Shown: piece after piece, positions 1-64,000 of the stretch
Layout of the letters: each line of letters starts with the position of its first letter
Position numbering within the stretch: position 1 is the first letter of the stretch
The notes under the pieces: model-generated
The model's input: the letters and a program-made list of their open reading frames with translations, nothing else
Databases searched by the model: none
What the model was told of the DNA's origin: nothing
Made by a program: the position numbers and the translations under genes
Assembly (NCBI RefSeq): GCF_010500615.1
Contig: NZ_JAAGNX010000001.1
Coordinates: 883,531 to 947,530, forward strand
From: Oceanipulchritudo coccoides
Lineage (GTDB): Bacteria > Verrucomicrobiota > Verrucomicrobiia > Opitutales > Oceanipulchritudinaceae
Direction of reading: 5' to 3'
Length of the DNA stretch: 64,000 nucleotides

Positions 1-2
1 TT

Positions 3-962
3 ATCTCTTCTGGTTCACTGACTGTGGGGACGCTCTTTGCGTTCATCATGTTGCTGAACCTCGTCCTTTGGCCGGTCCGCCAGATGGGGAGAACCTTGAC
101 TGAGTTGGGTAAATCAACCGTCGCCATCGGGCGCATTGAGGAAATCCTTGAGGAGGCTGAGGAGGGAGGGACGCCTGATCATGGCCTTCCAACCGGTCGC
201 GGCCATATCTTGGCACGCGATGTAACCTTCTCCCACCAGGAAGGGCAGGTCGCCTTGGAGAAGGTCTCCTTTGAAGTCAGGCCCGGGGAAACCCTTGCCA
301 TACTCGGCCCATCCGGATCCGGGAAGTCCACTTTGATTCATTTGCTTCTACGCCTGTATGATTACCAGAGCGGGAGCATCCAGTTTGATGGTGTTGAAAT
401 GAAGGAGCTGGACCGGATCTGGTGTCGTGAACAATTCGCGACAGTCATGCAGGAACCCTTTCTCTTTTCCAAGTCTATCATTGAGAATATCAGGCTCGGC
501 CGTCCATCCGCCCGTGAGAAAGAAATTACCCGGGTGGCCCAGATGGCCCATATTCATGAAACCATACACAGCTTTCCTTCCGGCTATAAGACCTTGGTGG
601 GCGAGCGTGGAGTGACGCTGTCTGGCGGCCAGCGGCAACGCGTCGCCCTTGCCCGGGCGCTCTTGCGCGAGGCGCCGGTCTTGTTGCTGGACGACGCATT
701 GAGTGCGGTCGACACCGAGACCGAGGAAATCATTCTTGATGCCTTGCGGAAGCGTCATGGAAAGATGACGACAATTGTCATTGCCCACCGTTTGTCGACG
801 TTGTCGCATGCCGACCGGGTGATCGTCATGGACCAGGGGAAAATCGTCGAGTCAGGTACTCATGAAGAGCTTTGTCGCAGCGACGGTTTGTATCGCCGCC
901 TCTGGCACATCCAGAACAAGGAGGAACCGGGAGGGATGGAACCCTTCACAATGAAGAACTGA
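3..962 (+). CDS. ABC exporter half-transporter, degenerate-site subunit (5' partial)
   Basis: The reading frame is open to the left window edge, so the N-terminal membrane segments are missing. What remains is the end of the transmembrane domain and a full nucleotide-binding domain: Walker A GPSGSGKST (306-332), signature LSGGQRQRVALARA, Walker B LLLDDALSAVD, and the H-loop in IAHRLST. The residue after the Walker B aspartate is Asp, not the catalytic Glu, so this subunit carries a degenerate Walker B. The next gene starts 5 bp downstream and encodes the partner with a normal catalytic Glu. By family knowledge (TM287/TM288, LmrCD, BmrCD type) the two form a heterodimeric inner-membrane exporter for drugs, lipids or peptides. 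The substrate cannot be read from sequence. Confidence 0.9.
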   Translation: MSSGSLTVGTLFAFIMLLNLVLWPVRQMGRTLTELGKSTVAIGRIEEILEEAEEGGTPDHGLPTGRGHILARDVTFSHQEGQVALEKVSFEVRPGETLAILGPSGSGKSTLIHLLLRLYDYQSGSIQFDGVEMKELDRIWCREQFATVMQEPFLFSKSIIENIRLGRPSAREKEITRVAQMAHIHETIHSFPSGYKTLVGERGVTLSGGQRQRVALARALLREAPVLLLDDALSAVDTETEEIILDALRKRHGKMTTIVIAHRLSTLSHADRVIVMDQGKIVESGTHEELCRSDGLYRRLWHIQNKEEPGGMEPFTMKN

Positions 963-966
963 CGGC

Positions 967-2817
967 ATGCATCTCGAAGAAGACACATTTCATAACCGAC
1001 TCGACTGGAAGCTCTGGCATCAGGTGCTCCGGCATGCCTACCCATACAAGCGCTTTCTGGTGGGAATTGCTTTGCTTGCGGTGACCATTGCCACTTGTGA
1101 AGCCTGCTTTGCCCTCGTGACCCGCTGGGCCATCGACGATGTCTCCAGCATGGAAGAAGGCTTCAGTGTGCTTCCCTATGTCTCGGCGTACATGGGGCTG
1201 GCCCTGACGCTTGTCCTGGGCGTCTGGGGTTTTATCATTCTTGCTGGCGGCTTGAGCCATCACATGAGTCACGATATAAGACGCGATACCTTCAAGCGGC
1301 TCCAGGAGCTTGAGTTTGCCTACTTTGATCACCGGCCCACCGGCTGGTTGATATCGCGGCTGACCAGTGATTGTGACAAGCTTTCGAGAATCATTGCCTG
1401 GAGCTTTCTGGATCTGGTATGGGCGAGCAGCCTTATTCTGGCCATCTCGGTGATCCTGTTATCCCTGAACCTGAAACTTGGATTGCTTGTCCTCAGCGTT
1501 GTCCCGCCATTGATGATGATCAGCTCATGGTTCCAGAAGCGGCTTCTCCTGAGCTCGCGGAAGACACGGCAGTACAATTCCTTTATCACAGCCTCATTCA
1601 GCGAGGGAATCCAAGGATTGAAAACAACCAAGACCTTCGTGCGCGAAGAGACCAACCTGAAGGAGTTTTCCACACTCTCGGATAAGATGTACGACTATTC
1701 CGTCCTGAACGCGATCCAGTCGGCCATTTACCTTCCGATTGTCCTGACGATCGGCAGTGTTGCCGCGGGTCTGGTCCTTTGGATCGGGGGAGGGGACTAT
1801 CTGGCGGAATCCCTTACCTTGGGGACCCTGATCGCGTTTATATTTTATTCCGGTCAGTTTTTTGATCCCATCAACCAGATTGCCGCAATCCTTGTCCAGT
1901 TACAGGGTGCGCAAGCGGCTGGGGAGCGCGTGCTGAGCCTGCTGGCGACGGAGCCCAAGATTCGTGACAGCGACGCGGTCCTCTCCCGGCTCAGCACCAG
2001 CGAGGCGAGCGCCCCTGAATCCACGCTGGCGGAGGATGGCCACTCCAAAACAATCCGGCAGATAGAATTCCGCAACGTCAGTTTTTCCTACAAGGAGGAC
2101 GAGCCAATACTTGAGGACTTCAATTTCCTCATCAATCCCGGTGAGACCATTGCCCTTGTCGGGGCGAGCGGCGGAGGCAAGAGCACCATTGTGAGCCTGC
2201 TTGCACGCTTCTACGAACCAACCGGTGGCGGAATTTATATTGATGGTATTGAGTATCGTGAACGTTCCCTTGATTGGTACCAATCCAACTTGGGGATTGT
2301 GCTTCAGTCTCCGCACTTGTTTGCCGGAACCGTAAAGGAGAATATTCTCTACGGGCGCTTGGATGCAACGCAGGAGGAAATCGAGGAAGCGGCCCGGTTG
2401 GTCAATGCCCACGCCTTTATTGAAAAGCTGGAAAATGGCTATGAGACGGATGTCGGCGAGGGCGGCAACCGGCTTTCCACCGGACAAAAGCAGCTGGTCT
2501 CCTTTGCCCGGGCCATTCTGGCGAATCCGCAGATATTCATCATGGATGAGGCAACCTCTTCCATCGACACCGAAACCGAAGCGCTTATCCAGGCTGGCCT
2601 CCACGCGATCCTGCATGGGCGGATCAGTTTTGTTATTGCTCACCGGCTTTCAACAATCCGCTCGGCCGACAAGATCCTCGTTATTGAACGTGGTCAAATC
2701 CTTGAATACGGATCCCATTCGGAACTGATGTCGCGCAAGGGCCCGTATTATGCGCTCTACACGCGGCAGTTCCGTACGGAAACCGAGGCCAGTGTCCTGG
2801 ACCGCGTGGGCGGGTAG
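967..2817 (+). CDS. ABC exporter half-transporter, catalytic partner subunit
   Basis: 616 residues: an exporter-type membrane domain with about six helices (roughly residues 20-320), then an ATPase domain with Walker A GASGGGKST, Walker B IFIMDEATSSID with the catalytic Glu, and the H-loop IAHRLST. The signature motif is LSTGQKQ instead of LSGGQ. In known heterodimeric exporters the degenerate ATP site combines the Walker motifs of the first subunit with the odd signature of the second, and that is the combination seen here. It is translated 5 bp after the upstream subunit, so the two are surely one operon. An insertion of about 25 residues rich in Ser, Ala and Glu precedes the ATPase domain. 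Substrate unknown; multidrug or lipid export is the usual annotation. Confidence 0.93.
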   Translation: MHLEEDTFHNRLDWKLWHQVLRHAYPYKRFLVGIALLAVTIATCEACFALVTRWAIDDVSSMEEGFSVLPYVSAYMGLALTLVLGVWGFIILAGGLSHHMSHDIRRDTFKRLQELEFAYFDHRPTGWLISRLTSDCDKLSRIIAWSFLDLVWASSLILAISVILLSLNLKLGLLVLSVVPPLMMISSWFQKRLLLSSRKTRQYNSFITASFSEGIQGLKTTKTFVREETNLKEFSTLSDKMYDYSVLNAIQSAIYLPIVLTIGSVAAGLVLWIGGGDYLAESLTLGTLIAFIFYSGQFFDPINQIAAILVQLQGAQAAGERVLSLLATEPKIRDSDAVLSRLSTSEASAPESTLAEDGHSKTIRQIEFRNVSFSYKEDEPILEDFNFLINPGETIALVGASGGGKSTIVSLLARFYEPTGGGIYIDGIEYRERSLDWYQSNLGIVLQSPHLFAGTVKENILYGRLDATQEEIEEAARLVNAHAFIEKLENGYETDVGEGGNRLSTGQKQLVSFARAILANPQIFIMDEATSSIDTETEALIQAGLHAILHGRISFVIAHRLSTIRSADKILVIERGQILEYGSHSELMSRKGPYYALYTRQFRTETEASVLDRVGG

Positions 2818-2834
2818 CCGATCCCCTCTGGTTC

Positions 2835-3248
2835 TTAGTCACTATCTGGCAGAATCAGCGGCTTGCGACCGGCTTTGTGCCGGATCCAGGCAATTGATTT
2901 GCGGACCCTTCGCAGGCGGACCAAACGTATTTGCAGCCGTGCCTTTCCCGGGAAATCAAGCAGGCTGATTCCGACGAGCATGGTCAGGATTCCTTGTCCT
3001 GGGAGAAGGAGCATGCAGATACCCGCTAGAAGTAAAATCCCGCCCATGAGGTTTTTCAGGATATGACCAATCTGGCGTAGCGGCTTGCGGGGAAATTTAT
3101 TCTGTTTTAGACGAAGGAAATAGTCCTCCGGTATGTAGGCGACAATGATTGGTATCATCAGCAGCGATCCAAGGAACATGAGCAGGCTGGCAGCCCCCAG
3201 CAAGCTGAGCAGAACTTCATTGGCCTTGATCCAATCCAGAATCCCCAT
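2835..3248 (-). CDS. PGPGW-type small membrane protein
   Basis: 137 residues with two N-terminal hydrophobic stretches (about residues 10-40) and a second hairpin around residues 68-95 containing LLLPGQGILTMLVGISLLD. That matches the short LPGPGW-like motif that gives the PGPGW family of putative transmembrane proteins its name. The C-terminus is strongly basic (several Arg/Lys clusters) and probably cytoplasmic. Function is unknown. It converges with the ABC operon, ending 17 bp from it, and is divergent from the glycosyltransferase gene to its right. No regulatory signal is obvious in the 105 bp between the divergent starts. Confidence 0.7.
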   Translation of the reverse strand: MGILDWIKANEVLLSLLGAASLLMFLGSLLMIPIIVAYIPEDYFLRLKQNKFPRKPLRQIGHILKNLMGGILLLAGICMLLLPGQGILTMLVGISLLDFPGKARLQIRLVRLRRVRKSIAWIRHKAGRKPLILPDSD

Positions 3249-3353
3249 GCTTAATAGTATGGCTCATCCAGCCTGTTCAGGCAATCGAAACACAGGTTTC
3301 CGGTGGCATTTGTTGGACACCAATGCGTCCATCCTCTAAGCGGAATGCCTTCA

Positions 3354-4466
3354 ATGAATAGTGCCTGTTTAAAAATCTGCCTTCTTGAGCCCTATTATGG
3401 TGGCTCACATCGTCGTTGGGCGGATGAATACAAGCGGTTTTCCAGTCACAGGGTGGATATCCTGTCCCTTCCGCCCCGGCACTGGAAATGGCGGATGCAC
3501 GGGGCCGCGGTGAGTTTTGCCGGCCAGTTGATTGAGTCAGGAGAAAGGTATGACCTGATCCTTGCGAATGACCTGATGGATGTCGCTGTATTCATTTCCC
3601 TGACACGGGAAGCCGGGATTGAATCTCCCGTGGCAAGCTACTTTCATGAGAACCAGATCTCTTATCCGCTTTCCCCATCCGATACCGACAGGGAAGCGGG
3701 GCGTGACCTGCATTACGGATATATCAATTACACAACTGCCCTGGCTTCTTCGGCAGTCTTCTTTAATTCTGAATTCCATCGGCGCTCATTCCTTGAATCC
3801 CTCCCGGCATTCCTTGGCCGTTTTCCGGACCATCAGAACATGGAGACGATCGCGCGCATCGAACAAAAGTCACGCGCCCTTCCGCTCGGCATGGACCTGC
3901 ACGCACTGGACCAGCTCAAGCCAGGGCAGGACAAACCAGTGAACAGGGAACCCTTGCTCCTCTGGAATCATCGTTGGGAATTCGACAAGTGCCCTCAGGG
4001 ATTCATGGACATTCTCCTGGAGCTCCAGAACCGGCAAATTCCGTTCAAGATCGCCCTGCTCGGGCAGAAACTCGAAGAGGCAGACGAGGGGATTATGGAG
4101 AAGATCAAGCGCCTGGGTGACCGCGTCCTCCATCTGGGTGCTGTCGAGAGTGCTTCGGACTATGCTCATTGGCTCTGGGAGGCGGACATTCTCCCTGTTA
4201 CGGCCATCCAGGATTTTTTCGGGGGAAGCGTCGTCGAAGCAGTCTACTGTGGATGCCACCCCGTCCTGCCCAATCGGCTTGCCTATCCGGAGCATTTTGC
4301 GGACGCGCCTGTTTTCTTTGAGACGGAATCAGACGCCATTGAAATGCTTGTGGACTTGATCACTTCCGGCGACTGGCGGAAGCCGTGTCCACTCAGCGGC
4401 CAACTCAGGCAATATGACTGGAGCGAACTGGCTCCGGCATATGATCAGGCCATGAGGGAAATATAA
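3354..4466 (+). CDS. GTDC1/QTMAN-like glycosyltransferase (DUF3524 type)
   Basis: About 370 residues from the ATG at 3354; an ATG at 3345 is also possible. The N-terminus ICLLEPYYGGSHRRWADEY, the block YFHENQISYP, and the downstream segment with N-F-N-S-E-F-H (here VFFNSEFHRRSFL) resemble the DUF3524 domain of GTDC1, the animal tRNA-queuosine mannosyltransferase. The C-terminal half is a GT4-like Rossmann fold: LLWNHRWEFDKCP, a donor-site region near DILPVTAIQDFFGGSVVEAVYCGC, and PNRLAYPE. In bacteria such proteins are usually annotated only as DUF3524. Acting on tRNA queuosine is an inference from the family; another acceptor is possible. Its 3' end overlaps the convergent DUF456 gene by 22 bp. 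Confidence 0.75.
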   Translation: MNSACLKICLLEPYYGGSHRRWADEYKRFSSHRVDILSLPPRHWKWRMHGAAVSFAGQLIESGERYDLILANDLMDVAVFISLTREAGIESPVASYFHENQISYPLSPSDTDREAGRDLHYGYINYTTALASSAVFFNSEFHRRSFLESLPAFLGRFPDHQNMETIARIEQKSRALPLGMDLHALDQLKPGQDKPVNREPLLLWNHRWEFDKCPQGFMDILLELQNRQIPFKIALLGQKLEEADEGIMEKIKRLGDRVLHLGAVESASDYAHWLWEADILPVTAIQDFFGGSVVEAVYCGCHPVLPNRLAYPEHFADAPVFFETESDAIEMLVDLITSGDWRKPCPLSGQLRQYDWSELAPAYDQAMREI

Positions 4467-4921
4467 AAGGCGGCGACCATTCCGGTGGTGAGCCCGATTT
4501 TCAGGACAAACGCGATCAGGGCTCCAACGACTGTTCCCGCACCAGCGCGGGCCGCCTCGGGTCCGGACCGGTTGTCCAGCAGTTCAAACAGGACAGCCCC
4601 GACGATGGGCCCGAGTATCAAGCCCGGCAGGCTGAAAAAGAGCAGCCCGAAGATCCCGCCCAGGACCGCCCCAAGGGCCCCTTTCCATGAGGCACCGAAG
4701 CGGCGGGCTCCCCACCATGTGCACCATGCGTCAATCACAAGGGTGAGAAGCGTTATTCCCAGCGCAATGGCGACAAACTCCCACGAGACAGACGCTTCCC
4801 CGAGAAGGAGTTTGTGAACCGCAATACCGGAAAACGCGATGACGGTTCCCGGAAGGATGGGCAAAAGTGTCCCCAGAAGCCCAAGGGCAATCAGGCTGGT
4901 GGCAAGAATCAATGATAGCAT
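4445..4921 (-). CDS. DUF456 family membrane protein
   Basis: 158 residues, almost all hydrophobic, with about four to five membrane helices and Gly-rich hairpins such as GLLGTLLPILPG, GALGAVLGGIFGLLF and PGLILGPIVGAVLFEL. The order of a leading P-I-L-P-G hairpin, a central W-W-G-A-R-R-F-G and a second G-P-x-x-G-A hairpin is typical of DUF456. The biochemical role of the family is unknown. Its end overlaps the end of the convergent QTMAN-like gene by 22 bp, so the two messages would be antisense to each other there. Confidence 0.75.
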   Translation of the reverse strand: MLSLILATSLIALGLLGTLLPILPGTVIAFSGIAVHKLLLGEASVSWEFVAIALGITLLTLVIDAWCTWWGARRFGASWKGALGAVLGGIFGLLFFSLPGLILGPIVGAVLFELLDNRSGPEAARAGAGTVVGALIAFVLKIGLTTGMVAAFYISLMA

Positions 4922-5065
4922 GCAATTCTACTAGAAGGTTCCGTGCCACAATGAAGGTGAATACCTGTAAAGCATTGGTTAATAGAAAGTTAGGAATTTA
5001 AACAATTTCCCGTTTCAATCCACTCTTGGTGGAATCAACCAAACTTTAGGCTTCACTGCCACCAG

Positions 5066-6010
5066 CTATTTGCGGGGCCTGTGCAGGTTATATTCAAGGG
5101 ATCGGGCATCCGGATCGGTATCCGGGTTGAAAAAGTAGCTGAAAACAAGCTCCGGGCCCTCATCTCCTCGCGGATCAAACTCAATCTCGCCTTGGATCCA
5201 GCCATAGCAGGCTTCCAGTATCCGGCCGCTGGCATCCATTTTAGTCCGGGTTCGCAGGATGTAGTTACGATCCTTCTCCTGATAACTCTGGTAGGGATCG
5301 CCTTCCTGATGTGCCATGGAGTAGGAGAGCCGCGCCTCATAGCCATCCAGGGGAGCACTGTTGGGCGGGGCAAGGTTGCTGCCAAATTCCATTGAAAAGG
5401 GACGCGCCGCCTGGAAGGCCTGGATTCCATCGCCTTCGTTTGGGAAGGTGATTGTCATCGTTCCGGCAAACGTCTCTCCATCAACATAGACATCGTGGAA
5501 ATGAAAGAACATGTCTTCCGTCACGCCTTTTCCAAGCGGCCCGACCCAGTCACCGACCCGTAAATCGAATCCGACCGGTCTGTCCACCGCGGGGGCGTTT
5601 CCCCTGATCCGGCGATGCTGCATGAAGACCGGATCCAGGACCGGCTTCAATTCAATCGTATAGGCGTCAGCGATTTCCCGTGGAATCAGTTTTCTCTCCG
5701 GACCTTTATAAAGTCCACCGCGAAACAGCTCTCCGCCGGTCTTGTAGTATCCATCTTTGGATACATACACGGTAAGGCTTCGACCCTTTGAGAGTTGCAG
5801 GGAGACACGCCCGCTTTCATCGGTCTTTCCTTCAGCATTGCCCGGCCCGTAGCGCGATGCTTCAATCCGTGCGCCTTCAACGGGTTGGCCTGCCGGGTCT
5901 ACAACGGTAAACGTCACTGTTGTCAGCTCAAGGCTTGGCAAGTTGGAGGGGGATTGGGCAACGAGGACCATATGGGCTAGAATAGTTGTGAAGAGTATCG
6001 GGATTTTCAT
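5066..6010 (-). CDS. Secreted protein with carboxypeptidase-regulatory-like domain
   Basis: 314 residues. A signal peptide (about residues 1-19, MKIPILFTTILAHMVLVAQS) is followed by an Ig-like carboxypeptidase-regulatory fold at about residues 28-90, recognisable by VTFTVVDPAGQPVEGARIE, DESGRVSLQL and VYVSKDGYY. The rest, about 220 residues, is not recognised and is rich in aromatic and charged residues. The gene starts 4 bp after the stop of the large hydrolase-domain gene and probably ends the same transcript. The export signal and fold type are supported by sequence; the function is not known. Confidence 0.7.
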   Translation of the reverse strand: MKIPILFTTILAHMVLVAQSPSNLPSLELTTVTFTVVDPAGQPVEGARIEASRYGPGNAEGKTDESGRVSLQLSKGRSLTVYVSKDGYYKTGGELFRGGLYKGPERKLIPREIADAYTIELKPVLDPVFMQHRRIRGNAPAVDRPVGFDLRVGDWVGPLGKGVTEDMFFHFHDVYVDGETFAGTMTITFPNEGDGIQAFQAARPFSMEFGSNLAPPNSAPLDGYEARLSYSMAHQEGDPYQSYQEKDRNYILRTRTKMDASGRILEACYGWIQGEIEFDPRGDEGPELVFSYFFNPDTDPDARSLEYNLHRPRK

Positions 6011-6014
6011 GTAT

Positions 6015-9000
6015 TTACGGGTTTATGGATTTAACACAGATTCGGTAAAGTTCGGCGACAAAGGGCAGGGCAGGATTCAGGTAATCGCTGTGGAGCCATC
6101 GGTCCTGTTTCTCCGCCGGACTCCTAAATGGCCAGAAGAGGGCCTGGCGGATGACCTTATCCAGATCATAGTTCAGAAGCAGGGGGAGTTTTGGCAGGCT
6201 GTTTGAACCAGCTGGTGCGGAATGGGCCGGCAACCCCTCGGCCAGAATCTTCGCGTGATTCTTGATGGCATTGGGAGAGGCACCAACAAAGGAAGCGGGA
6301 GGCAGGTGGGCATTGGCTTCCTCCTTGTTCCCATAAAGCCATGAACCATCTGACCAATCCGGAAAATCGGAATCACCGCTGGAAAAGGGTCTGAAAAATG
6401 GCTCTGTGATCAGCTCTTCCGGATCGATCAAGGCTGCTTCTGCCGGGAGCATCCGGATCCATTCCCCCGCGGGAGGATGTGCCGCCCCTCCGGGGTTGAT
6501 CCAGTCCATGTGGGAAAAGTTGAAACCCCAGCCACCGTGAACGTCGCCGGTCAGGCTTGTCGCCAGGGTACTCGTTCCCTTGACCATTTCATTGTAAACC
6601 CAGATCAGTTCGGTCTTCCAGATATCCTCAAAGAGTGCGGGCAGATCGCCATTGCCTGAACGGAGGATGTCTTCCCCGGTCGAGAAAAAGTTATGGCAGA
6701 TTGTATTCCCTGAAACGCCGCCGAAGCGGGTTTTCCAGCTCAACAGTGACCGGTGATCATCCGGCTGGAAGAGGGCTGACCAGTAGGACGGCATGAGGAA
6801 TTCCGGATAATCCGATTGGTCTGACCCTTCGTCTTTCCAATCCGGATTGACCATTTTGCGGCGATCCTCCTGCTCTCCGAGGTAGGCCTCGGTCGGGACA
6901 GCGGCATTGAGCATGAAGTAGTTGAGGACATTCCATCCATGATCAACGATGGCGCTGGAGGCGACCATGTTCCCCAAGCTGTGTGCGAAGACCGAAGTGA
7001 GGGGTGCGGCAAGGGTTGCCAATGCCTCCGGCAGGTAGCCAGCCGTGATGAAGGCATTGATGACATTCTCATTGTAGTCAAAGGATGTGCCAATGAGCTC
7101 GAGCGTCCCTTCATCGCCAAACCAAGTGACGCCGACATAACGGGCACAGGAGCCTGTCTGGAAAAAGCGCTTGAAAATTTCCGCATGAGCTGCCGGTGCC
7201 TGATCTCCGCCCCAGTTGTAGCCATGGATATGCACAAGGGTGGGAAGGCTGTCCTTGAAGCTTCTCAGATATGCATCGGGCAGGTTGGGTGGCTCGCCCA
7301 GATCGGTGGGCCAGGGGCCGGGATCAGCCTGTGAGAATTTCGGATCGACATTCCGCAAGTTGGCAACCCGGAACATCTCCCCGACTGGAGAAATGGATAA
7401 TGGGAGCTCACATGAGAAAACCAGATCCCCTCTGTAGTGGTAATTCATGACAAGTGGTTCAGTCGATGGATGAGCCCCTTCCATCAGGAGAACACCACGG
7501 TTCTCATCCCGGATCCGGCGAATAAATGCAGCTGACAGTATCGTTGCCTGGGAGGAGATGGCCTGCACCTCGGCGCTCTCCAAAGGAGATGAGAAAAGGG
7601 GTCCAAAACCGGTCTCCAGGCGGGATTCATGAATCTTTCCCATCTCTTCCGGCAAAAGGCTGGTGTAGACAAAATTGAGCGCGGCATCGGCCTGGGAAAG
7701 ACTGACTTCCACATCATCGATGTTTTCGACGGCGGCCAGAAAGTCCTGAATGTCCAAGTGCACCGGAAAGAAGTCGACCACATCCCGTAATCCGTCGACG
7801 CCGGGGGACTCCCAGTCCGCATCGGCGGATTCCGGCATGTCATCTGCCCATGACCGGGCGAGGTCACCGGAATCATCATCGTCATTCACCCAGAAGTACC
7901 ACGGGAAATTCTTTGCCGCCTGTTTTTGATCCGTAATATCAATCGTTCCATTCCGGTCCCAATCGGGGACGAGCAGCTGGGGCATCAAGAGAAAGCCGCG
8001 ATCTTCCCATTGGAAGGTGGCCCAGTCAAAGAAGCGGCCTGTACCTGCAATCCTTCCGCTTGCACTGATACAGGTTGCCTTGAGTTGGGCCCATGACCCC
8101 GTATCCATGATCAGGTTATCAATGCTGCCCTCCCAGAAGTCAGGTGATGGCTGTCCGGTGGGCCTGCCTGAGAAGTCCGTTTCCGACATGCGTTTCCAGT
8201 AGTGGTTTTCAATGACAATTTCCTCCAGCCCGTCGAGTGGGTTGCTGATGCAGGGCACCACGGATTCAAGCTCGGTCAGGACAGGACCTATCGACCGCTG
8301 CCCGAATTGATCAAGAATCACCAGACCGAATTGCGGCCCGAGGGAACGGCCCAGAACCGTTCCCATGTCCGTGATCTGGAGCGGTTCAAAGTCGAGGACG
8401 GTCTCCTTGTTGAGTGCGAAATATTGATCCTGATGGTAGTAGGTGATGCCAGAGTCGTCCGAGAAAGCACTGTCCGAGTAGACCTCGCCGACTGTTTCGC
8501 CGTAATTGTTGATGTCATTCACCGTGTACAGGATGCCGCCCTGATGCAGGTCATAGTTCTCATCGATATAATATTCATATGACGAAAGCTCCTCGCATGT
8601 GCCGGATCGCAGGTTGAGCAGATCGGTCTCGATACGGAGCGTGTAGGGCGCAAAGGCAAAGAAACCGGATTCAGCTTCCTGGTGTAAAACCAGTTGGTCC
8701 TGATCATTAAAGGCATAAGGCCACCAGTAATAGGGCGGGTAGGGCAGGCAGTCTTCGTTTTCGACAAGACAATGAGATGCGTCTCCCTCCAGCCAGAAGC
8801 GCATTTCAAATTCATTCTCAGGCGTCATGCTGGTGGTGACGACGGATTTTTCCTCATTGAGGCGGGCCCAGTCTGAATACCTGAAGTTGTCATTCATGAT
8901 GGATCGCTCCCCGCCACCCCATTGGATGAGCTTTTTGTCATCTGTGGACATCAGGATCATCATGGAATCGTTGATGGACACGGGCGTGATACCGGCTCCC

Positions 9001-9155
9001 AGGTCGACAATCCGGTAAGCTGGCAGTTCTACTGCCGCGGAGTAGGCGTCGCCGTAGGTAAATTCATACGCAGCGCGAATGGGTCCATAAGGTAGTTCCG
9101 CAACTGATGCGCAATGGAGGCAGAAAGTGATGATCAAAACGGTGTATCGGGGCAT
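6015..9155 (-). CDS. Large secreted protein with alpha/beta-hydrolase (lipase-like) domain
   Basis: About 1046 residues from the ATG at 9155, which gives a clean signal peptide (PRYTVLIITFCLHCASVA); an earlier start at 9254 would overlap the upstream gene by 50 bp. The N-terminal half has weak HAF-like repeats (for example VNDINNYGETVGEVYSD and ISASGRIAGTGRF). Then comes an Asp-rich calcium-type stretch (DWDRNGTIDITD, NDDDDSGD, VDGLRDVVDFFPV). The C-terminal half has an alpha/beta-hydrolase core: LVHIHGYNWGG with the oxyanion HG, and FAHSLGNMVASSA with the likely nucleophilic Ser in a modified elbow (A-H-S-L-G). It is probably an exported esterase or lipase-like enzyme. It sits between two other secreted proteins on the same strand. 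Confidence 0.75.
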   Translation of the reverse strand: MPRYTVLIITFCLHCASVAELPYGPIRAAYEFTYGDAYSAAVELPAYRIVDLGAGITPVSINDSMMILMSTDDKKLIQWGGGERSIMNDNFRYSDWARLNEEKSVVTTSMTPENEFEMRFWLEGDASHCLVENEDCLPYPPYYWWPYAFNDQDQLVLHQEAESGFFAFAPYTLRIETDLLNLRSGTCEELSSYEYYIDENYDLHQGGILYTVNDINNYGETVGEVYSDSAFSDDSGITYYHQDQYFALNKETVLDFEPLQITDMGTVLGRSLGPQFGLVILDQFGQRSIGPVLTELESVVPCISNPLDGLEEIVIENHYWKRMSETDFSGRPTGQPSPDFWEGSIDNLIMDTGSWAQLKATCISASGRIAGTGRFFDWATFQWEDRGFLLMPQLLVPDWDRNGTIDITDQKQAAKNFPWYFWVNDDDDSGDLARSWADDMPESADADWESPGVDGLRDVVDFFPVHLDIQDFLAAVENIDDVEVSLSQADAALNFVYTSLLPEEMGKIHESRLETGFGPLFSSPLESAEVQAISSQATILSAAFIRRIRDENRGVLLMEGAHPSTEPLVMNYHYRGDLVFSCELPLSISPVGEMFRVANLRNVDPKFSQADPGPWPTDLGEPPNLPDAYLRSFKDSLPTLVHIHGYNWGGDQAPAAHAEIFKRFFQTGSCARYVGVTWFGDEGTLELIGTSFDYNENVINAFITAGYLPEALATLAAPLTSVFAHSLGNMVASSAIVDHGWNVLNYFMLNAAVPTEAYLGEQEDRRKMVNPDWKDEGSDQSDYPEFLMPSYWSALFQPDDHRSLLSWKTRFGGVSGNTICHNFFSTGEDILRSGNGDLPALFEDIWKTELIWVYNEMVKGTSTLATSLTGDVHGGWGFNFSHMDWINPGGAAHPPAGEWIRMLPAEAALIDPEELITEPFFRPFSSGDSDFPDWSDGSWLYGNKEEANAHLPPASFVGASPNAIKNHAKILAEGLPAHSAPAGSNSLPKLPLLLNYDLDKVIRQALFWPFRSPAEKQDRWLHSDYLNPALPFVAELYRICVKSINP

Positions 9156-9204
9156 GGGGCTTTGAGGAGAAGACAGTTTGAAATTTCTGGATACGGTGAG
9201 GGCG

Positions 9205-10131
9205 TCAGGGAGCGGTGCTGGAAAAGGCGTAGAGGCCTGTTTGCGGATCAGCATCGGGTATTTCCTGATCAGTCAGCTCAAGAACAGGGATCCAATCCCC
9301 GGAGCTTGCCTTTTCCTCCACGCGGAATGAGAGGGCATCGGCGGCGTCGCCCTTCCAGGTGAAGAGGGTTTGATTAGCCAGCACGGTCCGCATGATTCCA
9401 CGCGGGGGCCCATTCCCTTCGCCCGGAATGACATGAATCCGGATTTCCGCGGAAGCCTTACCTGCTTCAATAATCAGGACTTCATCCTGATCGGGGAGCG
9501 TGCTGGCCGCGTAGTGAATGGCATGCAGACTTGGATGGAGTCGTCCCAGATCATCCGTGTAGGCAAGCATCTCGGGAACAGCTGAACTCACAGGATCTCC
9601 TTTCTGTAGAAGCCCGTCGCTTCCGCTCTGCAGACGAAGACAGACCGGCGCGCCTACGATCGGCCGCCCGGTTTTGTCCAGCAGGGAAAGGGAGAGGGAC
9701 TGGGTGGAGAGCTGATTTGCTCGAACAAGCCATTCGCTTCCGCAGGAGAGGTGGATGCTTGGTTGGTCGCCATTGTAGTAATCGAGTGGATCGGTCTGGT
9801 TCAGCCATTCAATGTAAGTACTCAATCCATCCCCGTCCGGGTCACTGGAAGCATTGATATCGAGCCGGCCGAAAGTCTGCTGCTCCCAGACATCGGGTAG
9901 CCCGTTCTCATTGGTGTCACCATTTGTATTGGACCGGATCCGGGTGAAAACGGGAGACGGGTTTGCCTCAAGCGCAAGGGACTCAATGGAGTCCCGGCCG
10001 GTAAAGACAAAGGGCAAGGTCATCCAATCGACCAGGTTTCCGGATGTCTGCACGGTGTAAGTCGTTCCCTGTTCCGCATACCATGAGAGAGCGAGTAGAA
10101 ATCCATTAAGGGCGGTCAGGGCGGCATTCAT
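9205..10131 (-). CDS. Secreted protein with calcium-type Asp-rich motif
   Basis: About 308 residues from the ATG at 10131, which gives a hydrophobic leader (NAALTALNGFLLALSWYAE); an ATG at 10167 adds 12 residues. The first part contains YTVQTSGNLVDWMTLPF and FTRIR, the 'S-x-x-L-x-D-W ... F-x-R' module common as a C-terminal domain in Opitutae but placed here at the N-terminus. It is followed by a thrombospondin-type-3-like stretch (DTNENGLPDVWEQ, DPDGDGLSTYIEWLNQTDP). The rest looks like Ig-like beta-strands. No catalytic motif is seen. It precedes the hydrolase-domain gene by about 50 bp on the same strand, so the three secreted genes 10131-5066 are probably co-transcribed. Function unknown. 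Confidence 0.7.
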   Translation of the reverse strand: MNAALTALNGFLLALSWYAEQGTTYTVQTSGNLVDWMTLPFVFTGRDSIESLALEANPSPVFTRIRSNTNGDTNENGLPDVWEQQTFGRLDINASSDPDGDGLSTYIEWLNQTDPLDYYNGDQPSIHLSCGSEWLVRANQLSTQSLSLSLLDKTGRPIVGAPVCLRLQSGSDGLLQKGDPVSSAVPEMLAYTDDLGRLHPSLHAIHYAASTLPDQDEVLIIEAGKASAEIRIHVIPGEGNGPPRGIMRTVLANQTLFTWKGDAADALSFRVEEKASSGDWIPVLELTDQEIPDADPQTGLYAFSSTAP

Positions 10132-10291
10132 AAGGAAGTTTATGAAGTTACGGGAGAAATGCTCCAAGGCGTATAAACGGTCAAAATTAGGTGTTTTGAG
10201 CCCGGCTTTCGGGGCAATTTTAAAAGTGTCTGTCCCTAAGGGGAAAACCGGTTGCCATGATAGATAAAAGCACCCAACTTGGCTGATTCAG

Positions 10292-11767
10292 ATGAAGGAT
10301 CAGCAAATCGAAACATCCGACCAGTTTGCCGTACGCCAGGCCAAGCTGGAAGAACTACGCGGTAAGGGGATTGATCCCTTCCGGACAAACTGGGACCAGA
10401 CACATACGAGTGCCGAGGCAGCAGGAGCATGGATTGAGGACGAGGAGAACAGCCCCGTTGTCAGTTGTGCCGGGCGCCTTGTGGCCATCAGGAAAATGGG
10501 TAAAGCCAGCTTTGCCCGTATTCTCGACCGCGCTGGAACCCTTCAGATATACATGAAGAAGGACATTGTCGGCGAGGAAGCCTACGATCTCTTCAAGAAG
10601 TCGCTTGATTTGGGTGATTTCATTGGAATGCGGGGGACATTGTTCAAGACCAAGACGGGCGAAATCACCTTGCGCGTGCAGGAGTTTTCCCTTGTCAGCA
10701 AGTCGCTGCGGCCCTTGCCGGAAAAGTGGCACGGCCTGCAGGATGATGACCAGATCTACCGCCAGCGGTACCTCGATCTGATCAGTAACGAAGATTCGCG
10801 AAAAGTCTTTCAGACACGGAGCAAGATCATCCGTTGCATCCGCAATTACCTCGAATCAAAGGATTTCACGGAAGTGGAGACGCCCATCCTTACTTCTGAG
10901 GCGGGTGGGGCAGCAGCCCGGCCTTTCACGACTCACTTTAACGCCCTTGACTGTCCGTTTTACCTGCGCATCGCCCTTGAGTTGTATTTAAAGCGCCTGC
11001 TGGTCGCCGGGATGGACCGGGTTTTCGAAATTGGTCGCAACTTTCGCAATGAGGGCCTTTCGCGCCGTCACAATCCTGAATTTACCATGTTGGAGGTCTA
11101 CCAGGCCTACAGCGACTACCGGGGCATGATGGAATTGATCCACGGAATGGTGCAGGCGATTTGTGAGGAAGTGCTTGGGACAACAAAAATCACCCGTTAC
11201 GACGAGACCGTCATTGAGCTGGGTGGTGAGTGGCGGGAAGCCCGTTACAAGGACTTGATTATTGAAAAGACCGGTGACCCGGAATGGTTCAGCCGGAGCA
11301 AGGAGGAGAAGCTGGCCTGGTGCGAGGAGGAGGAAATCGAGGTGGATCCCAACCGCGAGGATTTTGAGGTGACCAACGCTGTCTTTGAGAAGCGCATTGA
11401 GCCGACTTTGATCCAGCCGACCTTCGTCACACATGTTCCCAAGGAGCTTGTGCCCTTGGCGAAAATTTCGCCTGACGATCCTGACACCGTGGAAGTCTTT
11501 GAACTCTGCATTAACGGGCAGGAAATTGCCCCGGCCTACAGTGAGCAGAATGATCCGGCAGTACAGCGCCAGCAGCTGGAACGGCAGGCCGGCGAGGAGC
11601 AGCAGAAAATTGACGAGGACTTCCTTCTGGCGCTTGAGCATGGCATGCCACCGGCAGGTGGAATGGGTGTGGGGATCGATCGCCTGATCATCATGCTGAC
11701 CGGTGTACCAAGTATTCGCGACGTGATTCTCTTTCCTTCACTTAAACCAATCCCCAAGGACCAGTAA
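10292..11767 (+). CDS. lysS: Lysyl-tRNA synthetase, class II
   Basis: 491 residues, the normal length. It charges tRNA-Lys in the cytoplasm. The N-terminal OB-fold (about residues 50-150; AGRLVAIRKMGKASFARILD) precedes the class II core: motif 1 around RSKIIRCIRNYLESKDFTEVE, motif 2 FEIGRNFRNEGLSRRHNPEF, and motif 3 GMGVGIDRLIIMLTG near the C-terminus. All key motifs are intact. The LolC/E-LolD pair follows within about 25 bp, so the three genes are likely co-transcribed. The start is the ATG giving KDQQIETSDQF. Confidence 0.97.
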   Translation: MKDQQIETSDQFAVRQAKLEELRGKGIDPFRTNWDQTHTSAEAAGAWIEDEENSPVVSCAGRLVAIRKMGKASFARILDRAGTLQIYMKKDIVGEEAYDLFKKSLDLGDFIGMRGTLFKTKTGEITLRVQEFSLVSKSLRPLPEKWHGLQDDDQIYRQRYLDLISNEDSRKVFQTRSKIIRCIRNYLESKDFTEVETPILTSEAGGAAARPFTTHFNALDCPFYLRIALELYLKRLLVAGMDRVFEIGRNFRNEGLSRRHNPEFTMLEVYQAYSDYRGMMELIHGMVQAICEEVLGTTKITRYDETVIELGGEWREARYKDLIIEKTGDPEWFSRSKEEKLAWCEEEEIEVDPNREDFEVTNAVFEKRIEPTLIQPTFVTHVPKELVPLAKISPDDPDTVEVFELCINGQEIAPAYSEQNDPAVQRQQLERQAGEEQQKIDEDFLLALEHGMPPAGGMGVGIDRLIIMLTGVPSIRDVILFPSLKPIPKDQ

Positions 11768-11792
11768 TTCCACTCCGGACTGTTTGCAGGAA

Positions 11793-13034
11793 ATGAGACT
11801 GCCCTGGTACATGTATCTTGCCTTGCGGCAGCTGGCGCCAAGCGGCCGCCGGTTGGGGTCCGTCTTTTTCTTCCTGTCCGTTCTCGGGGTGGCCCTCGGC
11901 GTGGCTGTGCTGGTCATTGTGCAGAGCGTGATGGGCGGTTTTGGACAAGTCCACCGCGAGCGGATTATCGATACATCCGGTCACTTGGATGTCACTGAAG
12001 GAGGCTATCCTTTTCAAGGCGGCTATGCCCTGGCTGATGCCATTCGTGAGCGGGAGGATGTGGTACAAGTGACGCCGTACGCGCGCGGATTTGTCATGGC
12101 ACGCAGTGGCAATGTGCCCGTATTTCCGGCAATTTATGGCCTTTCCTACGAGGAGAATCCTGTCTTTGCCATCAGTCCCTATCTTACCGCGGGCTCGCTG
12201 GACGAGCTCTATGACGATACTGTTTTGATCAGCCAGTCACTTGCCCAACAGTTGGGAGTCTGGGTTGGCATCAATATCGAGGTGTTCAGCCCTGTCATGA
12301 TTGAGCGACTACAATCAGACGAAGTGGTCCTGCCCCGCGAGTTGACCGTGGCCGGCATTTACAGCATTGACTGGAATCAGGAATTCCTGCCCGGCATCCT
12401 CTGTACATTGCGGACGATGCAGGACTTGTATGGACTTGGTGATGCCGTCCATGGAGTGGCCATCCGGCTCGTTGATGATGCGGATGAATTTGCTGTTGCC
12501 AGCGAGCTGGAGGCGGAGCTCTCCAGTGGCAAGCAAGTCCTCACTTGGAAGGAAAAGTGGGCCGACTTCCTGTGGGTACTCGATTTGGAGAAGACAATGA
12601 TGCTCTTCCTGAACCTCTTCATTGTCGCTGTGGCCGCCTTCGCGATTGCCATCGCGCAACTCCTGACCGTTGTGCGCAAGACCCGCGAAATCGGCCTGCT
12701 GGCGGTCATCGGCGGGAGCCGCACAGGAGTGCTCGGGCTGTATTGTTTTCAAGGCTTTTTCATCGGGCTCCTTGGCGCGGCACTCGGCATCGGGGTGGCG
12801 CTGCTGGCATTGTCCTTCCGAGACCCGATCATCAACCTGTTGGCGGAGTTGACTGGCTCGCGAGACACCCTGATCCAGTATTATTACTTTGCCAACCTGC
12901 CGGTGGACTTTGATGTGCGGGAAATAACGGGTATCGGGCTCCTTGCCACTGCCCTTGCAACCCTTGCCAGCCTGCTCCCGGCATGGCGTGCAGCCCGTCT
13001 AAAACCAGCTGAAACCTTGAGGATTGAGCAATGA
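11793..13034 (+). CDS. LolC/LolE-family lipoprotein-releasing ABC permease
   Basis: About 413 residues from the ATG at 11793; a TTG at 11784 in the same frame would add three residues. One N-terminal membrane helix (FFFLSVLGVALGVAVLVIVQS), a large periplasmic MacB-like domain (about residues 50-260), then three C-terminal helices around residues 270-400 make the classic LolC/E layout. The start MRLPWYMYLALRQL and the segment SVMGGFGQVHRERII are typical. With LolD it extracts lipoproteins from the inner membrane for transfer to the outer membrane. Only one permease gene is present, so it may act as a homodimer (LolF-like). It overlaps the ATPase gene by 4 bp (ATGA). Confidence 0.88.
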   Translation: MRLPWYMYLALRQLAPSGRRLGSVFFFLSVLGVALGVAVLVIVQSVMGGFGQVHRERIIDTSGHLDVTEGGYPFQGGYALADAIREREDVVQVTPYARGFVMARSGNVPVFPAIYGLSYEENPVFAISPYLTAGSLDELYDDTVLISQSLAQQLGVWVGINIEVFSPVMIERLQSDEVVLPRELTVAGIYSIDWNQEFLPGILCTLRTMQDLYGLGDAVHGVAIRLVDDADEFAVASELEAELSSGKQVLTWKEKWADFLWVLDLEKTMMLFLNLFIVAVAAFAIAIAQLLTVVRKTREIGLLAVIGGSRTGVLGLYCFQGFFIGLLGAALGIGVALLALSFRDPIINLLAELTGSRDTLIQYYYFANLPVDFDVREITGIGLLATALATLASLLPAWRAARLKPAETLRIEQ

Positions 13035-13717
13035 GCGAACTGGCTGGAACTTCCGTCCTCGCAGCGACAGGCCTGCAAAAATCCTACCAGAGCGGCCATC
13101 GGCAGATTGAAGTCCTGCAAGGGGTTTCCCTGTCCATTGAAGCGGGGGAAACGATCAGCATTCGTGGAGAATCCGGTAGCGGAAAAAGTACTTTGCTCAA
13201 TTTGCTCGCCGGGATCGAGATGCCGGATGCCGGAGATGTGTCATGGAATGGCCAATTGCTAAGCGGGCTTCCTGAATCACGCCGGCCGAAAAAGCGGTCC
13301 GAATTCCTGGGATTTGTCTTTCAGTCATTTTATTTGATTCCAGAGCTGAACCTGCTCGAGAATGTCCTTATTGCCGCGCGCATTGCGGGTCTTTCCATGA
13401 AGGAGGCCCGGTCAAGAGCCTTTCAATTGTTAGAGGAATTGGGACTTCAGGACAGGCTGGAGAGTCGTCCGGAGCAACTCTCCGGAGGGGAGCGCCAGCG
13501 GACCGCCATCGCGCGTGCCCTGATCAACCAACCAAAGATCCTTCTAGCGGACGAGCCAACCGGAAATTTGGACGAGCACACGGCTGAGCGCGTCATTGAC
13601 CAGTTGCTGACTGTTGTGGATCGCCACCGGGCGGCGTTGGTGCTGGTCACGCATCATCCCGGATTTGCGGCCCGGGCACAGAAGCAATATCGCCTCGTTG
13701 ACGGGAATCTGGCCTAG
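13031..13717 (+). CDS. lolD: LolD-type ABC transporter ATPase
   Basis: 228 residues, the standard length for the LolD/MacB ATPase family. It has Walker [11 protein letters not shown], a Q-loop at [18 protein letters not shown], signature [15 protein letters not shown], Walker [14 protein letters not shown] and the H-loop VTHHPG. The start overlaps the permease stop (ATGA at 13031-13034), implying translational coupling. It powers lipoprotein release by the adjacent permease. Its stop overlaps the convergent hpt stop by 4 bp, so no intergenic terminator separates the two messages. Confidence 0.93.
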
Positions 13718-14268
13718 GCCCAGCTCGGCGGATTCTGCAGCTCCGACTTGAGGACGCCAATGCAGGAGAGTTGGCGGTATCGCTCGGCAAAATCCAATCC
13801 GTAGCCGACCACGAACTGGTCCGGAATGCTGAAACCGACAAAATCCGGGTGGGCTTCGACTTCCCGACGCCCCTCCTTCTCGAGGAGTGCGCCAAATCGG
13901 ATGCTTGCCGGTTTGAGTTTGCTGATCTCCTTCACAACCCGCATGAAGGTGTGCCCGGTATCGAGGATATCATCAATGATGAGCACATGCTGGTCCCGGA
14001 GATCCAGGCGGAGCATGTCAATAATCTCCGGCTCCTGGACCGGGCTTGTGTTGTTCCTGTAGCTGGAGACCCGCATGCAGTCCACACGGACCGGCATGTC
14101 AATTTGACGAATCAAATCGGCGGTAAAGAGGAGTGCGCCATTGATGATGGCAATAACCGTCAATTCATCTGCATCACGGTAAGTTTCCGTGATTTCCTGC
14201 CCGAGAATTGCCACTCGTTCGCGGATTTCCTGCTCGGTGACCAATATTGATTCAAGATCTTCAAACAT
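13714..14268 (-). CDS. hpt: Hypoxanthine phosphoribosyltransferase
   Basis: 184 residues from the ATG at 14268 ([14 protein letters not shown]), the usual length; an upstream in-frame ATG at 14325 would add 19 residues without similarity. The PRPP-binding motif [13 protein letters not shown] is intact, as are the loop [14 protein letters not shown], the Ser-Tyr flexible-loop region MRVSSYRNN, and the base-recognition region near [19 protein letters not shown]. It salvages hypoxanthine and guanine to IMP and GMP. It converges with lolD with a 4 bp overlap of stop codons. Confidence 0.93.
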
Positions 14269-14371
14269 CGCTGCTACCAAAGGAGCACAAAGTGGGGGGT
14301 GTTGGGGGCTTGTCAAATCAATCATGAAACGGGTTGCCAGAGCCGAGTTGACCCTTCAATACATTAAGTAA

Positions 14372-15238
14372 ATGAAATTGACTCAATTCCTAGCCACCTT
14401 CGCAACAACCTCTCTGTTAACGGCTTTGCCAAGTCAGGCTCTGGTCATATCCGGTTCCGATCTGTTCAAGGGAGAGATGGAAAGCACCTTGTTGGCTGCC
14501 TTCGAAGCCGCTGGATTGGATGTGGAGATCCAATTTGACGGATCCCTTCTGGGACAGCGGGATCTGGCCGCCGGTACCGTTGATGCAAGCCTCCTGGCCA
14601 TCCCCGATGCGGGGCGGGATGCCAATTCCCTGCGGGTTTTTCCGCTTGGTTACCAGACAGTCACTTTCCTTGTGAATAGCGTGAATCCTGTCACGGAAAT
14701 GACCTATTCCCAGCTGAGCGATCTCTTCAAGGAGGGCGGAGAATTAAGCAAGTGGTCTTCCTTTACCGATGCCCCGGCATGGCAGGACCGCAATATCAGC
14801 CTGATTGCCTCGCGCCGTGAGAATGCCCTGACTTTGGAGCTTTTTAATGCCTTGGTCATGCAGGGTTCGTCCTATAATGTCGATCTGCGCTTTTTATCTG
14901 GTGATAATGACTCGCTGGTCAACGCAGTCATTGCAGACGCCTCAGCATTGGCGCTTACTCCAGCAATCCAGATTGGTGAGCAGCCCGTCAAGGCGTTGGC
15001 CATCAAGGCGGACGAAGGCAGCCAGGCCTACACGCCCAGTCGGGACAATATTTTCTTCGGCGATTATCCCCTGCGGCTGCCTTTTTACCTGGTTGTTGCG
15101 GATAGCATGGATGATTCAACACTTAGCACACTTCTGCAAATTATCTACTCGGATGCCGTGACGGCTGCCCTTGCTGAAGTCGATTGCGTTCCGGTGCCCG
15201 AACCCGAGCAACGGGCAGTCCTTGCCCAATACGAATAA
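14372..15238 (+). CDS. Secreted PstS-like substrate-binding protein
   Basis: 288 residues. A signal peptide (residues 1-23, ending LPSQA) is followed by a periplasmic-binding-protein fold like the phosphate-binding PstS group: ISGSDLFKGEMESTLLAAFEAAG near the N-terminus, GQRDLAAGTVDASLLAIPDA, the hinge FPLGYQTVTFLVN, and YPLRLPFYLVVADSMDD near the end. No PstC, PstA, PstB or regulator gene is adjacent, so the partner and ligand are unknown; a scavenging or accessory role is possible. It stands alone between hpt and the efflux operon, each oriented away from it or convergent with it. Confidence 0.7.
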   Translation: MKLTQFLATFATTSLLTALPSQALVISGSDLFKGEMESTLLAAFEAAGLDVEIQFDGSLLGQRDLAAGTVDASLLAIPDAGRDANSLRVFPLGYQTVTFLVNSVNPVTEMTYSQLSDLFKEGGELSKWSSFTDAPAWQDRNISLIASRRENALTLELFNALVMQGSSYNVDLRFLSGDNDSLVNAVIADASALALTPAIQIGEQPVKALAIKADEGSQAYTPSRDNIFFGDYPLRLPFYLVVADSMDDSTLSTLLQIIYSDAVTAALAEVDCVPVPEPEQRAVLAQYE

Positions 15239-15262
15239 TCTCCTTATCCCGGGGGAAGAGGC

Positions 15263-18200
15263 TTAGATGGACTTGACCAGATGCAGCCAGCGCTTGAAGG
15301 CGTGAATGGCGTCCTCAAGAACCATGTAAATGGATGGGACCATCAGCAGGGTGATGAAGGTGGCAAAGAGCACGCCAAACCCAAGTGAGGTGGCCATCGG
15401 GATCAAAAATTGCGCCTGAAGGCTGCGTTCCAGCAAGATTGGGACAAGTCCCATAAAGGTTGTCAGAGAGGTCAGAAGAATCGGCCGGAAGCGCACAATG
15501 CCTGCCTCCCGCACGGCATCCATAAGATCCATACCATGCTCCCGGCGGCGGTTGATGTAATCGACGAGGACGAGCGAATCATTCACAACCACACCGGAGA
15601 GGGCGATGATCCCAAGCATCGAAAGTAGGCTCAGGGTCTGGAAAGTCAGGAAGTGTCCCAGAACCGCCCCGGCAATTCCGAAAGGGACCACCGACATGAC
15701 AATCAGCGGCTGGAGGTAACTTTTGAAAGGAATGGCCAACAGTGCGTAGATCATGAAAATGACAAGGATGACTCCGCCAAGAAGGGATGCCTTTGTTTCC
15801 TCCCAGTCCTTCGCTTCGCCTCCCTTCACCAGCGTGACACCGGGATACTTTTCCTGAATCTCCTCGAGGACGCTTTTGGAGCCGCCACCGCTATCGTAAA
15901 GAGCTTTATTAAGAGCCGCAAAGTCAGCGACCGACTTGTCGGCGTCCGCTTGGATGTTGATGACCCGTTGCCGGTCAATCCGCGTAATGGTCGGAAAGCC
16001 CTCCCCGATTTCCAATTCAGCCACCTCGTTGATGGGGATTTCCGTTCCTCCCGGAAGGCGGATGCGCATATTTTCAAAATTGGCCAGGGAAACCCGGTCC
16101 TCGTAGGGATAGCGGACCATGACCCGGATGTCGTCCCGTCCCCGTTGGATTCTCTGTGCCTCCGCCCCGTAAAAGGCCGCCCGCACCTGGCGGGCAAGAT
16201 CCTCGACACGGATACCAAGCGACTCTGCTGAGGGTTTGAGCTTCAACTTGATTTCCCGCTTTCCCTCGGAGAATGTGTCCCGGATATCGAAAAGCCCTGG
16301 GAATTCGGCTAGCTCTTCGCGGACCTCCTTGGCCGCGATCCGCAGCTGTTCAAAGTCGGGCCCGGTGAGGCGGATGTCGACCGGCAGGCCAGTTGGGGGT
16401 CCGGCAAAGGCACTGATGGTGAGTTCCCGTGCTCCGGGAATGGTGCCGATCTTTTCGCGCCAGCGCTTGGAGATTTGCTCGGCATCCGAGTCGCGCAGCT
16501 CGGACTTCGTCAGTTCGACAAAGAAAAAGCCGAGGTTGGTTCCCTGTTGTCCTGCGCCAAAGCCGATGAACTGGGCAAAGTGCTTGATGGGATCAGATTT
16601 GCCGGCCTCCATGTCCTCCGCGACAATCTCGTCCAGAGACCGGCCAATCTTGTCGAGCGCCTCCTGGGTTTGCTCAATCGGGGTTCCTTCAGGGAGCTTC
16701 AGGTTGATGGCGATGAAGTCACTGGGGACATTCGGGAACGGTGAAAACTTGACCCAGCCGGCTTTCGTCAGGCCGCCCATCAAGATGAGAAAGCCGACGA
16801 ATGCGGCTATGGTCAGGTAGCGCCACTCAAGGCACCACGCAAGGGTGGGGCGGTAGATTTTATGGACAAAGGATTCCAGGCCGTCGGCAACCCATCTTTG
16901 AGCGCGGGAAAAGACGTTAAGCTGGTCACGGTGCTTACGGTCCCCCACCTTGCAGAGAGATAAATGGTAAGGCAGTACCAGCTTGCTCTGGACGAGGGAA
17001 AAGAAAAGGGTGGGGATGACGACCATCGGGATGGCGGCAAAGAATTTGCCGAGCTGTCCGGGAAGCATGAAAACCGGCAGGAATGCGACCATTGTTGTCA
17101 GCACCGCATAGGTGACGGGTGTCGAAACCAGATGCGTCCCTCGGATTGCCGATTCCACCCCGGGGCCGACTTTCTGGAATTCGCTGAAAACGCTTTCCCC
17201 GACCACGATGGCGTCATCAACGACAATCCCCAGGACCAGGATGAAGGCAAAGAGGGAAATCAGGTTGACGGAAATACCCACAAACGGGGCAACGAGAAAG
17301 GTCCCCAGAAAGCTCACGGGTATTCCGATCGCAACAAAGAAGGCCAGCGATGGACGCAGGAACAGCGACAGGGAGAGCAGTACCAAAACAAACCCGATGA
17401 GGCCGTTTTCGATGAGCATGTTCAACCGACCGCGCAAGTAGTATGATGAATCCCCCCACGCATCCAGGGAGATGGATTCCGGGAGCCAGCTTTCACGCGC
17501 TTCCTCGATGTATTTGTTGACTTGCTCCGAGATCACGAGCGGGCTTTCGCGCCCGACCTCCCGTACCAGCACCAGTGCCGCTGGCTTGCCGTTGAAGGTC
17601 GTGATGACCGGGTCGTCGACAAATCCGTCCACGACATTGGCAATGTCCTGAAGAAGGACCCGTGTGCCGTCCAGTTGGGTTTTCACGACAAGGCCTTCAA
17701 ACTCGTTCCTGTTGTAGGCCTGTTCCTTTGTCCGGAGAAGAATCTCCCCGCCATCGCTTCGGATGGATCCGCCCGGAACATCGAGTGATCCACGACGAAC
17801 AGCTTGCACCACCTGGTCGAATGTCAGGCCATATTTACGTAGTGAAAATTCCGATACTTCAATGGAGATTTCGTATGAACGAATACCTTGCACAAAGGCT
17901 TGTGAGACGCCCTGCATGCGGGTGATGTCATCCCGGACCTTTTCCGCCATCTCCTTCAGGTTCCGCTCGGAGGTATCCCCGTAAACGGAAACCCATACAA
18001 CGTCGCGTTGCAGGAGGAGTTCCTCGACAATGGGCCGCTCTGTTTCCACGGGAAAACTCGTGATAGCATCCACCCGGGCCTTGATGTCGTCCTTGACCCG
18101 GCTGATATCCGCCCCTTTCGAGATTTCAATACTGACTTGGCCATAGCCTTCCGAGGCCCGTGACTGAATTTCCTTGATGCCGTCCACGCCCTGAACGGCT

Positions 18201-18400
18201 TCCTCAACTCGAAGGATTACCCCTTGTTCCACTTCCTCCGGGGCCGCGCCAAGATACGGGACGCGGACCACCACCGTATCCAGTGAGAACTCAGGAAAGA
18301 GTTCCTGCTTGATACTGAAGAGGGCCCCAACGCCTCCGACCACGATGATGAGCATGACCAGATTCGCCGCGACACCATTGCGGGCAAACCAGCGAATCAT
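15263..18400 (-). CDS. RND efflux transporter inner-membrane pump
   Basis: 1045 residues, the full AcrB/MdtB size. It has twelve expected membrane helices with two large periplasmic loops. The N-terminus MIRWFARNGVAANLVMLIIVVGG and the proton-relay motif LGIVVDDAIVVGESVF with the Asp-Asp pair are intact, and the symmetric second half has IALSGVVVNDSLVLVDYINRRR. It belongs to the hydrophobe/amphiphile efflux group and would drive export from the periplasm in exchange for protons. It overlaps the adaptor gene by 4 bp. An outer-membrane channel gene is not present nearby, so a TolC-like partner must be encoded elsewhere. Substrate unknown. Confidence 0.95.
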   Translation of the reverse strand: MIRWFARNGVAANLVMLIIVVGGVGALFSIKQELFPEFSLDTVVVRVPYLGAAPEEVEQGVILRVEEAVQGVDGIKEIQSRASEGYGQVSIEISKGADISRVKDDIKARVDAITSFPVETERPIVEELLLQRDVVWVSVYGDTSERNLKEMAEKVRDDITRMQGVSQAFVQGIRSYEISIEVSEFSLRKYGLTFDQVVQAVRRGSLDVPGGSIRSDGGEILLRTKEQAYNRNEFEGLVVKTQLDGTRVLLQDIANVVDGFVDDPVITTFNGKPAALVLVREVGRESPLVISEQVNKYIEEARESWLPESISLDAWGDSSYYLRGRLNMLIENGLIGFVLVLLSLSLFLRPSLAFFVAIGIPVSFLGTFLVAPFVGISVNLISLFAFILVLGIVVDDAIVVGESVFSEFQKVGPGVESAIRGTHLVSTPVTYAVLTTMVAFLPVFMLPGQLGKFFAAIPMVVIPTLFFSLVQSKLVLPYHLSLCKVGDRKHRDQLNVFSRAQRWVADGLESFVHKIYRPTLAWCLEWRYLTIAAFVGFLILMGGLTKAGWVKFSPFPNVPSDFIAINLKLPEGTPIEQTQEALDKIGRSLDEIVAEDMEAGKSDPIKHFAQFIGFGAGQQGTNLGFFFVELTKSELRDSDAEQISKRWREKIGTIPGARELTISAFAGPPTGLPVDIRLTGPDFEQLRIAAKEVREELAEFPGLFDIRDTFSEGKREIKLKLKPSAESLGIRVEDLARQVRAAFYGAEAQRIQRGRDDIRVMVRYPYEDRVSLANFENMRIRLPGGTEIPINEVAELEIGEGFPTITRIDRQRVINIQADADKSVADFAALNKALYDSGGGSKSVLEEIQEKYPGVTLVKGGEAKDWEETKASLLGGVILVIFMIYALLAIPFKSYLQPLIVMSVVPFGIAGAVLGHFLTFQTLSLLSMLGIIALSGVVVNDSLVLVDYINRRREHGMDLMDAVREAGIVRFRPILLTSLTTFMGLVPILLERSLQAQFLIPMATSLGFGVLFATFITLLMVPSIYMVLEDAIHAFKRWLHLVKSI

Positions 18401-19590
18401 TGTCCGGACCCCTCTGTTTCGAGGTTATCCCCGGCAAGCTGCACATGCATTCCCTCGACAAAGAAGAGAAGCGGAGTGAGGCATATTTGGTCGCCTTCTT
18501 CGATACCCCCGGAAATCACTGCTGATTCAGCGTTTGTATAGAGAATCTCCACCTTTCTTGATTCGAGCCGCTTGTCCTCGGTGAGGCGGTAAACGATGTC
18601 ACCGGGATGCAAGGCATTTCGGGGAATTTCGAGAACCTTGCCCAGTTCCTTGCCCTGGATTTCGACCTTCACGAACATCCCCGGGCGGAGCTTCATCCCA
18701 TTCTCGCTGGTAAAGGGAGCCTGCGCCCGGATGATCGCCGTAATCATGCGCGATTGCGAATTGACGGAAGCGGAGGTGCGTTCGATGAATCCGTTCCACT
18801 GGTGCTCAATTCCATTGATCTGAATGGAGAGGATCGCCTTGGACGGTTCTATTTCGCTGGCTTCAGGATTCCCGATAAAGGAAAAATCCTCCAGCGAAAG
18901 AGGCACCGGAACTTCCAGTGCATTGGAGGAATGGATTTCACCAAGAATGGTGGCCTGGCCAGTGATGGCTTGGCCCACATCGACGAATTTGGCATCCACC
19001 CGGCCATCATACGGTGCACGGATCTCCGTGTAGTCCAGATTCACTTGAGCCACTTCCAGCGCAACTTTGGCGGCCTTTAATTCGGCCTCGGCTTTCATCA
19101 GTTGTGGCTTTCTCAAGACTAGCGGACTTGGGGAACCTCCGGATCCAATGGATTCCCAGTCCAACCGGGCTTGCTCGGACGCTTCGCGTTCCTGCGCCAG
19201 AGTGGCTTCCGCCAACGCTAACCGGGCCTCCGCCTCCGCCAACGCGCCCTTGTAGGGAAGGGGATCAAGGCGCAACAAAATGTCACCCGACTGAAAGGAA
19301 CCGCCCTCATAAAAGTCGGGCGATACCGCTTCAATGTGGCCGGAGACTCGCGATGTCAGGCGGGTTTGCTGGCGTGGCCGGACCGTTCCTTCCGAGTTCA
19401 GGACGATCGGCTCATTGCTTCCCACTACTGAGTGCGCTTCAATCTTCGGGTGAACCGGTGCCGGCTCCTTGCGCTCTTGTTCGGGCTTTAATGCCACGAG
19501 GATCGCGGAGAGGAGCAGCGCCCCTATTATGACAAGGGGAGGAAGAATGATCTTCAGCCATTTGTTGGAAATTTTCATCAGTATGGGCAT
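18397..19590 (-). CDS. RND efflux periplasmic adaptor (membrane fusion protein)
   Basis: 397 residues; an ATG at 19578 gives a start four residues shorter. An N-terminal membrane anchor (about residues 12-32) is followed by the split biotinyl-lipoyl domain (EAVSPDFYEGGSFQSGDILLRLD and DYTEIRAPYDGRVDAKFVDVG), with a coiled-coil hairpin between them rich in Ala, Glu, Leu and Arg (about residues 110-185). A beta-barrel and membrane-proximal domain follow. It links the RND pump to an outer-membrane channel. The 4 bp overlap with the pump gene shows translational coupling. No local repressor gene (TetR or MarR type) is present. Confidence 0.93.
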   Translation of the reverse strand: MPILMKISNKWLKIILPPLVIIGALLLSAILVALKPEQERKEPAPVHPKIEAHSVVGSNEPIVLNSEGTVRPRQQTRLTSRVSGHIEAVSPDFYEGGSFQSGDILLRLDPLPYKGALAEAEARLALAEATLAQEREASEQARLDWESIGSGGSPSPLVLRKPQLMKAEAELKAAKVALEVAQVNLDYTEIRAPYDGRVDAKFVDVGQAITGQATILGEIHSSNALEVPVPLSLEDFSFIGNPEASEIEPSKAILSIQINGIEHQWNGFIERTSASVNSQSRMITAIIRAQAPFTSENGMKLRPGMFVKVEIQGKELGKVLEIPRNALHPGDIVYRLTEDKRLESRKVEILYTNAESAVISGGIEEGDQICLTPLLFFVEGMHVQLAGDNLETEGSGQ

Positions 19591-19679
19591 TTATACCCGT
19601 CTACTTTATTTCCGTAAACAGAATAGTGGCGCGTTTTGGGAGACCGCCTGAAGGTCTAACTCCAGCAAATTCATTCATT

Positions 19680-19753
19680 TGGCAGGCCCGCAGGGATTTG
19701 AACCCCGACTGAAGGAACCAGAATCCTCTGTGCTACCGTTACACCACGGGCCT
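19680..19753 (-). tRNA. tRNA-Gln (CTG anticodon)
   Basis: Read on the minus strand, the acceptor arms AGGCCCG and CGGGCCT pair perfectly, followed by discriminator G and an encoded CCA (19682-19680). The T-loop is GGTTCAAAT and the anticodon loop TTCTGGT lies between stems GAGGA and TCCTT. Anticodon CTG reads CAG (Gln). It lies 7 bp from tRNA-Pro on the same strand and could share its transcript. Confidence 0.93.
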
Positions 19754-19759
19754 GTAAAT

Positions 19760-19836
<77 letters not shown>

Positions 19837-19966
19837 ACAAATTAACAAGGGAATTAGCGGTATCGACATGGCTTTAACCGTCAAACAAAAAGACGTTGCG
19901 TAACTTTTTTGGAAAACCCGATTGACGAATGAAAAAAGCTTCTTCTATATCGCGGACTTTGTGTTG

Positions 19967-20046
<80 letters not shown>

Positions 20047-20047
20047 A

Positions 20048-20125
20048 AGGATCGCCTCAGTTGGTGAGTCCCGCATGGCGGGAAAAATCCTTGTGTCCCC
20101 AGTTCAATTCTGGGTCTGGCCACCA
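20048..20125 (+). pseudogene. Decayed tRNA-Phe copy
   Basis: Immediately after tRNA-Phe lies a second tRNA-like sequence. Its 3' half (from the anticodon 3' stem through CCA, plus CTTT beyond it) is identical to the functional gene. The D-arm core CTCAGTTGGT is recognisable. The acceptor 5' strand (GGCCAGA) is gone, and the anticodon stem-loop is replaced by a small palindrome, CCCGCATGGCGGG, at 20070-20082. It cannot fold as a normal tRNA, so it is called a pseudogene from a tandem duplication or from a recombination event at the tRNA. Confidence 0.75.
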
Positions 20126-20129
20126 CTTT
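20084..20129 (+). repeat. 46-bp direct repeat, copy 2 (tRNA-Phe 3' half)
   Basis: Exact second copy of the block at 20001-20046, forming the well-preserved half of the decayed tRNA-Phe. Identity is lost abruptly on both sides. Confidence 0.85.
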
Positions 20130-20315
20130 TTATTTGGGTGGATGTTCCATTTGTTGTGGCCAAGGCAATTGGCAATTGAATCGGTAAAGGTCACCTGCGC
20201 AGACCGCTTTTCGCCGCGATTTGTCCGAAATCTGCTTGATTGACAATTTTTCTTGCGAGATGGACTTCGTGCTGGTTATTTAGAGGCTAATTCCAATATT
20301 CCACCTAGTTTTCAA

Positions 20316-21365
20316 ATGATTATTAACAAATGCTGTATAGCCCCCCTTGCGCTTGCTTTGGCGCTTTCCCCACCGGCCCTGTATGCGGACCAACTGACTG
20401 TCTCAATTGACGGGTTTGGTGCGCCTGGAGGCGGATTCACAATAACGGAAAGCTCTGATTTGAATTTGCTCGTCAGTGAGCTTCTTCCTGCTCCGGGGAC
20501 AAACGAGAGCACACACATTTTGATTGAGAGCCTTTCCCCGCTGGAGCCCGACACGCTCAATTACGCCAGCCCTTACACGGGAATCAATGTCAATACTGGA
20601 GTAACTCAGGATGCTGGAGTGCTTTTTCTCCAGATGCCATCCGGGTCATCGCTTCCCCAGGGAACCGTCGCTTCTCCCATTGTTGGTGTTGTTCAGCGGG
20701 CGGGAAGCTGGATGGACCTCACATTTCCGGAAACCTCCGTCGGGGGTTCCTCAGGACCTGGGGATTATGCCTCCGGAACATTGGATTTGTCCCTGACCAA
20801 GGGTCTGGAACAGTTTAATGGCACAGCTGGTTATGAGGTCGTAGATGAAGACACGATCCTGCTCGATGACTTTACGCTGACGAAAAGCGGTCCGGTCACT
20901 TACGAATTGTCCGGCACGACCCTGCTTCGCGATGGGGGCCGTTTTTACGGGACGGTTACCAACATGACCGCTGGAGCAGCGTACGAGTCCCTGCTCTTTG
21001 AAATCCAGCTCACCGGCATTCCTGATGTGGATCTGGATGGGATTCCGGACATCTCCGATTCCGTCATATCCGGCGGACTGGTTGTTGGCCAATGGTCCAT
21101 GACCTCGCTGGGATACATGTATGGCGCCAATGCGGAATGGGCCTACTCCTATTACATGGGATTCATGACATTGAATCTGCCTTGGGTCTATCAAGCCTCC
21201 TTCGGTTGGATGTACCTCTACCAGTCTGTTCCATCTGAGGATGCTTACTGGTTCTACAGCCCGACTTTGGGATGGATCTACACCAAGAGTACCTGGGGTG
21301 GCTTATTCCAGAGCAACAATGGCAGTGGCTGGGTCACCAATAATTTCCGAAATCCGGCTACCTGA
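20316..21365 (+). CDS. Secreted protein with aromatic-rich C-terminal module
   Basis: About 349 residues from the ATG at 20316, which gives a signal peptide (IINKCCIAPLALALALSPPALYA). The body is beta-rich, with no recognised catalytic motif; it includes an Asp-rich stretch DVDLDGIPDISDS near residue 255. The last 80 residues are rich in Trp and Tyr with repeating G-W-x-Y units (LGYMYGANAEWAYSYYMGF, FGWMYLYQS, LGWIYTKSTWGG). A similar module closes the protein at 43449-44771. I know the module only as a recurring verrucomicrobial C-terminus; surface attachment is a guess. A clear terminator follows. No function is assigned. Confidence 0.7.
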   Translation: MIINKCCIAPLALALALSPPALYADQLTVSIDGFGAPGGGFTITESSDLNLLVSELLPAPGTNESTHILIESLSPLEPDTLNYASPYTGINVNTGVTQDAGVLFLQMPSGSSLPQGTVASPIVGVVQRAGSWMDLTFPETSVGGSSGPGDYASGTLDLSLTKGLEQFNGTAGYEVVDEDTILLDDFTLTKSGPVTYELSGTTLLRDGGRFYGTVTNMTAGAAYESLLFEIQLTGIPDVDLDGIPDISDSVISGGLVVGQWSMTSLGYMYGANAEWAYSYYMGFMTLNLPWVYQASFGWMYLYQSVPSEDAYWFYSPTLGWIYTKSTWGGLFQSNNGSGWVTNNFRNPAT

Positions 21366-21390
21366 TCGCCCAATATATTTTGTCACAAGG

Positions 21391-21420
21391 CGCCCCACTT
21401 CACGGTGGGGCGTTTCTTTT
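21391..21420 (+). terminator. Rho-independent terminator
   Basis: Perfect 8-bp stem CGCCCCAC/GTGGGGCG with a 6-nt loop, followed by TTTCTTTT. It lies 25 bp after the stop of the secreted-protein gene and 67 bp before rpmI, so it separates the two transcripts. Confidence 0.88.
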
Positions 21421-21486
21421 CCTCAAGTATTTTGAGGAATTGACTTTACAAGGGCGCTGGAGCCCGTTTCTTTCCTCTCTTTTCCC

Positions 21487-21681
21487 ATGATCAAAACACG
21501 CAAATCCATTGCTAAGAAGTTCAAGGTGACCGGTACCGGTAAGGTACTTCGTCGCTCTGCCGGCAAGCGCCACTTCCTGCGTAACAAGACTGTTAAGCAG
21601 AAGCGTCGCATGGGGCAGGACCGTAGCTGCTCCCCGGGAGTAGCCAAGATCGTCAAGATCGGTTGCCCGAACAAGTTCTAA
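21487..21681 (+). CDS. rpmI: 50S ribosomal protein L35
   Basis: 64 residues, the usual length, with the L35 signature [18 protein letters not shown] and R-x-x-G-K-R-H near the centre. It is very basic. It binds 23S rRNA in the large subunit. It lies 69 bp before rplT in the universal rpmI-rplT order. infC and thrS, which often precede, are not here. Confidence 0.97.
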
Positions 21682-21750
21682 AGACAGTAACGCGGCTCGA
21701 CCGGGTGACATTTGGCGACCCGGCAGCCACCAAAATATAAAGAAACCAAC

Positions 21751-22113
21751 ATGCCTAAAGCACAAAATCATGCCGCATCCCGCAAGCGTCGCAAGCGTAC
21801 CTTACGCACGACCAAAGGATACTTCGGAAATGCCAGCCGTCTCTACCGCTATGCCAAGCAAGCGGCCGACCGCGCTGGGGTATTCGCTTACCGCGACCGG
21901 AGAACCAGAAAGCGCGAATTCCGCAAGTTGTGGATTGTTCGCATCAACGCCGCTTGCCGCCAGCACGGAATGGCCTACAGCCGATTTATCGCCGGTCTGA
22001 ACAAAGCCGGAATCGAGCTGGACCGCAAAGCCCTGTCTGAGATGGCCATTCACGATGAAGTCGCCTTCAAGGCGCTTGTCGAGAAAGCGCAGAGCGCGCT
22101 GACATCCGCCTAG
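21751..22113 (+). CDS. rplT: 50S ribosomal protein L20
   Basis: 120 residues from the ATG at 21751 ([20 protein letters not shown]); the frame extends upstream to 21712 but only the internal ATG matches L20. It has a long basic N-terminal extension and the globular C-terminal half with [20 protein letters not shown]. It binds 23S rRNA early in 50S assembly and in other bacteria also represses its own operon. The pheS leader follows. Confidence 0.97.
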
Positions 22114-22127
22114 ATCCCCCGGGATCA

Positions 22128-22207
22128 CCGTTTGCCAGCAAACGGACTTGGCAGTTTAATTTACCAGCTTCCGCTTCCGGATTATTCCGGTAGCGGATTT
22201 TTTTTGA
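22128..22207 (+). promoter_or_regulatory. Attenuator-like leader between rplT and pheS
   Basis: The 111-bp gap before pheS contains a 7-bp hairpin CCGTTTG/CAAACGG (22128-22145) and then a strong hairpin at 22170-22197 (TCCGCTTCCGG, loop ATTATT, CCGGTAGCGGA; one mismatch in 11 pairs) followed by a run of eight or nine Ts to 22205. It ends about 20 bp before the pheS start. This has the form of an intrinsic terminator in the place where E. coli has the pheM attenuator. No Phe-rich leader peptide was found with confidence, so the sensing mode is unknown. Confidence 0.7.
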
Positions 22208-22224
22208 AATTCTGGAGAAGAGAA

Positions 22225-23265
22225 ATGGAAGAAGAACTGAAAACTATTATTGCGGCGGTCGAAAAGGAGATTGGGGCCGTCGTCTCAGCAGCCGACTTTG
22301 AGCAATTCAAGGCAAAGATTAGTGGACCGAAGGGCCAATTCACGGCCTTGAGCAAGCAAATCGCCAAATTGCCGGTGGAGGAGCGTCCACTGGCCGGCAA
22401 GTTGATTAATGTGTACAAGCAGAAGCTGCAGGCAATCTGGGACAGCACGACGCAGCGCCTTGAGCAGGAAGCCCTCAGCCAACGGCTCGGTCCTCCGGTC
22501 GATGCGACCCTGCCCAGCCCGGAATTGCCACAAGGGACCCGCCACCTGCTGACGCAGGTTCGCGAGGAGATTGTCAGCATCCTGCGCAAGATCGGCTTTG
22601 TGGTGGCTGACGGACCTGAAGTGGAAACGGAGTACTATTGCTTTGATGCGCTGAACACGCCACCGGATCATCCGGCCCGGGATTTGCAGGATACGTATTA
22701 TGTGAAAAAGCAAACGCCGTTTGGGAATATCTCCCAGCAATCGGACGAGCGCTATCTTCTCCGGACCCATACCTCCAGCGTGCAGATCCGGACCATGCTT
22801 GAAGAAAAGCCACCCATCCGCATCATTGCGCCCGGGCGCTGCTTCCGGCGTGATACCGCTGATGCCACACATTCGGCCAATTTCCACCAGATCGAGGCCC
22901 TTTACGTCGACCGCGGGGTCACTATCCGTGACCTGAAAGCTGATTTGGATTATCTCTTTCGCTCACTGCTGGGTCCGGATGCGGAGACGCGCTTCCGCCC
23001 GCATTACTTTAGTTATACGGAGCCCAGTTTTGAAGTCGACCTGAAGGCCCGTCACCTCGGAAAAGTGGGTTCCGAGTGGATGGAGATCATGGGATGCGGA
23101 ATGGTTGATCCGGCGGTTTTCGAGGAAGTGGGATATGATCCCAAGGAGTGGACCGGTTATGCCTTCGGCCTTGGAATTGAGCGTATTGCGATGACGCTCT
23201 ACGGCATCGACGATATCCGGTACCTTTACCAGAACGACGTCCGGCTGCTTTCGCAGTTTAAATAA
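22225..23265 (+). CDS. pheS: Phenylalanyl-tRNA synthetase alpha subunit
   Basis: 346 residues from the ATG at 22225, preceded by GGAGAAGAG as ribosome binding site; the open frame extends upstream through the attenuator but is not coding. An N-terminal coiled coil (about residues 1-95) is followed by the class II core, with motif 2 RRDTADATHSANFHQIE and motif 3 GYAFGLGIERIAMTLYG. It forms the alpha2-beta2 enzyme with PheT, whose gene starts 37 bp downstream. Confidence 0.97.
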   Translation: MEEELKTIIAAVEKEIGAVVSAADFEQFKAKISGPKGQFTALSKQIAKLPVEERPLAGKLINVYKQKLQAIWDSTTQRLEQEALSQRLGPPVDATLPSPELPQGTRHLLTQVREEIVSILRKIGFVVADGPEVETEYYCFDALNTPPDHPARDLQDTYYVKKQTPFGNISQQSDERYLLRTHTSSVQIRTMLEEKPPIRIIAPGRCFRRDTADATHSANFHQIEALYVDRGVTIRDLKADLDYLFRSLLGPDAETRFRPHYFSYTEPSFEVDLKARHLGKVGSEWMEIMGCGMVDPAVFEEVGYDPKEWTGYAFGLGIERIAMTLYGIDDIRYLYQNDVRLLSQFK

Positions 23266-23302
23266 GGCACCCTGCAACAGCTAATTTAAGGAACAGGATC
23301 CA

Positions 23303-25744
23303 ATGAAAGTCAGTTTAGAATGGTTGAATGAATATGTTGATCTATCCGGCCTCTCGGTCGAGGAGATCAGCCATGCCCTGACAATGGTGGGCTTTGAAGT
23401 GGAAGGAATCAGCCAAGCGGGTTTGGCCCAGCTGGAGCATGTCGTGGTGGGTGAGATCACTTCCTTCGATAAGCATCCCAATGCGGACCGCTTGTCTGTT
23501 TGTGAGGTTGATGTCGGGACCGGGGAGCTCCAGACCATCGTCTGTGGCGCCAAGAATTTTCGCGCAAAGGACCGCGTGATTGCCGCCTTGCCGGGATCCG
23601 TCCTGCCGGGAAATTTCAAGATCAAGAAGAGCAAGCTCCGCGGCGTGGTGTCCAACGGGATGCTCTGTTCGGAACGCGAGTTGGGAATCGGGGATGACCA
23701 TGCCGGCATTGCCATTTTGGAAGCACGCCCGGCGATTGGGACGCCGGTCAATGAGCTGTATCCTGAACCCGATTCGGTCTTCGACATCGAGATCACTCCC
23801 AATCGGCCGGATGCCTTGAGCCATATCGGTATTGCCCGTGAATTGGCGGCCTGGTTCAAGCGCGACTTGCGTTATCCGGAGCTTCAGGTCAATCCATCCG
23901 AGGCGAAGGAAGGAAAGCTCGTTGAGACCCTTGAATCCGTGGAGCCCGAATTATGCCCGCATTACCGCGGCTACAACCTCCGTGGGGTGGCTGTCGGTGA
24001 TAGCCCCGAATGGCTCAAGCGGCGCCTCACGGCCATCGGTCTGCGTCCGATTAACAACGTGGTCGATGCGACCAATTATATCCTGCACGAGACAGGCCAG
24101 CCCTTGCATGCCTTTGACGTCTCGAAGATTCGCGGATCAAAGATCATTGTCCGCTCTGCAAATGCTGGCGAGAAGCTGGTCACGCTCGATGACAAGGAAC
24201 GCGTTTTAAAGCCTGAGAATCTTGTCATTGCGGATGCTGATCGCGCGCTTGTGGTGGCCGGAGTCATGGGCTCGGTGGATGCGGAAGTGGATGACAACAC
24301 ACAGGATATTTTTCTTGAAGCAGCGTGGTTTAATCCGGTTTCCGTCCGCCGGACAAGCAAGCAACTGGGCTTGTCGACGGACAGTTCCTACCGCTTTGAG
24401 CGAGGTGTGGATCCGAAGGGTGCCGAATATGCTGCCCTGCGTTGCCTTGACCTCATCATAAAGCTTGCCGGTGGTGAATTGCTGGGTCCGGAGCTCGTGG
24501 CAGGCGAACCGCCATTGACGGAGCGGGAAGTAGAGTTGTCACCCGACTGGGTGCGCGAGCAGCTGGGATTTGAGATTTCCGATGACGAAATGGAGGCTTC
24601 CCTGTCCCGTCTGGAACTCGATGTTTCAAAGAGCGAGGATGACGACGACAAGGTTGTCTTCCGCGTGGGCATTCCCAGCTACCGTCTTGATCTCTACCGG
24701 CCGATTGATCTGGTGGAGGAAGTCGTCCGCATGTTCGGGTCAGACCGCATCCCTGAGGGAACCGTCAAGGCGACGGTGACATTGCGGGAAGATGATGCGG
24801 TGCCGGTCTACCAGCGGCGGGCAACGTCGCTCCTCACGGGTAAAGGATTCCAGGAAACAGTTCATTATTCCTTAAGGGATGAAAAGGAAATGACCCGCTG
24901 GAATGGCGAGGCACCATCGGATGACCTCTCCCTTGCCAATCCCCTTGCCAGCGATGCCTCGCACTTGCGCACGTCCATCATCCCGGCCTTGTTGGATTGT
25001 TTGAAACTGAATGCCGCCCGGCATAACGAAGCCTGCAGGCTCTTTGAGTGCGGGCGGGTTTTCCGCGAATTCGAAGGGACGGTCTACGAAGTCTTTTCGG
25101 TCGGTTTTGTCATCACCCAGGAGGGCAAAGCCTCTTGGAAGGAAGGCAACAAGCCGGACTACTATACCAGCACGCGCATTGTCACCGACTTGCTCGAAGA
25201 GGCGGGGATTCTGGTGAACTCCTGGCAGATTGAGCCGGTTGAAGGGGAGGCCGCCTGGCAGTCCGGTCATGCAGCGAAAACAGGTGCCTTGGAAAGCGGA
25301 TATGGCGCGCGATTTGGCTTGCTGGATATCGGGATGACCCGCGAATGGGATATTGAAAGCCCGGTGCTGGCTGGAGAAGTGGTCTTTCTTCCGGAATACC
25401 TCCAAAAGCCGCGCAACCGTGCCAATTACAAGCCCTTCAGCCTCTTTCCGCCGGCTATCCGGGACCTTGCTCTGGTTGTTCCGGAAAGCACGCCAGCGGG
25501 CAAGGTTGAGGAGGTGCTGAGGAGCGTTACGGTAAAGCAACTGACGGAGGGGCTGATCCTTGAATCGGTGGAGGTTTTTGACATCTACGCCGGGAAGGGA
25601 TTACCCGAAGGGCACAAGTCCATCGCCTGCAAATTGATTTTCCGCAATCTCGAGCGCACGCTGACGGACAAGGAAGTCAATATGGTCTTCCAGAGCATCC
25701 AGAGTGATTTGGATGACCGTGAGGATATGAGCGTCCGGCGCTAG
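23303..25744 (+). CDS. pheT: Phenylalanyl-tRNA synthetase beta subunit
   Basis: 813 residues, the normal bacterial length. Domains in order: an N-terminal tRNA-binding OB-fold (about residues 40-150; ITSFDKHPNADRLSVCEVD and KLRGVVSNGMLCSERELG), the B3/B4 editing domain (about 210-390), B5 (about 400-475), the catalytic-like core, and the C-terminal anticodon-recognition domain beginning near KPFSLFPPAIRDLALVVPE. It is intact. It follows pheS in one operon. Confidence 0.97.
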   Translation: MKVSLEWLNEYVDLSGLSVEEISHALTMVGFEVEGISQAGLAQLEHVVVGEITSFDKHPNADRLSVCEVDVGTGELQTIVCGAKNFRAKDRVIAALPGSVLPGNFKIKKSKLRGVVSNGMLCSERELGIGDDHAGIAILEARPAIGTPVNELYPEPDSVFDIEITPNRPDALSHIGIARELAAWFKRDLRYPELQVNPSEAKEGKLVETLESVEPELCPHYRGYNLRGVAVGDSPEWLKRRLTAIGLRPINNVVDATNYILHETGQPLHAFDVSKIRGSKIIVRSANAGEKLVTLDDKERVLKPENLVIADADRALVVAGVMGSVDAEVDDNTQDIFLEAAWFNPVSVRRTSKQLGLSTDSSYRFERGVDPKGAEYAALRCLDLIIKLAGGELLGPELVAGEPPLTEREVELSPDWVREQLGFEISDDEMEASLSRLELDVSKSEDDDDKVVFRVGIPSYRLDLYRPIDLVEEVVRMFGSDRIPEGTVKATVTLREDDAVPVYQRRATSLLTGKGFQETVHYSLRDEKEMTRWNGEAPSDDLSLANPLASDASHLRTSIIPALLDCLKLNAARHNEACRLFECGRVFREFEGTVYEVFSVGFVITQEGKASWKEGNKPDYYTSTRIVTDLLEEAGILVNSWQIEPVEGEAAWQSGHAAKTGALESGYGARFGLLDIGMTREWDIESPVLAGEVVFLPEYLQKPRNRANYKPFSLFPPAIRDLALVVPESTPAGKVEEVLRSVTVKQLTEGLILESVEVFDIYAGKGLPEGHKSIACKLIFRNLERTLTDKEVNMVFQSIQSDLDDREDMSVRR

Positions 25745-25804
25745 GTTGGTCGACTGGACCACTTTAGCTTGCCACCCGGCCCTTTCATCCCGTTTTCTTT
25801 GGGC

Positions 25805-26551
25805 ATGAAATTGACCTTTGAAAACCGCAAAGCCCTCGTTACGGGAGCTGGTCGTGGCATCGGCAAAGCCATTGCCATGGAGCTGGCCCAGCAAGGTGTG
25901 CATGTTGTCTGTGTCAGCCAGAATCCCGCTTCCTGTGGGGCTGCTGCTGAAGAAATCAAGGCCGCCGGGCATTCCGCCGAGTCGCATGCCGTCGATGTGG
26001 GTGACGGAGAAGCCGTGCAAGTCCTTTCGGATGCGATCCTGAAGGAGCACGGGGCCATTGACATAATCGTCAACAACGCGGGGATCACGCGCGACATGCT
26101 GCTCATGCGGATGAAGGATGAAGAGTGGGACGACGTTTTACGGACCAACCTGAACAGCTGTTTTTACTGGAGCAAAGGCCTCATGCAGGCCATGGCGCGC
26201 AAGCGCTGGGGCCGTGTCATCAACATCGGTTCAGTCATCGGCCTGATGGGGAACGCCGGACAGGCCAACTATGCAGCGGCCAAGGCCGGGATGATCGGTT
26301 TCACAAAAAGCCTTGCCCGTGAGTACGCCAAGCGGAATGTCACCGCCAATGTGGTCGCTCCGGGTTTCATCAAGACGGACATGACGGAAGTCCTCAACGA
26401 GGAGGTCACTTCGGCGATTTTACAGCAAATTCCGCTAAAACGCCTTGGCGAAGCCTCGGACATTGCCAATATGGTCGCTTTTTTAGCCTCTGAAGAGGCA
26501 GGATATATCACCGGTCAGACTTTTACAGTTGACGGGGGAATGGTGATGTGA
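25805..26551 (+). CDS. fabG: 3-oxoacyl-ACP reductase
   Basis: 248 residues from the ATG at 25805. A TTG further upstream is in frame but has no support. It is a short-chain dehydrogenase with the NADPH site [13 protein letters not shown], the NNAG motif ([15 protein letters not shown], typical of FabG), catalytic Ser in INIGSVIG and Y-A-A-A-K in [12 protein letters not shown]. It reduces beta-ketoacyl-ACP in fatty acid synthesis. It is followed by acpP and fabF, forming a short fab cluster. It starts 60 bp after pheT, so read-through is possible. Confidence 0.95.
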
Positions 26552-26588
26552 AGAACTTTTGAGACTTAACTTTTACCTAAATACAACC

Positions 26589-26846
26589 ATGGCAGATAAG
26601 AGCATCGAAGATCGCGTTAAAGACATCATTGTCAACCAGCTCAACGTAAACGAAGAGCAAGTTACTCCGGAGGCTTCCTTTCAGGAAGATCTTGGCGCTG
26701 ACTCGCTTGATTTAGTTGAGCTCATAATGGCATTTGAAGAGGAATTTTCAGATGAGATTGATGGAGAGATCCCGGAATCTGAAGCTGAGAAGCTACAGAC
26801 TGTCGGGGCAGTCATTACCTTTATTAAGGGCAAGTCTGAAAGCTAA
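26589..26846 (+). CDS. acpP: Acyl carrier protein
   Basis: 85 residues from the ATG at 26589. It is a small, acidic, helical protein with the phosphopantetheine attachment Ser in [19 protein letters not shown]. It carries growing acyl chains between fatty acid synthesis enzymes. It lies between fabG (37 bp upstream) and fabF. A hairpin with a T-rich tail follows and may set its higher expression relative to fabF. Confidence 0.97.
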
Positions 26847-26871
26847 GGCGATCAAACCAATCAGTTAAATT

Positions 26872-26898
26872 TAAAAGAGGCCTTTCGAGGCCTCTTTC
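26872..26898 (+). terminator. Rho-independent terminator between acpP and fabF
   Basis: AAAGAGGCC, a short TTTC-type loop, then the matching strand GAGGCCTCTTT gives a stem of about nine pairs with a T-containing tail, 25 bp after the acpP stop and 18 bp before fabF. It would stop part of the fabG-acpP message before fabF. Confidence 0.75.
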
Positions 26899-26915
26899 TA
26901 TATCCGGATTTGAGT

Positions 26916-28166
26916 ATGAACAAGACACGCGTTGTGGTAACAGGAATGGGGGCGATCACCCCATTAGGGAATAATGTTGAACAGTTCTGGGATGGCCTGG
27001 TTGCCGGACGGAGCGGAATCCGCAAGGTGGAGGCCTTCGATGCGACCTCCTTCCAGTGCAAGGTTGGGGGAGAGGTTGTTGACTTCAATCCGGCTGACTG
27101 GATGGATCCCAAGGATGCCAAGCGCAACGACCGCTACACCCAGCTGGCGATGGCCGCCAGCCGGATGGCGATGGCTGACGCGAATCTGGATGTGAAGAAT
27201 CTGGCCGACCCGGTCCGTTTCGGCTGTATTATCGGGTCGGGGATCGGTGGCCTGGACACGATTGAAAAGCAGACATTCCGGTTGTTTGATGGGGGTCCGC
27301 GCAAGGTGTCGCCGTTCATGATTCCCATGCTGATCGGCAATATGGCCAGCGGAGTCGTGGCAATTGAATTTGGGGCCATGGGGCCCAATTACGGAGTTGT
27401 CAGTGCCTGCGCGACAGGCAGCCATGCCATCGGGGATTGCCTGCGCATTCTTCGTGCCGGAGAAGCTGATGTCATGCTCGTGGGCGGTAGCGAGGCAAGC
27501 ATTACACAGCTTGGCTATGCCGGCTTCTGTAACATGAAGGCCATGGGCACCAGTTTCAATGATGAGCCCACCCGCTCGAGCCGTCCCTTTGACGCAAAAC
27601 GTGACGGATTCATCATGGGTGAAGGGGCAGGGGTCCTTGTCCTCGAGACGCTTGAACACGCCCAGTCACGCGGTGCCAATATCCTTTGTGAAGTGGTCGG
27701 GCATGCGGCGACGTGCGACGCCTATCACATTACCTCGCCCGATCCCTCTGGACGCGGTCTGCAGGCCTGTATGCGCAATTGCTTGAAGGATGCGGGACTG
27801 GCGGAAACGGACGTGGATTATATCAATGCCCACGGCACATCCACTCCATACAATGACAAGACGGAGAGCGCGGCCATCAAGGCGGTCTTTGGCGAGCATT
27901 CGCACAGCTTGAAGATCAGCTCGACTAAATCCATGACGGGCCACCTGTTGGGTGCTGCCGGAGGGATTGAAGCGATTGCCTGCATCCAATCAATCCGCAC
28001 GGGCAAGATTGCCCCGACCATCAATTACGAGAACCCGGATCCGGAATGCGATCTGAGTTATGTTCCCAACAAGGCGATTGAAGCCCCCGTCAAGGTGGCT
28101 ATCAGCAACAACCTTGGGTTTGGTGGACACAACGCGACGATCGCCTTCAAGGGATTCGAGGCCTAA
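26916..28166 (+). CDS. fabF: 3-oxoacyl-ACP synthase II
   Basis: 416 residues from the ATG at 26916 (NKTRVVVTGMGAITPLGN); an in-frame TTG six bases upstream is less likely. The catalytic Cys lies in VVSACATGSHAIGDC, and the two His residues are in INAHGTSTPYND and TKSMTGHLLGAAGGIEA. It condenses malonyl-ACP with acyl-ACP to extend fatty acids. It closes the fabG-acpP-fabF cluster and comes after a partial terminator. Confidence 0.96.
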   Translation: MNKTRVVVTGMGAITPLGNNVEQFWDGLVAGRSGIRKVEAFDATSFQCKVGGEVVDFNPADWMDPKDAKRNDRYTQLAMAASRMAMADANLDVKNLADPVRFGCIIGSGIGGLDTIEKQTFRLFDGGPRKVSPFMIPMLIGNMASGVVAIEFGAMGPNYGVVSACATGSHAIGDCLRILRAGEADVMLVGGSEASITQLGYAGFCNMKAMGTSFNDEPTRSSRPFDAKRDGFIMGEGAGVLVLETLEHAQSRGANILCEVVGHAATCDAYHITSPDPSGRGLQACMRNCLKDAGLAETDVDYINAHGTSTPYNDKTESAAIKAVFGEHSHSLKISSTKSMTGHLLGAAGGIEAIACIQSIRTGKIAPTINYENPDPECDLSYVPNKAIEAPVKVAISNNLGFGGHNATIAFKGFEA

Positions 28167-28255
28167 GGGCGTGGGTGGGATTCCCGCTTCAGGCGGCCTC
28201 AAGACGCCCTGCTTTAGGATTGTCTAATAAATCTTTGATCGCAGGCTATTCATCC

Positions 28256-28849
28256 ATGCCGCAGATACCGGATTACTATTTGCCCCTCGTGTATGGAGGA
28301 GCGGGCATTCTTGGCCTGATCAGTTGTTTTTTCGGCTATCGACTGTTCAAGTTGATTGTCATTTCCATCCTTGCCGTGGCCGGGGCGGCGACACTGGCCT
28401 GGGCAGGGTTTGAGTATGGAGAGCAACCGGTTTTATGGTCGGCTGGCGGTCTGGTCATCGGGGCCATTGTTGGCGGTGTGCTGGCTTTGTTTTTCTATTC
28501 CCTTGCTGTGGCTACAATGGGTGCGCTTTTCGCGGCAACAAGCCTGATGCCATGGGTCCAGGGGTTCGATATCTGGATGCAATGGTCGATTCTTGGCGTG
28601 GCTTGTATCCTTGCCGCCTTTATCGCGACCATGGTCACCAATTTGATGATCCAGCTGGCCTCGGCGATGTTGGGAGCGTCCCTTTTAGTGCTCAGTGTCT
28701 TGTATTTCACAACCGGGCAGACCATCCACCAAGCGATACAGGATGGCGAAGACTGGACGCTGATTCTTGACATGGATCTGACGGTTGCAGGGGCCGCGTT
28801 GGGAATTGGCCTGCTGGGCTTCCTGATCCAGCGACGGGGGGCGAAATAG
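28256..28849 (+). CDS. DUF4203-like multi-pass membrane protein
   Basis: 197 residues from the ATG at 28256. About six to seven hydrophobic helices with small-residue-rich segments (VYGGAGILGLISCFFGYRL, GGLVIGAIVGGVLALFFYS) resemble the DUF4203/TMEM198 group. It has no enzymatic motif and its role is not known. It is 89 bp after fabF and its stop is 9 bp from the convergent ppc stop. Confidence 0.6.
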   Translation: MPQIPDYYLPLVYGGAGILGLISCFFGYRLFKLIVISILAVAGAATLAWAGFEYGEQPVLWSAGGLVIGAIVGGVLALFFYSLAVATMGALFAATSLMPWVQGFDIWMQWSILGVACILAAFIATMVTNLMIQLASAMLGASLLVLSVLYFTTGQTIHQAIQDGEDWTLILDMDLTVAGAALGIGLLGFLIQRRGAK

Positions 28850-28858
28850 TCCCAGAGT

Positions 28859-31573
28859 CTACCCGGTCGTCCGCAGTCCGCTGGCGATGGCGTTCACGGT
28901 AAGGAGCAGGGCAGGGAGGCGTGCGTTCCGTTCACGATCCGTTGAGCAGGAGCGCCAATCCTTCAGGAGACGGATCTGCTCTGCGTGTAGAATATCCAAG
29001 TCGTCCTCGCGTTCAATTAATGTCTTGTGGAAACGCGGTCTCCGGGCCTTCAAAGCGCCACCAAGGATCGTATCAATTTCCCGTTCAGTGCGATTGTATT
29101 CGCGGATGATCCGGCGGATCAGTTTTTGTCGAACTGTCTCATCATCGACTAATTCCGCGTAGGCTTTCATCCATTTTGGGTTGGCACTGGCAAGGCCGCT
29201 TTCGATGTTGAACAAAACATAGCGGAGGAAAGGCCAGTCGGCGTAGCCTTCGCACAATACCTTGTAGAGGCGGGGTTCCTGCTTCTTCAAATCCGCGATG
29301 GCGGAACCGACACCATACCAGCCCGGGAAATAAAACCGTGCTTGTGTCCAACTGAAGACCCAGGGAATGGCGCGCAAATCATCCAGACTCATCTGGCCGG
29401 TGCGGCGGGCCGGACGCGAGCCGATGCGGCTGACTTCGAGGACATCAATGACCGTTGCCTGCCGGTAGAAGGTGATGAAGTCGGGATCCTGTAAAAAGGC
29501 TTCGTAGGTGCGACGGCTTGAACTTGCAAGAAAGCTCATGACCTTGCTGAGGTCATCGGACGGCTTCCGGTTGAGATTGAGGAGGGAGACTCCGGTGGTG
29601 CCGGCCATGAGCAGTTCCATGTTGTAGGTGGCTGTCCGGAAATTGGTGAACTTCTGGGCCACGGTTTCCCCTTGTTCCGTGACGCGCAGACCCGTGAGGA
29701 GGGAGCCTTCTGGAAGCGCCTCGAGGAAGCGATGGGTTGGACCAGCTCCGCGGCTGACCGTGCCTCCGCGTCCGTGGAAAAACTGGATTTCCACACCATG
29801 GCGTTTACCGGTCTTGAGCAAATCCTCCTGTGCGGCCTGGAGTGCCCACTGGCTGGCGAGGATACCGCTGTCCTTGTTGGAGTCGCTGTATCCGAGCATG
29901 ATCATCTGCCGGTTGGATTTGCTGGCCCGGGTAACTGGATGGGCAAGGAAGGTGTCCATGATGCCGGAGCTGTTCTCAAGATCATCCAGCGTCTCAAACA
30001 AAGGCACAACGGGCAACAGGCAGGCGGGACCCTGCTCAGTTTTGATCATCAGGCCGGCCTCCCGGCAGAGCAGGTAGACCGCGAGCAAGTCGCTGACCGA
30101 GCGGGTCATGCTGACGATCAGGGCGCCGAGCCCCGCATCGCCGTATTCCTTGTAATGGGCATACAGCGTCTGGTAAGTATCGACCGCATTCCGCGCCTCC
30201 GGGCCCAGTTCCATTTCCGGCCGGACAAAGGGGCGCAGGCTCTGCAGCTCTGTATTGAGAAACTCGATACGCTCTGCCTCCGTGCCGTTTAAGAAACGGG
30301 AGCCGTCCAGTCCGGCGGCCTCCATTAACTGGGCCACGGCCTTGTCGTGAAAGGCGCTATTCTGGCGCACATCGAGACTCGCCAGGTGAAAGCCAAAGAC
30401 TTGGATCAGCCTCTGCAGGGGAAGGATATCTTCACGGAGAAGGGAATTGGCCCCCACTTCGCGCAGGGAGGCATCGAGGATATCCACATCTTCCTGCACC
30501 TCGGAAGGCATCGTGTACTGGGATTCGATGCCCGCATTGCCGGAAAGGGGCAGGCGGGCGCGAATCAGGATCACCAACTGGCGCCAGGGTTCTTCCTGGT
30601 GGTGCTCAAGCCGTTCAGCGGCAAGCGGGCCGCAGGCCTTGCGCAATGATTTGATCCGGTCCTCCAGCATCAGTGGCACCTGTTGGACAAAGCTCGATAG
30701 CCCGAGACGGCCCTGGGTCCGCTTCAGGCGGCTGTCAAGGACCTCAAGAGCGCTTGTACGGAGCTCCAGCAAGGTTTCCCGGGTGACCTCCGCGGTAACC
30801 AGTGGATGGCCGTCACGGTCACCTCCGACCCATGAGCCAAATCGTAGTCGTGGGTAATCGGAGACGCTTAATGGCGACCGCTGTGCGTAGCCGCTCTGTT
30901 CCCACGCGCAGCGGAAACGGTCATCCAGTTGCTCAAGGATAATCGGAAAGCGTTCACGAAAATAATAGAGTGCGTTGAGGCGCTCCGAGCGGACATCCGG
31001 TTTAGTCATGAGGATTTCGCCGGTCCGCCATAGACGCTCAAGGACGGCCTTGATCTTTTCCCGGATGCGCAAGCGCTCGTTGTCGGTGTACATCCGGTTC
31101 TCCAATTGCACGAGAAGGACATAGAGCTCCCGGTGCTGGTCGAGGACCGTCCAGCGCTTGGCTTCGGTTGGGTGCCCCGTGAGGACTGGCTCAATTGATT
31201 GCTGCGCAATACGCCCGAGAATCTTTTTTGCCCCGACCTTTGAGGCCTTCAATTGCTTCAGGTAATGCGGCCACAAGCCCGACTGGTGCTTCTCACCCAG
31301 CGCCATTTCGCGGGCACGGATAGCTTGTTGGGCGGCATTCTCCTCCACGAGGTTGAGCAACTGGAAGGCAATCGAGATGGCCTGAGCGCCGCGCTCGGGA
31401 AGGGGGCCCGCCTCGCCGGCTTTCAGATAACCCGGCAACAGGGGAACCAAATCCTTGTGACCAAGGCTTTCCAGCACCTCCCGTAGACAGTCGATGAGGA
31501 ATTTGTAATCCTGATCGATTTTTGCAATTCCGTCCCTGAGGACGCGTTCCCATGTTCCACTCCTTGCCGCCAT
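28859..31573 (-). CDS. ppc: Phosphoenolpyruvate carboxylase
   Basis: 904 residues, the normal size for the bacterial enzyme. Catalytic motifs are intact: VLTGHPTEAKRWTV (usual form TAHPTE), the PEP-site loop FHGRGGTVSRGAGP, GYSDSNKDSG, and the C-terminal end ASGLRTTG close to the conserved N-T-G terminus. It fixes bicarbonate onto PEP to give oxaloacetate and refill the TCA cycle. The S-R-G in place of the usual G-R-G in the glycine loop is a small deviation. It is a single gene, convergent with the membrane protein on its right-hand coding side. Confidence 0.96.
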   Translation of the reverse strand: MAARSGTWERVLRDGIAKIDQDYKFLIDCLREVLESLGHKDLVPLLPGYLKAGEAGPLPERGAQAISIAFQLLNLVEENAAQQAIRAREMALGEKHQSGLWPHYLKQLKASKVGAKKILGRIAQQSIEPVLTGHPTEAKRWTVLDQHRELYVLLVQLENRMYTDNERLRIREKIKAVLERLWRTGEILMTKPDVRSERLNALYYFRERFPIILEQLDDRFRCAWEQSGYAQRSPLSVSDYPRLRFGSWVGGDRDGHPLVTAEVTRETLLELRTSALEVLDSRLKRTQGRLGLSSFVQQVPLMLEDRIKSLRKACGPLAAERLEHHQEEPWRQLVILIRARLPLSGNAGIESQYTMPSEVQEDVDILDASLREVGANSLLREDILPLQRLIQVFGFHLASLDVRQNSAFHDKAVAQLMEAAGLDGSRFLNGTEAERIEFLNTELQSLRPFVRPEMELGPEARNAVDTYQTLYAHYKEYGDAGLGALIVSMTRSVSDLLAVYLLCREAGLMIKTEQGPACLLPVVPLFETLDDLENSSGIMDTFLAHPVTRASKSNRQMIMLGYSDSNKDSGILASQWALQAAQEDLLKTGKRHGVEIQFFHGRGGTVSRGAGPTHRFLEALPEGSLLTGLRVTEQGETVAQKFTNFRTATYNMELLMAGTTGVSLLNLNRKPSDDLSKVMSFLASSSRRTYEAFLQDPDFITFYRQATVIDVLEVSRIGSRPARRTGQMSLDDLRAIPWVFSWTQARFYFPGWYGVGSAIADLKKQEPRLYKVLCEGYADWPFLRYVLFNIESGLASANPKWMKAYAELVDDETVRQKLIRRIIREYNRTEREIDTILGGALKARRPRFHKTLIEREDDLDILHAEQIRLLKDWRSCSTDRERNARLPALLLTVNAIASGLRTTG

Positions 31574-31652
31574 ACACGCATTAATGGATGCAAATTCCGT
31601 GCTCAGTCAAATCACGATTCAGGAAAGCCGGGTCTTGTTGTCCCCGGATGGC

Positions 31653-32093
31653 TCAGCCGTGGACAATGCTGCTGCGCAGCCCTGCGGCATACGCCTCAAA
31701 GACCTTGTGGATTTCGTCCCGGATTCGCCGGAAGGCATTCATCTCGCTCTCGCCCGGCCGGGCCGCCTTTGGCGGATCCTCAAATCCCCAATGATAGCGG
31801 TTGATCTTCCCCGGAAAAACCGGGCAGGACTCATTGGCATGGTCACAGACCGTAATGACCGTGTCGATACCCGCGTCCAAATACTGGTCCAGGTGCTTCG
31901 AGCTGTGCCCGGAAATATCAATCCCGATTTCCTTCAGCGCCTCAATGGCCATCGGGTGGACATATCCCGCCGGCTTGGATCCGGCGCTGAAGACTTCCAC
32001 GATATCCCCGGCGGCATGCCGCAGGATGCCCTCTGCCATATGACTTCGGCAGGAGTTTCCTGTACAAAGGATCAGGACTTTCGTTTTTGGCAT
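31653..32093 (-). CDS. ArsC-type low-molecular-weight phosphatase / arsenate reductase
   Basis: 146 residues. It has the P-loop [17 protein letters not shown] at the N-terminus (C-x5-R type, here C-T-G-N-S-C-R), the redox Cys region [12 protein letters not shown], and HWGFEDPP. These are features of thioredoxin-coupled arsenate reductases, in which three cysteines work in relay: Cys10, and the pair in VCDHANESC. An ordinary tyrosine-phosphatase role is less likely. No ars operon regulator or efflux gene is adjacent. It is transcribed in the same direction as tRNA-Arg, 17 bp after it. Confidence 0.85.
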
Positions 32094-32110
32094 GGAGTAA
32101 ATCGGTTTAA

Positions 32111-32185
32111 TGGTGCCCCCACTGGGGATCGAACCCAGATCTACGGTTTAGGAAACCATTGTTCTATCCATTGAACTATGGGGAC
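32111..32185 (-). tRNA. tRNA-Arg (CCT anticodon)
   Basis: 75 nt including an encoded CCA. Acceptor GTCCCCA/TGGGGGC, D-arm GTTCAATGGATAGAAC, anticodon loop TTCCTAA (anticodon CCT), T-arm CTGGGTTCGATCCCCAG. It is intact. A broken copy of its 5' half is found at 34091-34153 on the far side of the AbiE operon. Confidence 0.95.
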
Positions 32186-32227
32186 GTTGTTGTTTATCAA
32201 TTACTTGTGGAATTCATCCAATTCTTG

Positions 32228-32272
32228 TTGTAACCCGTTATTGTAACCTGGTGGCTCAAGGAAGGGTTCCAG
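32228..32272 (+). repeat. Dispersed TTGTAACCC repeat, copy A
   Basis: TTGTAACCCG (32228-32237) followed by TTGTAACC (32241-32248) and then TTCCAG at 32267-32272. The same order recurs at 34017 and 37070. This copy lies in the 283-bp gap between tRNA-Arg and the AbiE operon, in which nothing else but the AbiE promoter region is seen. Confidence 0.6.
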
Positions 32273-32421
32273 TGGATTGAACAGATGGGCCATTTATGCG
32301 AGGCGAGGAGGGACAGGCAAGGGAGAAAATCTCGAATGGCAGCTTAGTGTGGTATACAAACTCAGCATGGGATTATTTCCGTGTATTGTCACTTTATAGA
32401 TAGGCTTGCATCCTTCGGTAT

Positions 32422-32468
32422 TTTAACTAAAGTCGGCATATTTACCATAAGTGTCTACTATAGTTAAA
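32422..32468 (+). promoter_or_regulatory. Inverted repeat at the AbiE operon start (candidate operator)
   Basis: TTTAACTA at 32422-32429 and its reverse complement TAGTTAAA at 32461-32468 flank the start of AbiEi; the right arm ends on the first base of the start codon. AbiEi antitoxins of known systems bind inverted repeats in their own promoter, so this is a natural autoregulation site. Only the repeat is seen; binding is inferred. Confidence 0.5.
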
Positions 32469-33064
32469 TGAAGAGTCGTCTTGAAGAACTGGAACAAGAA
32501 CTGAAGGAGCGTGGCATTCTGCGGGTCGCCGATCTTGTCCCGATGGGATTTCCGAAATCGTATCTCAGCGAGCTTGAGAAGCGTGGGAAAGCGATCAAAC
32601 AGACCCGTGGCGTGTACATGCATTCTGAAGCAGACATCCCACCACATTACAGTCTGGCGCTGGCCTGCCAGAAAGTTCCCGGCGGGGTGGTATGCCTGCT
32701 CTCAGCGCTGGCCTACCATGAAATCGGAACCCAGAACCCCCATGAGGTGTGGATGGCGATCGACCGCAAAGCCAGGATGCCCAAGGTCGATTATCCGCCA
32801 ATTCGCATCGTTCGCTTTTCCGGCAGTGCGCTGGAAGAAGGCATTGAAAAGATTGAAGGGCCATTTCCCATTCGGGTATATAATGAGGCAAAGACGGTTG
32901 CTGATTGCTTCAAGTACCGGAATAAGTTTGGTCTGGATGTAGCGGTCGAGGCACTCCGGGAAGGTTGGCGCATGAAGCGGATTACCGTTAAAGAGCTGGA
33001 TCGGTATGCGCGGATTTGCCGTGTGGAGAAGATTATAACTCCCTACCTGGAGGCGATATTGTGA
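32468..33064 (+). CDS. AbiEi-family antitoxin (transcriptional regulator)
   Basis: 198 residues. The N-terminal winged-helix region (about residues 1-55: ILRVADLVPMGFPKSYLSELEKRG, then ITRGVY-type turn KQTRGVYMHS) is followed by the AbiEi core (YSLALACQKVPGGVVCLLSALAYHEIG, then VWMAIDRKARMPK). In type IV systems such as AbiE the antitoxin represses the operon and counteracts the nucleotidyltransferase toxin without direct binding. It overlaps the toxin gene by 4 bp (GTGA). It sits in a probable island beside tRNA-Arg. Confidence 0.85.
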   Translation: MKSRLEELEQELKERGILRVADLVPMGFPKSYLSELEKRGKAIKQTRGVYMHSEADIPPHYSLALACQKVPGGVVCLLSALAYHEIGTQNPHEVWMAIDRKARMPKVDYPPIRIVRFSGSALEEGIEKIEGPFPIRVYNEAKTVADCFKYRNKFGLDVAVEALREGWRMKRITVKELDRYARICRVEKIITPYLEAIL

Positions 33065-33984
33065 GCAAAGGCCCGGTCAAGAACTTGGCTGCATCGGTAA
33101 TGCAGCGGCTGAACAACTATGCCCGGAATAACCGGCTTGATTTCAATGCGCTGCTAACCCGGTTTGTCATGGAACGGGTGTTGTACCGGCTCTCAAAATC
33201 GTCCTACGGCCGAGATTTCTATCTCAAAGGCGCCATGCTCTTTGTGCTCTGGGAGCAGCATCCGCATCGGCCAACCAAGGATCTGGATCTGTTATTCATT
33301 CCCCGGCATGACCGGAGCGAGCTGGAGCGGATATTCAAGGAGGTCTGCTCAACGGCTGTTTCCGGTGACGGATTGTTTTTTGATCCGGAATCCGTTACCG
33401 TTGAGGAAATCCGCGAAGCGAACGCCTATGGAGGTTTGCGGGTCAAGCTGATATGCTACTTGGGAAATGGACGAGTACCGCTACAGATTGATGTCGGCCT
33501 GGGGGATTCGGTATACCCTGAACCGGGGTGGACCGAATTCCCTCCGGTGCTTGAGTTTTCTGCTCCCCGAATCAGGGCATATCCCACTGAGACGGTGATA
33601 GCCGAAAAATTTCAGGCAATGGTTGAACTTGAGTTCCGCAACACGCGAATGAAGGATTACTACGACATACACTACTTGTCGCGGAAATTTCATTACTCAG
33701 GAAAGGAGCTTCGGGAGGCGATTCACCAGACATTTAGAAGGCGCAAAACAGAATTGCCCGTTGGCATTCCGGTGGGGTTGTCAGAAGGCTTTTCAGAAAA
33801 TCCTCAAAGTCAGACTCAATGGAACGCATTTCTCAGAAAGAATCGATTAGATCAATCCACCCAGCTTCCAGAAATTGTTACGCGGATTTCGGATTTTCTC
33901 ATGCCGGTCATCACCGAGGCATCAATCAGTGAGAAGCATTGGATTTCTGGCCGCGGTTGGGAACTACTCAAGCGGGTACCGTGA
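33061..33984 (+). CDS. AbiEii-family nucleotidyltransferase toxin
   Basis: 307 residues from a GTG at 33061 that overlaps the antitoxin stop (GTGA); the frame is open further upstream but this coupled start fits the family. The nucleotidyltransferase core is FYLKGAMLFVLWE followed by PTKDLDLLF (the D-x-D type metal motif), and the family signature ETVIAEKFQAMVELEFRN with MKDYYDIHYL lies near residue 190-210. AbiEii toxins halt growth by modifying tRNA or a related target and act in phage abortive infection or plasmid-like maintenance. The exact target here is unknown. Confidence 0.87.
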   Translation: MSKGPVKNLAASVMQRLNNYARNNRLDFNALLTRFVMERVLYRLSKSSYGRDFYLKGAMLFVLWEQHPHRPTKDLDLLFIPRHDRSELERIFKEVCSTAVSGDGLFFDPESVTVEEIREANAYGGLRVKLICYLGNGRVPLQIDVGLGDSVYPEPGWTEFPPVLEFSAPRIRAYPTETVIAEKFQAMVELEFRNTRMKDYYDIHYLSRKFHYSGKELREAIHQTFRRRKTELPVGIPVGLSEGFSENPQSQTQWNAFLRKNRLDQSTQLPEIVTRISDFLMPVITEASISEKHWISGRGWELLKRVP

Positions 33985-34016
33985 GACATCTGGAAACAGG
34001 GAAAAAATACTCTCTT

Positions 34017-34051
34017 TTGTAACCCGGCGCTCCGAAATGAGACCATTCCAG
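34017..34051 (+). repeat. Dispersed TTGTAACCC repeat, copy B
   Basis: TTGTAACCCG (34017-34026), a stretch containing CCGAAAT, and ATTCCAGCT (to 34053), 32 bp after the AbiEii stop. The 29-bp spacing from TTGTAAC to TTCCAG equals that of copy C. The surrounding 380-bp gap (33985-34364) holds only this, the broken tRNA-Arg and the upstream region of the RCC1 gene. Confidence 0.6.
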
Positions 34052-34090
34052 CTCACGCCCGCCAATCCCAGCAAAAACACCCCTTTCGTG

Positions 34091-34153
34091 TTAGGAAACC
34101 ATTGGAAGGATGGCGGCCAAGGGCCTCGGTACTATCCATTGAACTATGGGGAC
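34091..34153 (-). pseudogene. Broken tRNA-Arg copy at the far side of the AbiE operon
   Basis: On the minus strand, the first 22 nt of tRNA-Arg (34153-34132) are identical, then a 27-nt GC-rich insertion replaces two bases of the D-arm, and the anticodon arm (34104-34091, 14 nt) resumes. The T-arm and acceptor 3' strand are absent. It cannot make a tRNA. Together with the intact gene at 32111-32185 it brackets the AbiE pair. Confidence 0.75.
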
Positions 34154-34364
34154 AGGCAGCCAGCAGGGTAAATCCCTGCTGCAAAAGTGAAGAGAATTGA
34201 GCTGGCGCGGGCCATGGCAATCCGAAAACGGAGCCGCGATATAAAGGTGGGGGAAATCGATTTGACTTCGTGGTGGGGGTCTTTTACGTAAATATTTTTA
34301 ATTAAAGTCATTAGATTAGGTAATTCATGCCGATTCCTTTAGTTATTATTCTGAAAGGAATTCC

Positions 34365-36980
34365 ATGTACTTACCAAAAGTTCCGACCCTCCGCTTCCTC
34401 ACTTCTCTCGTGCTTTTGACGTGTTGCCTGCTGCCCACCGGCTTGCTGACCGCAGAGACCTTGACGGTTCCCAATCCGGTGGTCGACACGGCAGCAGGTG
34501 GCTCCCACAGCCTGCTCCTGAAAAGCGATGGGACAGTCTTGGCCACTGGGAGCAATCTATATGACCAACTCGGCGATGGCACCTACACTGACAAGTCTAT
34601 CCCGGTGGTGCTGAGCGGACTTACCAATGTTACGGAAATTGCTGCAGGCTTCTACCACAGTCTGTTTCTGAAGAGTGATGGCACCGTCTGGGCCGCAGGC
34701 GACAATGGGTTCGGTCAATTCGGCGACGGCACGATGACCGGTCAGTCGACCCCTGTTCAGGTAATGACGGGTGTGAAGTCAATAGCAGCAGGCTTCTTTC
34801 ACAGCCTGTTTTTAAAAATTGACGGTTCCGTCTGGACTACCGGCTACAATTTCTTTGGGGGGCTCGGTGACGGCACCACGACCAACAGGTCCACACCTGT
34901 CCAGATAATGACTGATGTTAAGGCTATCGCTGGATTTAACGGCCACAGCCTTTTCCTGAAGAGCGATGGAAGCGTCTGGGGTGCAGGATGGAACGTATTT
35001 GGCCAACTTGGCGACAGCACCACGACTGACAGGACCACTCCGGTCCAGGTGAGTGGAATGACAGATGTCGTGGAAATCAGTGGCGGCAGTGCTCACAGCC
35101 TCTTTCTGAAAAGTGATGGCTCAGTCTGGGCGACAGGAAATAATTTCTATGGCCAACTCGGCGACGGTACCAACAACAACAAAAGCATCCCTGTTCAGGT
35201 TAGCGAAGTGGCCGAAGTTGTTAGCATCTCTGGAGGAAACGACCATAGCCTCTTTCTACAAAGCGATGGAACGGTCTGGGCCACCGGATACAATGGTTCA
35301 GGCCAGCTGGGCGACGGGACGACCGTCAACATACCCACCCCGGTGCAGGTGCTGGGCGATATTGTAGCGATCGCTGCAGGTAACTCCCACAGCCTGTTCC
35401 TGAAAAGCGACGGGACGGCCTGCGCCACGGGATTGAATGTCAACGGCCAGCTGGGCGACGGGACTTTAGTCGACACATCGACCCCGGTGCAGGTGATCAG
35501 CGAGGTCATTTACATCGCCGCCGGGGGTATCCACAGCCTTTTCCTGAAAAGCGACGGGACGGCCTGGGCCACAGGATCAAATTTCTTCGGCCAGCTGGGC
35601 GACGGGACGACTGCCAACAAATCGACGCCTGTGCAGGTGCCGGGTCTTGACGATGTGAAAGGGATCACCTCCGGGAGTGACCATAGCCTCTTCCTGAAAA
35701 GCGACGGGACGGTCTGGGCCACGGGAAGGAATGATTACGGCCAGCTGGGCGACGGCACCACTACTAAAAGGACCACTCCGGTCCAAGTGAGTGGAATGAC
35801 AAATGTCGTTGCCATTTCAGCAGTGTATTGGCACAGCCTTTTTCTGAAAAGCGACGGGACGGTCTGGGCCACCGGATGGAATGGCAATGGCCAGTTGGGC
35901 GACGGGACTTTAGCCGACACATCGACCCCGGTGCATGTGCTCAGCGATGTCATTTCCATCGCCGCGGGCGAAGCTCACAGCCTCTTCCTGAAAAGCGACG
36001 GGACGGTCTGGGCCACGGGATCAAATTTCTGGGGACAGTTGGGAGATGGGACTCTATTAGACAAATCGACTCCTGTGCAGGTGCCGGGTCTAAGCGATGT
36101 GAAAGGGATCACCTCCGGGGGAAGCCATAGCCTGTTCCTGAAAAGCGACGGGACGGTCTGGGCGACTGGTAGAAACACTCGCGGTCAACTGGGCGACGGG
36201 ACAACTGCCAACAAATCGATCCCGGTGCAGGTGCTAAGCGATGTCGTTTCCATTGCCGCCGGGGGCGATGGAAGCCGATTCCTGAAAAACGACGGGACCG
36301 TCTGGGCCGCAGGAAGAAATTTCGAGGGCCAGCTGGGCGACGGGACGACCGTCGACAAATCGACCCCGGTGCATGTGCTCAGCGATGTCATTTCCATCGA
36401 CGCCTCGGCTGGCACCAGCCTGTTCCTGAAAAGCGACGGGACGGTCTGGGCCACTGGATACAACGCCTTTGGCGAATTGGGCGACGGGACGACGGCTAAC
36501 AAGTCCACCCCGGTGCAGGTGCAGGCGCTTGGCACCGTCTTGTTTAATCCGATCGACAGCGACGGGGACGGCATCACTGATCTTGATGAAGTCTTTTGCT
36601 TTGGTTCCAACCGATTGGATTCCGATTCAAATGGTGACGGTGTTTCCGACACCATAGGCTTTAATTTGACAGGGAATCCGTTAACCGATGTCTCCGCGAT
36701 TCTCTCGGTGGGAGAGGCAGAAGGCATTACTCAGGGCATCACCCAAGGCGTCGACCAGGTCCTCGCGGCTCCGGCTTCCTATTCCCTGTACTATTTATCC
36801 GAAATCGCCGACCTGCGCCCGGGCAGCGCGATGATTGAAATCATCGGCGGTGATGCGATCATCAACATGAGGGTCGAGGAAAGTGACGACCTGATCAATT
36901 GGTTTGATACGGGTGAAACCTCAAGCGTGACCTTGCCAGCCCCCAGTCCCGGGAAGAAGTTCTTCCGCTTCGGGGATTGA
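34365..36980 (+). CDS. Secreted RCC1-repeat protein
   Basis: 871 residues. A signal peptide (about residues 1-30) is followed by 14 tandem RCC1-like repeats of about 50 residues, each with HSLFLKSDGTVWATG and then N-x-x-G-Q-L-G-D-G. Fourteen would make two seven-bladed propellers. An Asp-rich stretch DSDGDGITDLDE (about residue 730) and a C-terminal module with SDDLINWFDTGE and FFRFG follow. Repeats 8-14 are nearly identical in DNA (gaaaagcgacgggacggtct recurs), suggesting recent expansion and risk of slippage. It may bind ligands or other cells at the surface; no enzyme motif is seen. It is followed by a terminator. Confidence 0.85.
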   Translation: MYLPKVPTLRFLTSLVLLTCCLLPTGLLTAETLTVPNPVVDTAAGGSHSLLLKSDGTVLATGSNLYDQLGDGTYTDKSIPVVLSGLTNVTEIAAGFYHSLFLKSDGTVWAAGDNGFGQFGDGTMTGQSTPVQVMTGVKSIAAGFFHSLFLKIDGSVWTTGYNFFGGLGDGTTTNRSTPVQIMTDVKAIAGFNGHSLFLKSDGSVWGAGWNVFGQLGDSTTTDRTTPVQVSGMTDVVEISGGSAHSLFLKSDGSVWATGNNFYGQLGDGTNNNKSIPVQVSEVAEVVSISGGNDHSLFLQSDGTVWATGYNGSGQLGDGTTVNIPTPVQVLGDIVAIAAGNSHSLFLKSDGTACATGLNVNGQLGDGTLVDTSTPVQVISEVIYIAAGGIHSLFLKSDGTAWATGSNFFGQLGDGTTANKSTPVQVPGLDDVKGITSGSDHSLFLKSDGTVWATGRNDYGQLGDGTTTKRTTPVQVSGMTNVVAISAVYWHSLFLKSDGTVWATGWNGNGQLGDGTLADTSTPVHVLSDVISIAAGEAHSLFLKSDGTVWATGSNFWGQLGDGTLLDKSTPVQVPGLSDVKGITSGGSHSLFLKSDGTVWATGRNTRGQLGDGTTANKSIPVQVLSDVVSIAAGGDGSRFLKNDGTVWAAGRNFEGQLGDGTTVDKSTPVHVLSDVISIDASAGTSLFLKSDGTVWATGYNAFGELGDGTTANKSTPVQVQALGTVLFNPIDSDGDGITDLDEVFCFGSNRLDSDSNGDGVSDTIGFNLTGNPLTDVSAILSVGEAEGITQGITQGVDQVLAAPASYSLYYLSEIADLRPGSAMIEIIGGDAIINMRVEESDDLINWFDTGETSSVTLPAPSPGKKFFRFGD

Positions 36981-37034
36981 GGGACGGAAGGGCAGGGGAC
37001 GCCCCGCTAAAGCCACCCCTGTCGTGACACTTTC

Positions 37035-37071
37035 AGCCTTGGGCCATCATCGATGGTTCAGGGCTTTTTTT
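37035..37071 (+). terminator. Terminator after the RCC1-repeat gene
   Basis: A long stem (AGCCTTGGGCCATC pairing with GATGGTTCAGGGCT, with G-T pairs and one or two mismatches, 3-nt loop) ends in a run of seven Ts. It lies 55 bp past the stop. Confidence 0.7.
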
Positions 37072-37117
37072 GTAACCCGGATTTGTAACCCTGTTCGGCG
37101 AAATCGGCCTATTCCAG
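37070..37117 (+). repeat. Dispersed TTGTAACCC repeat, copy C
   Basis: TTGTAACCCG (37070-37079) followed by TTGTAACCC (37083-37091), then CGAAAT and ATTCCAGCTAA ending about 37120. This most complete copy shows the same double TTGTAACC as copy A and the same downstream text as copy B. It starts in the T-run of the RCC1 terminator. Confidence 0.6.
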
Positions 37118-37170
37118 CTAACTCAGGCGCATGACAACATCGCTACAAAATCTTCTTATTCTGGCCTTTG

Positions 37171-37575
37171 CTAATTCAGCTGCACCCACTGGCCGTCCGG
37201 CTGCAGCTGCCTTACAAGAACGAGCTTGCCCGAATTGATCAGGAAGGAGTAGGGCTGTCCGCCAACAAAGGTCCAGTATCCGTGGATCACCTCGGCCCGT
37301 CCCCGCAGCTCGTAACCGTAAGCGCGCTCTGGACGACTCGGATAGGGGATTCCCTCGGAGGCCAGACGGAGGTCGCCCCATGTGTACTTGGGAGACTCCA
37401 TATTCAGGTTTTCGCTCAGCCATTCCCCGGCAAGTTGCTCGGCTTCCATCTGGGAAACCGGCGTCCCGAAGTCGACACCGGAAGAGGTGTGTCCCGAACG
37501 TGTCGGAACAGTCGTGGTACAGCCACCCATCAGCACGCAGGCGACAACCAGCAAAATAAGTGGATTAAGCTTCAT
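37171..37575 (-). CDS. Small outer-membrane-type lipoprotein
   Basis: 134 residues from the ATG at 37575. The lipoprotein signal LILLVVACVLMGGC has a lipobox with Cys at residue 20, followed by TTTVPTRSGHTSS. The mature part is about 115 residues with EAEQLAGEWLSENLNMESPKY and YEVIHGYWTFVGGQPYSFLI-like segments, and no known family is evident. It is divergent from the sulfatase operon, about 220 bp away. Function unknown; Lol-dependent sorting is presumed. Confidence 0.65.
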   Translation of the reverse strand: MKLNPLILLVVACVLMGGCTTTVPTRSGHTSSGVDFGTPVSQMEAEQLAGEWLSENLNMESPKYTWGDLRLASEGIPYPSRPERAYGYELRGRAEVIHGYWTFVGGQPYSFLINSGKLVLVRQLQPDGQWVQLN

Positions 37576-37662
37576 GGTACCCCAAAGCCTAACAAGCACG
37601 CGCCCCTCCGTCAATCCGGGAAGTGGCTGTCCCGGCCTCGATGGAGGAAACACCTAACGATT

Positions 37663-37719
37663 ATGAAAATCCTGACCCAATCCATTCTCCTGTCTGTCTT
37701 TGCACTGGGCGGATGGTGA
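37663..37719 (+). pseudogene. Orphan signal-peptide-like mini-ORF
   Basis: An ATG at 37663 opens 18 codons, MKILTQSILLSVFALGGW, then TGA. It reads like a bare signal peptide. The stop codon is the first three bases of the TGATACGTAACA operator. It may be the remnant of a decayed secreted-protein gene or a leader; a Shine-Dalgarno-like GGAGGA lies 14 bp upstream, which is far. Nothing shows that it is translated. Confidence 0.35.
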
Positions 37720-37728
37720 TACGTAACA
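37717..37728 (+). promoter_or_regulatory. LacI-type operator candidate 1
   Basis: TGATACGTAACA, an imperfect palindrome with a central CG, 67 bp before the first sulfatase ATG. It is identical to the sites at 43324, 54310 and 63352. Confidence 0.65.
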
Positions 37729-37794
37729 ACAAGGTCCCGTCATCTGCATGGACAAGCGCTTGTGCCTCAATCGATACTGATTTTATTGGTGAGA

Positions 37795-39138
37795 ATGATC
37801 CCCACATACTCCTGTAAGCTGCTGGTTCCGCTGATCCTTGGCTGCTGTCAGATAGCTTTTGCAGGAAGTCGCCCAAACATTGTCCTGTTGTTTGTGGACG
37901 ATCTGGGCTGGTCGGATCTTGGCTATCGCAATCCCGGGGTGGTGGAGACACCCCACATCGATCAGCTGGCCCGTGAGGCGATGGACTTTGAGCAGTGCAC
38001 GATTGCGACGCCCACCTGCAGCCCGAGCCGGGGCACCTTGTTGACCGGCAAGCATCCGGTCCGGCTGGGACTGGTCCGCCACATCTCAGGGGGACCGGAG
38101 GAGGAATTCAGCTACTGGAAAACTGATCCTGCCCAGGTTCCTTCACGCAACTGGATGGAGCTTGAGCACATCACCTATGCGGAGGCCCTGAAGGAGTTTG
38201 GCTACTACAACCAGTTTATCGGCAAATGGCATCTCGGGCACGAGCCATACCATCCGGTTGAGCAGGGTTTCGATAGCCAGATCGGGACAACCAATCGCGG
38301 CCATCCCGGCTCCTATTATCCGGATTATTTTCCTGATTCGGAAGTTTTCGAGGAAGAAGAGAGTGCTTATCTGACCGACAAGCTGACCGATGCGGCGGTG
38401 GGTTTCATTGAAAGCTATGACAAGCCGCAGCCCTTCATGCTGAGCTTCTGGTATTATTCCGTCCATTCCCCGCACATTGGACGGAAGGATTATGTGGAGC
38501 ACTTCAAGAAGAAGGGATTCGAGGGGAAATACGCTGAATACCTTGCCATGATTAAATCCGTGGACGACTCGGTGGGGCGCATTCGGGGGGCTTTGGAGAG
38601 CAAGGGCATTGCCGATGAAACCATCCTGATCTTCCTGTCCGACCAAGGGAGCTACTTTGAGAACAAACCCCTTCGCGGGGGAAAGATGCATGACACCCTG
38701 TTCGAGGGCGGGGCGAGGGTGCCGTTCCTGTTTTACTGGCCGGGGGTGACTGAGCCGGTGAAAAACACCAGTATTGTCCAGTCGACAGACCTCTTTCCCA
38801 CCTTGGTGGAAATTGCCGGGGGCGATCCCGGGGAGTATCCAGATGTTGATGGTGTCTCGTTGTTAAACGTGCTTCGTAACAATACGCAACTGGAGCGTGG
38901 AAGGCCCATTTTTGGTTACCGCGCCTACGAGGACCTCTATGCATCGGTTCGCAATGGTGACTGGAAACTGCTTGGGTATCGCAGTGGGAAGCTTGAGCTG
39001 TACAAGATCGATACGGACATTGGGGAGAGCAGCGATGTATCAAGCGAGTTTCCCGGGCGCACGGAAGAGATGAAAGCGATGCTGGTTGATTGGGAAAGAG
39101 AAATGGGTGTAATGCAGTACTCAGGATTCAACAAATGA
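37795..39138 (+). CDS. Sulfatase (formylglycine type) 1
   Basis: About 447 residues from the ATG at 37795; a GTG at 37762 is also possible. A signal sequence is followed by PNIVLLFVDDLGWSDLGY with the metal-binding Asp pair, then TCSPSRGTLLTGKHP, in which the Cys is the one converted to formylglycine. GKWHLGHEPYHP and SDQGSYFENKPLRGGK complete the S1 fold, with Gln in place of the Asn usual in SDNG. It removes sulfate esters from a glycan in the periplasm or outside. It is the first of three sulfatases on the plus strand, downstream of operator 1, and overlaps the next by 4 bp (ATGA). Maturation needs an FGE or anSME not seen here. Confidence 0.93.
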   Translation: MIPTYSCKLLVPLILGCCQIAFAGSRPNIVLLFVDDLGWSDLGYRNPGVVETPHIDQLAREAMDFEQCTIATPTCSPSRGTLLTGKHPVRLGLVRHISGGPEEEFSYWKTDPAQVPSRNWMELEHITYAEALKEFGYYNQFIGKWHLGHEPYHPVEQGFDSQIGTTNRGHPGSYYPDYFPDSEVFEEEESAYLTDKLTDAAVGFIESYDKPQPFMLSFWYYSVHSPHIGRKDYVEHFKKKGFEGKYAEYLAMIKSVDDSVGRIRGALESKGIADETILIFLSDQGSYFENKPLRGGKMHDTLFEGGARVPFLFYWPGVTEPVKNTSIVQSTDLFPTLVEIAGGDPGEYPDVDGVSLLNVLRNNTQLERGRPIFGYRAYEDLYASVRNGDWKLLGYRSGKLELYKIDTDIGESSDVSSEFPGRTEEMKAMLVDWEREMGVMQYSGFNK

Positions 39139-40631
39139 TGAACAGAAGAGACTTTATTCAGAAGACAGGAGCGACCGTATTGGGCGGTATGCTGGGAGGG
39201 AAACTGGTCGGGCATCCCATGGCGACAGACTCCTCATTCGCCGGCAGCAAGAAGAATGTCATATTTGTCATGACGGACCAGTGGCGCTATCACGCACAGG
39301 GATTTGTGAAACAGGATCCGGTTCAGACGCCCTGCCTGGATGCGTTCGCTTCCCGGAGTTTCAATTTTCACAATGCCATTGCCAGCACACCTGTCTGCGG
39401 TCCCAACCGGGCTTGCTGGATGACCGGGCGCTTTCACCAGAACCACGGGGTCATGAAGAACGAAGCGGCTCATGTTCAAGCGGACCAGATCCTTGTGAGG
39501 AACTTCAAGGATGCCGGGTATTCAACGGCGTATATCGGCAAGTGGCACCTCAGCGGCAAAGCTTACCCGCGTAGAGAGCCAACACCGGACTTTCTAAAGC
39601 AGGATTTTGATTACTGGTATCGTACTGAGAATCACACGCATTTTCGTCTGAAATACGACGACAACGGGAAAATGGTGGACAACGGCAAGGCATGGCAACC
39701 GGACCATGAAGTGGACAAGGCCATCGAGTACATGAAGGAGCCGCGGGAGACTCCATTCTTCATGGTGCTTTCATTTGGCCCGCCCCACAACGGGAGCTAT
39801 CCCGGGTTCGGGGAGAAGCGGCATACGCCGGGCGCCTACAGTCACCGGAAGGGCGGATACGGCTATTACGCACCGACTGAATTTGAAGAACCCTACAAGG
39901 ATTTGTCAGAGCAGGACATCCGGCAAAACATCCAGCCTGTTCGTGTCTCAGGCGGGGATGTGCCGGGAGAGACGGAATCCGCGCTTGGTGCCGTCCCCGG
40001 CTACCTCGGTGCCTGCAGCGCGATTGATGCCGATTTCGGGCGTTTGCTCGCCTACTTGAAAACATCAGGGCTGGAGGATGATACGATTGTCGTCTTCACC
40101 TCCGATCATGGCGAAATGCTCGGCTCGCACGGACTCATGACGAAGGGCGTTTGCTTTGAGGAGTCGATCCGAGTTCCGCTGTCGGTTTATGTTCCAGGTC
40201 TGGACGGAGGCAATGAGGATCGCTTGTTCAACAGCCCGGATGTACTGCCAACTTTGATGGGCTTGACCGGCGTGAGCTGCAAGCATACCGGCGTGGACGG
40301 ATTGGACCATTCCGATTATTTGAAAGGCAACTGCTCCATCGCAGAGCCTGAACTGGCCTACATCGGCTATGCGAATTTCCGCGGATTCCGTACCAAACGA
40401 TACACCTATGTGACGAATCTCAACGGCCAACACCTGGGCGGGCGCGAAGTTGTCTATTGCCGGGATACGTTGGGCCGTGTGAGTGACCATTTGCTGTTTG
40501 ATCTGCAGGAGGATCCCCACCAGCTCCGCCCGATTCAACGCGGAGACGCTGCGCACACCGATGCGCTGATAAACGACCTTCATTCTGAATTACGTACCCA
40601 ATTATCCCAAAGGGGAGAAACCCTTACCTGA
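39135..40631 (+). CDS. Sulfatase (formylglycine type) 2, Tat signal
   Basis: About 498 residues; ATGs at 39135 and 39138 overlap the previous stop. The N-terminus MNRRDFIQKTGATVLGG is a twin-arginine signal, unlike the Sec-type leaders of the other four sulfatases. The motif VCGPNRACWMTGR holds the formylglycine Cys in the C-x-P-x-R form with Asn before Arg. The later SDHGEMLGSHGLMTKG and SIRVPLSVYVPG resemble the choline-, iduronate- and heparan-sulfatase side of the S1 family. Tat export implies folding with cofactor, or formylglycine formation, in the cytoplasm before export. The third sulfatase starts 2 bp after its stop. Confidence 0.92.
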   Translation: MMNRRDFIQKTGATVLGGMLGGKLVGHPMATDSSFAGSKKNVIFVMTDQWRYHAQGFVKQDPVQTPCLDAFASRSFNFHNAIASTPVCGPNRACWMTGRFHQNHGVMKNEAAHVQADQILVRNFKDAGYSTAYIGKWHLSGKAYPRREPTPDFLKQDFDYWYRTENHTHFRLKYDDNGKMVDNGKAWQPDHEVDKAIEYMKEPRETPFFMVLSFGPPHNGSYPGFGEKRHTPGAYSHRKGGYGYYAPTEFEEPYKDLSEQDIRQNIQPVRVSGGDVPGETESALGAVPGYLGACSAIDADFGRLLAYLKTSGLEDDTIVVFTSDHGEMLGSHGLMTKGVCFEESIRVPLSVYVPGLDGGNEDRLFNSPDVLPTLMGLTGVSCKHTGVDGLDHSDYLKGNCSIAEPELAYIGYANFRGFRTKRYTYVTNLNGQHLGGREVVYCRDTLGRVSDHLLFDLQEDPHQLRPIQRGDAAHTDALINDLHSELRTQLSQRGETLT

Positions 40632-40633
40632 CC

Positions 40634-42193
40634 ATGAATAAACAAATCTGGACCCTTACCTGCCTGTTTTGCCTCGCGGGAGTATCTTCCCTGGCGGAAA
40701 GGCTACCGAACATTGTGATAATCTACGCGGACGACGTGGGATATGGCGACATTGGCTGTTATGGTGCCACCGCTGTGGACACGCCAGCCATCGACCAGCT
40801 CGCGGTAAACGGAATTCGTTTCACCTCGGCCTACGCGACCGCCTCAACCTGTACGCCGTCCAGGTATTCACTGCTGACCGGAAGGTATGCCTTCCGGAAT
40901 AAGAATGCGGTGATCCTTCCGGGCAACGCTCCCCTTATCATCGACATCACCCAATCGACCCTTCCCTCTGTCCTGAGGGAACAGGGTTATTCAACAGGTC
41001 TGGTCGGGAAGTGGCACATCGGACTCGGAAACCCCACCGAGCCGCTTGACTGGAATGAGCTGATTGCACCGGGACCGAAGGAGGTCGGATTTGATTATTC
41101 ATACCACATGGCAGCGACAGGTGACCGGGTGCCTTCCGTCTTCATCGAAAACGGAAGGATTGTCGGCCTCGACTCATCGGATCCGGTTACTGTGAATTAT
41201 CTGGAAGCCGTGGGAGATGACCCAACCGGAATATCCCATCCGGAAATGTTGAAAACGCAGGCCGACGAGCAGCATGCCAAGACCATCGTCGACGGAACCA
41301 GCCGCATCGGCTGGATGAGTGGTGGTGAGGATGCCCGCTGGACCGACGAGGAAATGCCGGATGTCTTTCTCAACAAGGCCATCGAATTTGTGGAGGAAAA
41401 CAAGGAGGAGCCCTTCTTTCTCTTTTATGCGATGCATGAAAACCATGTTCCCCGCATTCCTCACCCGCGCTTCCGTGGCTCAAGCAGCCTCGGGGTGCGT
41501 GGAGATGCCGTCGTGCAGATGGACTGGAGCATCGGTCGATTGATGGAGACACTGAAGGAGAATGGTCTCTCGGAGAATACTATCGTCATCTTTTCCAGCG
41601 ACAACGGTCCTGTCCTCTACGACGGCTATTATGACGGCGCGAGGGAATTAAATGGGGATCACAAGCCTGCCGGGCCATGGCGGGGAGGCAAATACAGTGT
41701 ATGGGAAGGCGGGACGCGCATGCCCTTCATCCTGAGCTGGCCGGGAACGGTAGAGCCCGGACTTTCGGATGCCCTGATCAGCCAGGTCGATTTGCTGGCA
41801 AGCCTTGCAGCCTTGACCGGAGCGGAACTTCCCCAGGAGGAAGCATTGGACAGCCAAAACCTTTCGGACGCCCTGTTTGGCAAGTCCGAGGATGGCAGGG
41901 ATTACCTGATCCAGCAGGGTGTCAAGATGGAGGCGATCCGGAAAGGCCCATGGAAGTACATTCCTGAAGGAGACGTGACAAACCGCGGGAGTATCGGAAA
42001 ATTCTATACCAATACAATTACTCCACCAGGAGCCTTGTTTTATCTTCCCGAAGACCCCGGGGAAGCAAATGATGTCGCCCGCATTTATCCTGCCAAGGTG
42101 CAGGAATTGCGGGCCCTGCTTGACGCGGAAGTAGGAGATAACACAGCACGCCAATCGGATCGCGAGGAATTGGGGGGCGCGGTCCGGAATTAA
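40634..42193 (+). CDS. Sulfatase (formylglycine type) 3
   Basis: 519 residues. A Sec-type signal peptide ends near residue 21, followed by PNIVIIYADDVGYGDIGCYG, the maturation motif TCTPSRYSLLTGRY, GKWHIGLGNPTEPLDW, and SSDNGPV with GPWRGGKYSVWEGGTRMPF. It is the arylsulfatase-A-like form. It ends the three-gene sulfatase operon (37795-42193), with 2 bp between this gene and sulfatase 2. Its stop is 20 bp from the convergent LacI-family regulator. The substrate is presumably one of the sulfate positions of the glycan handled by the locus. Confidence 0.93.
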   Translation: MNKQIWTLTCLFCLAGVSSLAERLPNIVIIYADDVGYGDIGCYGATAVDTPAIDQLAVNGIRFTSAYATASTCTPSRYSLLTGRYAFRNKNAVILPGNAPLIIDITQSTLPSVLREQGYSTGLVGKWHIGLGNPTEPLDWNELIAPGPKEVGFDYSYHMAATGDRVPSVFIENGRIVGLDSSDPVTVNYLEAVGDDPTGISHPEMLKTQADEQHAKTIVDGTSRIGWMSGGEDARWTDEEMPDVFLNKAIEFVEENKEEPFFLFYAMHENHVPRIPHPRFRGSSSLGVRGDAVVQMDWSIGRLMETLKENGLSENTIVIFSSDNGPVLYDGYYDGARELNGDHKPAGPWRGGKYSVWEGGTRMPFILSWPGTVEPGLSDALISQVDLLASLAALTGAELPQEEALDSQNLSDALFGKSEDGRDYLIQQGVKMEAIRKGPWKYIPEGDVTNRGSIGKFYTNTITPPGALFYLPEDPGEANDVARIYPAKVQELRALLDAEVGDNTARQSDREELGGAVRN

Positions 42194-42213
42194 GTCCTGC
42201 TGCTCAATACCCG

Positions 42214-43305
42214 CTAGAAACTCCCCTCGATATTTTCGAGTTCCGTTGTCGGTTGCCGATCGACCGGCAGGCCAACTCTTCGCACGGTATTCCCTTCCTG
42301 CCACTCTCCCTCAACAATTGTTTGAATCGGATGCTCCGGAATGCCCGAGGCTCCCTTGCGGACGGAGACGATCAAGTCATCAACCGCTTTTCTGCCGATC
42401 TGCCTGGCGATCTGGTCAATGCCGGCGATCTCACTTTCATCCCCCGGTTTGTCCAGCACGCTGAATCCAAGGTCTTCGGGAATTTTAATGCCCAGCTTGG
42501 AGCAGGTCTCCATCAATTCTGAATCCATTGAGATGATCGCCTCGATCTTGTGTCGGCTAAGCCATTCCTTGAAGGCCCGCCTGTCCACATTACCCGAATG
42601 ATAGTAATGGCTCGGCAAGGTCCGCTTCGTGAATTGGCGTACGGTTCTCCAATGAAGGTAGGCGGAAGTCCACCGGTGGTAGGAACGCATATCTGTCACC
42701 GAGGAAATACAGAGGCCGATCCTCTTGTATCCAAGGTCTTCAAGCCCGGCCAGGGACTGCGCCATCCCCATGTAGTGATTGTGACGGACCAGATCGAGTT
42801 TCGGATAGGAGAGGGTCGCGCCAATCTGTACACAGCAAAACTTATCCCAGTCGATATCCAGCTGCTTTCCGATCATTTCCTTCCCCAGCGGGGCAATAAT
42901 GATGCCGTCCACCCCGCGTGACCATAGAAAACTTGTCAGCTTCCCTTTGCCAAAGCGCCGGCTTCTTGCCCACACCGGAAGCAATTTATAGCCGTAAGCT
43001 TGTGCTTCCGCCTTCGCTCCCTCGTAGCAACCGCTCTCGTGGTAATACTTCCGCCACGAATCCTCCGTCTCGTCCGTCGTGATGTACGCCAGCTCACCGA
43101 GCACGTTCGGGCTCCCACGCGATTGCGCCATCTCGTACATCAACCGCGCAAGCTTCGGGTTCGGCACATAGCCCAATTCCTCCGCCGCCTTCTGTATCTT
43201 CTTGCGCGTCGTCTCCGCTACCGACGGCTCCTCACGCAGGGCACGCGATACCGTCATCTTCGATACGCCGACTTTCTTCGCAATGTCGCTTAAATGGACT
43301 TTCAT
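42214..43305 (-). CDS. LacI-family transcriptional regulator of the glycan locus
   Basis: 363 residues from the ATG at 43305. The N-terminal helix-turn-helix and hinge region VHLSDIAKKVGVSKMTVSRAL is classic LacI, including the Y/V-S-x-x-T-V-S-R-x-L recognition helix. The C-terminal part is the periplasmic-binding-like ligand domain (for example VDGIIIAPLGKE, LGYKRIGLCI and KIPEDLGFSVLDKPG), where a glycan-derived sugar would bind. Its own start is 19 bp from a TGATACGTAACA site, and four related sites precede other genes of the locus, so it is the likely regulator of all five and of itself. The effector is unknown. Confidence 0.92.
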   Translation of the reverse strand: MKVHLSDIAKKVGVSKMTVSRALREEPSVAETTRKKIQKAAEELGYVPNPKLARLMYEMAQSRGSPNVLGELAYITTDETEDSWRKYYHESGCYEGAKAEAQAYGYKLLPVWARSRRFGKGKLTSFLWSRGVDGIIIAPLGKEMIGKQLDIDWDKFCCVQIGATLSYPKLDLVRHNHYMGMAQSLAGLEDLGYKRIGLCISSVTDMRSYHRWTSAYLHWRTVRQFTKRTLPSHYYHSGNVDRRAFKEWLSRHKIEAIISMDSELMETCSKLGIKIPEDLGFSVLDKPGDESEIAGIDQIARQIGRKAVDDLIVSVRKGASGIPEHPIQTIVEGEWQEGNTVRRVGLPVDRQPTTELENIEGSF

Positions 43306-43323
43306 GGGGACTTTCTCCTGGGG

Positions 43324-43335
43324 TGATACGTAACA
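43324..43335 (-). promoter_or_regulatory. LacI-type operator candidate 2 (autoregulatory)
   Basis: TGATACGTAACA, 19 bp upstream of the regulator ATG and 114 bp before the divergent gene at 43449. A weaker TACGTA (43368-43373) lies in the same gap and may be a second half-site. Confidence 0.65.
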
Positions 43336-43448
43336 TTCCCAAAGCGGAATCAAGATTGCAATGGCAAATACGTAGCCTTTTGAATAACTCTATAATTCCC
43401 TAATGGAACCCTGTTCCCCAACCTCAATAAAGAACCTCTAGTTGACTC

Positions 43449-44771
43449 ATGAAATATCTCCCAAAACAAATCCTTGTATACACACTGCCATTGATGGCTG
43501 CCCTGAGCGCAAATGCCGCGAATTTCATAGGCCCGGATGGTGGTCTCTGGAGTGACGGGGCGAACTGGGACACGGGATCTGTCCCGGCGGCATCCGAGGA
43601 AGCCCGTCATTCCATAGCTGAAAACCGCAGCATCGACATTGACGGGGACTATACCATCAGGTCGTTGCTGGACGGATTTGCCGATGGCGGCTTAACCCTT
43701 GGCGGAACCGGCACACTGACGGTGGACGTTGCCTCCGCAGCCGAGACGAAGGGGCTTGATAATGCGACCGGCAATGCTGGAAATTTTCTTCAGGTAAACG
43801 GCAATATTGAAGTCAACAACTCGGGTGCGGGACGGACCATCATCCGCAACTCGAACAGTGCCTCGAATGTCTTCCGCTTCAATCCCGGCAGTAATCTGAT
43901 CCTCACGACGGGTCTGACAACACGAGGAAACATCGGTTTTATTGAATTCAATGGCAAGGTGAGCGGAGGTCCGCTCTTTATCGGATCAAACAACCCGACT
44001 TTCAATGAGGGACATGACAGCACCGAGTTGAACTCGGTGGTCTTCTTCAATGGCGGAGTTCTGAAAATCAACGGTGGCACAGTCCTCGCGCCTGCGGGAA
44101 AGTTCCAGGTAAACGGGACCAACACCAAACTCGAACTCAACGGTGCAAACTCGGTGAACGGGGCCTTCTTTTCAATTGCCGGATCAAATGACCTGCTGGT
44201 TGACATTAATTCCGACCAAGAGGATCTGGGTGGATTCGTTATGACAACTGGTTCGCTCAGTTTTGATGTCGACCCGGCTGTGACCAAAGTCAACTTTGCC
44301 AGCTCATTTTTCCGTGAATGGGGTACGGGGACCGTGACCATCACGGGCTTCAAGGAAAATACCATCCGCTTCGGAGTAAATGGCGCCGGGCTCACCAGTG
44401 AGCAATTGTCGGCCATTAATGGCGGTATTTACAGCCTTTCTCCCGATGGCTATCTTACTGAGGCAGCTTTTGAATATTGGGCCCGATTTGAAGTCGATGC
44501 AGAGGGATGGGTTTCCCTGAGTCCATGGATTGACGAGAATGCTTACGTCAACACGGCGCCCTTCATCGGGATTGAGAATATCGGTTGGACCTACATGGAC
44601 GAAGCAGTTGGTGTCCGGGGAAGAGGTTGGATTTACTTCTATGATCTGGAGGCCCTGGACATATCCGTCGTCGATGGCACGGATTATGGATACAGTTCCA
44701 CCTTGGAAAATTGGGTTTACCTGCCTTTTGATATTTCGGGGGAGACAGCTTCCTGGTTATTTCTGTTTTAA
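43449..44771 (+). CDS. Secreted beta-rich protein, paralogue 1 (aromatic C-terminal module)
   Basis: 440 residues. A signal peptide (cleavage near ALSANA) is followed by a body of about 310 residues with repeated Gly/Asn/Thr strands, starting LWSDGANWDTGSVPA, an autotransporter-like beta-helix style. Shared blocks with the genes at 51586 and 53019 include KFQVNGTNTKLELNGAN, LLVDINSDQEDLGGF and IRFGVNGAGLTSEQL. After SPDGYL the homology stops and a Trp/Tyr-rich end follows (IGWTYMDEA, GRGWIYFYD, LENWVYLPF), like the C-terminus at 20316-21365. It could coat the cell surface or bind glycan. It is divergent from the regulator and 12 bp before the beta-helix gene. Confidence 0.8.
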   Translation: MKYLPKQILVYTLPLMAALSANAANFIGPDGGLWSDGANWDTGSVPAASEEARHSIAENRSIDIDGDYTIRSLLDGFADGGLTLGGTGTLTVDVASAAETKGLDNATGNAGNFLQVNGNIEVNNSGAGRTIIRNSNSASNVFRFNPGSNLILTTGLTTRGNIGFIEFNGKVSGGPLFIGSNNPTFNEGHDSTELNSVVFFNGGVLKINGGTVLAPAGKFQVNGTNTKLELNGANSVNGAFFSIAGSNDLLVDINSDQEDLGGFVMTTGSLSFDVDPAVTKVNFASSFFREWGTGTVTITGFKENTIRFGVNGAGLTSEQLSAINGGIYSLSPDGYLTEAAFEYWARFEVDAEGWVSLSPWIDENAYVNTAPFIGIENIGWTYMDEAVGVRGRGWIYFYDLEALDISVVDGTDYGYSSTLENWVYLPFDISGETASWLFLF

Positions 44772-44783
44772 ATAAGCCCAAAC

Positions 44784-46406
44784 GTGCAACACCCCAAGTT
44801 TTCCTTCCCTTTCTTTAATCCTGCCAAGAAGGGTCCAGTTACTCTGGTTCTCTGCCTTCTTTGCTTCCTGTTGGCGTCTCCGGTCTCAGCGAATAAATTG
44901 CAATGGGCTATCGACCAGGCGGTGAAGAGTGGACAGACGATGATCAAGCTCCCGGCTGGGCGCTATGAGTTGGCACCGGTCAATGGATCACACCTTAGGT
45001 TTGCTGGTTTGAAGGATGTGACTATCGACGCACGCGATGTGGAGATTGTCTGCACCGAGACCACGGTGGCAGTGAATATTTTAAACTGCAAAAACCTGCG
45101 TATCGTCGGGTTGACAGTTGATTACGACCCACTCCCTTTCACACAGGGCCGCATCGTGGAGATTGCGGAGGACCGGAAGTCCCACGTTATTGAGATCACG
45201 GATGGCTTTCCTCCTGCGGACAAGGCCTATGTCTTCAAGCATGCCGTCTATACACCGGAGGGTGAGCTTCGCTTCGGGAACTATTACCGCTTTCAACTGG
45301 AAGTCCTTTCCCCGAAGCGCCTCAGGATCTTTGGTCTGCCTTCCCACGTGGATGGAGGTGAGCAAATCGGCGACACCGTTGTTGTTGGAGCGCAGCACTT
45401 GAATGGGCCCTACATTCCCCATGCGATCATCACGAAAAACTCAGTGGGGACGGTCTTTTATGAGGTGACGCTTTATAGTTCCCCTTGTTTCGGGTTCTTC
45501 GAAGTCGCCTCTTCCGAATCAGTCTACATGAACTGTGTCATTGACCGCAGGGAAGGGCGCATGCGGTCACTGAATGCGGATGCCTTTCACAGCAAGCATG
45601 CGGAAGTCGGACCAAAGATAGTAAACTGCAAAGCCATGTGGCAGTCTGACGACTGCGTGAACATTTGCGGGGACTACTATTTGGTTGCGAGCGGAAAGGG
45701 CCGCAAGTGGCGGCTTCTCGGGAACAGGGAATTTCATCTGAAACCGGGTGACCCGTTGGAACTTGTCACCCCTGAGGGCAAGCGCCTGCCGGATGCGGTG
45801 GTAATTTCCGTGGAGAAGGAGGGAGAGGTCAGCGCAAAGGACCGGGCCTTTTTCAACGCTCTCAATTTAAACCAAAAGGTTAAGAACAGCATGAGAGCTG
45901 TTTATTCGGTTGAATTGGACCACGATGTGGACCTGCCGCCCGGCAGCGTAATGGCTTCGACTAAACGGAAGGGAAACGGATTTGCGGTGATGAATTGTAC
46001 CTTCGGCAATGTGCGATCCCGGGGAATCTTGATCAAGGCAAGCGAAGGAGAAATCAGTAAAAATCTCATTGTCAACACCCACATGCAATCCATCAAGATC
46101 TCACCGGAGTACCACTGGCTTGAATCGGGATTCAGCCGGAATCTGGTCGTTAAGGGGAACCGGATCATCAATCCCGGCAGGGAAGCCATTTCGATTAAGG
46201 GCGTTGGCCCGCATCCCGGACACGAGAATATTGATGTGATCAACAATTCGATCCAGACCGGCGTATTTCCCGCGGTCAACATCCAGTCGGTACGAAACGG
46301 GAAAGTTTCTTCCAATGAGATCCGCTCAATGGACGGCACGCTCCAAACCGACGCCATCGAGGTGAAGTTTTGTGAGAATTTTGAGACAAATCATGAAATC
46401 AACTAA
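44784..46406 (+). CDS. Secreted right-handed beta-helix protein (GH110-related)
   Basis: 540 residues from a GTG at 44784. After a signal peptide comes the start LQWAIDQAVKSGQTMIKLPAG and a long series of beta-helix turns. It shares the key block of the GH110-like proteins in the locus: ADAFHSKHAEVG, then WQSDDCVNICGDYYL with a D-D pair and Asn-x-x-Gly, and RSRGILIKASEGEI. The Asp pair and DAFH in this order resemble the GH110 catalytic region, so it is probably an alpha-galactosidase-like or related glycanase, though substitutions (I-C-G for the usual I/V-H-G) leave activity open. It overlaps the next sulfatase gene by 14 bp. Confidence 0.75.
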   Translation: MQHPKFSFPFFNPAKKGPVTLVLCLLCFLLASPVSANKLQWAIDQAVKSGQTMIKLPAGRYELAPVNGSHLRFAGLKDVTIDARDVEIVCTETTVAVNILNCKNLRIVGLTVDYDPLPFTQGRIVEIAEDRKSHVIEITDGFPPADKAYVFKHAVYTPEGELRFGNYYRFQLEVLSPKRLRIFGLPSHVDGGEQIGDTVVVGAQHLNGPYIPHAIITKNSVGTVFYEVTLYSSPCFGFFEVASSESVYMNCVIDRREGRMRSLNADAFHSKHAEVGPKIVNCKAMWQSDDCVNICGDYYLVASGKGRKWRLLGNREFHLKPGDPLELVTPEGKRLPDAVVISVEKEGEVSAKDRAFFNALNLNQKVKNSMRAVYSVELDHDVDLPPGSVMASTKRKGNGFAVMNCTFGNVRSRGILIKASEGEISKNLIVNTHMQSIKISPEYHWLESGFSRNLVVKGNRIINPGREAISIKGVGPHPGHENIDVINNSIQTGVFPAVNIQSVRNGKVSSNEIRSMDGTLQTDAIEVKFCENFETNHEIN

Positions 46407-47856
46407 GGGAACGCTCCTGGTATTCGTCTGGAGCGCAGTGTTCCTTTCGATCAATGCTGTAGCAGCATACAACTCCCATTTGCTGGAGCCCGTTGAAAGT
46501 CCCGGGCAACCCAACATCCTTTGGATATACATCGAGGACACGAATGCGTGGATGAGTTGCTACGGGGACACGGTGATCCAGACCCCGAATATTGACCAGC
46601 TGGCCGGTGAGGGAATCCGCTTCAACCGGGCCTACATGACATCGGGAGTCTGTTCGCCGACGCGCTCGGCCATTATCACGGGAATGTACCAGACTTCCAT
46701 TGGGGCGCACGAACACTACAGTTCCTTCTCCATGTTCCGCGGGAACAAGATGGAAGTGTGGGACCCCAACCATCTCGGTGTTAAGACCCTGCCGGAGATA
46801 TTCCGTGCCGCGGGTTACTACACATTCAATGAGGGAAAATTTCACTACAATTTTGTTTTCGACCCGGACACACTCTATCATCGGCACGCCGAGAAAATGG
46901 GGTTCAAGGGGGCCGAAAACGGGACCGAATGGACCGGCCGCAAGCCGGGCCAACCTTTCTTCGGGCAGATCCAGTTAATAGGAGGGAAGTTTAAGAATCC
47001 GGAACCGGTTGTGAAACCCGAGGATGTCCAGGTGCATCCCTACTATCCGGACCATCCGATCATCCGGGAAGTAACGGCAAATCACTACAACACAATCCTC
47101 GAGCTGGACAAGGAGTTGGAGACAATCGTGGCAGCCCTTAAGCGGGACGGCCTGTATGAAAACACGGTCATCTTTTTCTTCTCGGACCACGGATGCAATC
47201 TGCCACGACACAAACAGTTTCTTTATGATGAAAGCATTCGCGTCCCGTTTATTCTCGCTGGTCCGAAGGTACCCGCCGGAAAGGTCCGCGACGATCTCGT
47301 CAGCTCCCTTGACATCAGCGCCACCTCCCTTGAGCTGGCGAATATTCCCGTGCCAGACAACATGCACGGCATGGACATGCTGGCGGATGGCTTTCATCGG
47401 GATTACGTGATTGCCGCCCGCGACCGCTGCGATTTCACCATTGATCGCATTCGTGCGGTTACCTCCAAGCGCTACAAGTATATCCGCAACTTCATGACGG
47501 ATCGCCCTTATCTGCAGCCGAACTACCGGAGCGATTGGCCGGAAATGCAGATTCTTGAGGAATTGTATCAGCAGGGCGAACTCAACGAGATCCAGGCGCA
47601 TTTTGCCGGGCCTGAAAGGCCTGCTGAGGAGTTCTACGACCTGCAGGAAGATCCCCATGAGACCATTAATCTCGTGCATTCGGTTAAACGGGAGCATGCT
47701 GTCGCCCTTGCTGAGCACAGGGACATTCTCAATCGCTGGATTCTTGAAACTGATGACAAGGGTCGCTTCCCTGAATCGGAAAACGCCCTCCGGGCGGTCA
47801 TTGACCGGTGGGGGGACAAGGCCGTTAATCCGGAATACGACGAAGTCCGGAATTAA
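46393..47856 (+). CDS. Sulfatase (formylglycine type) 4
   Basis: About 487 residues from the ATG at 46393, inside the end of the beta-helix gene. A Sec-type leader, PNILWIYIEDTNAWMSCYGD with the metal site, and GVCSPTRSAIITGMYQ with the formylglycine Cys (C-x-P-T-R). The later SDHGCNLPRHKQFLYDESIRVPF resembles N-sulfoglucosamine sulfohydrolase-like members. It is co-transcribed with the paralogue and beta-helix genes from 43449 on, and converges with the beta-helix gene at 47912, 55 bp apart. Confidence 0.93.
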   Translation: MKSTKGTLLVFVWSAVFLSINAVAAYNSHLLEPVESPGQPNILWIYIEDTNAWMSCYGDTVIQTPNIDQLAGEGIRFNRAYMTSGVCSPTRSAIITGMYQTSIGAHEHYSSFSMFRGNKMEVWDPNHLGVKTLPEIFRAAGYYTFNEGKFHYNFVFDPDTLYHRHAEKMGFKGAENGTEWTGRKPGQPFFGQIQLIGGKFKNPEPVVKPEDVQVHPYYPDHPIIREVTANHYNTILELDKELETIVAALKRDGLYENTVIFFFSDHGCNLPRHKQFLYDESIRVPFILAGPKVPAGKVRDDLVSSLDISATSLELANIPVPDNMHGMDMLADGFHRDYVIAARDRCDFTIDRIRAVTSKRYKYIRNFMTDRPYLQPNYRSDWPEMQILEELYQQGELNEIQAHFAGPERPAEEFYDLQEDPHETINLVHSVKREHAVALAEHRDILNRWILETDDKGRFPESENALRAVIDRWGDKAVNPEYDEVRN

Positions 47857-47911
47857 GCTTAAGTTCCGCTCCCGCTTCCAGTTGATGATACAATTTCTGG
47901 ACAAGTAGCCG

Positions 47912-49768
47912 TCACTGACCGATGCGCAACCTCATGAACTGCGCCGAAGATTCACCCACTGAAAGACGGTTCGTCACCTTCTCGAAGAGCCCATCACCGA
48001 TAGTCTCGCTGCCAGTTTCTTTGACGCGATCGGTGTCCCAGCCCTCGAGGAGTAAGGCTTCAGTCGCCTCCACCCGATAGTTGATCCCTCGAGAGACATG
48101 ATCTCGACGACGCCGGTAAACATATTCCAAATAAACAGAACCTGATTCAGCAGTCATCTTGAAGGCAGGTTGGATAACTGAGGCATCCCGAATGGTGGGA
48201 TCACCCCCCAGCGCATATTCCATGAAATTGCTGAAGCCATCAGGTTCCAGATCGGCAGTTTCAAGAGCATCCTGGCTGGTCACTCCATGTCCCTTGATCC
48301 AGATCGCATAGTCGGGGGGCTCTGAAACGATTTCCGAGGCAACTGAATGATTTCCTGAAAAATCCACCGATTCGATGTAATAGCTGTGGATGATTCCGTC
48401 CAGTGCCCAGAGGTCGTTATAAACTGTATCCGTTGTGATGGCATACTCCCACCAGACTCCATTCAGCTGCCGGTAGATCTGGTAGAAATGCAGGTCTGGC
48501 TCTGTGTTTGCATCCCAGCTCAGCCGGCAGGTACCGGAGCCATCGACCAGCGAAAGCCCGATCGGTTGGGCAGGGGCAATCGCCTCTGCACCAGCATCAC
48601 CAGCCCCTTCGATGGGGCCGCGTGAAACAATGACGTTTCCCTCAAAGCGAATATTGCTGGCCTCTTCTGTCATCAGGATGCCCCGCGCAAAGCTGTCGCG
48701 GAAGACACAGTTTCTAACAACACCGCCATTCACATTGAAGAAGGCCACACAATCATCCCCGGTCGATTCGATGTAGCAATTTTCAACTACCATGTTCGTG
48801 GACACCGCATCAGGTGAAGGCTGGCCCATTTGTGGGCCTCCCGCGGGGGATGACAGACAGGGCGTTTGCCCGTTGATGGGCGGTGAACGTTCGAAACGGC
48901 AACCGGTAAAGCGCACATTACTGGTTCCTTGGCGAAAAACACCGCGGGTCGAATGTGTCCACTTCATGTTTTCAAATATAATGTCATCCGAATCACTGAA
49001 CCAGAAAGTGTTTCCGGTGTGCTTGGATTTGATGGCAACGTATTCGCCAATTTCATAATTGGTAAATTCACCTGCAAAGGCTCTGACCATGCGCCAGGTC
49101 ACAATTCCCTCAGGGCTCGTGGACAATGCGTATGAATCGGTTTCCGACCATCTCACTTGTTCATTCTTTCCGTCGGTAATAACGAGCGGGTCTGTCTTAC
49201 TGGCCGTGTAGCGGCGCAAATACAATCCCTGCGGAGCCGACCAGCGAACAATCTCATCCGGCATGGGGAAGCCGTCATGGATTTCCAGATCGATGTAATC
49301 AGGGTTCGCATCCAAGTTCACTGCCACGACCGTGCCTTGGCTGACTGTATACTGGGCCCGCGTCATATGCATGTCGCGGAAGGTGACGTGCGCCAAGTTT
49401 CTACCGTAAATCTGAGTAGTGTCAGTGTCGGAGAAAACCAGCACGGTCTCCTCCATTCCCGCACCCTGAAAGATTAGCCGACCTTCGTCTGCAGGGCCAA
49501 GGAGGTAGCCGTTTCTAAGATCAATGCTTCTTCCATCAGCCCCGGTAATGTCATAGGTTCCCGCAGGTATGTGAATGATGATCGTGTCATCCGGTGTAGT
49601 CAAAAAATGGTCATGCGCAGCTGTGATGGCGCTGTCGAATCCCGATTCGGAAATTCCCCAGTCAGCCAGATCCCAATTCACCGTGGCCGCGGTGGCTTGG
49701 AAGGGGAGGCACGCTGTAAATACCATCAAGCTATTGAGGCTGGCTTTCATAGTTTTTCGCTTCTTCAC
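47912..49768 (-). CDS. Secreted beta-helix protein with FN3-like and C-terminal modules
   Basis: 618 residues; a second ATG at 49750 may be the start. A signal sequence is followed by a beta-helix of about 380 residues with TGDDCVAFFNVNGGVV and ARGILMTEEASNIRFEGN, a relative of the GH110-like group but with N-V-N-G in place of N-V-H-G. Then come a fibronectin-III-like segment (about residues 395-480; PIGLSLVDGSGTCRLSWD) and a C-terminal domain ending SSAQFMRLRIG. It may act on or bind the glycan backbone. It is the last gene of the minus-strand group after sulfatase 5. Confidence 0.72.
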   Translation of the reverse strand: MKKRKTMKASLNSLMVFTACLPFQATAATVNWDLADWGISESGFDSAITAAHDHFLTTPDDTIIIHIPAGTYDITGADGRSIDLRNGYLLGPADEGRLIFQGAGMEETVLVFSDTDTTQIYGRNLAHVTFRDMHMTRAQYTVSQGTVVAVNLDANPDYIDLEIHDGFPMPDEIVRWSAPQGLYLRRYTASKTDPLVITDGKNEQVRWSETDSYALSTSPEGIVTWRMVRAFAGEFTNYEIGEYVAIKSKHTGNTFWFSDSDDIIFENMKWTHSTRGVFRQGTSNVRFTGCRFERSPPINGQTPCLSSPAGGPQMGQPSPDAVSTNMVVENCYIESTGDDCVAFFNVNGGVVRNCVFRDSFARGILMTEEASNIRFEGNVIVSRGPIEGAGDAGAEAIAPAQPIGLSLVDGSGTCRLSWDANTEPDLHFYQIYRQLNGVWWEYAITTDTVYNDLWALDGIIHSYYIESVDFSGNHSVASEIVSEPPDYAIWIKGHGVTSQDALETADLEPDGFSNFMEYALGGDPTIRDASVIQPAFKMTAESGSVYLEYVYRRRRDHVSRGINYRVEATEALLLEGWDTDRVKETGSETIGDGLFEKVTNRLSVGESSAQFMRLRIGQ

Positions 49769-49811
49769 CCAGCCCGCTAATTGGAATCACGACGAAGTCC
49801 GGAACGTCGGA

Positions 49812-51518
49812 CTAGCGGACTGATTTATCCGGTCCGCTGCTTCCGGATTCGGGGATAAAGGGCTCTTTCTCAACCTTGGTCAACAGCATGTGATAATCAT
49901 CCTGTTGGCTGGTGACAGGTTCCTTTAATCCGGCAAGCCATTCGCGCATGACTTCGTCCATTGCCTCAACCTTGTCCCAATGCTTGGCCGCCACATTGTA
50001 GCGTTGCTGCCGGTCCATACTGGTGTCGTAAAGCATAACTTGGGCGGGAAGGCCGTCCGGGAGGCTTTCATACAAGCCGGCCCGGGTGGGGGTGACGCGC
50101 ATGAAGAGGTGCGTCCCGTCAAAATGCCAGGCGTACAAGGGAGCCTTTATGCCGTCGCGCGTATTGTTTTCACCATTTCCTTCGTAGTAGTATGACCAGC
50201 GTGAAGACTGGATGCTTACGGAGTTGAGGAAATCGCGTGGACCTTCCTCCTCTTCACCAGTAAGGTAAGGGATAAAGCTTTTGCCGCTTATGCCATCGGG
50301 TATGGCAACGTCCGCATGGTCGAGGATGGTCGGCATCAAGTCGGCCAGGCTGATAATCTCCTCAGTGATGCCGGTCTGTTTGATGCTTTTTCCCCAGATA
50401 ACGAGCGGAACATTCAATCCGCCAAACCATCCGGTCCCTTTGCCTCCACGGTTCGGTGCATTGTAGGGCGGCACGTCATACAACGTGCACCCATTGTCGG
50501 TCGTGAAGAGGAACAGGGTGTTCTCCAATTCGCCATTTGCCTCAAGGGCAGCGAAGATTTGGCGGATGCCCTCATCCATGGCCAGCATGTGGCCGGCATA
50601 CTCGTCAGTGAACCGGTTTCCCGTATCAAACTTTTCGCTGTAGTGCTTTGGAGGGGGAACAATCCCGCCGTGGAGGGTCATGGGGGCGTAATAGAGGAAG
50701 AAGGGCTTGTCCTCCTTCATGGCCGAATCGATGAATTGCGTGGCCTTGTCGCTCAGCAAATCGGTCAAAAACTCCCCGGGCGGACGGGGCGGTACGCGCT
50801 CATGGTTTTCCCAAAGTTCCTCCGCCTCGAAATACTTGCTGTCGTGGCTGTTGAAGCCGTAGTAATAATCAAATCCCCTGTCCAGGGGATGTTGCCCGGG
50901 AAAGGAGGAGCTCTGGTATCCTGATCCTTTAAGAATGTTCCTCAATTCTGGCCAGCGGCCTTTGTAGAATTGAGGAATCGGCAGGGATTCGCCCAGTTCT
51001 TCGGTCCAGGCCTTTTCGATGAGTGTAGGGTCCTTCTTCGCGACATGCCATTTCCCGATCATCGCTGTGGTGTACCCTGCCGCCTTCAGGGGCTCCGCCA
51101 TGACGACCCGGTCAGCTGGTATGCCATAGTCGTCAACATCCCGGTTCCAGTAAGCGCCCCATTCCTGTTGGAAGGTGCCGGTCAATAATCCCGCCCGGCT
51201 CGGAGCGCACAGGGAGGCTGTGGAAAAACAGTTGTCAAAGATGATCCCTTCATCGGCCAACTTGTCCAGGAACGGCATGCAGTTACGCGCCGCCTTGATG
51301 TGCTCGATCGGATCGACTTCTCCCAGATGGCCCCGCTTTTCCGCGTAGGAAGCGAGGATTTCCGGCTCGAGATCGTTCACCTGCAGGCGGTCCGCATGGA
51401 AGGGAAACCATCCCGTTCCAATGTCATCGGCCATGATCAGCACAACATTTGGCTGGTCGGCTTGCAGGGATACGGTTGCCAGCAGGCAGGGAAGTAACGA
51501 TTTTAGAAGATTAGACAT
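49812..51518 (-). CDS. Sulfatase (formylglycine type) 5
   Basis: 568 residues. A signal peptide (SLLPCLLATVSLQA) is followed by PNVVLIMADDIGTGWFPF with the metal site, SLCAPSRAGLLTG with the formylglycine Cys, GKWHVAKKDP and TDNGCTLYDVPPYNAPNRGGKG. It is the longest of the five, with an insertion after the maturation motif. It is an arylsulfatase-like enzyme. It lies between the PEP-CTERM paralogue (67 bp upstream) and the beta-helix gene (43 bp downstream) on the minus strand. Confidence 0.93.
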   Translation of the reverse strand: MSNLLKSLLPCLLATVSLQADQPNVVLIMADDIGTGWFPFHADRLQVNDLEPEILASYAEKRGHLGEVDPIEHIKAARNCMPFLDKLADEGIIFDNCFSTASLCAPSRAGLLTGTFQQEWGAYWNRDVDDYGIPADRVVMAEPLKAAGYTTAMIGKWHVAKKDPTLIEKAWTEELGESLPIPQFYKGRWPELRNILKGSGYQSSSFPGQHPLDRGFDYYYGFNSHDSKYFEAEELWENHERVPPRPPGEFLTDLLSDKATQFIDSAMKEDKPFFLYYAPMTLHGGIVPPPKHYSEKFDTGNRFTDEYAGHMLAMDEGIRQIFAALEANGELENTLFLFTTDNGCTLYDVPPYNAPNRGGKGTGWFGGLNVPLVIWGKSIKQTGITEEIISLADLMPTILDHADVAIPDGISGKSFIPYLTGEEEEGPRDFLNSVSIQSSRWSYYYEGNGENNTRDGIKAPLYAWHFDGTHLFMRVTPTRAGLYESLPDGLPAQVMLYDTSMDRQQRYNVAAKHWDKVEAMDEVMREWLAGLKEPVTSQQDDYHMLLTKVEKEPFIPESGSSGPDKSVR

Positions 51519-51585
51519 AGATTGGCCCTGTTGAGTGTTAAGACAGTCAACCTGAATAAGGACTTAGCTGGAAGCAGCAATTGTT

Positions 51586-52728
51586 TTAGCGGCGCTTGCG
51601 GCGCACCATAATGAAGCCAAGGGCCAATCCTCCTGCCAGCAGGGCAAAGGTGGAGGGCTCCGGAACGGCTGTCAGGAAGCCACTGCTATCAAGGGAGTAT
51701 GCGCCGCCGTCGATGGCTGTAAGTTGATTTAAAGTCAGTCCGTTTGCATCTGTTCCAAAGCGAATGACCCCTTCCTGGAAGCCGGTAATGGCGATAGTGC
51801 CGCCAGCCCAATTCGACTCAAAGGCGGAACTGTCATCGAAGGCGAGCAGGGTGACGGAAGGATCCAAATCGATGGTCAGCGTTCCCCCGATGTCGATGAG
51901 GTCTCCCATGTTATTCTGGTCTGCGTTCACATCGACCAGGAAAGCATTGGTGCCGGAGACAACAATGTTTGCATCGTTTACGGCGTCGGCGGCATTCAGC
52001 TCCAGTTCGGCATTACTCGTGTTGACCTGGAATTTCCGCCCCGTATTCAGGACAGTACCTCCGTCAACGGCGACTTTGGCGGCACCAAGAAGAACAAAAT
52101 CCTGTCCGAAATTTGAACTGTTGTGCCCAACCCCGAAGGAAACGTTCGACGAGTTGATTCGAATGGCCGCCAAACTGGGTTGCAGGATACCATTCAGTTG
52201 ATATTCGCCGCCAGCAGCCTGCTCTATCTGTACAAGGGAGTTTACGGTCAGCCTGCTGGTCGTATCAAAAAGCATGATATTGCCAGCGGAATTGTTATTC
52301 TTGAAATAGGTGATGCCACCGAGAGTGTTATTCACGGTGAGGTTGATGTTATTGAACCGAAGCGTGCTGCCGGAAGTGCCGGTTGCGTTTACGAGGCCAT
52401 CGGCGTTGGCAGCGGTATTGATGTCGACGGTCAAGCTACCACCGGCGCTAGCGTACAATGTATGAACAAACCCTGCACCGCCAAAGCCATCAGTGTATTT
52501 GTTGATCGTGTAATTGCCGTCAACAAGGTTGATCGCCAGGTCTGAACCGCCGAAGAAACCGGCTGTATCCCCATTGGTCGTGGGAACTCCGTCGGGATTC
52601 CAGTTTGCGGCATCGCCCCACACGTTGGAGCTGGGTTCACCATTGTCCCAGGAATAGCTTAAGGCATGGGAGGTTTGGAAGGCCAAAAGAAGGATGGATG
52701 AGGTTGTGATAAGGGTTATTCTATTCAT
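51586..52728 (-). CDS. Secreted beta-rich protein, paralogue 2 (PEP-CTERM)
   Basis: 380 residues. A signal peptide (about residues 1-22) is followed by the same beta-rich body as the genes at 43449 and 53019 (for example SNVWGDAANWNPDGVPTT, NVSFGVGHNSSNFGQDFVL, KFQVNTSNAELELNAAD). The protein ends VPEPSTFALLAGGLALGF then VRRKRR: a Pro-Glu-Pro motif, a membrane helix and an Arg/Lys tail, the PEP-CTERM signal sorted by exosortase/EpsH. No exosortase gene is in the window. Operator candidate 3 lies 94 bp upstream of its start. It is presumably displayed at or released from the cell surface. Confidence 0.85.
   Translation of the reverse strand: MNRITLITTSSILLLAFQTSHALSYSWDNGEPSSNVWGDAANWNPDGVPTTNGDTAGFFGGSDLAINLVDGNYTINKYTDGFGGAGFVHTLYASAGGSLTVDINTAANADGLVNATGTSGSTLRFNNINLTVNNTLGGITYFKNNNSAGNIMLFDTTSRLTVNSLVQIEQAAGGEYQLNGILQPSLAAIRINSSNVSFGVGHNSSNFGQDFVLLGAAKVAVDGGTVLNTGRKFQVNTSNAELELNAADAVNDANIVVSGTNAFLVDVNADQNNMGDLIDIGGTLTIDLDPSVTLLAFDDSSAFESNWAGGTIAITGFQEGVIRFGTDANGLTLNQLTAIDGGAYSLDSSGFLTAVPEPSTFALLAGGLALGFIMVRRKRR
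51690..52728. repeat. Tandem duplication unit A (paralogue 2 body)
   Basis: The DNA of this stretch is closely similar to 53170-54215; long runs are identical, such as CAGTTTGCGGCATC, and the two share the same 94-95 bp distance from gene start to operator. The similarity ends just before the C-terminal coding part of each gene, which differs. Confidence 0.75.
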
Positions 52729-52821
52729 GATTTGCTAGGAGCTTTGGATTGGTTTCTTTGTGACTCGATTTCCACTCAAGTCCAAAGATAGGCAAAGAGA
52801 AGGGCGATCTGCGGAATTGTA

Positions 52822-52833
52822 TGTTACGTAGCA
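52822..52833 (-). promoter_or_regulatory. LacI-type operator candidate 3
   Basis: TGTTACGTAGCA, one to two bases different from the other four sites, 94 bp upstream of the PEP-CTERM paralogue. A TACAAT hexamer that could serve as -10 follows directly in the direction of the gene. Confidence 0.6.
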
Positions 52834-52958
52834 TTCGGCGGATATAAATGGGCACTCCGGCAAGGCGGTTTCTGAAGAAAGTTTCCAGCCGGAGAAGCAT
52901 TACCTTGACCGGGAATAAAACCCGGAAAATTCGTGACGAGGAAGGGGGTCAAGATTCA

Positions 52959-53003
52959 TGTTATCCCTCAGGAAAGGGGTGGGCGCCTTTCCTGAGGATA
53001 ACA
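52959..53003. terminator. Long inverted repeat downstream of paralogue 3
   Basis: TGTTATCCCTCAGGAAAGG pairs with CCTTTCCTGAGGATAACA around an 8-nt loop, giving about 18 pairs with one bulged C. It lies 16 bp past the stop of the minus-strand gene at 53019. No T-run follows on that strand, so it is either a terminator-like or an mRNA-stabilising hairpin. Confidence 0.55.
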
Positions 53004-53018
53004 GGTTGAATTTACCGA

Positions 53019-54215
53019 TTACTCAAACCGTGCCCGGAAAAACAGCTCTTCCCCGGGATAGACCAGAAAGTCACCCTCATCGGCTGGTTCCCAATTGATC
53101 AAATCGGTGCTCTTTTCAAGGGAAACGGTGATGACAACGGGGTCAGGGAATGAATTGTTCTGCAAAAAGCCATCGGCATCGAGGAAGAAGCCTGCACCGA
53201 ACGCAGCCAATTGGGCTGCAGTGAGCCCCGTGGCATCGGTTCCGAAGCGGATGACCTTGTTACGGAAGTTCACGATTGAAACGGAACCGCCGGCCCATGC
53301 TGCCTCGTGGGATGAGCTGTTGTTGAAAGCGAGGTCACCGACAGAGGGAGCCAGATCGATGGTCAGCGTTCCGCCAATATCAACGATGTCACCCATGTTT
53401 GTCTGGGATGCATTTACATCGACGAGGAAGTTATTGGTGCCGCTGATACTGATGTTTGCGCCGTTTATTGCGTCGGCGGCATTCAGCTCCAGTTCGGCAG
53501 TGCTCGTGTTGACTTGGAATTTCCGGCCCGAATTCAGAACGGTACCGCCGTCGACAGCGACCTTGGCGGCACCAAGAAGAACAAAATCCTGCCCGAAAGT
53601 CGAGCTGTTGTGGCCAACTCCGAAGGAAACGTTTGACGAGGCGATTCGAATGGCCGCCAAACTGGGTTGCAGGATGCCATTCAGTTGATATGCACCGCCA
53701 GCGGCCTGCTCTATCTGGACAAGGGTGTTTACGGTCAAATTGCTGGTCGTATCAAAGAGCATGACATTGCCAGCGGCATTGTTATTCTTGAAATAGGTGA
53801 TGCCGCCAAGCGAGTTGCTGACGTTGAGATTGATGTTATTGAACCGGAGTGTGCCGCCGGTACTGCCGGTGGCGTTTACGATGCCATCTGCGTTTCCGGC
53901 GTTATTGACATCAATTGTCAGGCTGCCACCGGCGTTGGCGTAGATTGTATGCACAAATCCTTCACCGCCGAAGCCGTCAGTGTATTTGCTAATTGTATAG
54001 CTTCCGGCAACGAGGTTGATCGCGAGGTCTGAGCCGCCAAAGAAGCCGGCCGTATCGGCGCTGGTCGTAGGAACGCCGTCGGGATTCCAGTTTGCGGCAT
54101 CACCCCACACATTGGAGCCGGGTTCACCGTTGTCCCAGGAATAGTCTACGGCCTGGGAGGTTTGGAATGCCAGAAGCACAAGGCAAGAGGTTGTGATTAG
54201 GGATAGATATTTCAT
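53019..54215 (-). CDS. Secreted beta-rich protein, paralogue 3 (STDLINW-type C-terminus)
   Basis: 398 residues. The N-terminal signal and the body are close to paralogue 2 (SNVWGDAANWNPDGVPTT, NVSFGVGHNSSTFGQDFVL, KFQVNTSTAELELNAAD). After DADGFL it leaves the family and ends with VSLEKSTDLINWEPA and ELFFRARFE, the module also seen, with variation, at the end of the RCC1 protein and of the beta-helix proteins. It carries no PEP-CTERM and no aromatic module. Operator candidate 4 lies 95 bp upstream. The function of the body is not known; it probably forms a repeat surface fold. Confidence 0.82.
   Translation of the reverse strand: MKYLSLITTSCLVLLAFQTSQAVDYSWDNGEPGSNVWGDAANWNPDGVPTTSADTAGFFGGSDLAINLVAGSYTISKYTDGFGGEGFVHTIYANAGGSLTIDVNNAGNADGIVNATGSTGGTLRFNNINLNVSNSLGGITYFKNNNAAGNVMLFDTTSNLTVNTLVQIEQAAGGAYQLNGILQPSLAAIRIASSNVSFGVGHNSSTFGQDFVLLGAAKVAVDGGTVLNSGRKFQVNTSTAELELNAADAINGANISISGTNNFLVDVNASQTNMGDIVDIGGTLTIDLAPSVGDLAFNNSSSHEAAWAGGSVSIVNFRNKVIRFGTDATGLTAAQLAAFGAGFFLDADGFLQNNSFPDPVVITVSLEKSTDLINWEPADEGDFLVYPGEELFFRARFE
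53170..54215. repeat. Tandem duplication unit B (paralogue 3 body)
   Basis: Partner of the unit at 51690-52728. Boundaries are estimated by eye from the loss of protein similarity after DADGFL and the signal peptide start. Confidence 0.75.
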
Positions 54216-54309
54216 GGGATGTTACATTAATAAGGTTGTGTATTGATTGAACAGATTCTCATTCAAAGGTCGCTCTGGAAAAAGACAAAGGGCAATAGGC
54301 GTGACAGTC

Positions 54310-54321
54310 TGATACGTAACA
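54310..54321 (-). promoter_or_regulatory. LacI-type operator candidate 4
   Basis: TGATACGTAACA, 95 bp upstream of paralogue 3 and 71 bp past the end of the symporter gene, which reads in the same direction. Its distance to the gene start matches that of candidate 3 before paralogue 2. Confidence 0.65.
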
Positions 54322-54391
54322 TTTAGAGCGGGCATCTGCTGCTGATGGAACGGGTAGCGGACAGTGCAGAAGGCTTGCGGATTGGCGGCCC

Positions 54392-55837
54392 TTAGGACGG
54401 TTGCCTATTCTTGCGCGCTTCGGCCAATTGCTGTCGGATCTCGTAAGCCTTTTTCTCGGTGATCGGATAGGTGAATGCGAGGAGGGTTGTGACAAGCATG
54501 GCGATGGCACAGATCCATGCGAAGCTGACGCGCAACCAGTAGATGGTCTCGGGGGCCTGGTCACCGCCGAGCGCGGTATCAAAGCCGGTCCATTGGAGGA
54601 CATAACCGGAGAGGAGGATGGCGAGGGCGGCACCGAGTTTGTAGGTCCATCCATAGACCGCGCTGAACATGCCTTCCCGGCGTTCGCCGGTCCGCAATTC
54701 ATCGGCATCGACGGCTTCCGGAATCATGGCGTTGATAAAGAGGTAGGCCCCGGCCGTTCCGACTCCAAAGAGGATGGTCGGAATCATGGAAAGGTATGGA
54801 TTCTCGGGGGTATACAAGTGCCAGCGCAGGGCGGCCCCAATGATGGTGAGGCCGAAGGCGACAATGAGGGCGTTGCGTTTGCCGATTCTGTGGGAAAGGC
54901 TGTTCATCAGCGGTAGCCCGATCATGGCCGAGATCGGGATGCAGTAGCCGACAAGGGTCAGCACTGTTCCGGAGGCCACGGTCTTATCCCCGGCGAAGAG
55001 GTGGTACACGGTAACGTAGTAACCGAGTGATCCTACGGTGATGACGCCGAGATAGCTGATGACGGTAATCAGTGCGAGATTGAGGAAGGGCCAGCAGGAA
55101 AGGGTTTCCTTAACGCTGGTAACAAGGGGAACCTTGAGCCGCTTGCCCTTTGCCTCGGTATCCTTGTTGCGCGCAACAAGAAAGGACGGATGTTCGCGGG
55201 CGAAGACGGCCGGGGCCATGATGACGAAAAAGATAACAAGGCCCACCCAGAGGCTGTTATAGCGCATGCCCTCGGCACGGTCGGAAAAGACCTCAAGGCT
55301 AGTGAGGAAGAAGAGGCTGGAAACGATGAAGAAGCCGAATTGTTCAATCACCGTCCGGGTGGTCATCACACTGGTGCGTTCGTGATAATCGGGTGACAGC
55401 TCCATCCCGAGAGCGATGTAGGGAACGGAAAAGACCGTGAAGGCGAGGTAAAAGACAAGGGAGAAGATCAGGAGCCACCAGAAGTAGAATGACGGATCCA
55501 TGCCACGCGGGAACCACCAGATGGCGATGAAGCTCAAGGCGCAGAGCAGGGCACCAAGGGCAATCCAGGGCCGGCGTCGCCCCCATTTGGAGAATGTATT
55601 GTCGGAGAGGTTGCCCATCAAGGGATCAGTAATGGAATCCCAAATACGCGAAGCGGAAATGATCCAGGCAATCAGCACCGGACTCAGCCCAAGTGTATCG
55701 TTAAAGACCGGGTTGTAGAATTGCATGTAGACCTGGATCAAAAGGGCGTACCCCAGCATTCCAGTGCCGTATCCGGCCTTGCGCCAGAAGGGGACCTTGT
55801 CCTCCGGCGAGGTGACGTGTGTTGTGTGGGGTTTAAT
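54392..55837 (-). CDS. GPH-family sugar symporter (MFS-like), probable ATT start
   Basis: 481 residues if started at the ATT at 55837; 455 if at the first ATG (55759). Twelve hydrophobic helices, with WDSITDPLMGNLSDNTFSKWGRRRPW after the second helix, are typical of the glycoside-pentoside-hexuronide:cation symporter family. The conserved family start V-P-F-W-R-K-x-G-Y-G-x-G lies upstream of the ATG, in the same frame, and the only initiator-like codon upstream of it is ATT, 8 nt after a GGAG. It would import the mono- or oligosaccharide released by the locus. It is the last gene of the TonB-GH110-beta-helix group, 24 bp after the beta-helix stop. Confidence 0.85.
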   Translation of the reverse strand: MKPHTTHVTSPEDKVPFWRKAGYGTGMLGYALLIQVYMQFYNPVFNDTLGLSPVLIAWIISASRIWDSITDPLMGNLSDNTFSKWGRRRPWIALGALLCALSFIAIWWFPRGMDPSFYFWWLLIFSLVFYLAFTVFSVPYIALGMELSPDYHERTSVMTTRTVIEQFGFFIVSSLFFLTSLEVFSDRAEGMRYNSLWVGLVIFFVIMAPAVFAREHPSFLVARNKDTEAKGKRLKVPLVTSVKETLSCWPFLNLALITVISYLGVITVGSLGYYVTVYHLFAGDKTVASGTVLTLVGYCIPISAMIGLPLMNSLSHRIGKRNALIVAFGLTIIGAALRWHLYTPENPYLSMIPTILFGVGTAGAYLFINAMIPEAVDADELRTGERREGMFSAVYGWTYKLGAALAILLSGYVLQWTGFDTALGGDQAPETIYWLRVSFAWICAIAMLVTTLLAFTYPITEKKAYEIRQQLAEARKNRQPS

Positions 55838-55860
55838 AGGGGTGTCTCCGTGTGTTCGGT

Positions 55861-58533
55861 TTATTCGGTGATTGCGATCCTGTAGAAGATGCTGCCCTCA
55901 ACCAAGGGTGGTAAATCGAATGTTCCGTCTTCTGCGGGGATATCCTGTTCGAGGATGGAAAAGGAAGTGTCCAGGGTTTCGTTCTGATATACAGTAACAA
56001 AGCGATTCGCTTTCGGCGTCCAGTTGAGGTGGAGTCCGCCGGACATCCCGATTTTGGCTTGAAAGAAATCCTGCTGCAGAGGATTCAGCACAGCGATAAA
56101 TTCTTCCGCTTCCGTAAGGCCGTCGCCATCCGTATCATCATTTGCATCCACGACGGATGTAAATCCGAAGTTATCGATTTCCCAATCGTCCGGCAACTGA
56201 TCTGTGTCCTGATCAAGCAACAGGCCGGCGACAACATTGAGGTTGGTCACTTGCGGTCCCGTATCGATAAGGGCGGACATGTTGGCATTGGCCTCATTGA
56301 TACCGGAGACAAGGTTCACCCCGTAGATGCTCACGTTGTTGACCCGCTCAAGACGGATGACCGAATCATAGAAAGGGGAGGCGCTCGTGAAATTATGTGA
56401 ATTGGTAGTGGTGTTGCTCCGAAGTTTCACATCGTCTGCATACTCGATCAATATGCCGCCACTGGCAGGGGTTGTGATCTTGTTGCGCCGGATGGTGAGG
56501 TTGGAGTGTCCGGTTCCGGGCGTCCAGTTGTTAAAGCCCCTCGCACTGACATAGATTGGAGTGTACCCATTGCTTCTCGCAATGGAACAGCGCGTGAGCT
56601 CATTGTCCTCGATGATCACATTATGGGCAAAGTCTCCTTCCATCCAGTAAAAGGCGTCCGGGCGAACCTGGATGCCGGGCAGGAAGGAATTGTAGACGGA
56701 ATTGTTACGGACGACTACATTGGAAGCCTTAATGAGGATGCCCCTTGCGCGGGTGTTATCGATTGTGCAATTCGATATGACCGAACCGGAGCTGTCGCCT
56801 GACCGGTTGGCCACTATACCACCCGTACCGGTGGTCACGTTGGTATCAAGGGTAAGGAGGAAGGCTTGCTCAAAAGTCGAGTTTGTCAGGTTTGCGTCAG
56901 GGAACAAAATGCTGATTTCTGCGCGAATAGCGGTTTCGCTCATAGCGACTGGCGATACCGTCTGGATGATGGCGCTTTCCCTTGTTCCCGCGACCGGATC
57001 ATAAATATATAATTCGTCACCCACTTCGACAGTTTCGCTCGAAGATTTTGTGGCGACCGTAATGGCATTCGCGGCGTTTTTCTCGAGGATGGGAGCGTAG
57101 GCGGTCGTGAGGATAATGCCGTCGTCACCGGTGTACGCTGTGTGGCTGTTGTTAATGTTGATCTCGCCGTATGAGTGCTTGAAGTGCAGGCCGTCCGCAT
57201 TGCTGGAAAGTAATCGAGGGATCGAGGCACGCAAGGGAGTCGCCCCCGGAGTGATCTGGACATTTTCGAGGCTGATTTGAAATCCGTTTACGCTCAGTAC
57301 AGCGAATGCCGGCGCGCCATGGATCTCGATATCTTCAAGGCGAACACCTGTACAATTTTCCAGATAAATCCCGTGCGGAATACCTGCTGATACCGTCAGG
57401 GAAACGAAATCTCCGACATCCATGTTGCTGAAATTGGCGTTGACCTGATAAAGGCCCGGTTCGATTTCAGTGACATTACCATTTGGATAGATGGTATTCG
57501 TCATCTGCTTCATCGTCAGATTCGACGGCTCGTAGGTAATGCCACTGGTTGCGGTGGTAGAGAGGGTCTGTGGATACCCCTCGTGGAGCCGGAGCTCAAA
57601 GGTGCCGGTGGAGTAATTTCTGCTCTCTACGGTTCCTTGACGGTAGAGTTGCGGGTCATAGTCAATGGAGAGGCCACGAAGGGTGAGGTTGTTACAGTTG
57701 ACAAGGCTGATCGTTCGGTTGTCGGACTGGTTGATCAGTTCAACGCCGTCAGCAATGACGGTTACCGGTGTCGGGGGATTGAAGTTGCCCCTATACACGT
57801 AGGTGGAGGACGGGTTGGCGTAATAGCGACCCGGAGTGATCGTGATAACATCCGCTCCCGAAGCTAGTCCATTCAGAAACTGGTCTCGGAAGGAAAGCCG
57901 GTCCGTACGGACAATATCAAAATCCATCGAGAAAGAATCTGATGTGGCCGACCCATTGGGTCCAAAGGCGACGTAAATGGTCTGTCCCGCATCGAGGTAG
58001 CCGATTTCGGTGTCAAAGGACGTGGTGGAAAAAGGATCAGAAACATGTCGGAGGACGGCCTCTGAAATGCCTGGAAAGACGAGCACTTCCACGCCGTTGC
58101 TGCTCGAGTTCGACATTGTGATGAAGCTGTTCGCGATGGCGTAGTGGCCGCTTGAGGGAACTGTGTACGCGGCGATGGCATAGCGGTCCCTCATGTTCGA
58201 ACCGCCCACCGACACGCCGGGATGCCCCCCTCCAGAGGAGAGACGCATAAATCCCGATGGAGGATTGTTTCCGCCCACAAGGTCGCCATCCGCTGTGTAG
58301 GATGGACTGGCAAGAATCAGGGGGACATAGGAAGCGGGTGCCCCTATGAAGCCGCTGGCCTGGTCACCCGTAACGCCAATTCCCCAGCCGTCAGGAGCGT
58401 TCCAGAGGTAACTCCAGCCTGCTGTCGGGGCCCCGGTGGTGTTAAAATCGCTGCCATAGCTGGCAACAACGGTCTGGGCTCCAAGTTCGGCCGCGGCAAT
58501 TGAGACTATAAAAGTCAAGATGCGATACATCAT
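55861..58533 (-). CDS. Large secreted beta-helix protein (GH110-related)
   Basis: 890 residues. A signal peptide (MYRILTFIVSIAAAELGAQ) is followed by an N-terminal domain of about 190 residues, then a beta-helix with DGLHFKHSYGEI, TAYTGDDGIILTTAYAPI and RARGILIKASNVVVRNN, the same key positions as the GH110-like group. The D-D pair is kept but the usual N-x-x-G after it is replaced by I-L-T-T. Near the end are DANDDTDGDGLTEAEE and a C-terminal module with F-x-R (SIFYRIAITE). It is probably an outer-surface glycan-active or glycan-binding protein. It is 22 bp after GH110 on the same strand. Confidence 0.75.
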   Translation of the reverse strand: MMYRILTFIVSIAAAELGAQTVVASYGSDFNTTGAPTAGWSYLWNAPDGWGIGVTGDQASGFIGAPASYVPLILASPSYTADGDLVGGNNPPSGFMRLSSGGGHPGVSVGGSNMRDRYAIAAYTVPSSGHYAIANSFITMSNSSSNGVEVLVFPGISEAVLRHVSDPFSTTSFDTEIGYLDAGQTIYVAFGPNGSATSDSFSMDFDIVRTDRLSFRDQFLNGLASGADVITITPGRYYANPSSTYVYRGNFNPPTPVTVIADGVELINQSDNRTISLVNCNNLTLRGLSIDYDPQLYRQGTVESRNYSTGTFELRLHEGYPQTLSTTATSGITYEPSNLTMKQMTNTIYPNGNVTEIEPGLYQVNANFSNMDVGDFVSLTVSAGIPHGIYLENCTGVRLEDIEIHGAPAFAVLSVNGFQISLENVQITPGATPLRASIPRLLSSNADGLHFKHSYGEININNSHTAYTGDDGIILTTAYAPILEKNAANAITVATKSSSETVEVGDELYIYDPVAGTRESAIIQTVSPVAMSETAIRAEISILFPDANLTNSTFEQAFLLTLDTNVTTGTGGIVANRSGDSSGSVISNCTIDNTRARGILIKASNVVVRNNSVYNSFLPGIQVRPDAFYWMEGDFAHNVIIEDNELTRCSIARSNGYTPIYVSARGFNNWTPGTGHSNLTIRRNKITTPASGGILIEYADDVKLRSNTTTNSHNFTSASPFYDSVIRLERVNNVSIYGVNLVSGINEANANMSALIDTGPQVTNLNVVAGLLLDQDTDQLPDDWEIDNFGFTSVVDANDDTDGDGLTEAEEFIAVLNPLQQDFFQAKIGMSGGLHLNWTPKANRFVTVYQNETLDTSFSILEQDIPAEDGTFDLPPLVEGSIFYRIAITE

Positions 58534-58555
58534 AAAAGGTTCAGGGGGGGAAGGG

Positions 58556-60313
58556 TTAGGTATTTAAATTCGGCAAGGGGTCAGTTTCGCAATATAGCTC
58601 ATCTTTTATGGACACGTTGCTGCAGAATGAAATTATAAACGGGCTTTCCGGATTATCAATTCGGGATGCTTCAATTTGATTGTCCCGCCACTGGAGATTG
58701 TCCACGCAGAAGGCATGAAGGAGCGGGGATTGGTTGCCGCGGATAAACCGGTTATCCTTGATTACTATGTTCCGGTTATAGCGTGAGGACTCCCGTTTTT
58801 CATGGATACCTGCCTGAACGTCTATGACTCCCTTTCCCCAGACACCAAAGAGGCAGTTGTCGAAAGTGTTTCCCTGAATTACACAGTCGCTCACTCCACC
58901 CTGCTCAAACCAGTAGGAGGCATCCCCTTCAAAGAGGATCGCTGCCCCGGGAGTGTGGAAATAGTTATTTTCTACACGCGTCTTGCCCCGGCAATTCAGG
59001 AGCATGCCTCTTGCCCGGTTGTTGCGAATCGTGTTCCCGCTGATCCTTACCTCGGGATAATCCCGGTTGGCGGCGATGGCGTCGCCAACTGTCAATCCCT
59101 CTGGGATGGGCTTTTCGAGGACAATTTGGGTGAATTCCTTGTTTAGCGGCTTTTTGCGAATGACTTTCCCTTCACCAATTGTCTGGAGGCTTCTTCCATC
59201 AACAAATTCGATTTCCAACCCTTCGTGGATGAAATCAAATCCAATCTGCTGGGGATGAACCAGCCTTACGAGAAGTTCATGTGAACTGATCATTCGGGCG
59301 ATCTGGACGTAGACCCCGTGAATATTGGTCGCATCATCTCCCTGGTTCTCAAACAGGTTGTCGGTAAGGCTCAGGAGACCTGTGCAATTTGCAAAGTGTG
59401 TTGCATCAGCCGTCGTGCTGAGAATACGACCCTTGGAAGGCGTCACCCGACACTTGTCGATGTGGACGTTGTGACAAAGTTGGGCCAAAATTCCCATTCC
59501 ACCGGCATGATGAATCGTAATGGATTCCACGCATATGTCCCTGCTCTCATTTAAAACGAAGGCAGGATAATTCCGGTGATTGGGGCCGAAAACCAAGGTG
59601 TTTCCTGGTTTACCCGTGAGGCCCTTGATCGATAAGCGTATAGTCCGTTTCCCAATTTCCCTGGCAGGGTAGGAGGCCGTTCCGTTGAAATAGTAATCCT
59701 TGGCCATGAATGCAGTCTTCCGCTCAGTGGTATCAAACTCGAGGAGATGATTACTGCCGTAGACAAGCCTGCTTGCTGCGGAATTAGAAGATTCAACGGC
59801 TGAATCATTCCCGACAAATCGAAGCAGACCGCCGCAGATTTTGTACGGGAAATGCTCCGGAATGTGCAGGTCCATTCCTTCATCGTCGACGCTGAGTATT
59901 CGGCCCTCACTGTGGAAGCTCCGTTCAAAATCGACAGAAAACTCCTTCAGGGTGATGGATGAGGATTTGGATACAAAAAACGGGTTGATCAGGCCGTGGA
60001 AGACAAATTCCGATCCTTGTCCGTCAATGGTGAACTCCTCAAAGTCGATCAACGGAAAGACGATCCGTTTCAATCCTGCATCGTTATTGCACAGGTAAAG
60101 GTAGAGGTCCTTCGCGAAATCCGGAAAAAAATCATACCTTCCATTGGGGAAAACGAGACAGGAAACATTGTGGGTCTGGCAATATTGCAATGCTGCCAAC
60201 ACTCCCGGCGTCGCGTCGGTCCCATCAGGGACAACCCCGAACTGCTCGACACTCATAGAGGCCAGGTTGTCCTGGTCTGGTAGAGTTCGGACAGTTTTCT
60301 CTGCATGCTGCAT
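58556..60313 (-). CDS. GH110-type alpha-1,3-galactosidase
   Basis: About 585 residues from the ATG at 60313, chosen because AAGGAAG lies 7 nt before it; a TTG at 60340 would extend it. There is no signal peptide, so it is predicted cytoplasmic. The sequence follows GH110 closely: FPNGRYDFFPDF, IDGQGSEFVFHGLINPFFV, ATHFANCTGLLSLTDN, NQGDDATNIHGVYVQIA with the acidic pair and N-I-H-G, and SGNTIRNNRARGML. GH110 enzymes remove terminal alpha-1,3-linked galactose, including from carrageenan-derived oligosaccharides in some marine members. It follows the TonB gene and is co-transcribed with it. Exact linkage specificity is inferred from the family. Confidence 0.88.
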   Translation of the reverse strand: MQHAEKTVRTLPDQDNLASMSVEQFGVVPDGTDATPGVLAALQYCQTHNVSCLVFPNGRYDFFPDFAKDLYLYLCNNDAGLKRIVFPLIDFEEFTIDGQGSEFVFHGLINPFFVSKSSSITLKEFSVDFERSFHSEGRILSVDDEGMDLHIPEHFPYKICGGLLRFVGNDSAVESSNSAASRLVYGSNHLLEFDTTERKTAFMAKDYYFNGTASYPAREIGKRTIRLSIKGLTGKPGNTLVFGPNHRNYPAFVLNESRDICVESITIHHAGGMGILAQLCHNVHIDKCRVTPSKGRILSTTADATHFANCTGLLSLTDNLFENQGDDATNIHGVYVQIARMISSHELLVRLVHPQQIGFDFIHEGLEIEFVDGRSLQTIGEGKVIRKKPLNKEFTQIVLEKPIPEGLTVGDAIAANRDYPEVRISGNTIRNNRARGMLLNCRGKTRVENNYFHTPGAAILFEGDASYWFEQGGVSDCVIQGNTFDNCLFGVWGKGVIDVQAGIHEKRESSRYNRNIVIKDNRFIRGNQSPLLHAFCVDNLQWRDNQIEASRIDNPESPFIISFCSNVSIKDELYCETDPLPNLNT

Positions 60314-60341
60314 TCCGGCGACTTCCTTTCGACGATCCAAA

Positions 60342-63287
60342 TTACCAGCGGAGGGTGGCCATCAGGGTGAAGGAGCGGGGGGCTTTCATCTGCTGGGCGG
60401 TGAAGTAAGGATTCCCCGACAAATCGTCGATTGCCCGGCGAGGGAAGGTCCCACGGTCGTCAAGCAGGTTGTCCACATTCAGCTGCAGGACCAGTGTCTT
60501 GGAACCAAGGAAAATCGGGTAGCGGAGCATGGCATTCATGACGAAAATCTCCTCGCCCCGGAAGGGGCGGTTGGGATCCAGAATGTCATTCTCGTCAATG
60601 GCGAAGCCAAGCACGTCCTCATCCTGCCAGCGGAATCCGCCCCCGATCGCCAAGCGCTTCAGCGGGCCTTCGCGGACGGTGTAAACCGAATTCAGGATGA
60701 CCTTCCATTCCCGTTGGACACGCGGGGCAATGCCCTCGGTTGCGTGGATGTCTGTTACGTAGGCCTGCAAGCGGTCGATGGCATCGCCAACGGTTTGGTA
60801 TTCCGAGAAACTCACCGAGTCATCAAGCGGCGCATCACGATTCGCCTCCCAGGTTGGAAGGTATTGGGCGATATACCGATCTGTCACGGGCAGACGTGAA
60901 TCAATGGTTGTTTCGATCCTGCTTACGATCAAGCGGAGGTTCCAACCCGGCAGCGGGTTACCGACGAGGCTGAATTCCAATCCCTCTGACTGGTCGTCAC
61001 GGAAGGTGACCCAGCGTTCTTCCTCAATGATCAAGGATGGATCCACTATATCCCACATGTCGTTGATCCAGTTCGTCATCTGTCCGCGAATATTGCTTTC
61101 GCGCTGGTTGACGGCTGATGTCTCAAAGAAGGTCAGGGATGCGTTGAGTTTATCATTCAGCAGGTTGGCACGAATGCCAAAATCATGGGTTTCACCAAGG
61201 GTGGGCGGAGGTGCATTTCCATAGATGTCCTTGAAGAGGGCGGATGAGGAAATCAAGACATCCGAAAAATTGTAGAAGACCATCCAGTTCCGGTTTAGCC
61301 TGAAGACGACGGAATAGGTCGATGTCGGGTCCTCGTCCGTCACTTCCTTGGGATCCTTGGTTCCGTAATTGAATGTTCCGTCGTAGAGGATTTTGTCACC
61401 AACATCCCATGGGGACCCCCGGAAGTTTTCTCCCGCGTATATGTTCCCATCAACAAATGGAAACGTTGTGCGGCGGGATGACGACTTGTCATCGCGGATT
61501 CCGGCGGTGAGGATCAGGCGTTCATACCCTTCCCGGGCCTGCCAGGTGAAGTACTGAGCCGCCAGAAGATAGGTTTCACGAACTTCATCAATATCTCTTG
61601 GAGAGGTGTGCCGTATCCAGCCCGAGGTGACCCCGGGATCGTCGATCAGATCGAAGTTGGACTGGTAGTAGGGTATAGCGAAAGCCCCGTCCGGTGTTAA
61701 ATCGGTCCGAATGTAGGCTCTGGTGGAGAGCTTGTTGGACCAGTCGCGCAAATCATTGGGAAAGTCTCCAGGAAAGTTACCCAGGAGGCTGGGGGTCGTA
61801 TTGACCCGTCGAAATCCGGCAAAAAGCGAACGGACATCGCGACGCTCGATCATGCCCACCAGGTTAAGACGGCCTACAGGAATACGCCCAAATAGTTTCC
61901 GGTCCCGAAGGTCCAGCTCATAGGTGACCGTGGCCCGGTAGGTATCAGCCGTATTCTGGGCCCCCACGACCTCCGTGCGGGTGGTTTCGATATAGGTGGA
62001 AAGGAAATTCGGATTCGGAGCTCCATTGGGAAGCACTTCGTTGGGATCGATTCTGAGTTGGCCTCCCGGGAAGGCCTGCACCGTGCGGTGCTTTGTCCAG
62101 TTCCGGTTGTAGGCCAGCTCAATGTTCAGGTTTGGAAGGATTTGATGCTGGAGGTTCACCATGAAATCCTGCCACTCAAGGTCACGCTTGAGCCCGTCGC
62201 CCATCAACTGGAGACCTTCGACATCGTAGATGGCGTTGTCCTCCGTGTAGGACTTTATACGGGTCTCATTGATATCGGGATGTCCGGGGATTTCATTTGC
62301 CTCCCCGCGGGCCATACCCCGCCAGGTGGTTGCCTCAATTTCCGGTTGGCCCTGGACGTGGACGGTCAGCTTCCCGTCACGATCGAGGCCGGTGCCCGGA
62401 CTGGCGTCAAGGGGATCGCCCACGTTGGCATATGTCGGCCTTCCCGCCTCAATCCATGGAGTGACCCAGTCATAGCTTACCCAACCGTAGCGGAAAATGC
62501 GTTTCTCGTTCCCCTTTTCAAGGAAAAGGGTCGCGCTGGTCTTTCGGCTCGGACGCCAGGTGAGGGTTCCGAATACACCTTTTCTCAGCAGGCCCGCCGG
62601 CTCGAGAAATTCCTTTTTATCGAAATACAACGCCCCCGTACGGAAGGCCAACTTGTCCTCGATGACTTCACGGCTCACATCCAGTGTGCTTCGGAAACTT
62701 TCCTCCGAATCCGTCTGTACCTGGAGTTCAACTGTGTCTTTCCCGAAGCGCGCCTTCTTTCTCTCGAGGCTCAGCACGCCGCCAGGAGAGCCAATACCAT
62801 ACAGCACGGCATTGGGGCCCTTGGCAATGGTCAGGCGTGTGAAGCTGTAAAAGTCCAACGGCTGCACGCCCAGTTCAAAGAAATCCGCAAGGACGGAGGT
62901 GCTCAGGAAGCCACGCGAATTATAGGGATTGGAAAACCAGATCTGGTTCTGCACGGCATCCTGGTCGCCGCTCTTGTCCCAAGTCGTCACATTGCCGGAT
63001 AAATCCAGCGCGTCGGTGGCGTCATTCGCACCAATGTCCTCGAGGAGCTCGCTCGTGAGGACATCCAGCGAAGCACCCACTTCGCCCAGGTTCGAGCGGA
63101 TGCGTGTGCCCGAAAGGGTCTCTGTCGCCACGTAGCCGACTTCTGAGTCCGCGCTGACAACAAAAGGGCTGAGTTCAACAACTTCCTCCTCCTTCTGTTC
63201 AGTTTCCTGGGCCAGGAGGCCGCTGGCAGGAAGGGAAAGGATCAATAATAATGGGGTGATTCTTTGGGGATTCATAATGGAATTCAT
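60342..63287 (-). CDS. TonB-dependent outer-membrane receptor
   Basis: 981 residues from the ATG at 63287; ATGs at 63341 and 63275 are alternatives. A signal peptide (LLLILSLPASGLLA) is followed by a charged stretch and EEEVVELSPFVVSA, the verrucomicrobial start of the TonB-receptor N-terminus. The plug domain (about residues 50-200; TETLSGTRIRSNLGE, SPGGVLSLERKKA) and a 22-strand-type beta-barrel ending in APRSFTLMATLRW follow. It would import the glycan or oligosaccharides in an energy-dependent way. No SusD-like partner is present, as usual outside Bacteroidota. Operator candidate 5 lies 65 bp upstream of the start used. Confidence 0.92.
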   Translation of the reverse strand: MNSIMNPQRITPLLLILSLPASGLLAQETEQKEEEVVELSPFVVSADSEVGYVATETLSGTRIRSNLGEVGASLDVLTSELLEDIGANDATDALDLSGNVTTWDKSGDQDAVQNQIWFSNPYNSRGFLSTSVLADFFELGVQPLDFYSFTRLTIAKGPNAVLYGIGSPGGVLSLERKKARFGKDTVELQVQTDSEESFRSTLDVSREVIEDKLAFRTGALYFDKKEFLEPAGLLRKGVFGTLTWRPSRKTSATLFLEKGNEKRIFRYGWVSYDWVTPWIEAGRPTYANVGDPLDASPGTGLDRDGKLTVHVQGQPEIEATTWRGMARGEANEIPGHPDINETRIKSYTEDNAIYDVEGLQLMGDGLKRDLEWQDFMVNLQHQILPNLNIELAYNRNWTKHRTVQAFPGGQLRIDPNEVLPNGAPNPNFLSTYIETTRTEVVGAQNTADTYRATVTYELDLRDRKLFGRIPVGRLNLVGMIERRDVRSLFAGFRRVNTTPSLLGNFPGDFPNDLRDWSNKLSTRAYIRTDLTPDGAFAIPYYQSNFDLIDDPGVTSGWIRHTSPRDIDEVRETYLLAAQYFTWQAREGYERLILTAGIRDDKSSSRRTTFPFVDGNIYAGENFRGSPWDVGDKILYDGTFNYGTKDPKEVTDEDPTSTYSVVFRLNRNWMVFYNFSDVLISSSALFKDIYGNAPPPTLGETHDFGIRANLLNDKLNASLTFFETSAVNQRESNIRGQMTNWINDMWDIVDPSLIIEEERWVTFRDDQSEGLEFSLVGNPLPGWNLRLIVSRIETTIDSRLPVTDRYIAQYLPTWEANRDAPLDDSVSFSEYQTVGDAIDRLQAYVTDIHATEGIAPRVQREWKVILNSVYTVREGPLKRLAIGGGFRWQDEDVLGFAIDENDILDPNRPFRGEEIFVMNAMLRYPIFLGSKTLVLQLNVDNLLDDRGTFPRRAIDDLSGNPYFTAQQMKAPRSFTLMATLRW

Positions 63288-63351
63288 TGGGTAGTTATGG
63301 AAACTATACGAGATCCTTCCCGCCTGCACAGGTCGGAGCAATCAGGATCAA

Positions 63352-63363
63352 TGATACGTAACA
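63352..63363 (-). promoter_or_regulatory. LacI-type operator candidate 5
   Basis: TGATACGTAACA, 65 bp upstream of the TonB receptor ATG at 63287 and 17 bp before (to the left of) the stop at 63380 of the partial GH110-like gene. It is identical to candidates 1, 2 and 4. Confidence 0.65.
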
Positions 63364-63379
63364 CCAGGCGACTGCGTGG

Positions 63380-64000
63380 TCAGGGGTGCTGAGGGAACCC
63401 GTCGTTATCGATCAAGGTGAGGGTAGCAGCCGAAGTCTCGTCAGTGGATAGGGTGTGCGTGTTTTCGCCCTCGTAGGTATTGCTCTCGATCCGCGCATTG
63501 CGGCAGAAGGTGAGCTCAATCATCGGGGAACCGGGATGAAGGACTGGCGCCTCATTGGTCTGCATGATGGTATTCTGAAGAATTTCCAAGCCCTCCACGC
63601 GCTCTGCCCAGACGATGCGGTTACCGAAGGTATGGACCTGGTTACCGACAAAGCGAATATTCCGGTCATAGGTGGAGGAGGCATCAAACTGCCGGCCCAA
63701 TCTCGGGGTGACCCTGAGGACGGCATGTTCCATGCCGCTGTATGCGCAGTATTCAAAGCGGTTGTTCTGAATGAGCACGTCCTCGACGCTTCCTGATTCA
63801 AACCAGAACCATGATTCTCCCCGGAGGAAGATCGTCGACATCATGGAAGAAAAGGTGTTGTCCTCGATAAGGACCGGTAGTGGTGTTTTCAGGACAACAC
63901 TTCGAGCACGGTGATCCTTGATGGTGCAACCCCGCATGGTGAAGGAAGGATTCCATGTCTTGTTCTCGAGCAGGTCCCCGTCCTTCAGGGATTTCCCAAG
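63380..64000 (-). CDS. GH110-related beta-helix protein (5' part beyond the right edge)
   Basis: At least 206 residues; the frame is open to the right edge. The visible part is the C-terminal third of a GH110-like protein: GDLLENKTWNPSFTMRGCTI, HRARSVVLKTPLPVLIEDN, then WFWFESGSVEDVLIQNNRFEYC, the counterpart of WFEQGGVSDCVIQGNTF in the gene at 58556. The acidic catalytic region would lie in the missing part, so activity cannot be judged. It is on the same strand as the TonB receptor and ends 17 bp to the right of operator candidate 5. Confidence 0.8.
   Translation of the reverse strand, partial: LGKSLKDGDLLENKTWNPSFTMRGCTIKDHRARSVVLKTPLPVLIEDNTFSSMMSTIFLRGESWFWFESGSVEDVLIQNNRFEYCAYSGMEHAVLRVTPRLGRQFDASSTYDRNIRFVGNQVHTFGNRIVWAERVEGLEILQNTIMQTNEAPVLHPGSPMIELTFCRNARIESNTYEGENTHTLSTDETSAATLTLIDNDGFPQHP

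Follow-up and report, generated by a model that had tools for sequence, protein, structure and literature searches.

A QTMAN-family glycosyltransferase gene in Oceanipulchritudo coccoides and its possible link to glycosylated queuosine in bacterial tRNA

Zhao et al. reportedly described in 2023 (Cell 186:5517) the animal queuosine-tRNA mannosyltransferase QTMAN, which we take to be the protein otherwise named GTDC1. According to two papers, the animal enzyme attaches α-mannose to the queuosine (Q) of tRNA-Asp (PMC12518689, PMC12313893), and in the first of them its purpose is still called unclear. The second gives mass transitions of m/z 572 to 295 and 163 for hexosyl-Q; Q itself has m/z 410. 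In the 64,000-nucleotide stretch of the Oceanipulchritudo coccoides genome that was analysed here (the window), a first-pass annotation proposed that the gene at 3354–4466 encodes a bacterial relative of this enzyme. Does this assignment hold, and could such a protein act on Q in a bacterium?

The gene is an uninterrupted ATG-to-stop reading frame of 370 codons for amino acids (Table 1). An in-frame GTG at 3303 is an alternative upstream start; the ATG agrees with the N-terminal beginnings of the aligned relatives. The segment ICLLEPYYGGSHRRW corresponds to residues 8–22. The idea that the N-terminal half resembles DUF3524 was borne out by a profile search, in which PF12038 (QTMAN_N, formerly DUF3524) matched over the entire model (positions 1–168 of 168) with a score of 193.1 bits (cut-off 25, E = 4.1e-57), far above chance. 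This profile has a single match in the whole genome, at this very gene, and none in 14 control genomes. The C-terminal half scores 22.2 bits with PF00534 and 21.2 bits with PF13692, below the respective cut-offs of 26.4 and 27. Since Pfam already names PF12038 QTMAN_N (tRNA-queuosine alpha-mannosyltransferase, N-terminal), the proposed family link was present in a curated library beforehand. By its sequence, the assignment of this protein to the QTMAN family is correct, and the family itself is already known. Compared via the Pfam model only, the protein shares with animal QTMAN the full-length N-terminal family and a GT4-type C-terminal half; it differs in that its host has Q genes of its own.

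Table 1. Features of the QTMAN-family gene (positions in the window)
Feature	Position	Strand	Basis
Gene, 370-aa QTMAN-family (PF12038) GT4-type glycosyltransferase	3354..4466	+	Open frame, PF12038, AlphaFold model
QTMAN_N N-terminal domain, residues 7–180	3372..3893	+	Pfam; predicted acceptor side, role inferred
GGSH motif, residues 16–19	3399..3410	+	Conservation among relatives
HENQ motif, residues 98–101	3645..3656	+	Conservation among relatives
GT4-like C-terminal domain, residues 198–336	3945..4361	+	Sub-cut-off PF00534, profile matches, GT-B fold; predicted nucleotide-sugar side
WNHRWEFDK motif, residues 204–212	3963..3989	+	Conservation among relatives; predicted diphosphate-binding Arg/Lys
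D287-x7-E295 at GT4 E-x7-E place	4212..4238	+	Comparison with relatives

An AlphaFold model built from a 59-row alignment (mean pLDDT 93.4, pTM 0.91) confidently predicts a GT-B fold of two Rossmann-like domains. The best structural match is a sucrose-phosphate synthase (Z 30.7 over 333 residues). The best 50 chains have Z of 25–31, and MshA, BshA, GlgM and a methylmannose polysaccharide mannosyltransferase are also near their top; we take these top matches to be GT-B enzymes. The mannosyltransferase 7qsg matches with Z 29.9. Two chains solved with GDP-mannose, PimB' (3oka, Z 26.3 over 327 residues) and PimA (2gej, Z 25.6 over 307 residues), resemble the predicted model in overall fold, whereas their identity to the 370-aa protein is 14% and 18%, and the PimA match in the profile search is confined to the C-terminal part. 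The acceptors of PimA and PimB' are lipids. Profile searches of solved structures gave no whole-length relative, only C-terminal matches to glycosyltransferases with E up to 1. Since UDP-sugar users occur beside GDP-mannose users among the structural matches, the donor sugar is not readable from the fold.

Conservation was counted over 105 relatives (own copy of the gene left out). R207, W208, D211, K212 and G290 are invariant; S18 and H19 are kept in 104 relatives (one gap), and H98 and E99 each occur in 104. Judging by GT4 enzymes, R207 and K212 presumably bind the diphosphate and HENQ presumably has a catalytic role. D287-x7-E295 lies where GT4 enzymes have the E-x7-E motif, with a conservative change at the first place in this protein. 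The site is variable within the family: D occurs at position 287 in 71/105 relatives and E in 34/105, and at position 295 the counts are 89 for E, 15 for Q and one for G. The preceding position 286 is Q in 79/105 and H in 26/105. The protein is acidic (pI 5.3), a property that we counted against Q-containing tRNA as the acceptor.

PF12038 is found in 6 of 155 genomes of Verrucomicrobiota, the host included, and in 27 of 251 Chloroflexota genomes. The first-pass annotation had described such genes as rarely assigned in bacteria. If this meant that they are few, it does not stand, since scanning GTDB contigs with a pattern gave at least 581 confirmed bacterial relatives, the best 80 of which were kept for comparison; yet no NCBIfam model matches the 370-aa protein at E 0.001. 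Among viral contigs, 49 pattern matches yielded no confirmed relative. In a tree of 106 bacterial proteins, the host protein groups with three from Verrucomicrobiota (Opitutaceae, Pelagicoccus, Opitutales; 49–53% identity) with support of 100/94, and the neighbours of this group are two rows titled Deltaproteobacteria. Five other proteins of the same phylum (L002–L006) are far from the host protein. This patchy distribution suggests loss or transfer. A contig titled Chloroflexi (G165, L018) carries a QTMAN gene that falls inside the Desulfuromonadales branch, which may reflect a binning error or transfer.

We turn to the acceptor. The first-pass annotation had noted the lack of a queuosine-synthesis gene in the window, and TGT, QueA and QueG indeed all lie outside C1:883531–947530. 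The genome check that it had proposed retrieved all three elsewhere in the host genome (G000) above their equivalog cut-offs: TGT at C1:1173400 (466.7 bits against 306.75), QueA at C2:987541 (344.8 against 324) and QueG at C2:287837 (366.8 against 200). With these genes present, queuosine should be made in this bacterium. The valine loop is intact in the host TGT (DECPP, GGVSVGE), which one would expect of a bacterium with Q synthesis of its own. The genome also contains a GluQRS-like gene (G000:C2:532201–532983; L158:630–1607, minus strand) that stays below the cut-off in all five GluQRS models listed (best 237.8 bits against 250). GluQRS (YadB) offers a bacterial precedent for further modification of Q34; as a relative of glutamyl-tRNA synthetase, it joins glutamate instead of a sugar and, according to PMC3542578, makes glutamyl-queuosine on tRNA-Asp. 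The GluQRS-like gene may mean that tRNA-Asp is already claimed in the host, so that this tRNA is a doubtful substrate of the 370-aa protein.

Genomes with a family gene (carriers) were surveyed for the same functions. This set of 56 carriers comprises six from the host phylum and 50 of the best 80 contig loci. QueA is present in 54 of them; the other two (G157 and G201, both titled MAG) have TGT and QueG. In the host phylum this co-occurrence is uninformative, because 147 of its 155 genomes contain QueA anyway. TGT was found in 52 carriers but not in G119, G165, G189 and G195, and these four genomes count against Q as the acceptor. One of them, G119 (L006), belongs to the host's own family, is rated 100% complete and has QueA and QueG. 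The PF12038 protein of G119 is very divergent (29% identity) and forms the longest branch of the tree. QueG exceeds its cut-off in 31/56 carriers and QueH in 19/56, never both, so that 50 carriers have one or the other. Among the remaining six, G117, G129 and G185 contain QueG-like matches of 121–183 bits, G195 has a 66-bit fragment, and no QueG match was found in G168 or G174. GluQRS (TIGR03838) exceeds its cut-off in seven of the 56 carriers, and nine more, the host included, contain short sub-cut-off GluQRS-like matches (frames of 303–365 aa). Mutual exclusivity with GluQRS, expected if both enzymes used Q on tRNA-Asp, was therefore rejected, since GluQRS or a GluQRS-like gene coexists with the family gene in 16/56 carriers.

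Chloroflexota were chosen for a closer comparison because QueA varies there (163/251 genomes). QueA occurs in only 9 of the 27 Chloroflexota carriers versus 154 of 224 non-carriers (Fisher p = 5e-4), a negative association that by itself argues against a Q substrate. TGT, which is present in all 27 carriers, provides a way out. Among the 88 Chloroflexota without QueA, TGT was found in 18/18 carriers versus 26/70 non-carriers (Fisher p = 4e-7, uncorrected for kinship). This value overstates the evidence, since a single branch of the QTMAN tree unites 16 of these carriers and G292 and G332 stand apart, which leaves about three independent lineages; counted as lineages, 3/3 with TGT against a base of 44/88 gives no better than 0.125.

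The TGT sequences fit a salvage route. PMC11570991 gives as the mark of queuine-inserting TGTs the replacement of GGLAVG by GG[LS][AS]G, with the explanation that the valine would clash with the queuine diol. In all 18 QueA-less carriers, the TGT loop aligns one residue shorter, as GG-SLG, without the valine of GGL(A/S)VG. This is close to the published queuine-TGT motif but not identical. Sixteen of these TGTs also read FDELPP and GIVHGG, while those of G292 and G332 keep FDECTSPL and GIVQGG. The QueA-positive carriers examined, the host included, kept the valine in 10/10 cases. The valine-less TGTs fit the uptake of ready-made queuine, which would make Q available to the glycosyltransferase in cells that do not make it. 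The QTMAN family thus seems, from these sequence comparisons, to follow queuosine, whether made or salvaged. Carriers are not alone in having lost the valine: 16 of the 26 TGTs from QueA-less non-carriers were examined, and 12 of the 16 lack it (8 GGLAG, 2 GG-SLG and 2 IGD-CLG, against 4 with valine). A QueA-positive non-carrier picked for its long insert (G413) has a TGT with GG-SLG as well.

The neighbours on the two sides of the gene in the window encode two ABC transporter proteins, a MacB/FtsX permease, a D/K/N-group class II tRNA synthetase, a DUF456 protein and a small PGPGW membrane protein; two more frames have little or no known kin. None of these neighbours suggests a role. A 1079-aa open frame at 6015–9254 of the window (minus strand) has no Pfam match at E 0.001. 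Searching the DNA around 106 family loci, the host's included, by tblastn (six loci covered by only 3.5 kb) revealed no TGT, QueA or QueG, and the corresponding search for GluQRS-like genes gave only one GluRS-like fragment, in L071. When neighbours were clustered over the 106 loci, we considered the 30 largest clusters; the flanking frames were chosen by length, so that GC-rich loci contributed some spurious antisense frames, and the family gene itself was clustered in 95/106. In 80 frames that flank 41 of the loci, the Pfam families seen most often are alpha/beta hydrolases (7), followed by SpoIIE (4) and oligopeptide-type permeases (4). The 25 commonest of 116 flanking Pfam families include one DegT/DnrJ sugar aminotransferase and no glycosyltransferase family. 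In L019 (Citrifermentans, Geobacteraceae; 3533–9146), genes for MreC, MreD, a penicillin-binding transpeptidase and RodA come directly before the QTMAN gene on the same strand, and about 5 kb upstream of it there is an NTP_transferase gene. The same nucleotidyltransferase cluster recurs in six loci: L019, L030, L049 and L087 (Geobacteraceae), and L114 and L116 (Chloroflexota). In Geobacteraceae, these neighbours could tie the gene to the cell wall or to sugars, or could reflect the chance placement of a lone gene.

We consider it probable (about 0.6) that the 370-aa protein acts on queuosine, with Q-tRNA taken as the acceptor because of family membership and co-occurrence with queuosine genes. 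Such an enzyme would use a nucleotide sugar as hexose donor, perhaps GDP-mannose with mannose as the hexose, and would attach the hexose, with retention, to a cyclopentenediol hydroxyl of the queuosine that one or more GUN tRNAs already carry at position 34. Mannose as the sugar, and the choice of tRNA, we infer with less support. A variant of Q glycosylation, in which the bacterial enzyme uses another sugar or another tRNA than its animal counterpart (for example tRNA-Tyr, -His or -Asn, with tRNA-Asp left to the GluQRS-like enzyme), is a possibility that we hold tentatively, at clearly less than even odds. It would account for the GluQRS-like gene of the host and for the carriers with GluQRS or a GluQRS-like gene, and it is consistent with the differences at the sugar-side positions 286, 287 and 295 and with the mixture of UDP-sugar and GDP-mannose users among the structural matches. 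The transfer of α-mannose to Q of tRNA-Asp by animal QTMAN stands against it.

It is rather unlikely that the protein shares QTMAN_N with the animal enzyme by descent yet serves a different pathway with another acceptor, be it for the cell wall or for a surface glycan, a lipid or a small molecule. GT4-type enzymes are very numerous, and those found as structural matches have sugars, lipids or thiol precursors as substrates. The placement of the L019 gene behind MreC, MreD, the penicillin-binding protein and RodA, the nucleotidyltransferase cluster in six loci, the absence of TGT, QueA and QueG near the 106 loci and the negative association with QueA in Chloroflexota would all agree with such a role. 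It is opposed by the match along the entire model of an N-terminal family that is narrow and named for Q-tRNA, by the TGT in every Chloroflexota carrier even without QueA, and by the lack of glycosyltransferases among the commonest flanking families (from 80 frames, some of them spurious). Improbable by comparison is an enzyme that accepts epoxyqueuosine, preQ1 or some other precursor or deazaguanine in tRNA in place of mature Q. The six carriers without QueG or QueH over the cut-off would suit such an acceptor, but three of them have QueG-like matches and one has a fragment, leaving two with none, and the QueA-less carriers could not make epoxyqueuosine themselves.

Extending the queuosine reading beyond the host, we see slightly less than an even chance that many bacterial lineages (Opitutales, Saprospiraceae, Balneolaceae, Desulfuromonadales, KSB1, Marinimicrobia and Chloroflexota) put a hexose on Q34, and that some Chloroflexota do so on queuine from their neighbours, inserted by a TGT with a changed pocket, so that the sugar step has outlasted Q synthesis. 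We found no report of glycosylated Q in bacteria among the listed titles and opening lines of abstracts of open-licence papers. If this proposal is true, glycosyl-queuosine is no speciality of animals, bacteria widely carry hyper-modified queuosine, and it becomes possible to trace where the animal enzyme came from. Bacteria would then have two decorations of Q34, glutamate and a sugar, and the choice of tRNA and hydroxyl would be testable; named strains (Geomonas, Phaeodactylibacter) would be open to the study of bacterial hyper-modified queuosine. The value of the gene lies in making bacterial glycosyl-queuosine directly testable.

Two further observations concern the TGTs of Chloroflexota. 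Sixteen QueA-less carriers (L088–L093, L134–L138, L140, L141, L143, L146 and L147) have TGTs with an insert after FQVFSL, FDELPP for FDEC, GIVHGG for GIVQGG and the GG-SLG loop. The same type, including FDELPP and GIVHGG, occurs in one non-carrier, G216 (L139). These 16 proteins constitute a distinct TGT type that may use queuine. Five Chloroflexota carriers (L153–L157) encode a second, distant TGT-like protein (313–321 bits, frames of 372–389 aa) that reads CLDDCTHVD and FGFGGWPLD.

Follow-up and report, generated by a model that had tools for sequence, protein, structure and literature searches.

Copies of one secreted body under different C-terminal ends, one of them an unnamed Trp/Tyr-rich domain, in Oceanipulchritudo coccoides

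The analysed DNA (the window) is a stretch of 64,000 nucleotides from Oceanipulchritudo coccoides (contig NZ_JAAGNX010000001.1, positions 883,531 to 947,530), in which three open frames encode the proteins called here A, B and C (Table 1). The original prediction described these as secreted paralogues with a common body of about 310 residues, which part right after a D/S-G-F/Y-L block into three different ends, and which lie near the operators of the locus. Protein alignments confirmed the homology of the bodies, the identity being 76.9% over 360 aa for B and C, 39.4% over 322 aa (E 1e-60) for A and B and 34.7% over 380 residues for A and C; only the length of the body proved slightly greater, approx. 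335-350 residues in each protein. The sequences diverge just past DGYL in A (residue ~336), SGFL in B (~352) and DGFL in C (~351), and the three ends are indeed unrelated: the WY profile described below matched A only, the PEP-CTERM model matched B, and C matched the STD domain. Signal peptides were called by a crude hydrophobicity rule.

Table 1. Features of the A, B and C locus (positions in the window) and pairs of genes with the same body and different ends
Feature	Position	Strand	Remark
LacI-family regulator, to which the operators likely belong	42214..43353	-	PF00356, 65.2 bits
Operator TGATACGTAACA, 113 bp upstream of A, between A and the LacI gene	43324..43335	+	exact match
Protein A	43449-44771	+	open frame
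A, signal peptide and shared body (residues 1-337)	43449..44459	+	39% identity to B, 322 aa
A, WY tail, composed of a full unit (residues 342-400) plus a half unit (403-440)	44472..44768	+	HMM E 2e-14
Protein B	51586-52728	-	open frame
B, PEP-CTERM: PEPS motif, hydrophobic helix, RRKRR cluster (residues 355-380 of 380)	51589..51666	-	TIGR02595, PF07589
B, signal peptide and shared body (residues 1-352)	51673..52728	-	77% identity to C
Operator TGCTACGTAACA, 93 bp before B	52822..52833	-	one mismatch
Protein C	53019-54215	-	open frame
C, STD tail: STDLxxW...FFR domain in its short form (residues 357-398)	53022..53147	-	58% identity to end of C1:244787+
C, signal peptide and shared body (residues 1-351)	53163..54215	-	77% identity to B
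Operator TGATACGTAACA, 94 bp before C	54310..54321	+	exact match
Same-body pair	C2:174808 WY / 196790 PEP		
Same-body pair	C1:828519 WY / 834066 PEP		
Same-body pair	C2:1007758 WY / 1026381 PEP		
Same-body pair	C3:27175 PEP / 635324 WY		

In the modelled structure of A the confidence of the body was about 65-90 (pLDDT) from residue ~110 to 339 and dropped to ~30 past residue 340, and this collapse supports the boundary between body and tail. According to the model the body is all beta and probably helical. Its comparison with solved folds gave no significant match, only weak ones, several of which were beta-helical. When GTDB contigs were searched with the body profile, only two weak Bacteroidetes matches were obtained, both to the N-terminal motif, and part of the body was present in only one of 54 relatives, there in proteins ending in PEP-CTERM.

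The predicted nearness to the operators was also borne out, a site being located 93-113 bp upstream of each of the three genes. Five TGATACGTAACA-type sites with at most one mismatch could be observed in the window (37717, 43324, 52822, 54310 and 63352) and none in 288 kb of other genome stretches. They are likely to constitute a locus-specific regulon, the sites of which the LacI-family protein would bind. The LacI open frame probably starts at an ATG near 43305 and not at the TTG listed for it; in that case the operator at 43324 is upstream of the LacI gene and autoregulation is possible. Since A, B and C each have a site at a similar distance, the three forms are probably induced together, which would argue for their simultaneous placement at different sites and against a switch.

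The end of B exceeded the cut-offs of both PEP-CTERM models (28.5 bits with TIGR02595, curated cut-off 16; 26.4 bits with PF07589, cut-off 20.7), and judged from these scores it is a genuine PEP-CTERM, a recognised sorting signal. The PEP-CTERM and its exosortase (EpsH) were defined in PMC1569441. As in that system, the N-terminus of B is signal-like and its C-terminus has a PEP motif, a hydrophobic helix and a basic cluster ahead of the stop, and the genome has approx. 25 PEP-CTERM proteins and three exosortase homologues, all of which matched PF09721 and scored above the TIGR04178 cut-off; the C / NxxR / HxxxG pattern is visible in the homologue at C2:792453. Both PEP-CTERM and exosortase are widespread across the order. 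While most PEP-CTERM proteins in PMC1569441 were without relatives beyond the tag, here the bodies also occur with other ends within the one genome. A closely related pair of PEP-CTERM genes (C2:510252 and 511155) was noticed near an exosortase-like gene, C2:513954, in the stretch C2:508000-526000.

In the case of C, the end matched the STD profile with E 3e-22, C itself being in the seed, and the C1:244787+ protein, which has such a similar end (Table 1), carries an unrelated body. The STDLxxW...FFR domain has no name in Pfam. Its long form was detected in 28 of 55 genomes, in many families of the order, and the short end of C appears to belong to this form by the motif residues shared in the alignment, which gave no strong score. 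Strict C-terminal position is not kept, as internal copies are found in C3:326727 and C3:354154. Since the domain can be internal and is spread across the order, it is not a sorting module; thus the view of the ends as C-terminal sorting modules held for the PEP-CTERM of B and failed for the end of C.

The end of A was recognised (full E 2e-14) by a profile derived from six unrelated proteins encoded in the same genome; neither B nor C matched it. The domain, termed here the WY tail, is rich in Trp and Tyr, has approx. 59 residues, is usually present as a single unit and has the consensus xxWAGYxxxxxGxVDTGxWLGxxxVxxxPWVYSxxLxxWxYxPExxxxxxGxWxY. It has no match in Pfam or NCBIfam; none of 53 WY tails matched the NCBIfam models, sorting domains included, at E 0.1, and no description of it was found in the library of papers searched. 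In the sampled genome stretches there were at least 36 WY, at least 25 PEP-CTERM and at least 5 narrow STD proteins, all of these counts being minima because only stretches around matches were sampled. In 35 of the 36 proteins the WY tail is separated from the stop by 0-4 residues, while in the remaining one 65 further residues follow it; by the hydrophobicity rule nearly all of the WY proteins have a signal-like N-terminus. None of the 25 PEP-CTERM proteins has a WY tail ahead of the PEP-CTERM, and in the genome G009 one WY tail sits near an N-terminus. The carriers include GH10 and GH16 enzymes, a GH76/88-like enzyme, a CBM96 beta-helix protein, an FGE-sulfatase-type protein and a multiheme cytochrome c. 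As two WY-tailed proteins already have CBM6/35 or CBM96, the tail does not just supply them with a module for substrate binding. The multiheme cytochrome c with a WY tail (C3:667702; L106:3706-5244, minus strand) hints at an electron-transfer protein held at the surface. Longer Trp/Tyr-rich ends (such as WVWTSRDTYPILYSYSSGTWL) at C2:1008853 and C1:1268677, missed by the present WY profile, look like a second, divergent tail of this type.

The WY tail was present in 16 of 17 genomes of the family to which the window belongs, with up to 45 matches. In a class-wide draw it was detected at E<=1e-4 in 4 of 286 genomes, all four of this family, and in none of the 282 genomes from other families of the class; at E<=0.01, three genomes of the order from outside this family showed one or two weak matches. 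In G011, of the same family, WY tails are present while no PEP-CTERM or exosortase was detected, so that an exosortase is apparently not required for the WY tail.

The only protein found when the PDB was searched with the WY profile was LytB, through its choline-binding repeats (7pl5 / 7pl2), the E-value being 9.6e-5 with 11 sequences and 3.8e-6 with 53 sequences; the matches to these solved repeats in the latter search had E 3.8e-6 and 3.2e-5. The alignment is in register over the repeated aromatic hairpins. Two column-permuted controls of the same composition did not find LytB, the best unrelated chain having E 0.05 in one and none being returned in the other. The Pfam choline-binding model PF01473 matched no WY tail, and its one weak match in the genome, below the cut-off, was elsewhere. 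Because the profile match to the PDB was accompanied by clean shuffled controls and yet PF01473 does not recognise the tails, we only suggest that the WY tail may work like a choline-binding module and may be its distant relative. The usually single unit of the tail differs from the choline-binding repeats, its host, unlike that of LytB, is an outer-membrane-type bacterium, and its ligand is here a presumed one. The predicted structure of the tail was of low confidence, with a pLDDT of 41 alone and ~30 within full-length A.

The genes of B and C form a tandem pair with 84% DNA identity over 866 nt, as had been predicted. It had also been proposed that the end was swapped after the duplication. 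In the DNA-level alignment a sharp swap point was looked for and not found; the similarity fades over the approx. 90 codons that precede the visible junction, and there is no break at the junction itself. Owing to this gradual decay, replacement of the end after duplication and gene conversion of the bodies of the tandem copies are indistinguishable, the latter fitting the pair as well, and thus the proposed swap stands as one reading of two. The silent divergence between B and C was higher past residue 295 (11 of 17 against 49 of 134 fourfold sites, Fisher p 0.035), a rise that is suggestive only, as other cut positions gave p 0.06-0.13.

When the genome was searched for the same bodies under other ends, the exchange was found to recur. 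After removal of tails and signal peptides the proteins were grouped into body families, and tail types were mixed in 7 of the 12 families with two or more tailed members, about as many as expected by chance, since random dealing of the tails gave 7.4 mixed families on average. A second tandem triple on one body, C1:243741 (PEP-CTERM), 244787 (STD) and 246079 (WY) in the stretch C1:238000-256000, carries all three ends just as A, B and C do, and the four same-body pairs of Table 1 combine WY and PEP-CTERM ends; a WY/PEP-CTERM set on one body was also seen in another genus (G009). The nearest relatives of the tails of A and C are on bodies without detectable relation to A or C, which indicates that tails moved between bodies. 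The identity of C1:247059 and 249192 breaks at the tail. In the neighbours C3:353090 and 354154 (stretch C3:349000-368000) a body of ~200 residues is ~90% identical in DNA, and both signal peptide and tail differ, as if the body behaved as a cassette. From these comparisons the C-terminal module is probably an interchangeable part in this bacterial family. Protein families whose members carry GlyGly-CTERM, LPXTG or PEP-CTERM were described in PMC3237569, and the present families likewise unite one body with alternative C-terminal processing signals. The three-tail example given there spans different species and involves signals with a membrane helix only, whereas here a single genome shows the exchange, between tandem copies that are probably co-regulated, and the main alternative end has no membrane helix.

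We propose that A, B and C are co-regulated copies of one body with alternative surface-retention ends, the PEP-CTERM acting via an exosortase and the WY tail by binding a glycan, and we regard this as evenly poised between holding and failing. Upon induction of a polysaccharide locus the three copies of a secreted, probably beta-helical body would be produced together. At the inner membrane an exosortase of the cell would recognise the PEP-CTERM of B, the body of which would then be released or attached on the exopolysaccharide side. The WY tail of A would fold as aromatic beta-hairpins resembling choline-binding repeats and would retain the protein by non-covalent contact with a glycan specific to the family, in the envelope or the matrix, while the STD end of C would be a generic small domain with no known address. 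Tandem duplication or recombination would place one body under different ends. The more general statement, that the WY tail is an unnamed, choline-binding-like retention signal of one family, parallel to the exosortase system and freely exchanged with the PEP-CTERM, is put forward tentatively and falls somewhat short of an even chance.

Against the retention of these proteins by their ends stand the failure of PF01473 to recognise the tails, the low confidence of the tail model, the WY tail followed by 65 residues and the one near an N-terminus; moreover, neutral domain shuffling would likewise distribute the tails over the bodies at random. Ordinary shuffling, with the WY and STD domains as generic adhesion or carbohydrate-binding domains that tune binding at one and the same extracellular place and do not direct delivery, is a possible but rather doubtful explanation. 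It agrees with the internal, order-wide STD domain, with the WY tails of GH10, GH16 and other polysaccharide enzymes and with the randomness of tail type relative to body, but it does not account well for the almost strictly C-terminal WY tails, never ahead of a PEP-CTERM among the 25, for the named CBMs already present in two of the bearers, or for a recognised sorting signal, the PEP-CTERM, on the same body. The C-terminal position, the many unrelated passengers, a multiheme cytochrome among them, and the restriction to one family would also suit a recognition end of a dedicated export route across the outer membrane, in the style of the type IX secretion C-terminal domain. This we consider unlikely, since the tails matched none of the NCBIfam sorting models, SprA was not found in the 55 genomes searched, a search made without positive control, and the likeness found is to a binding repeat and not to a sorting domain. 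Finally, mis-assembly, frameshift or pseudogene ends might create apparent differences between tails. The genome is in 52 contigs, and nothing was found in support of such an artefact; the three frames are open and these ends are found again in tens of independent genes and in other genomes, by which this extremely improbable explanation is refuted.

The destinations of PEP-CTERM proteins and the contribution of the exosortase are hard to test, because the bodies rarely have relatives without the tag. The matched pairs and triples, with one body under PEP-CTERM, WY and STD ends, constitute a natural tail-exchange experiment, and they extend the pattern of PMC3237569 to one genome, in which tandem copies share operators and an alternative end lacks a membrane helix. 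They also define a domain without a name, carried by dozens of secreted proteins per genome, among them a multiheme cytochrome and enzymes acting on polysaccharides. The recurrent swapping of tails suggests that in this family it is the tail and not the body that decides where such proteins are held.
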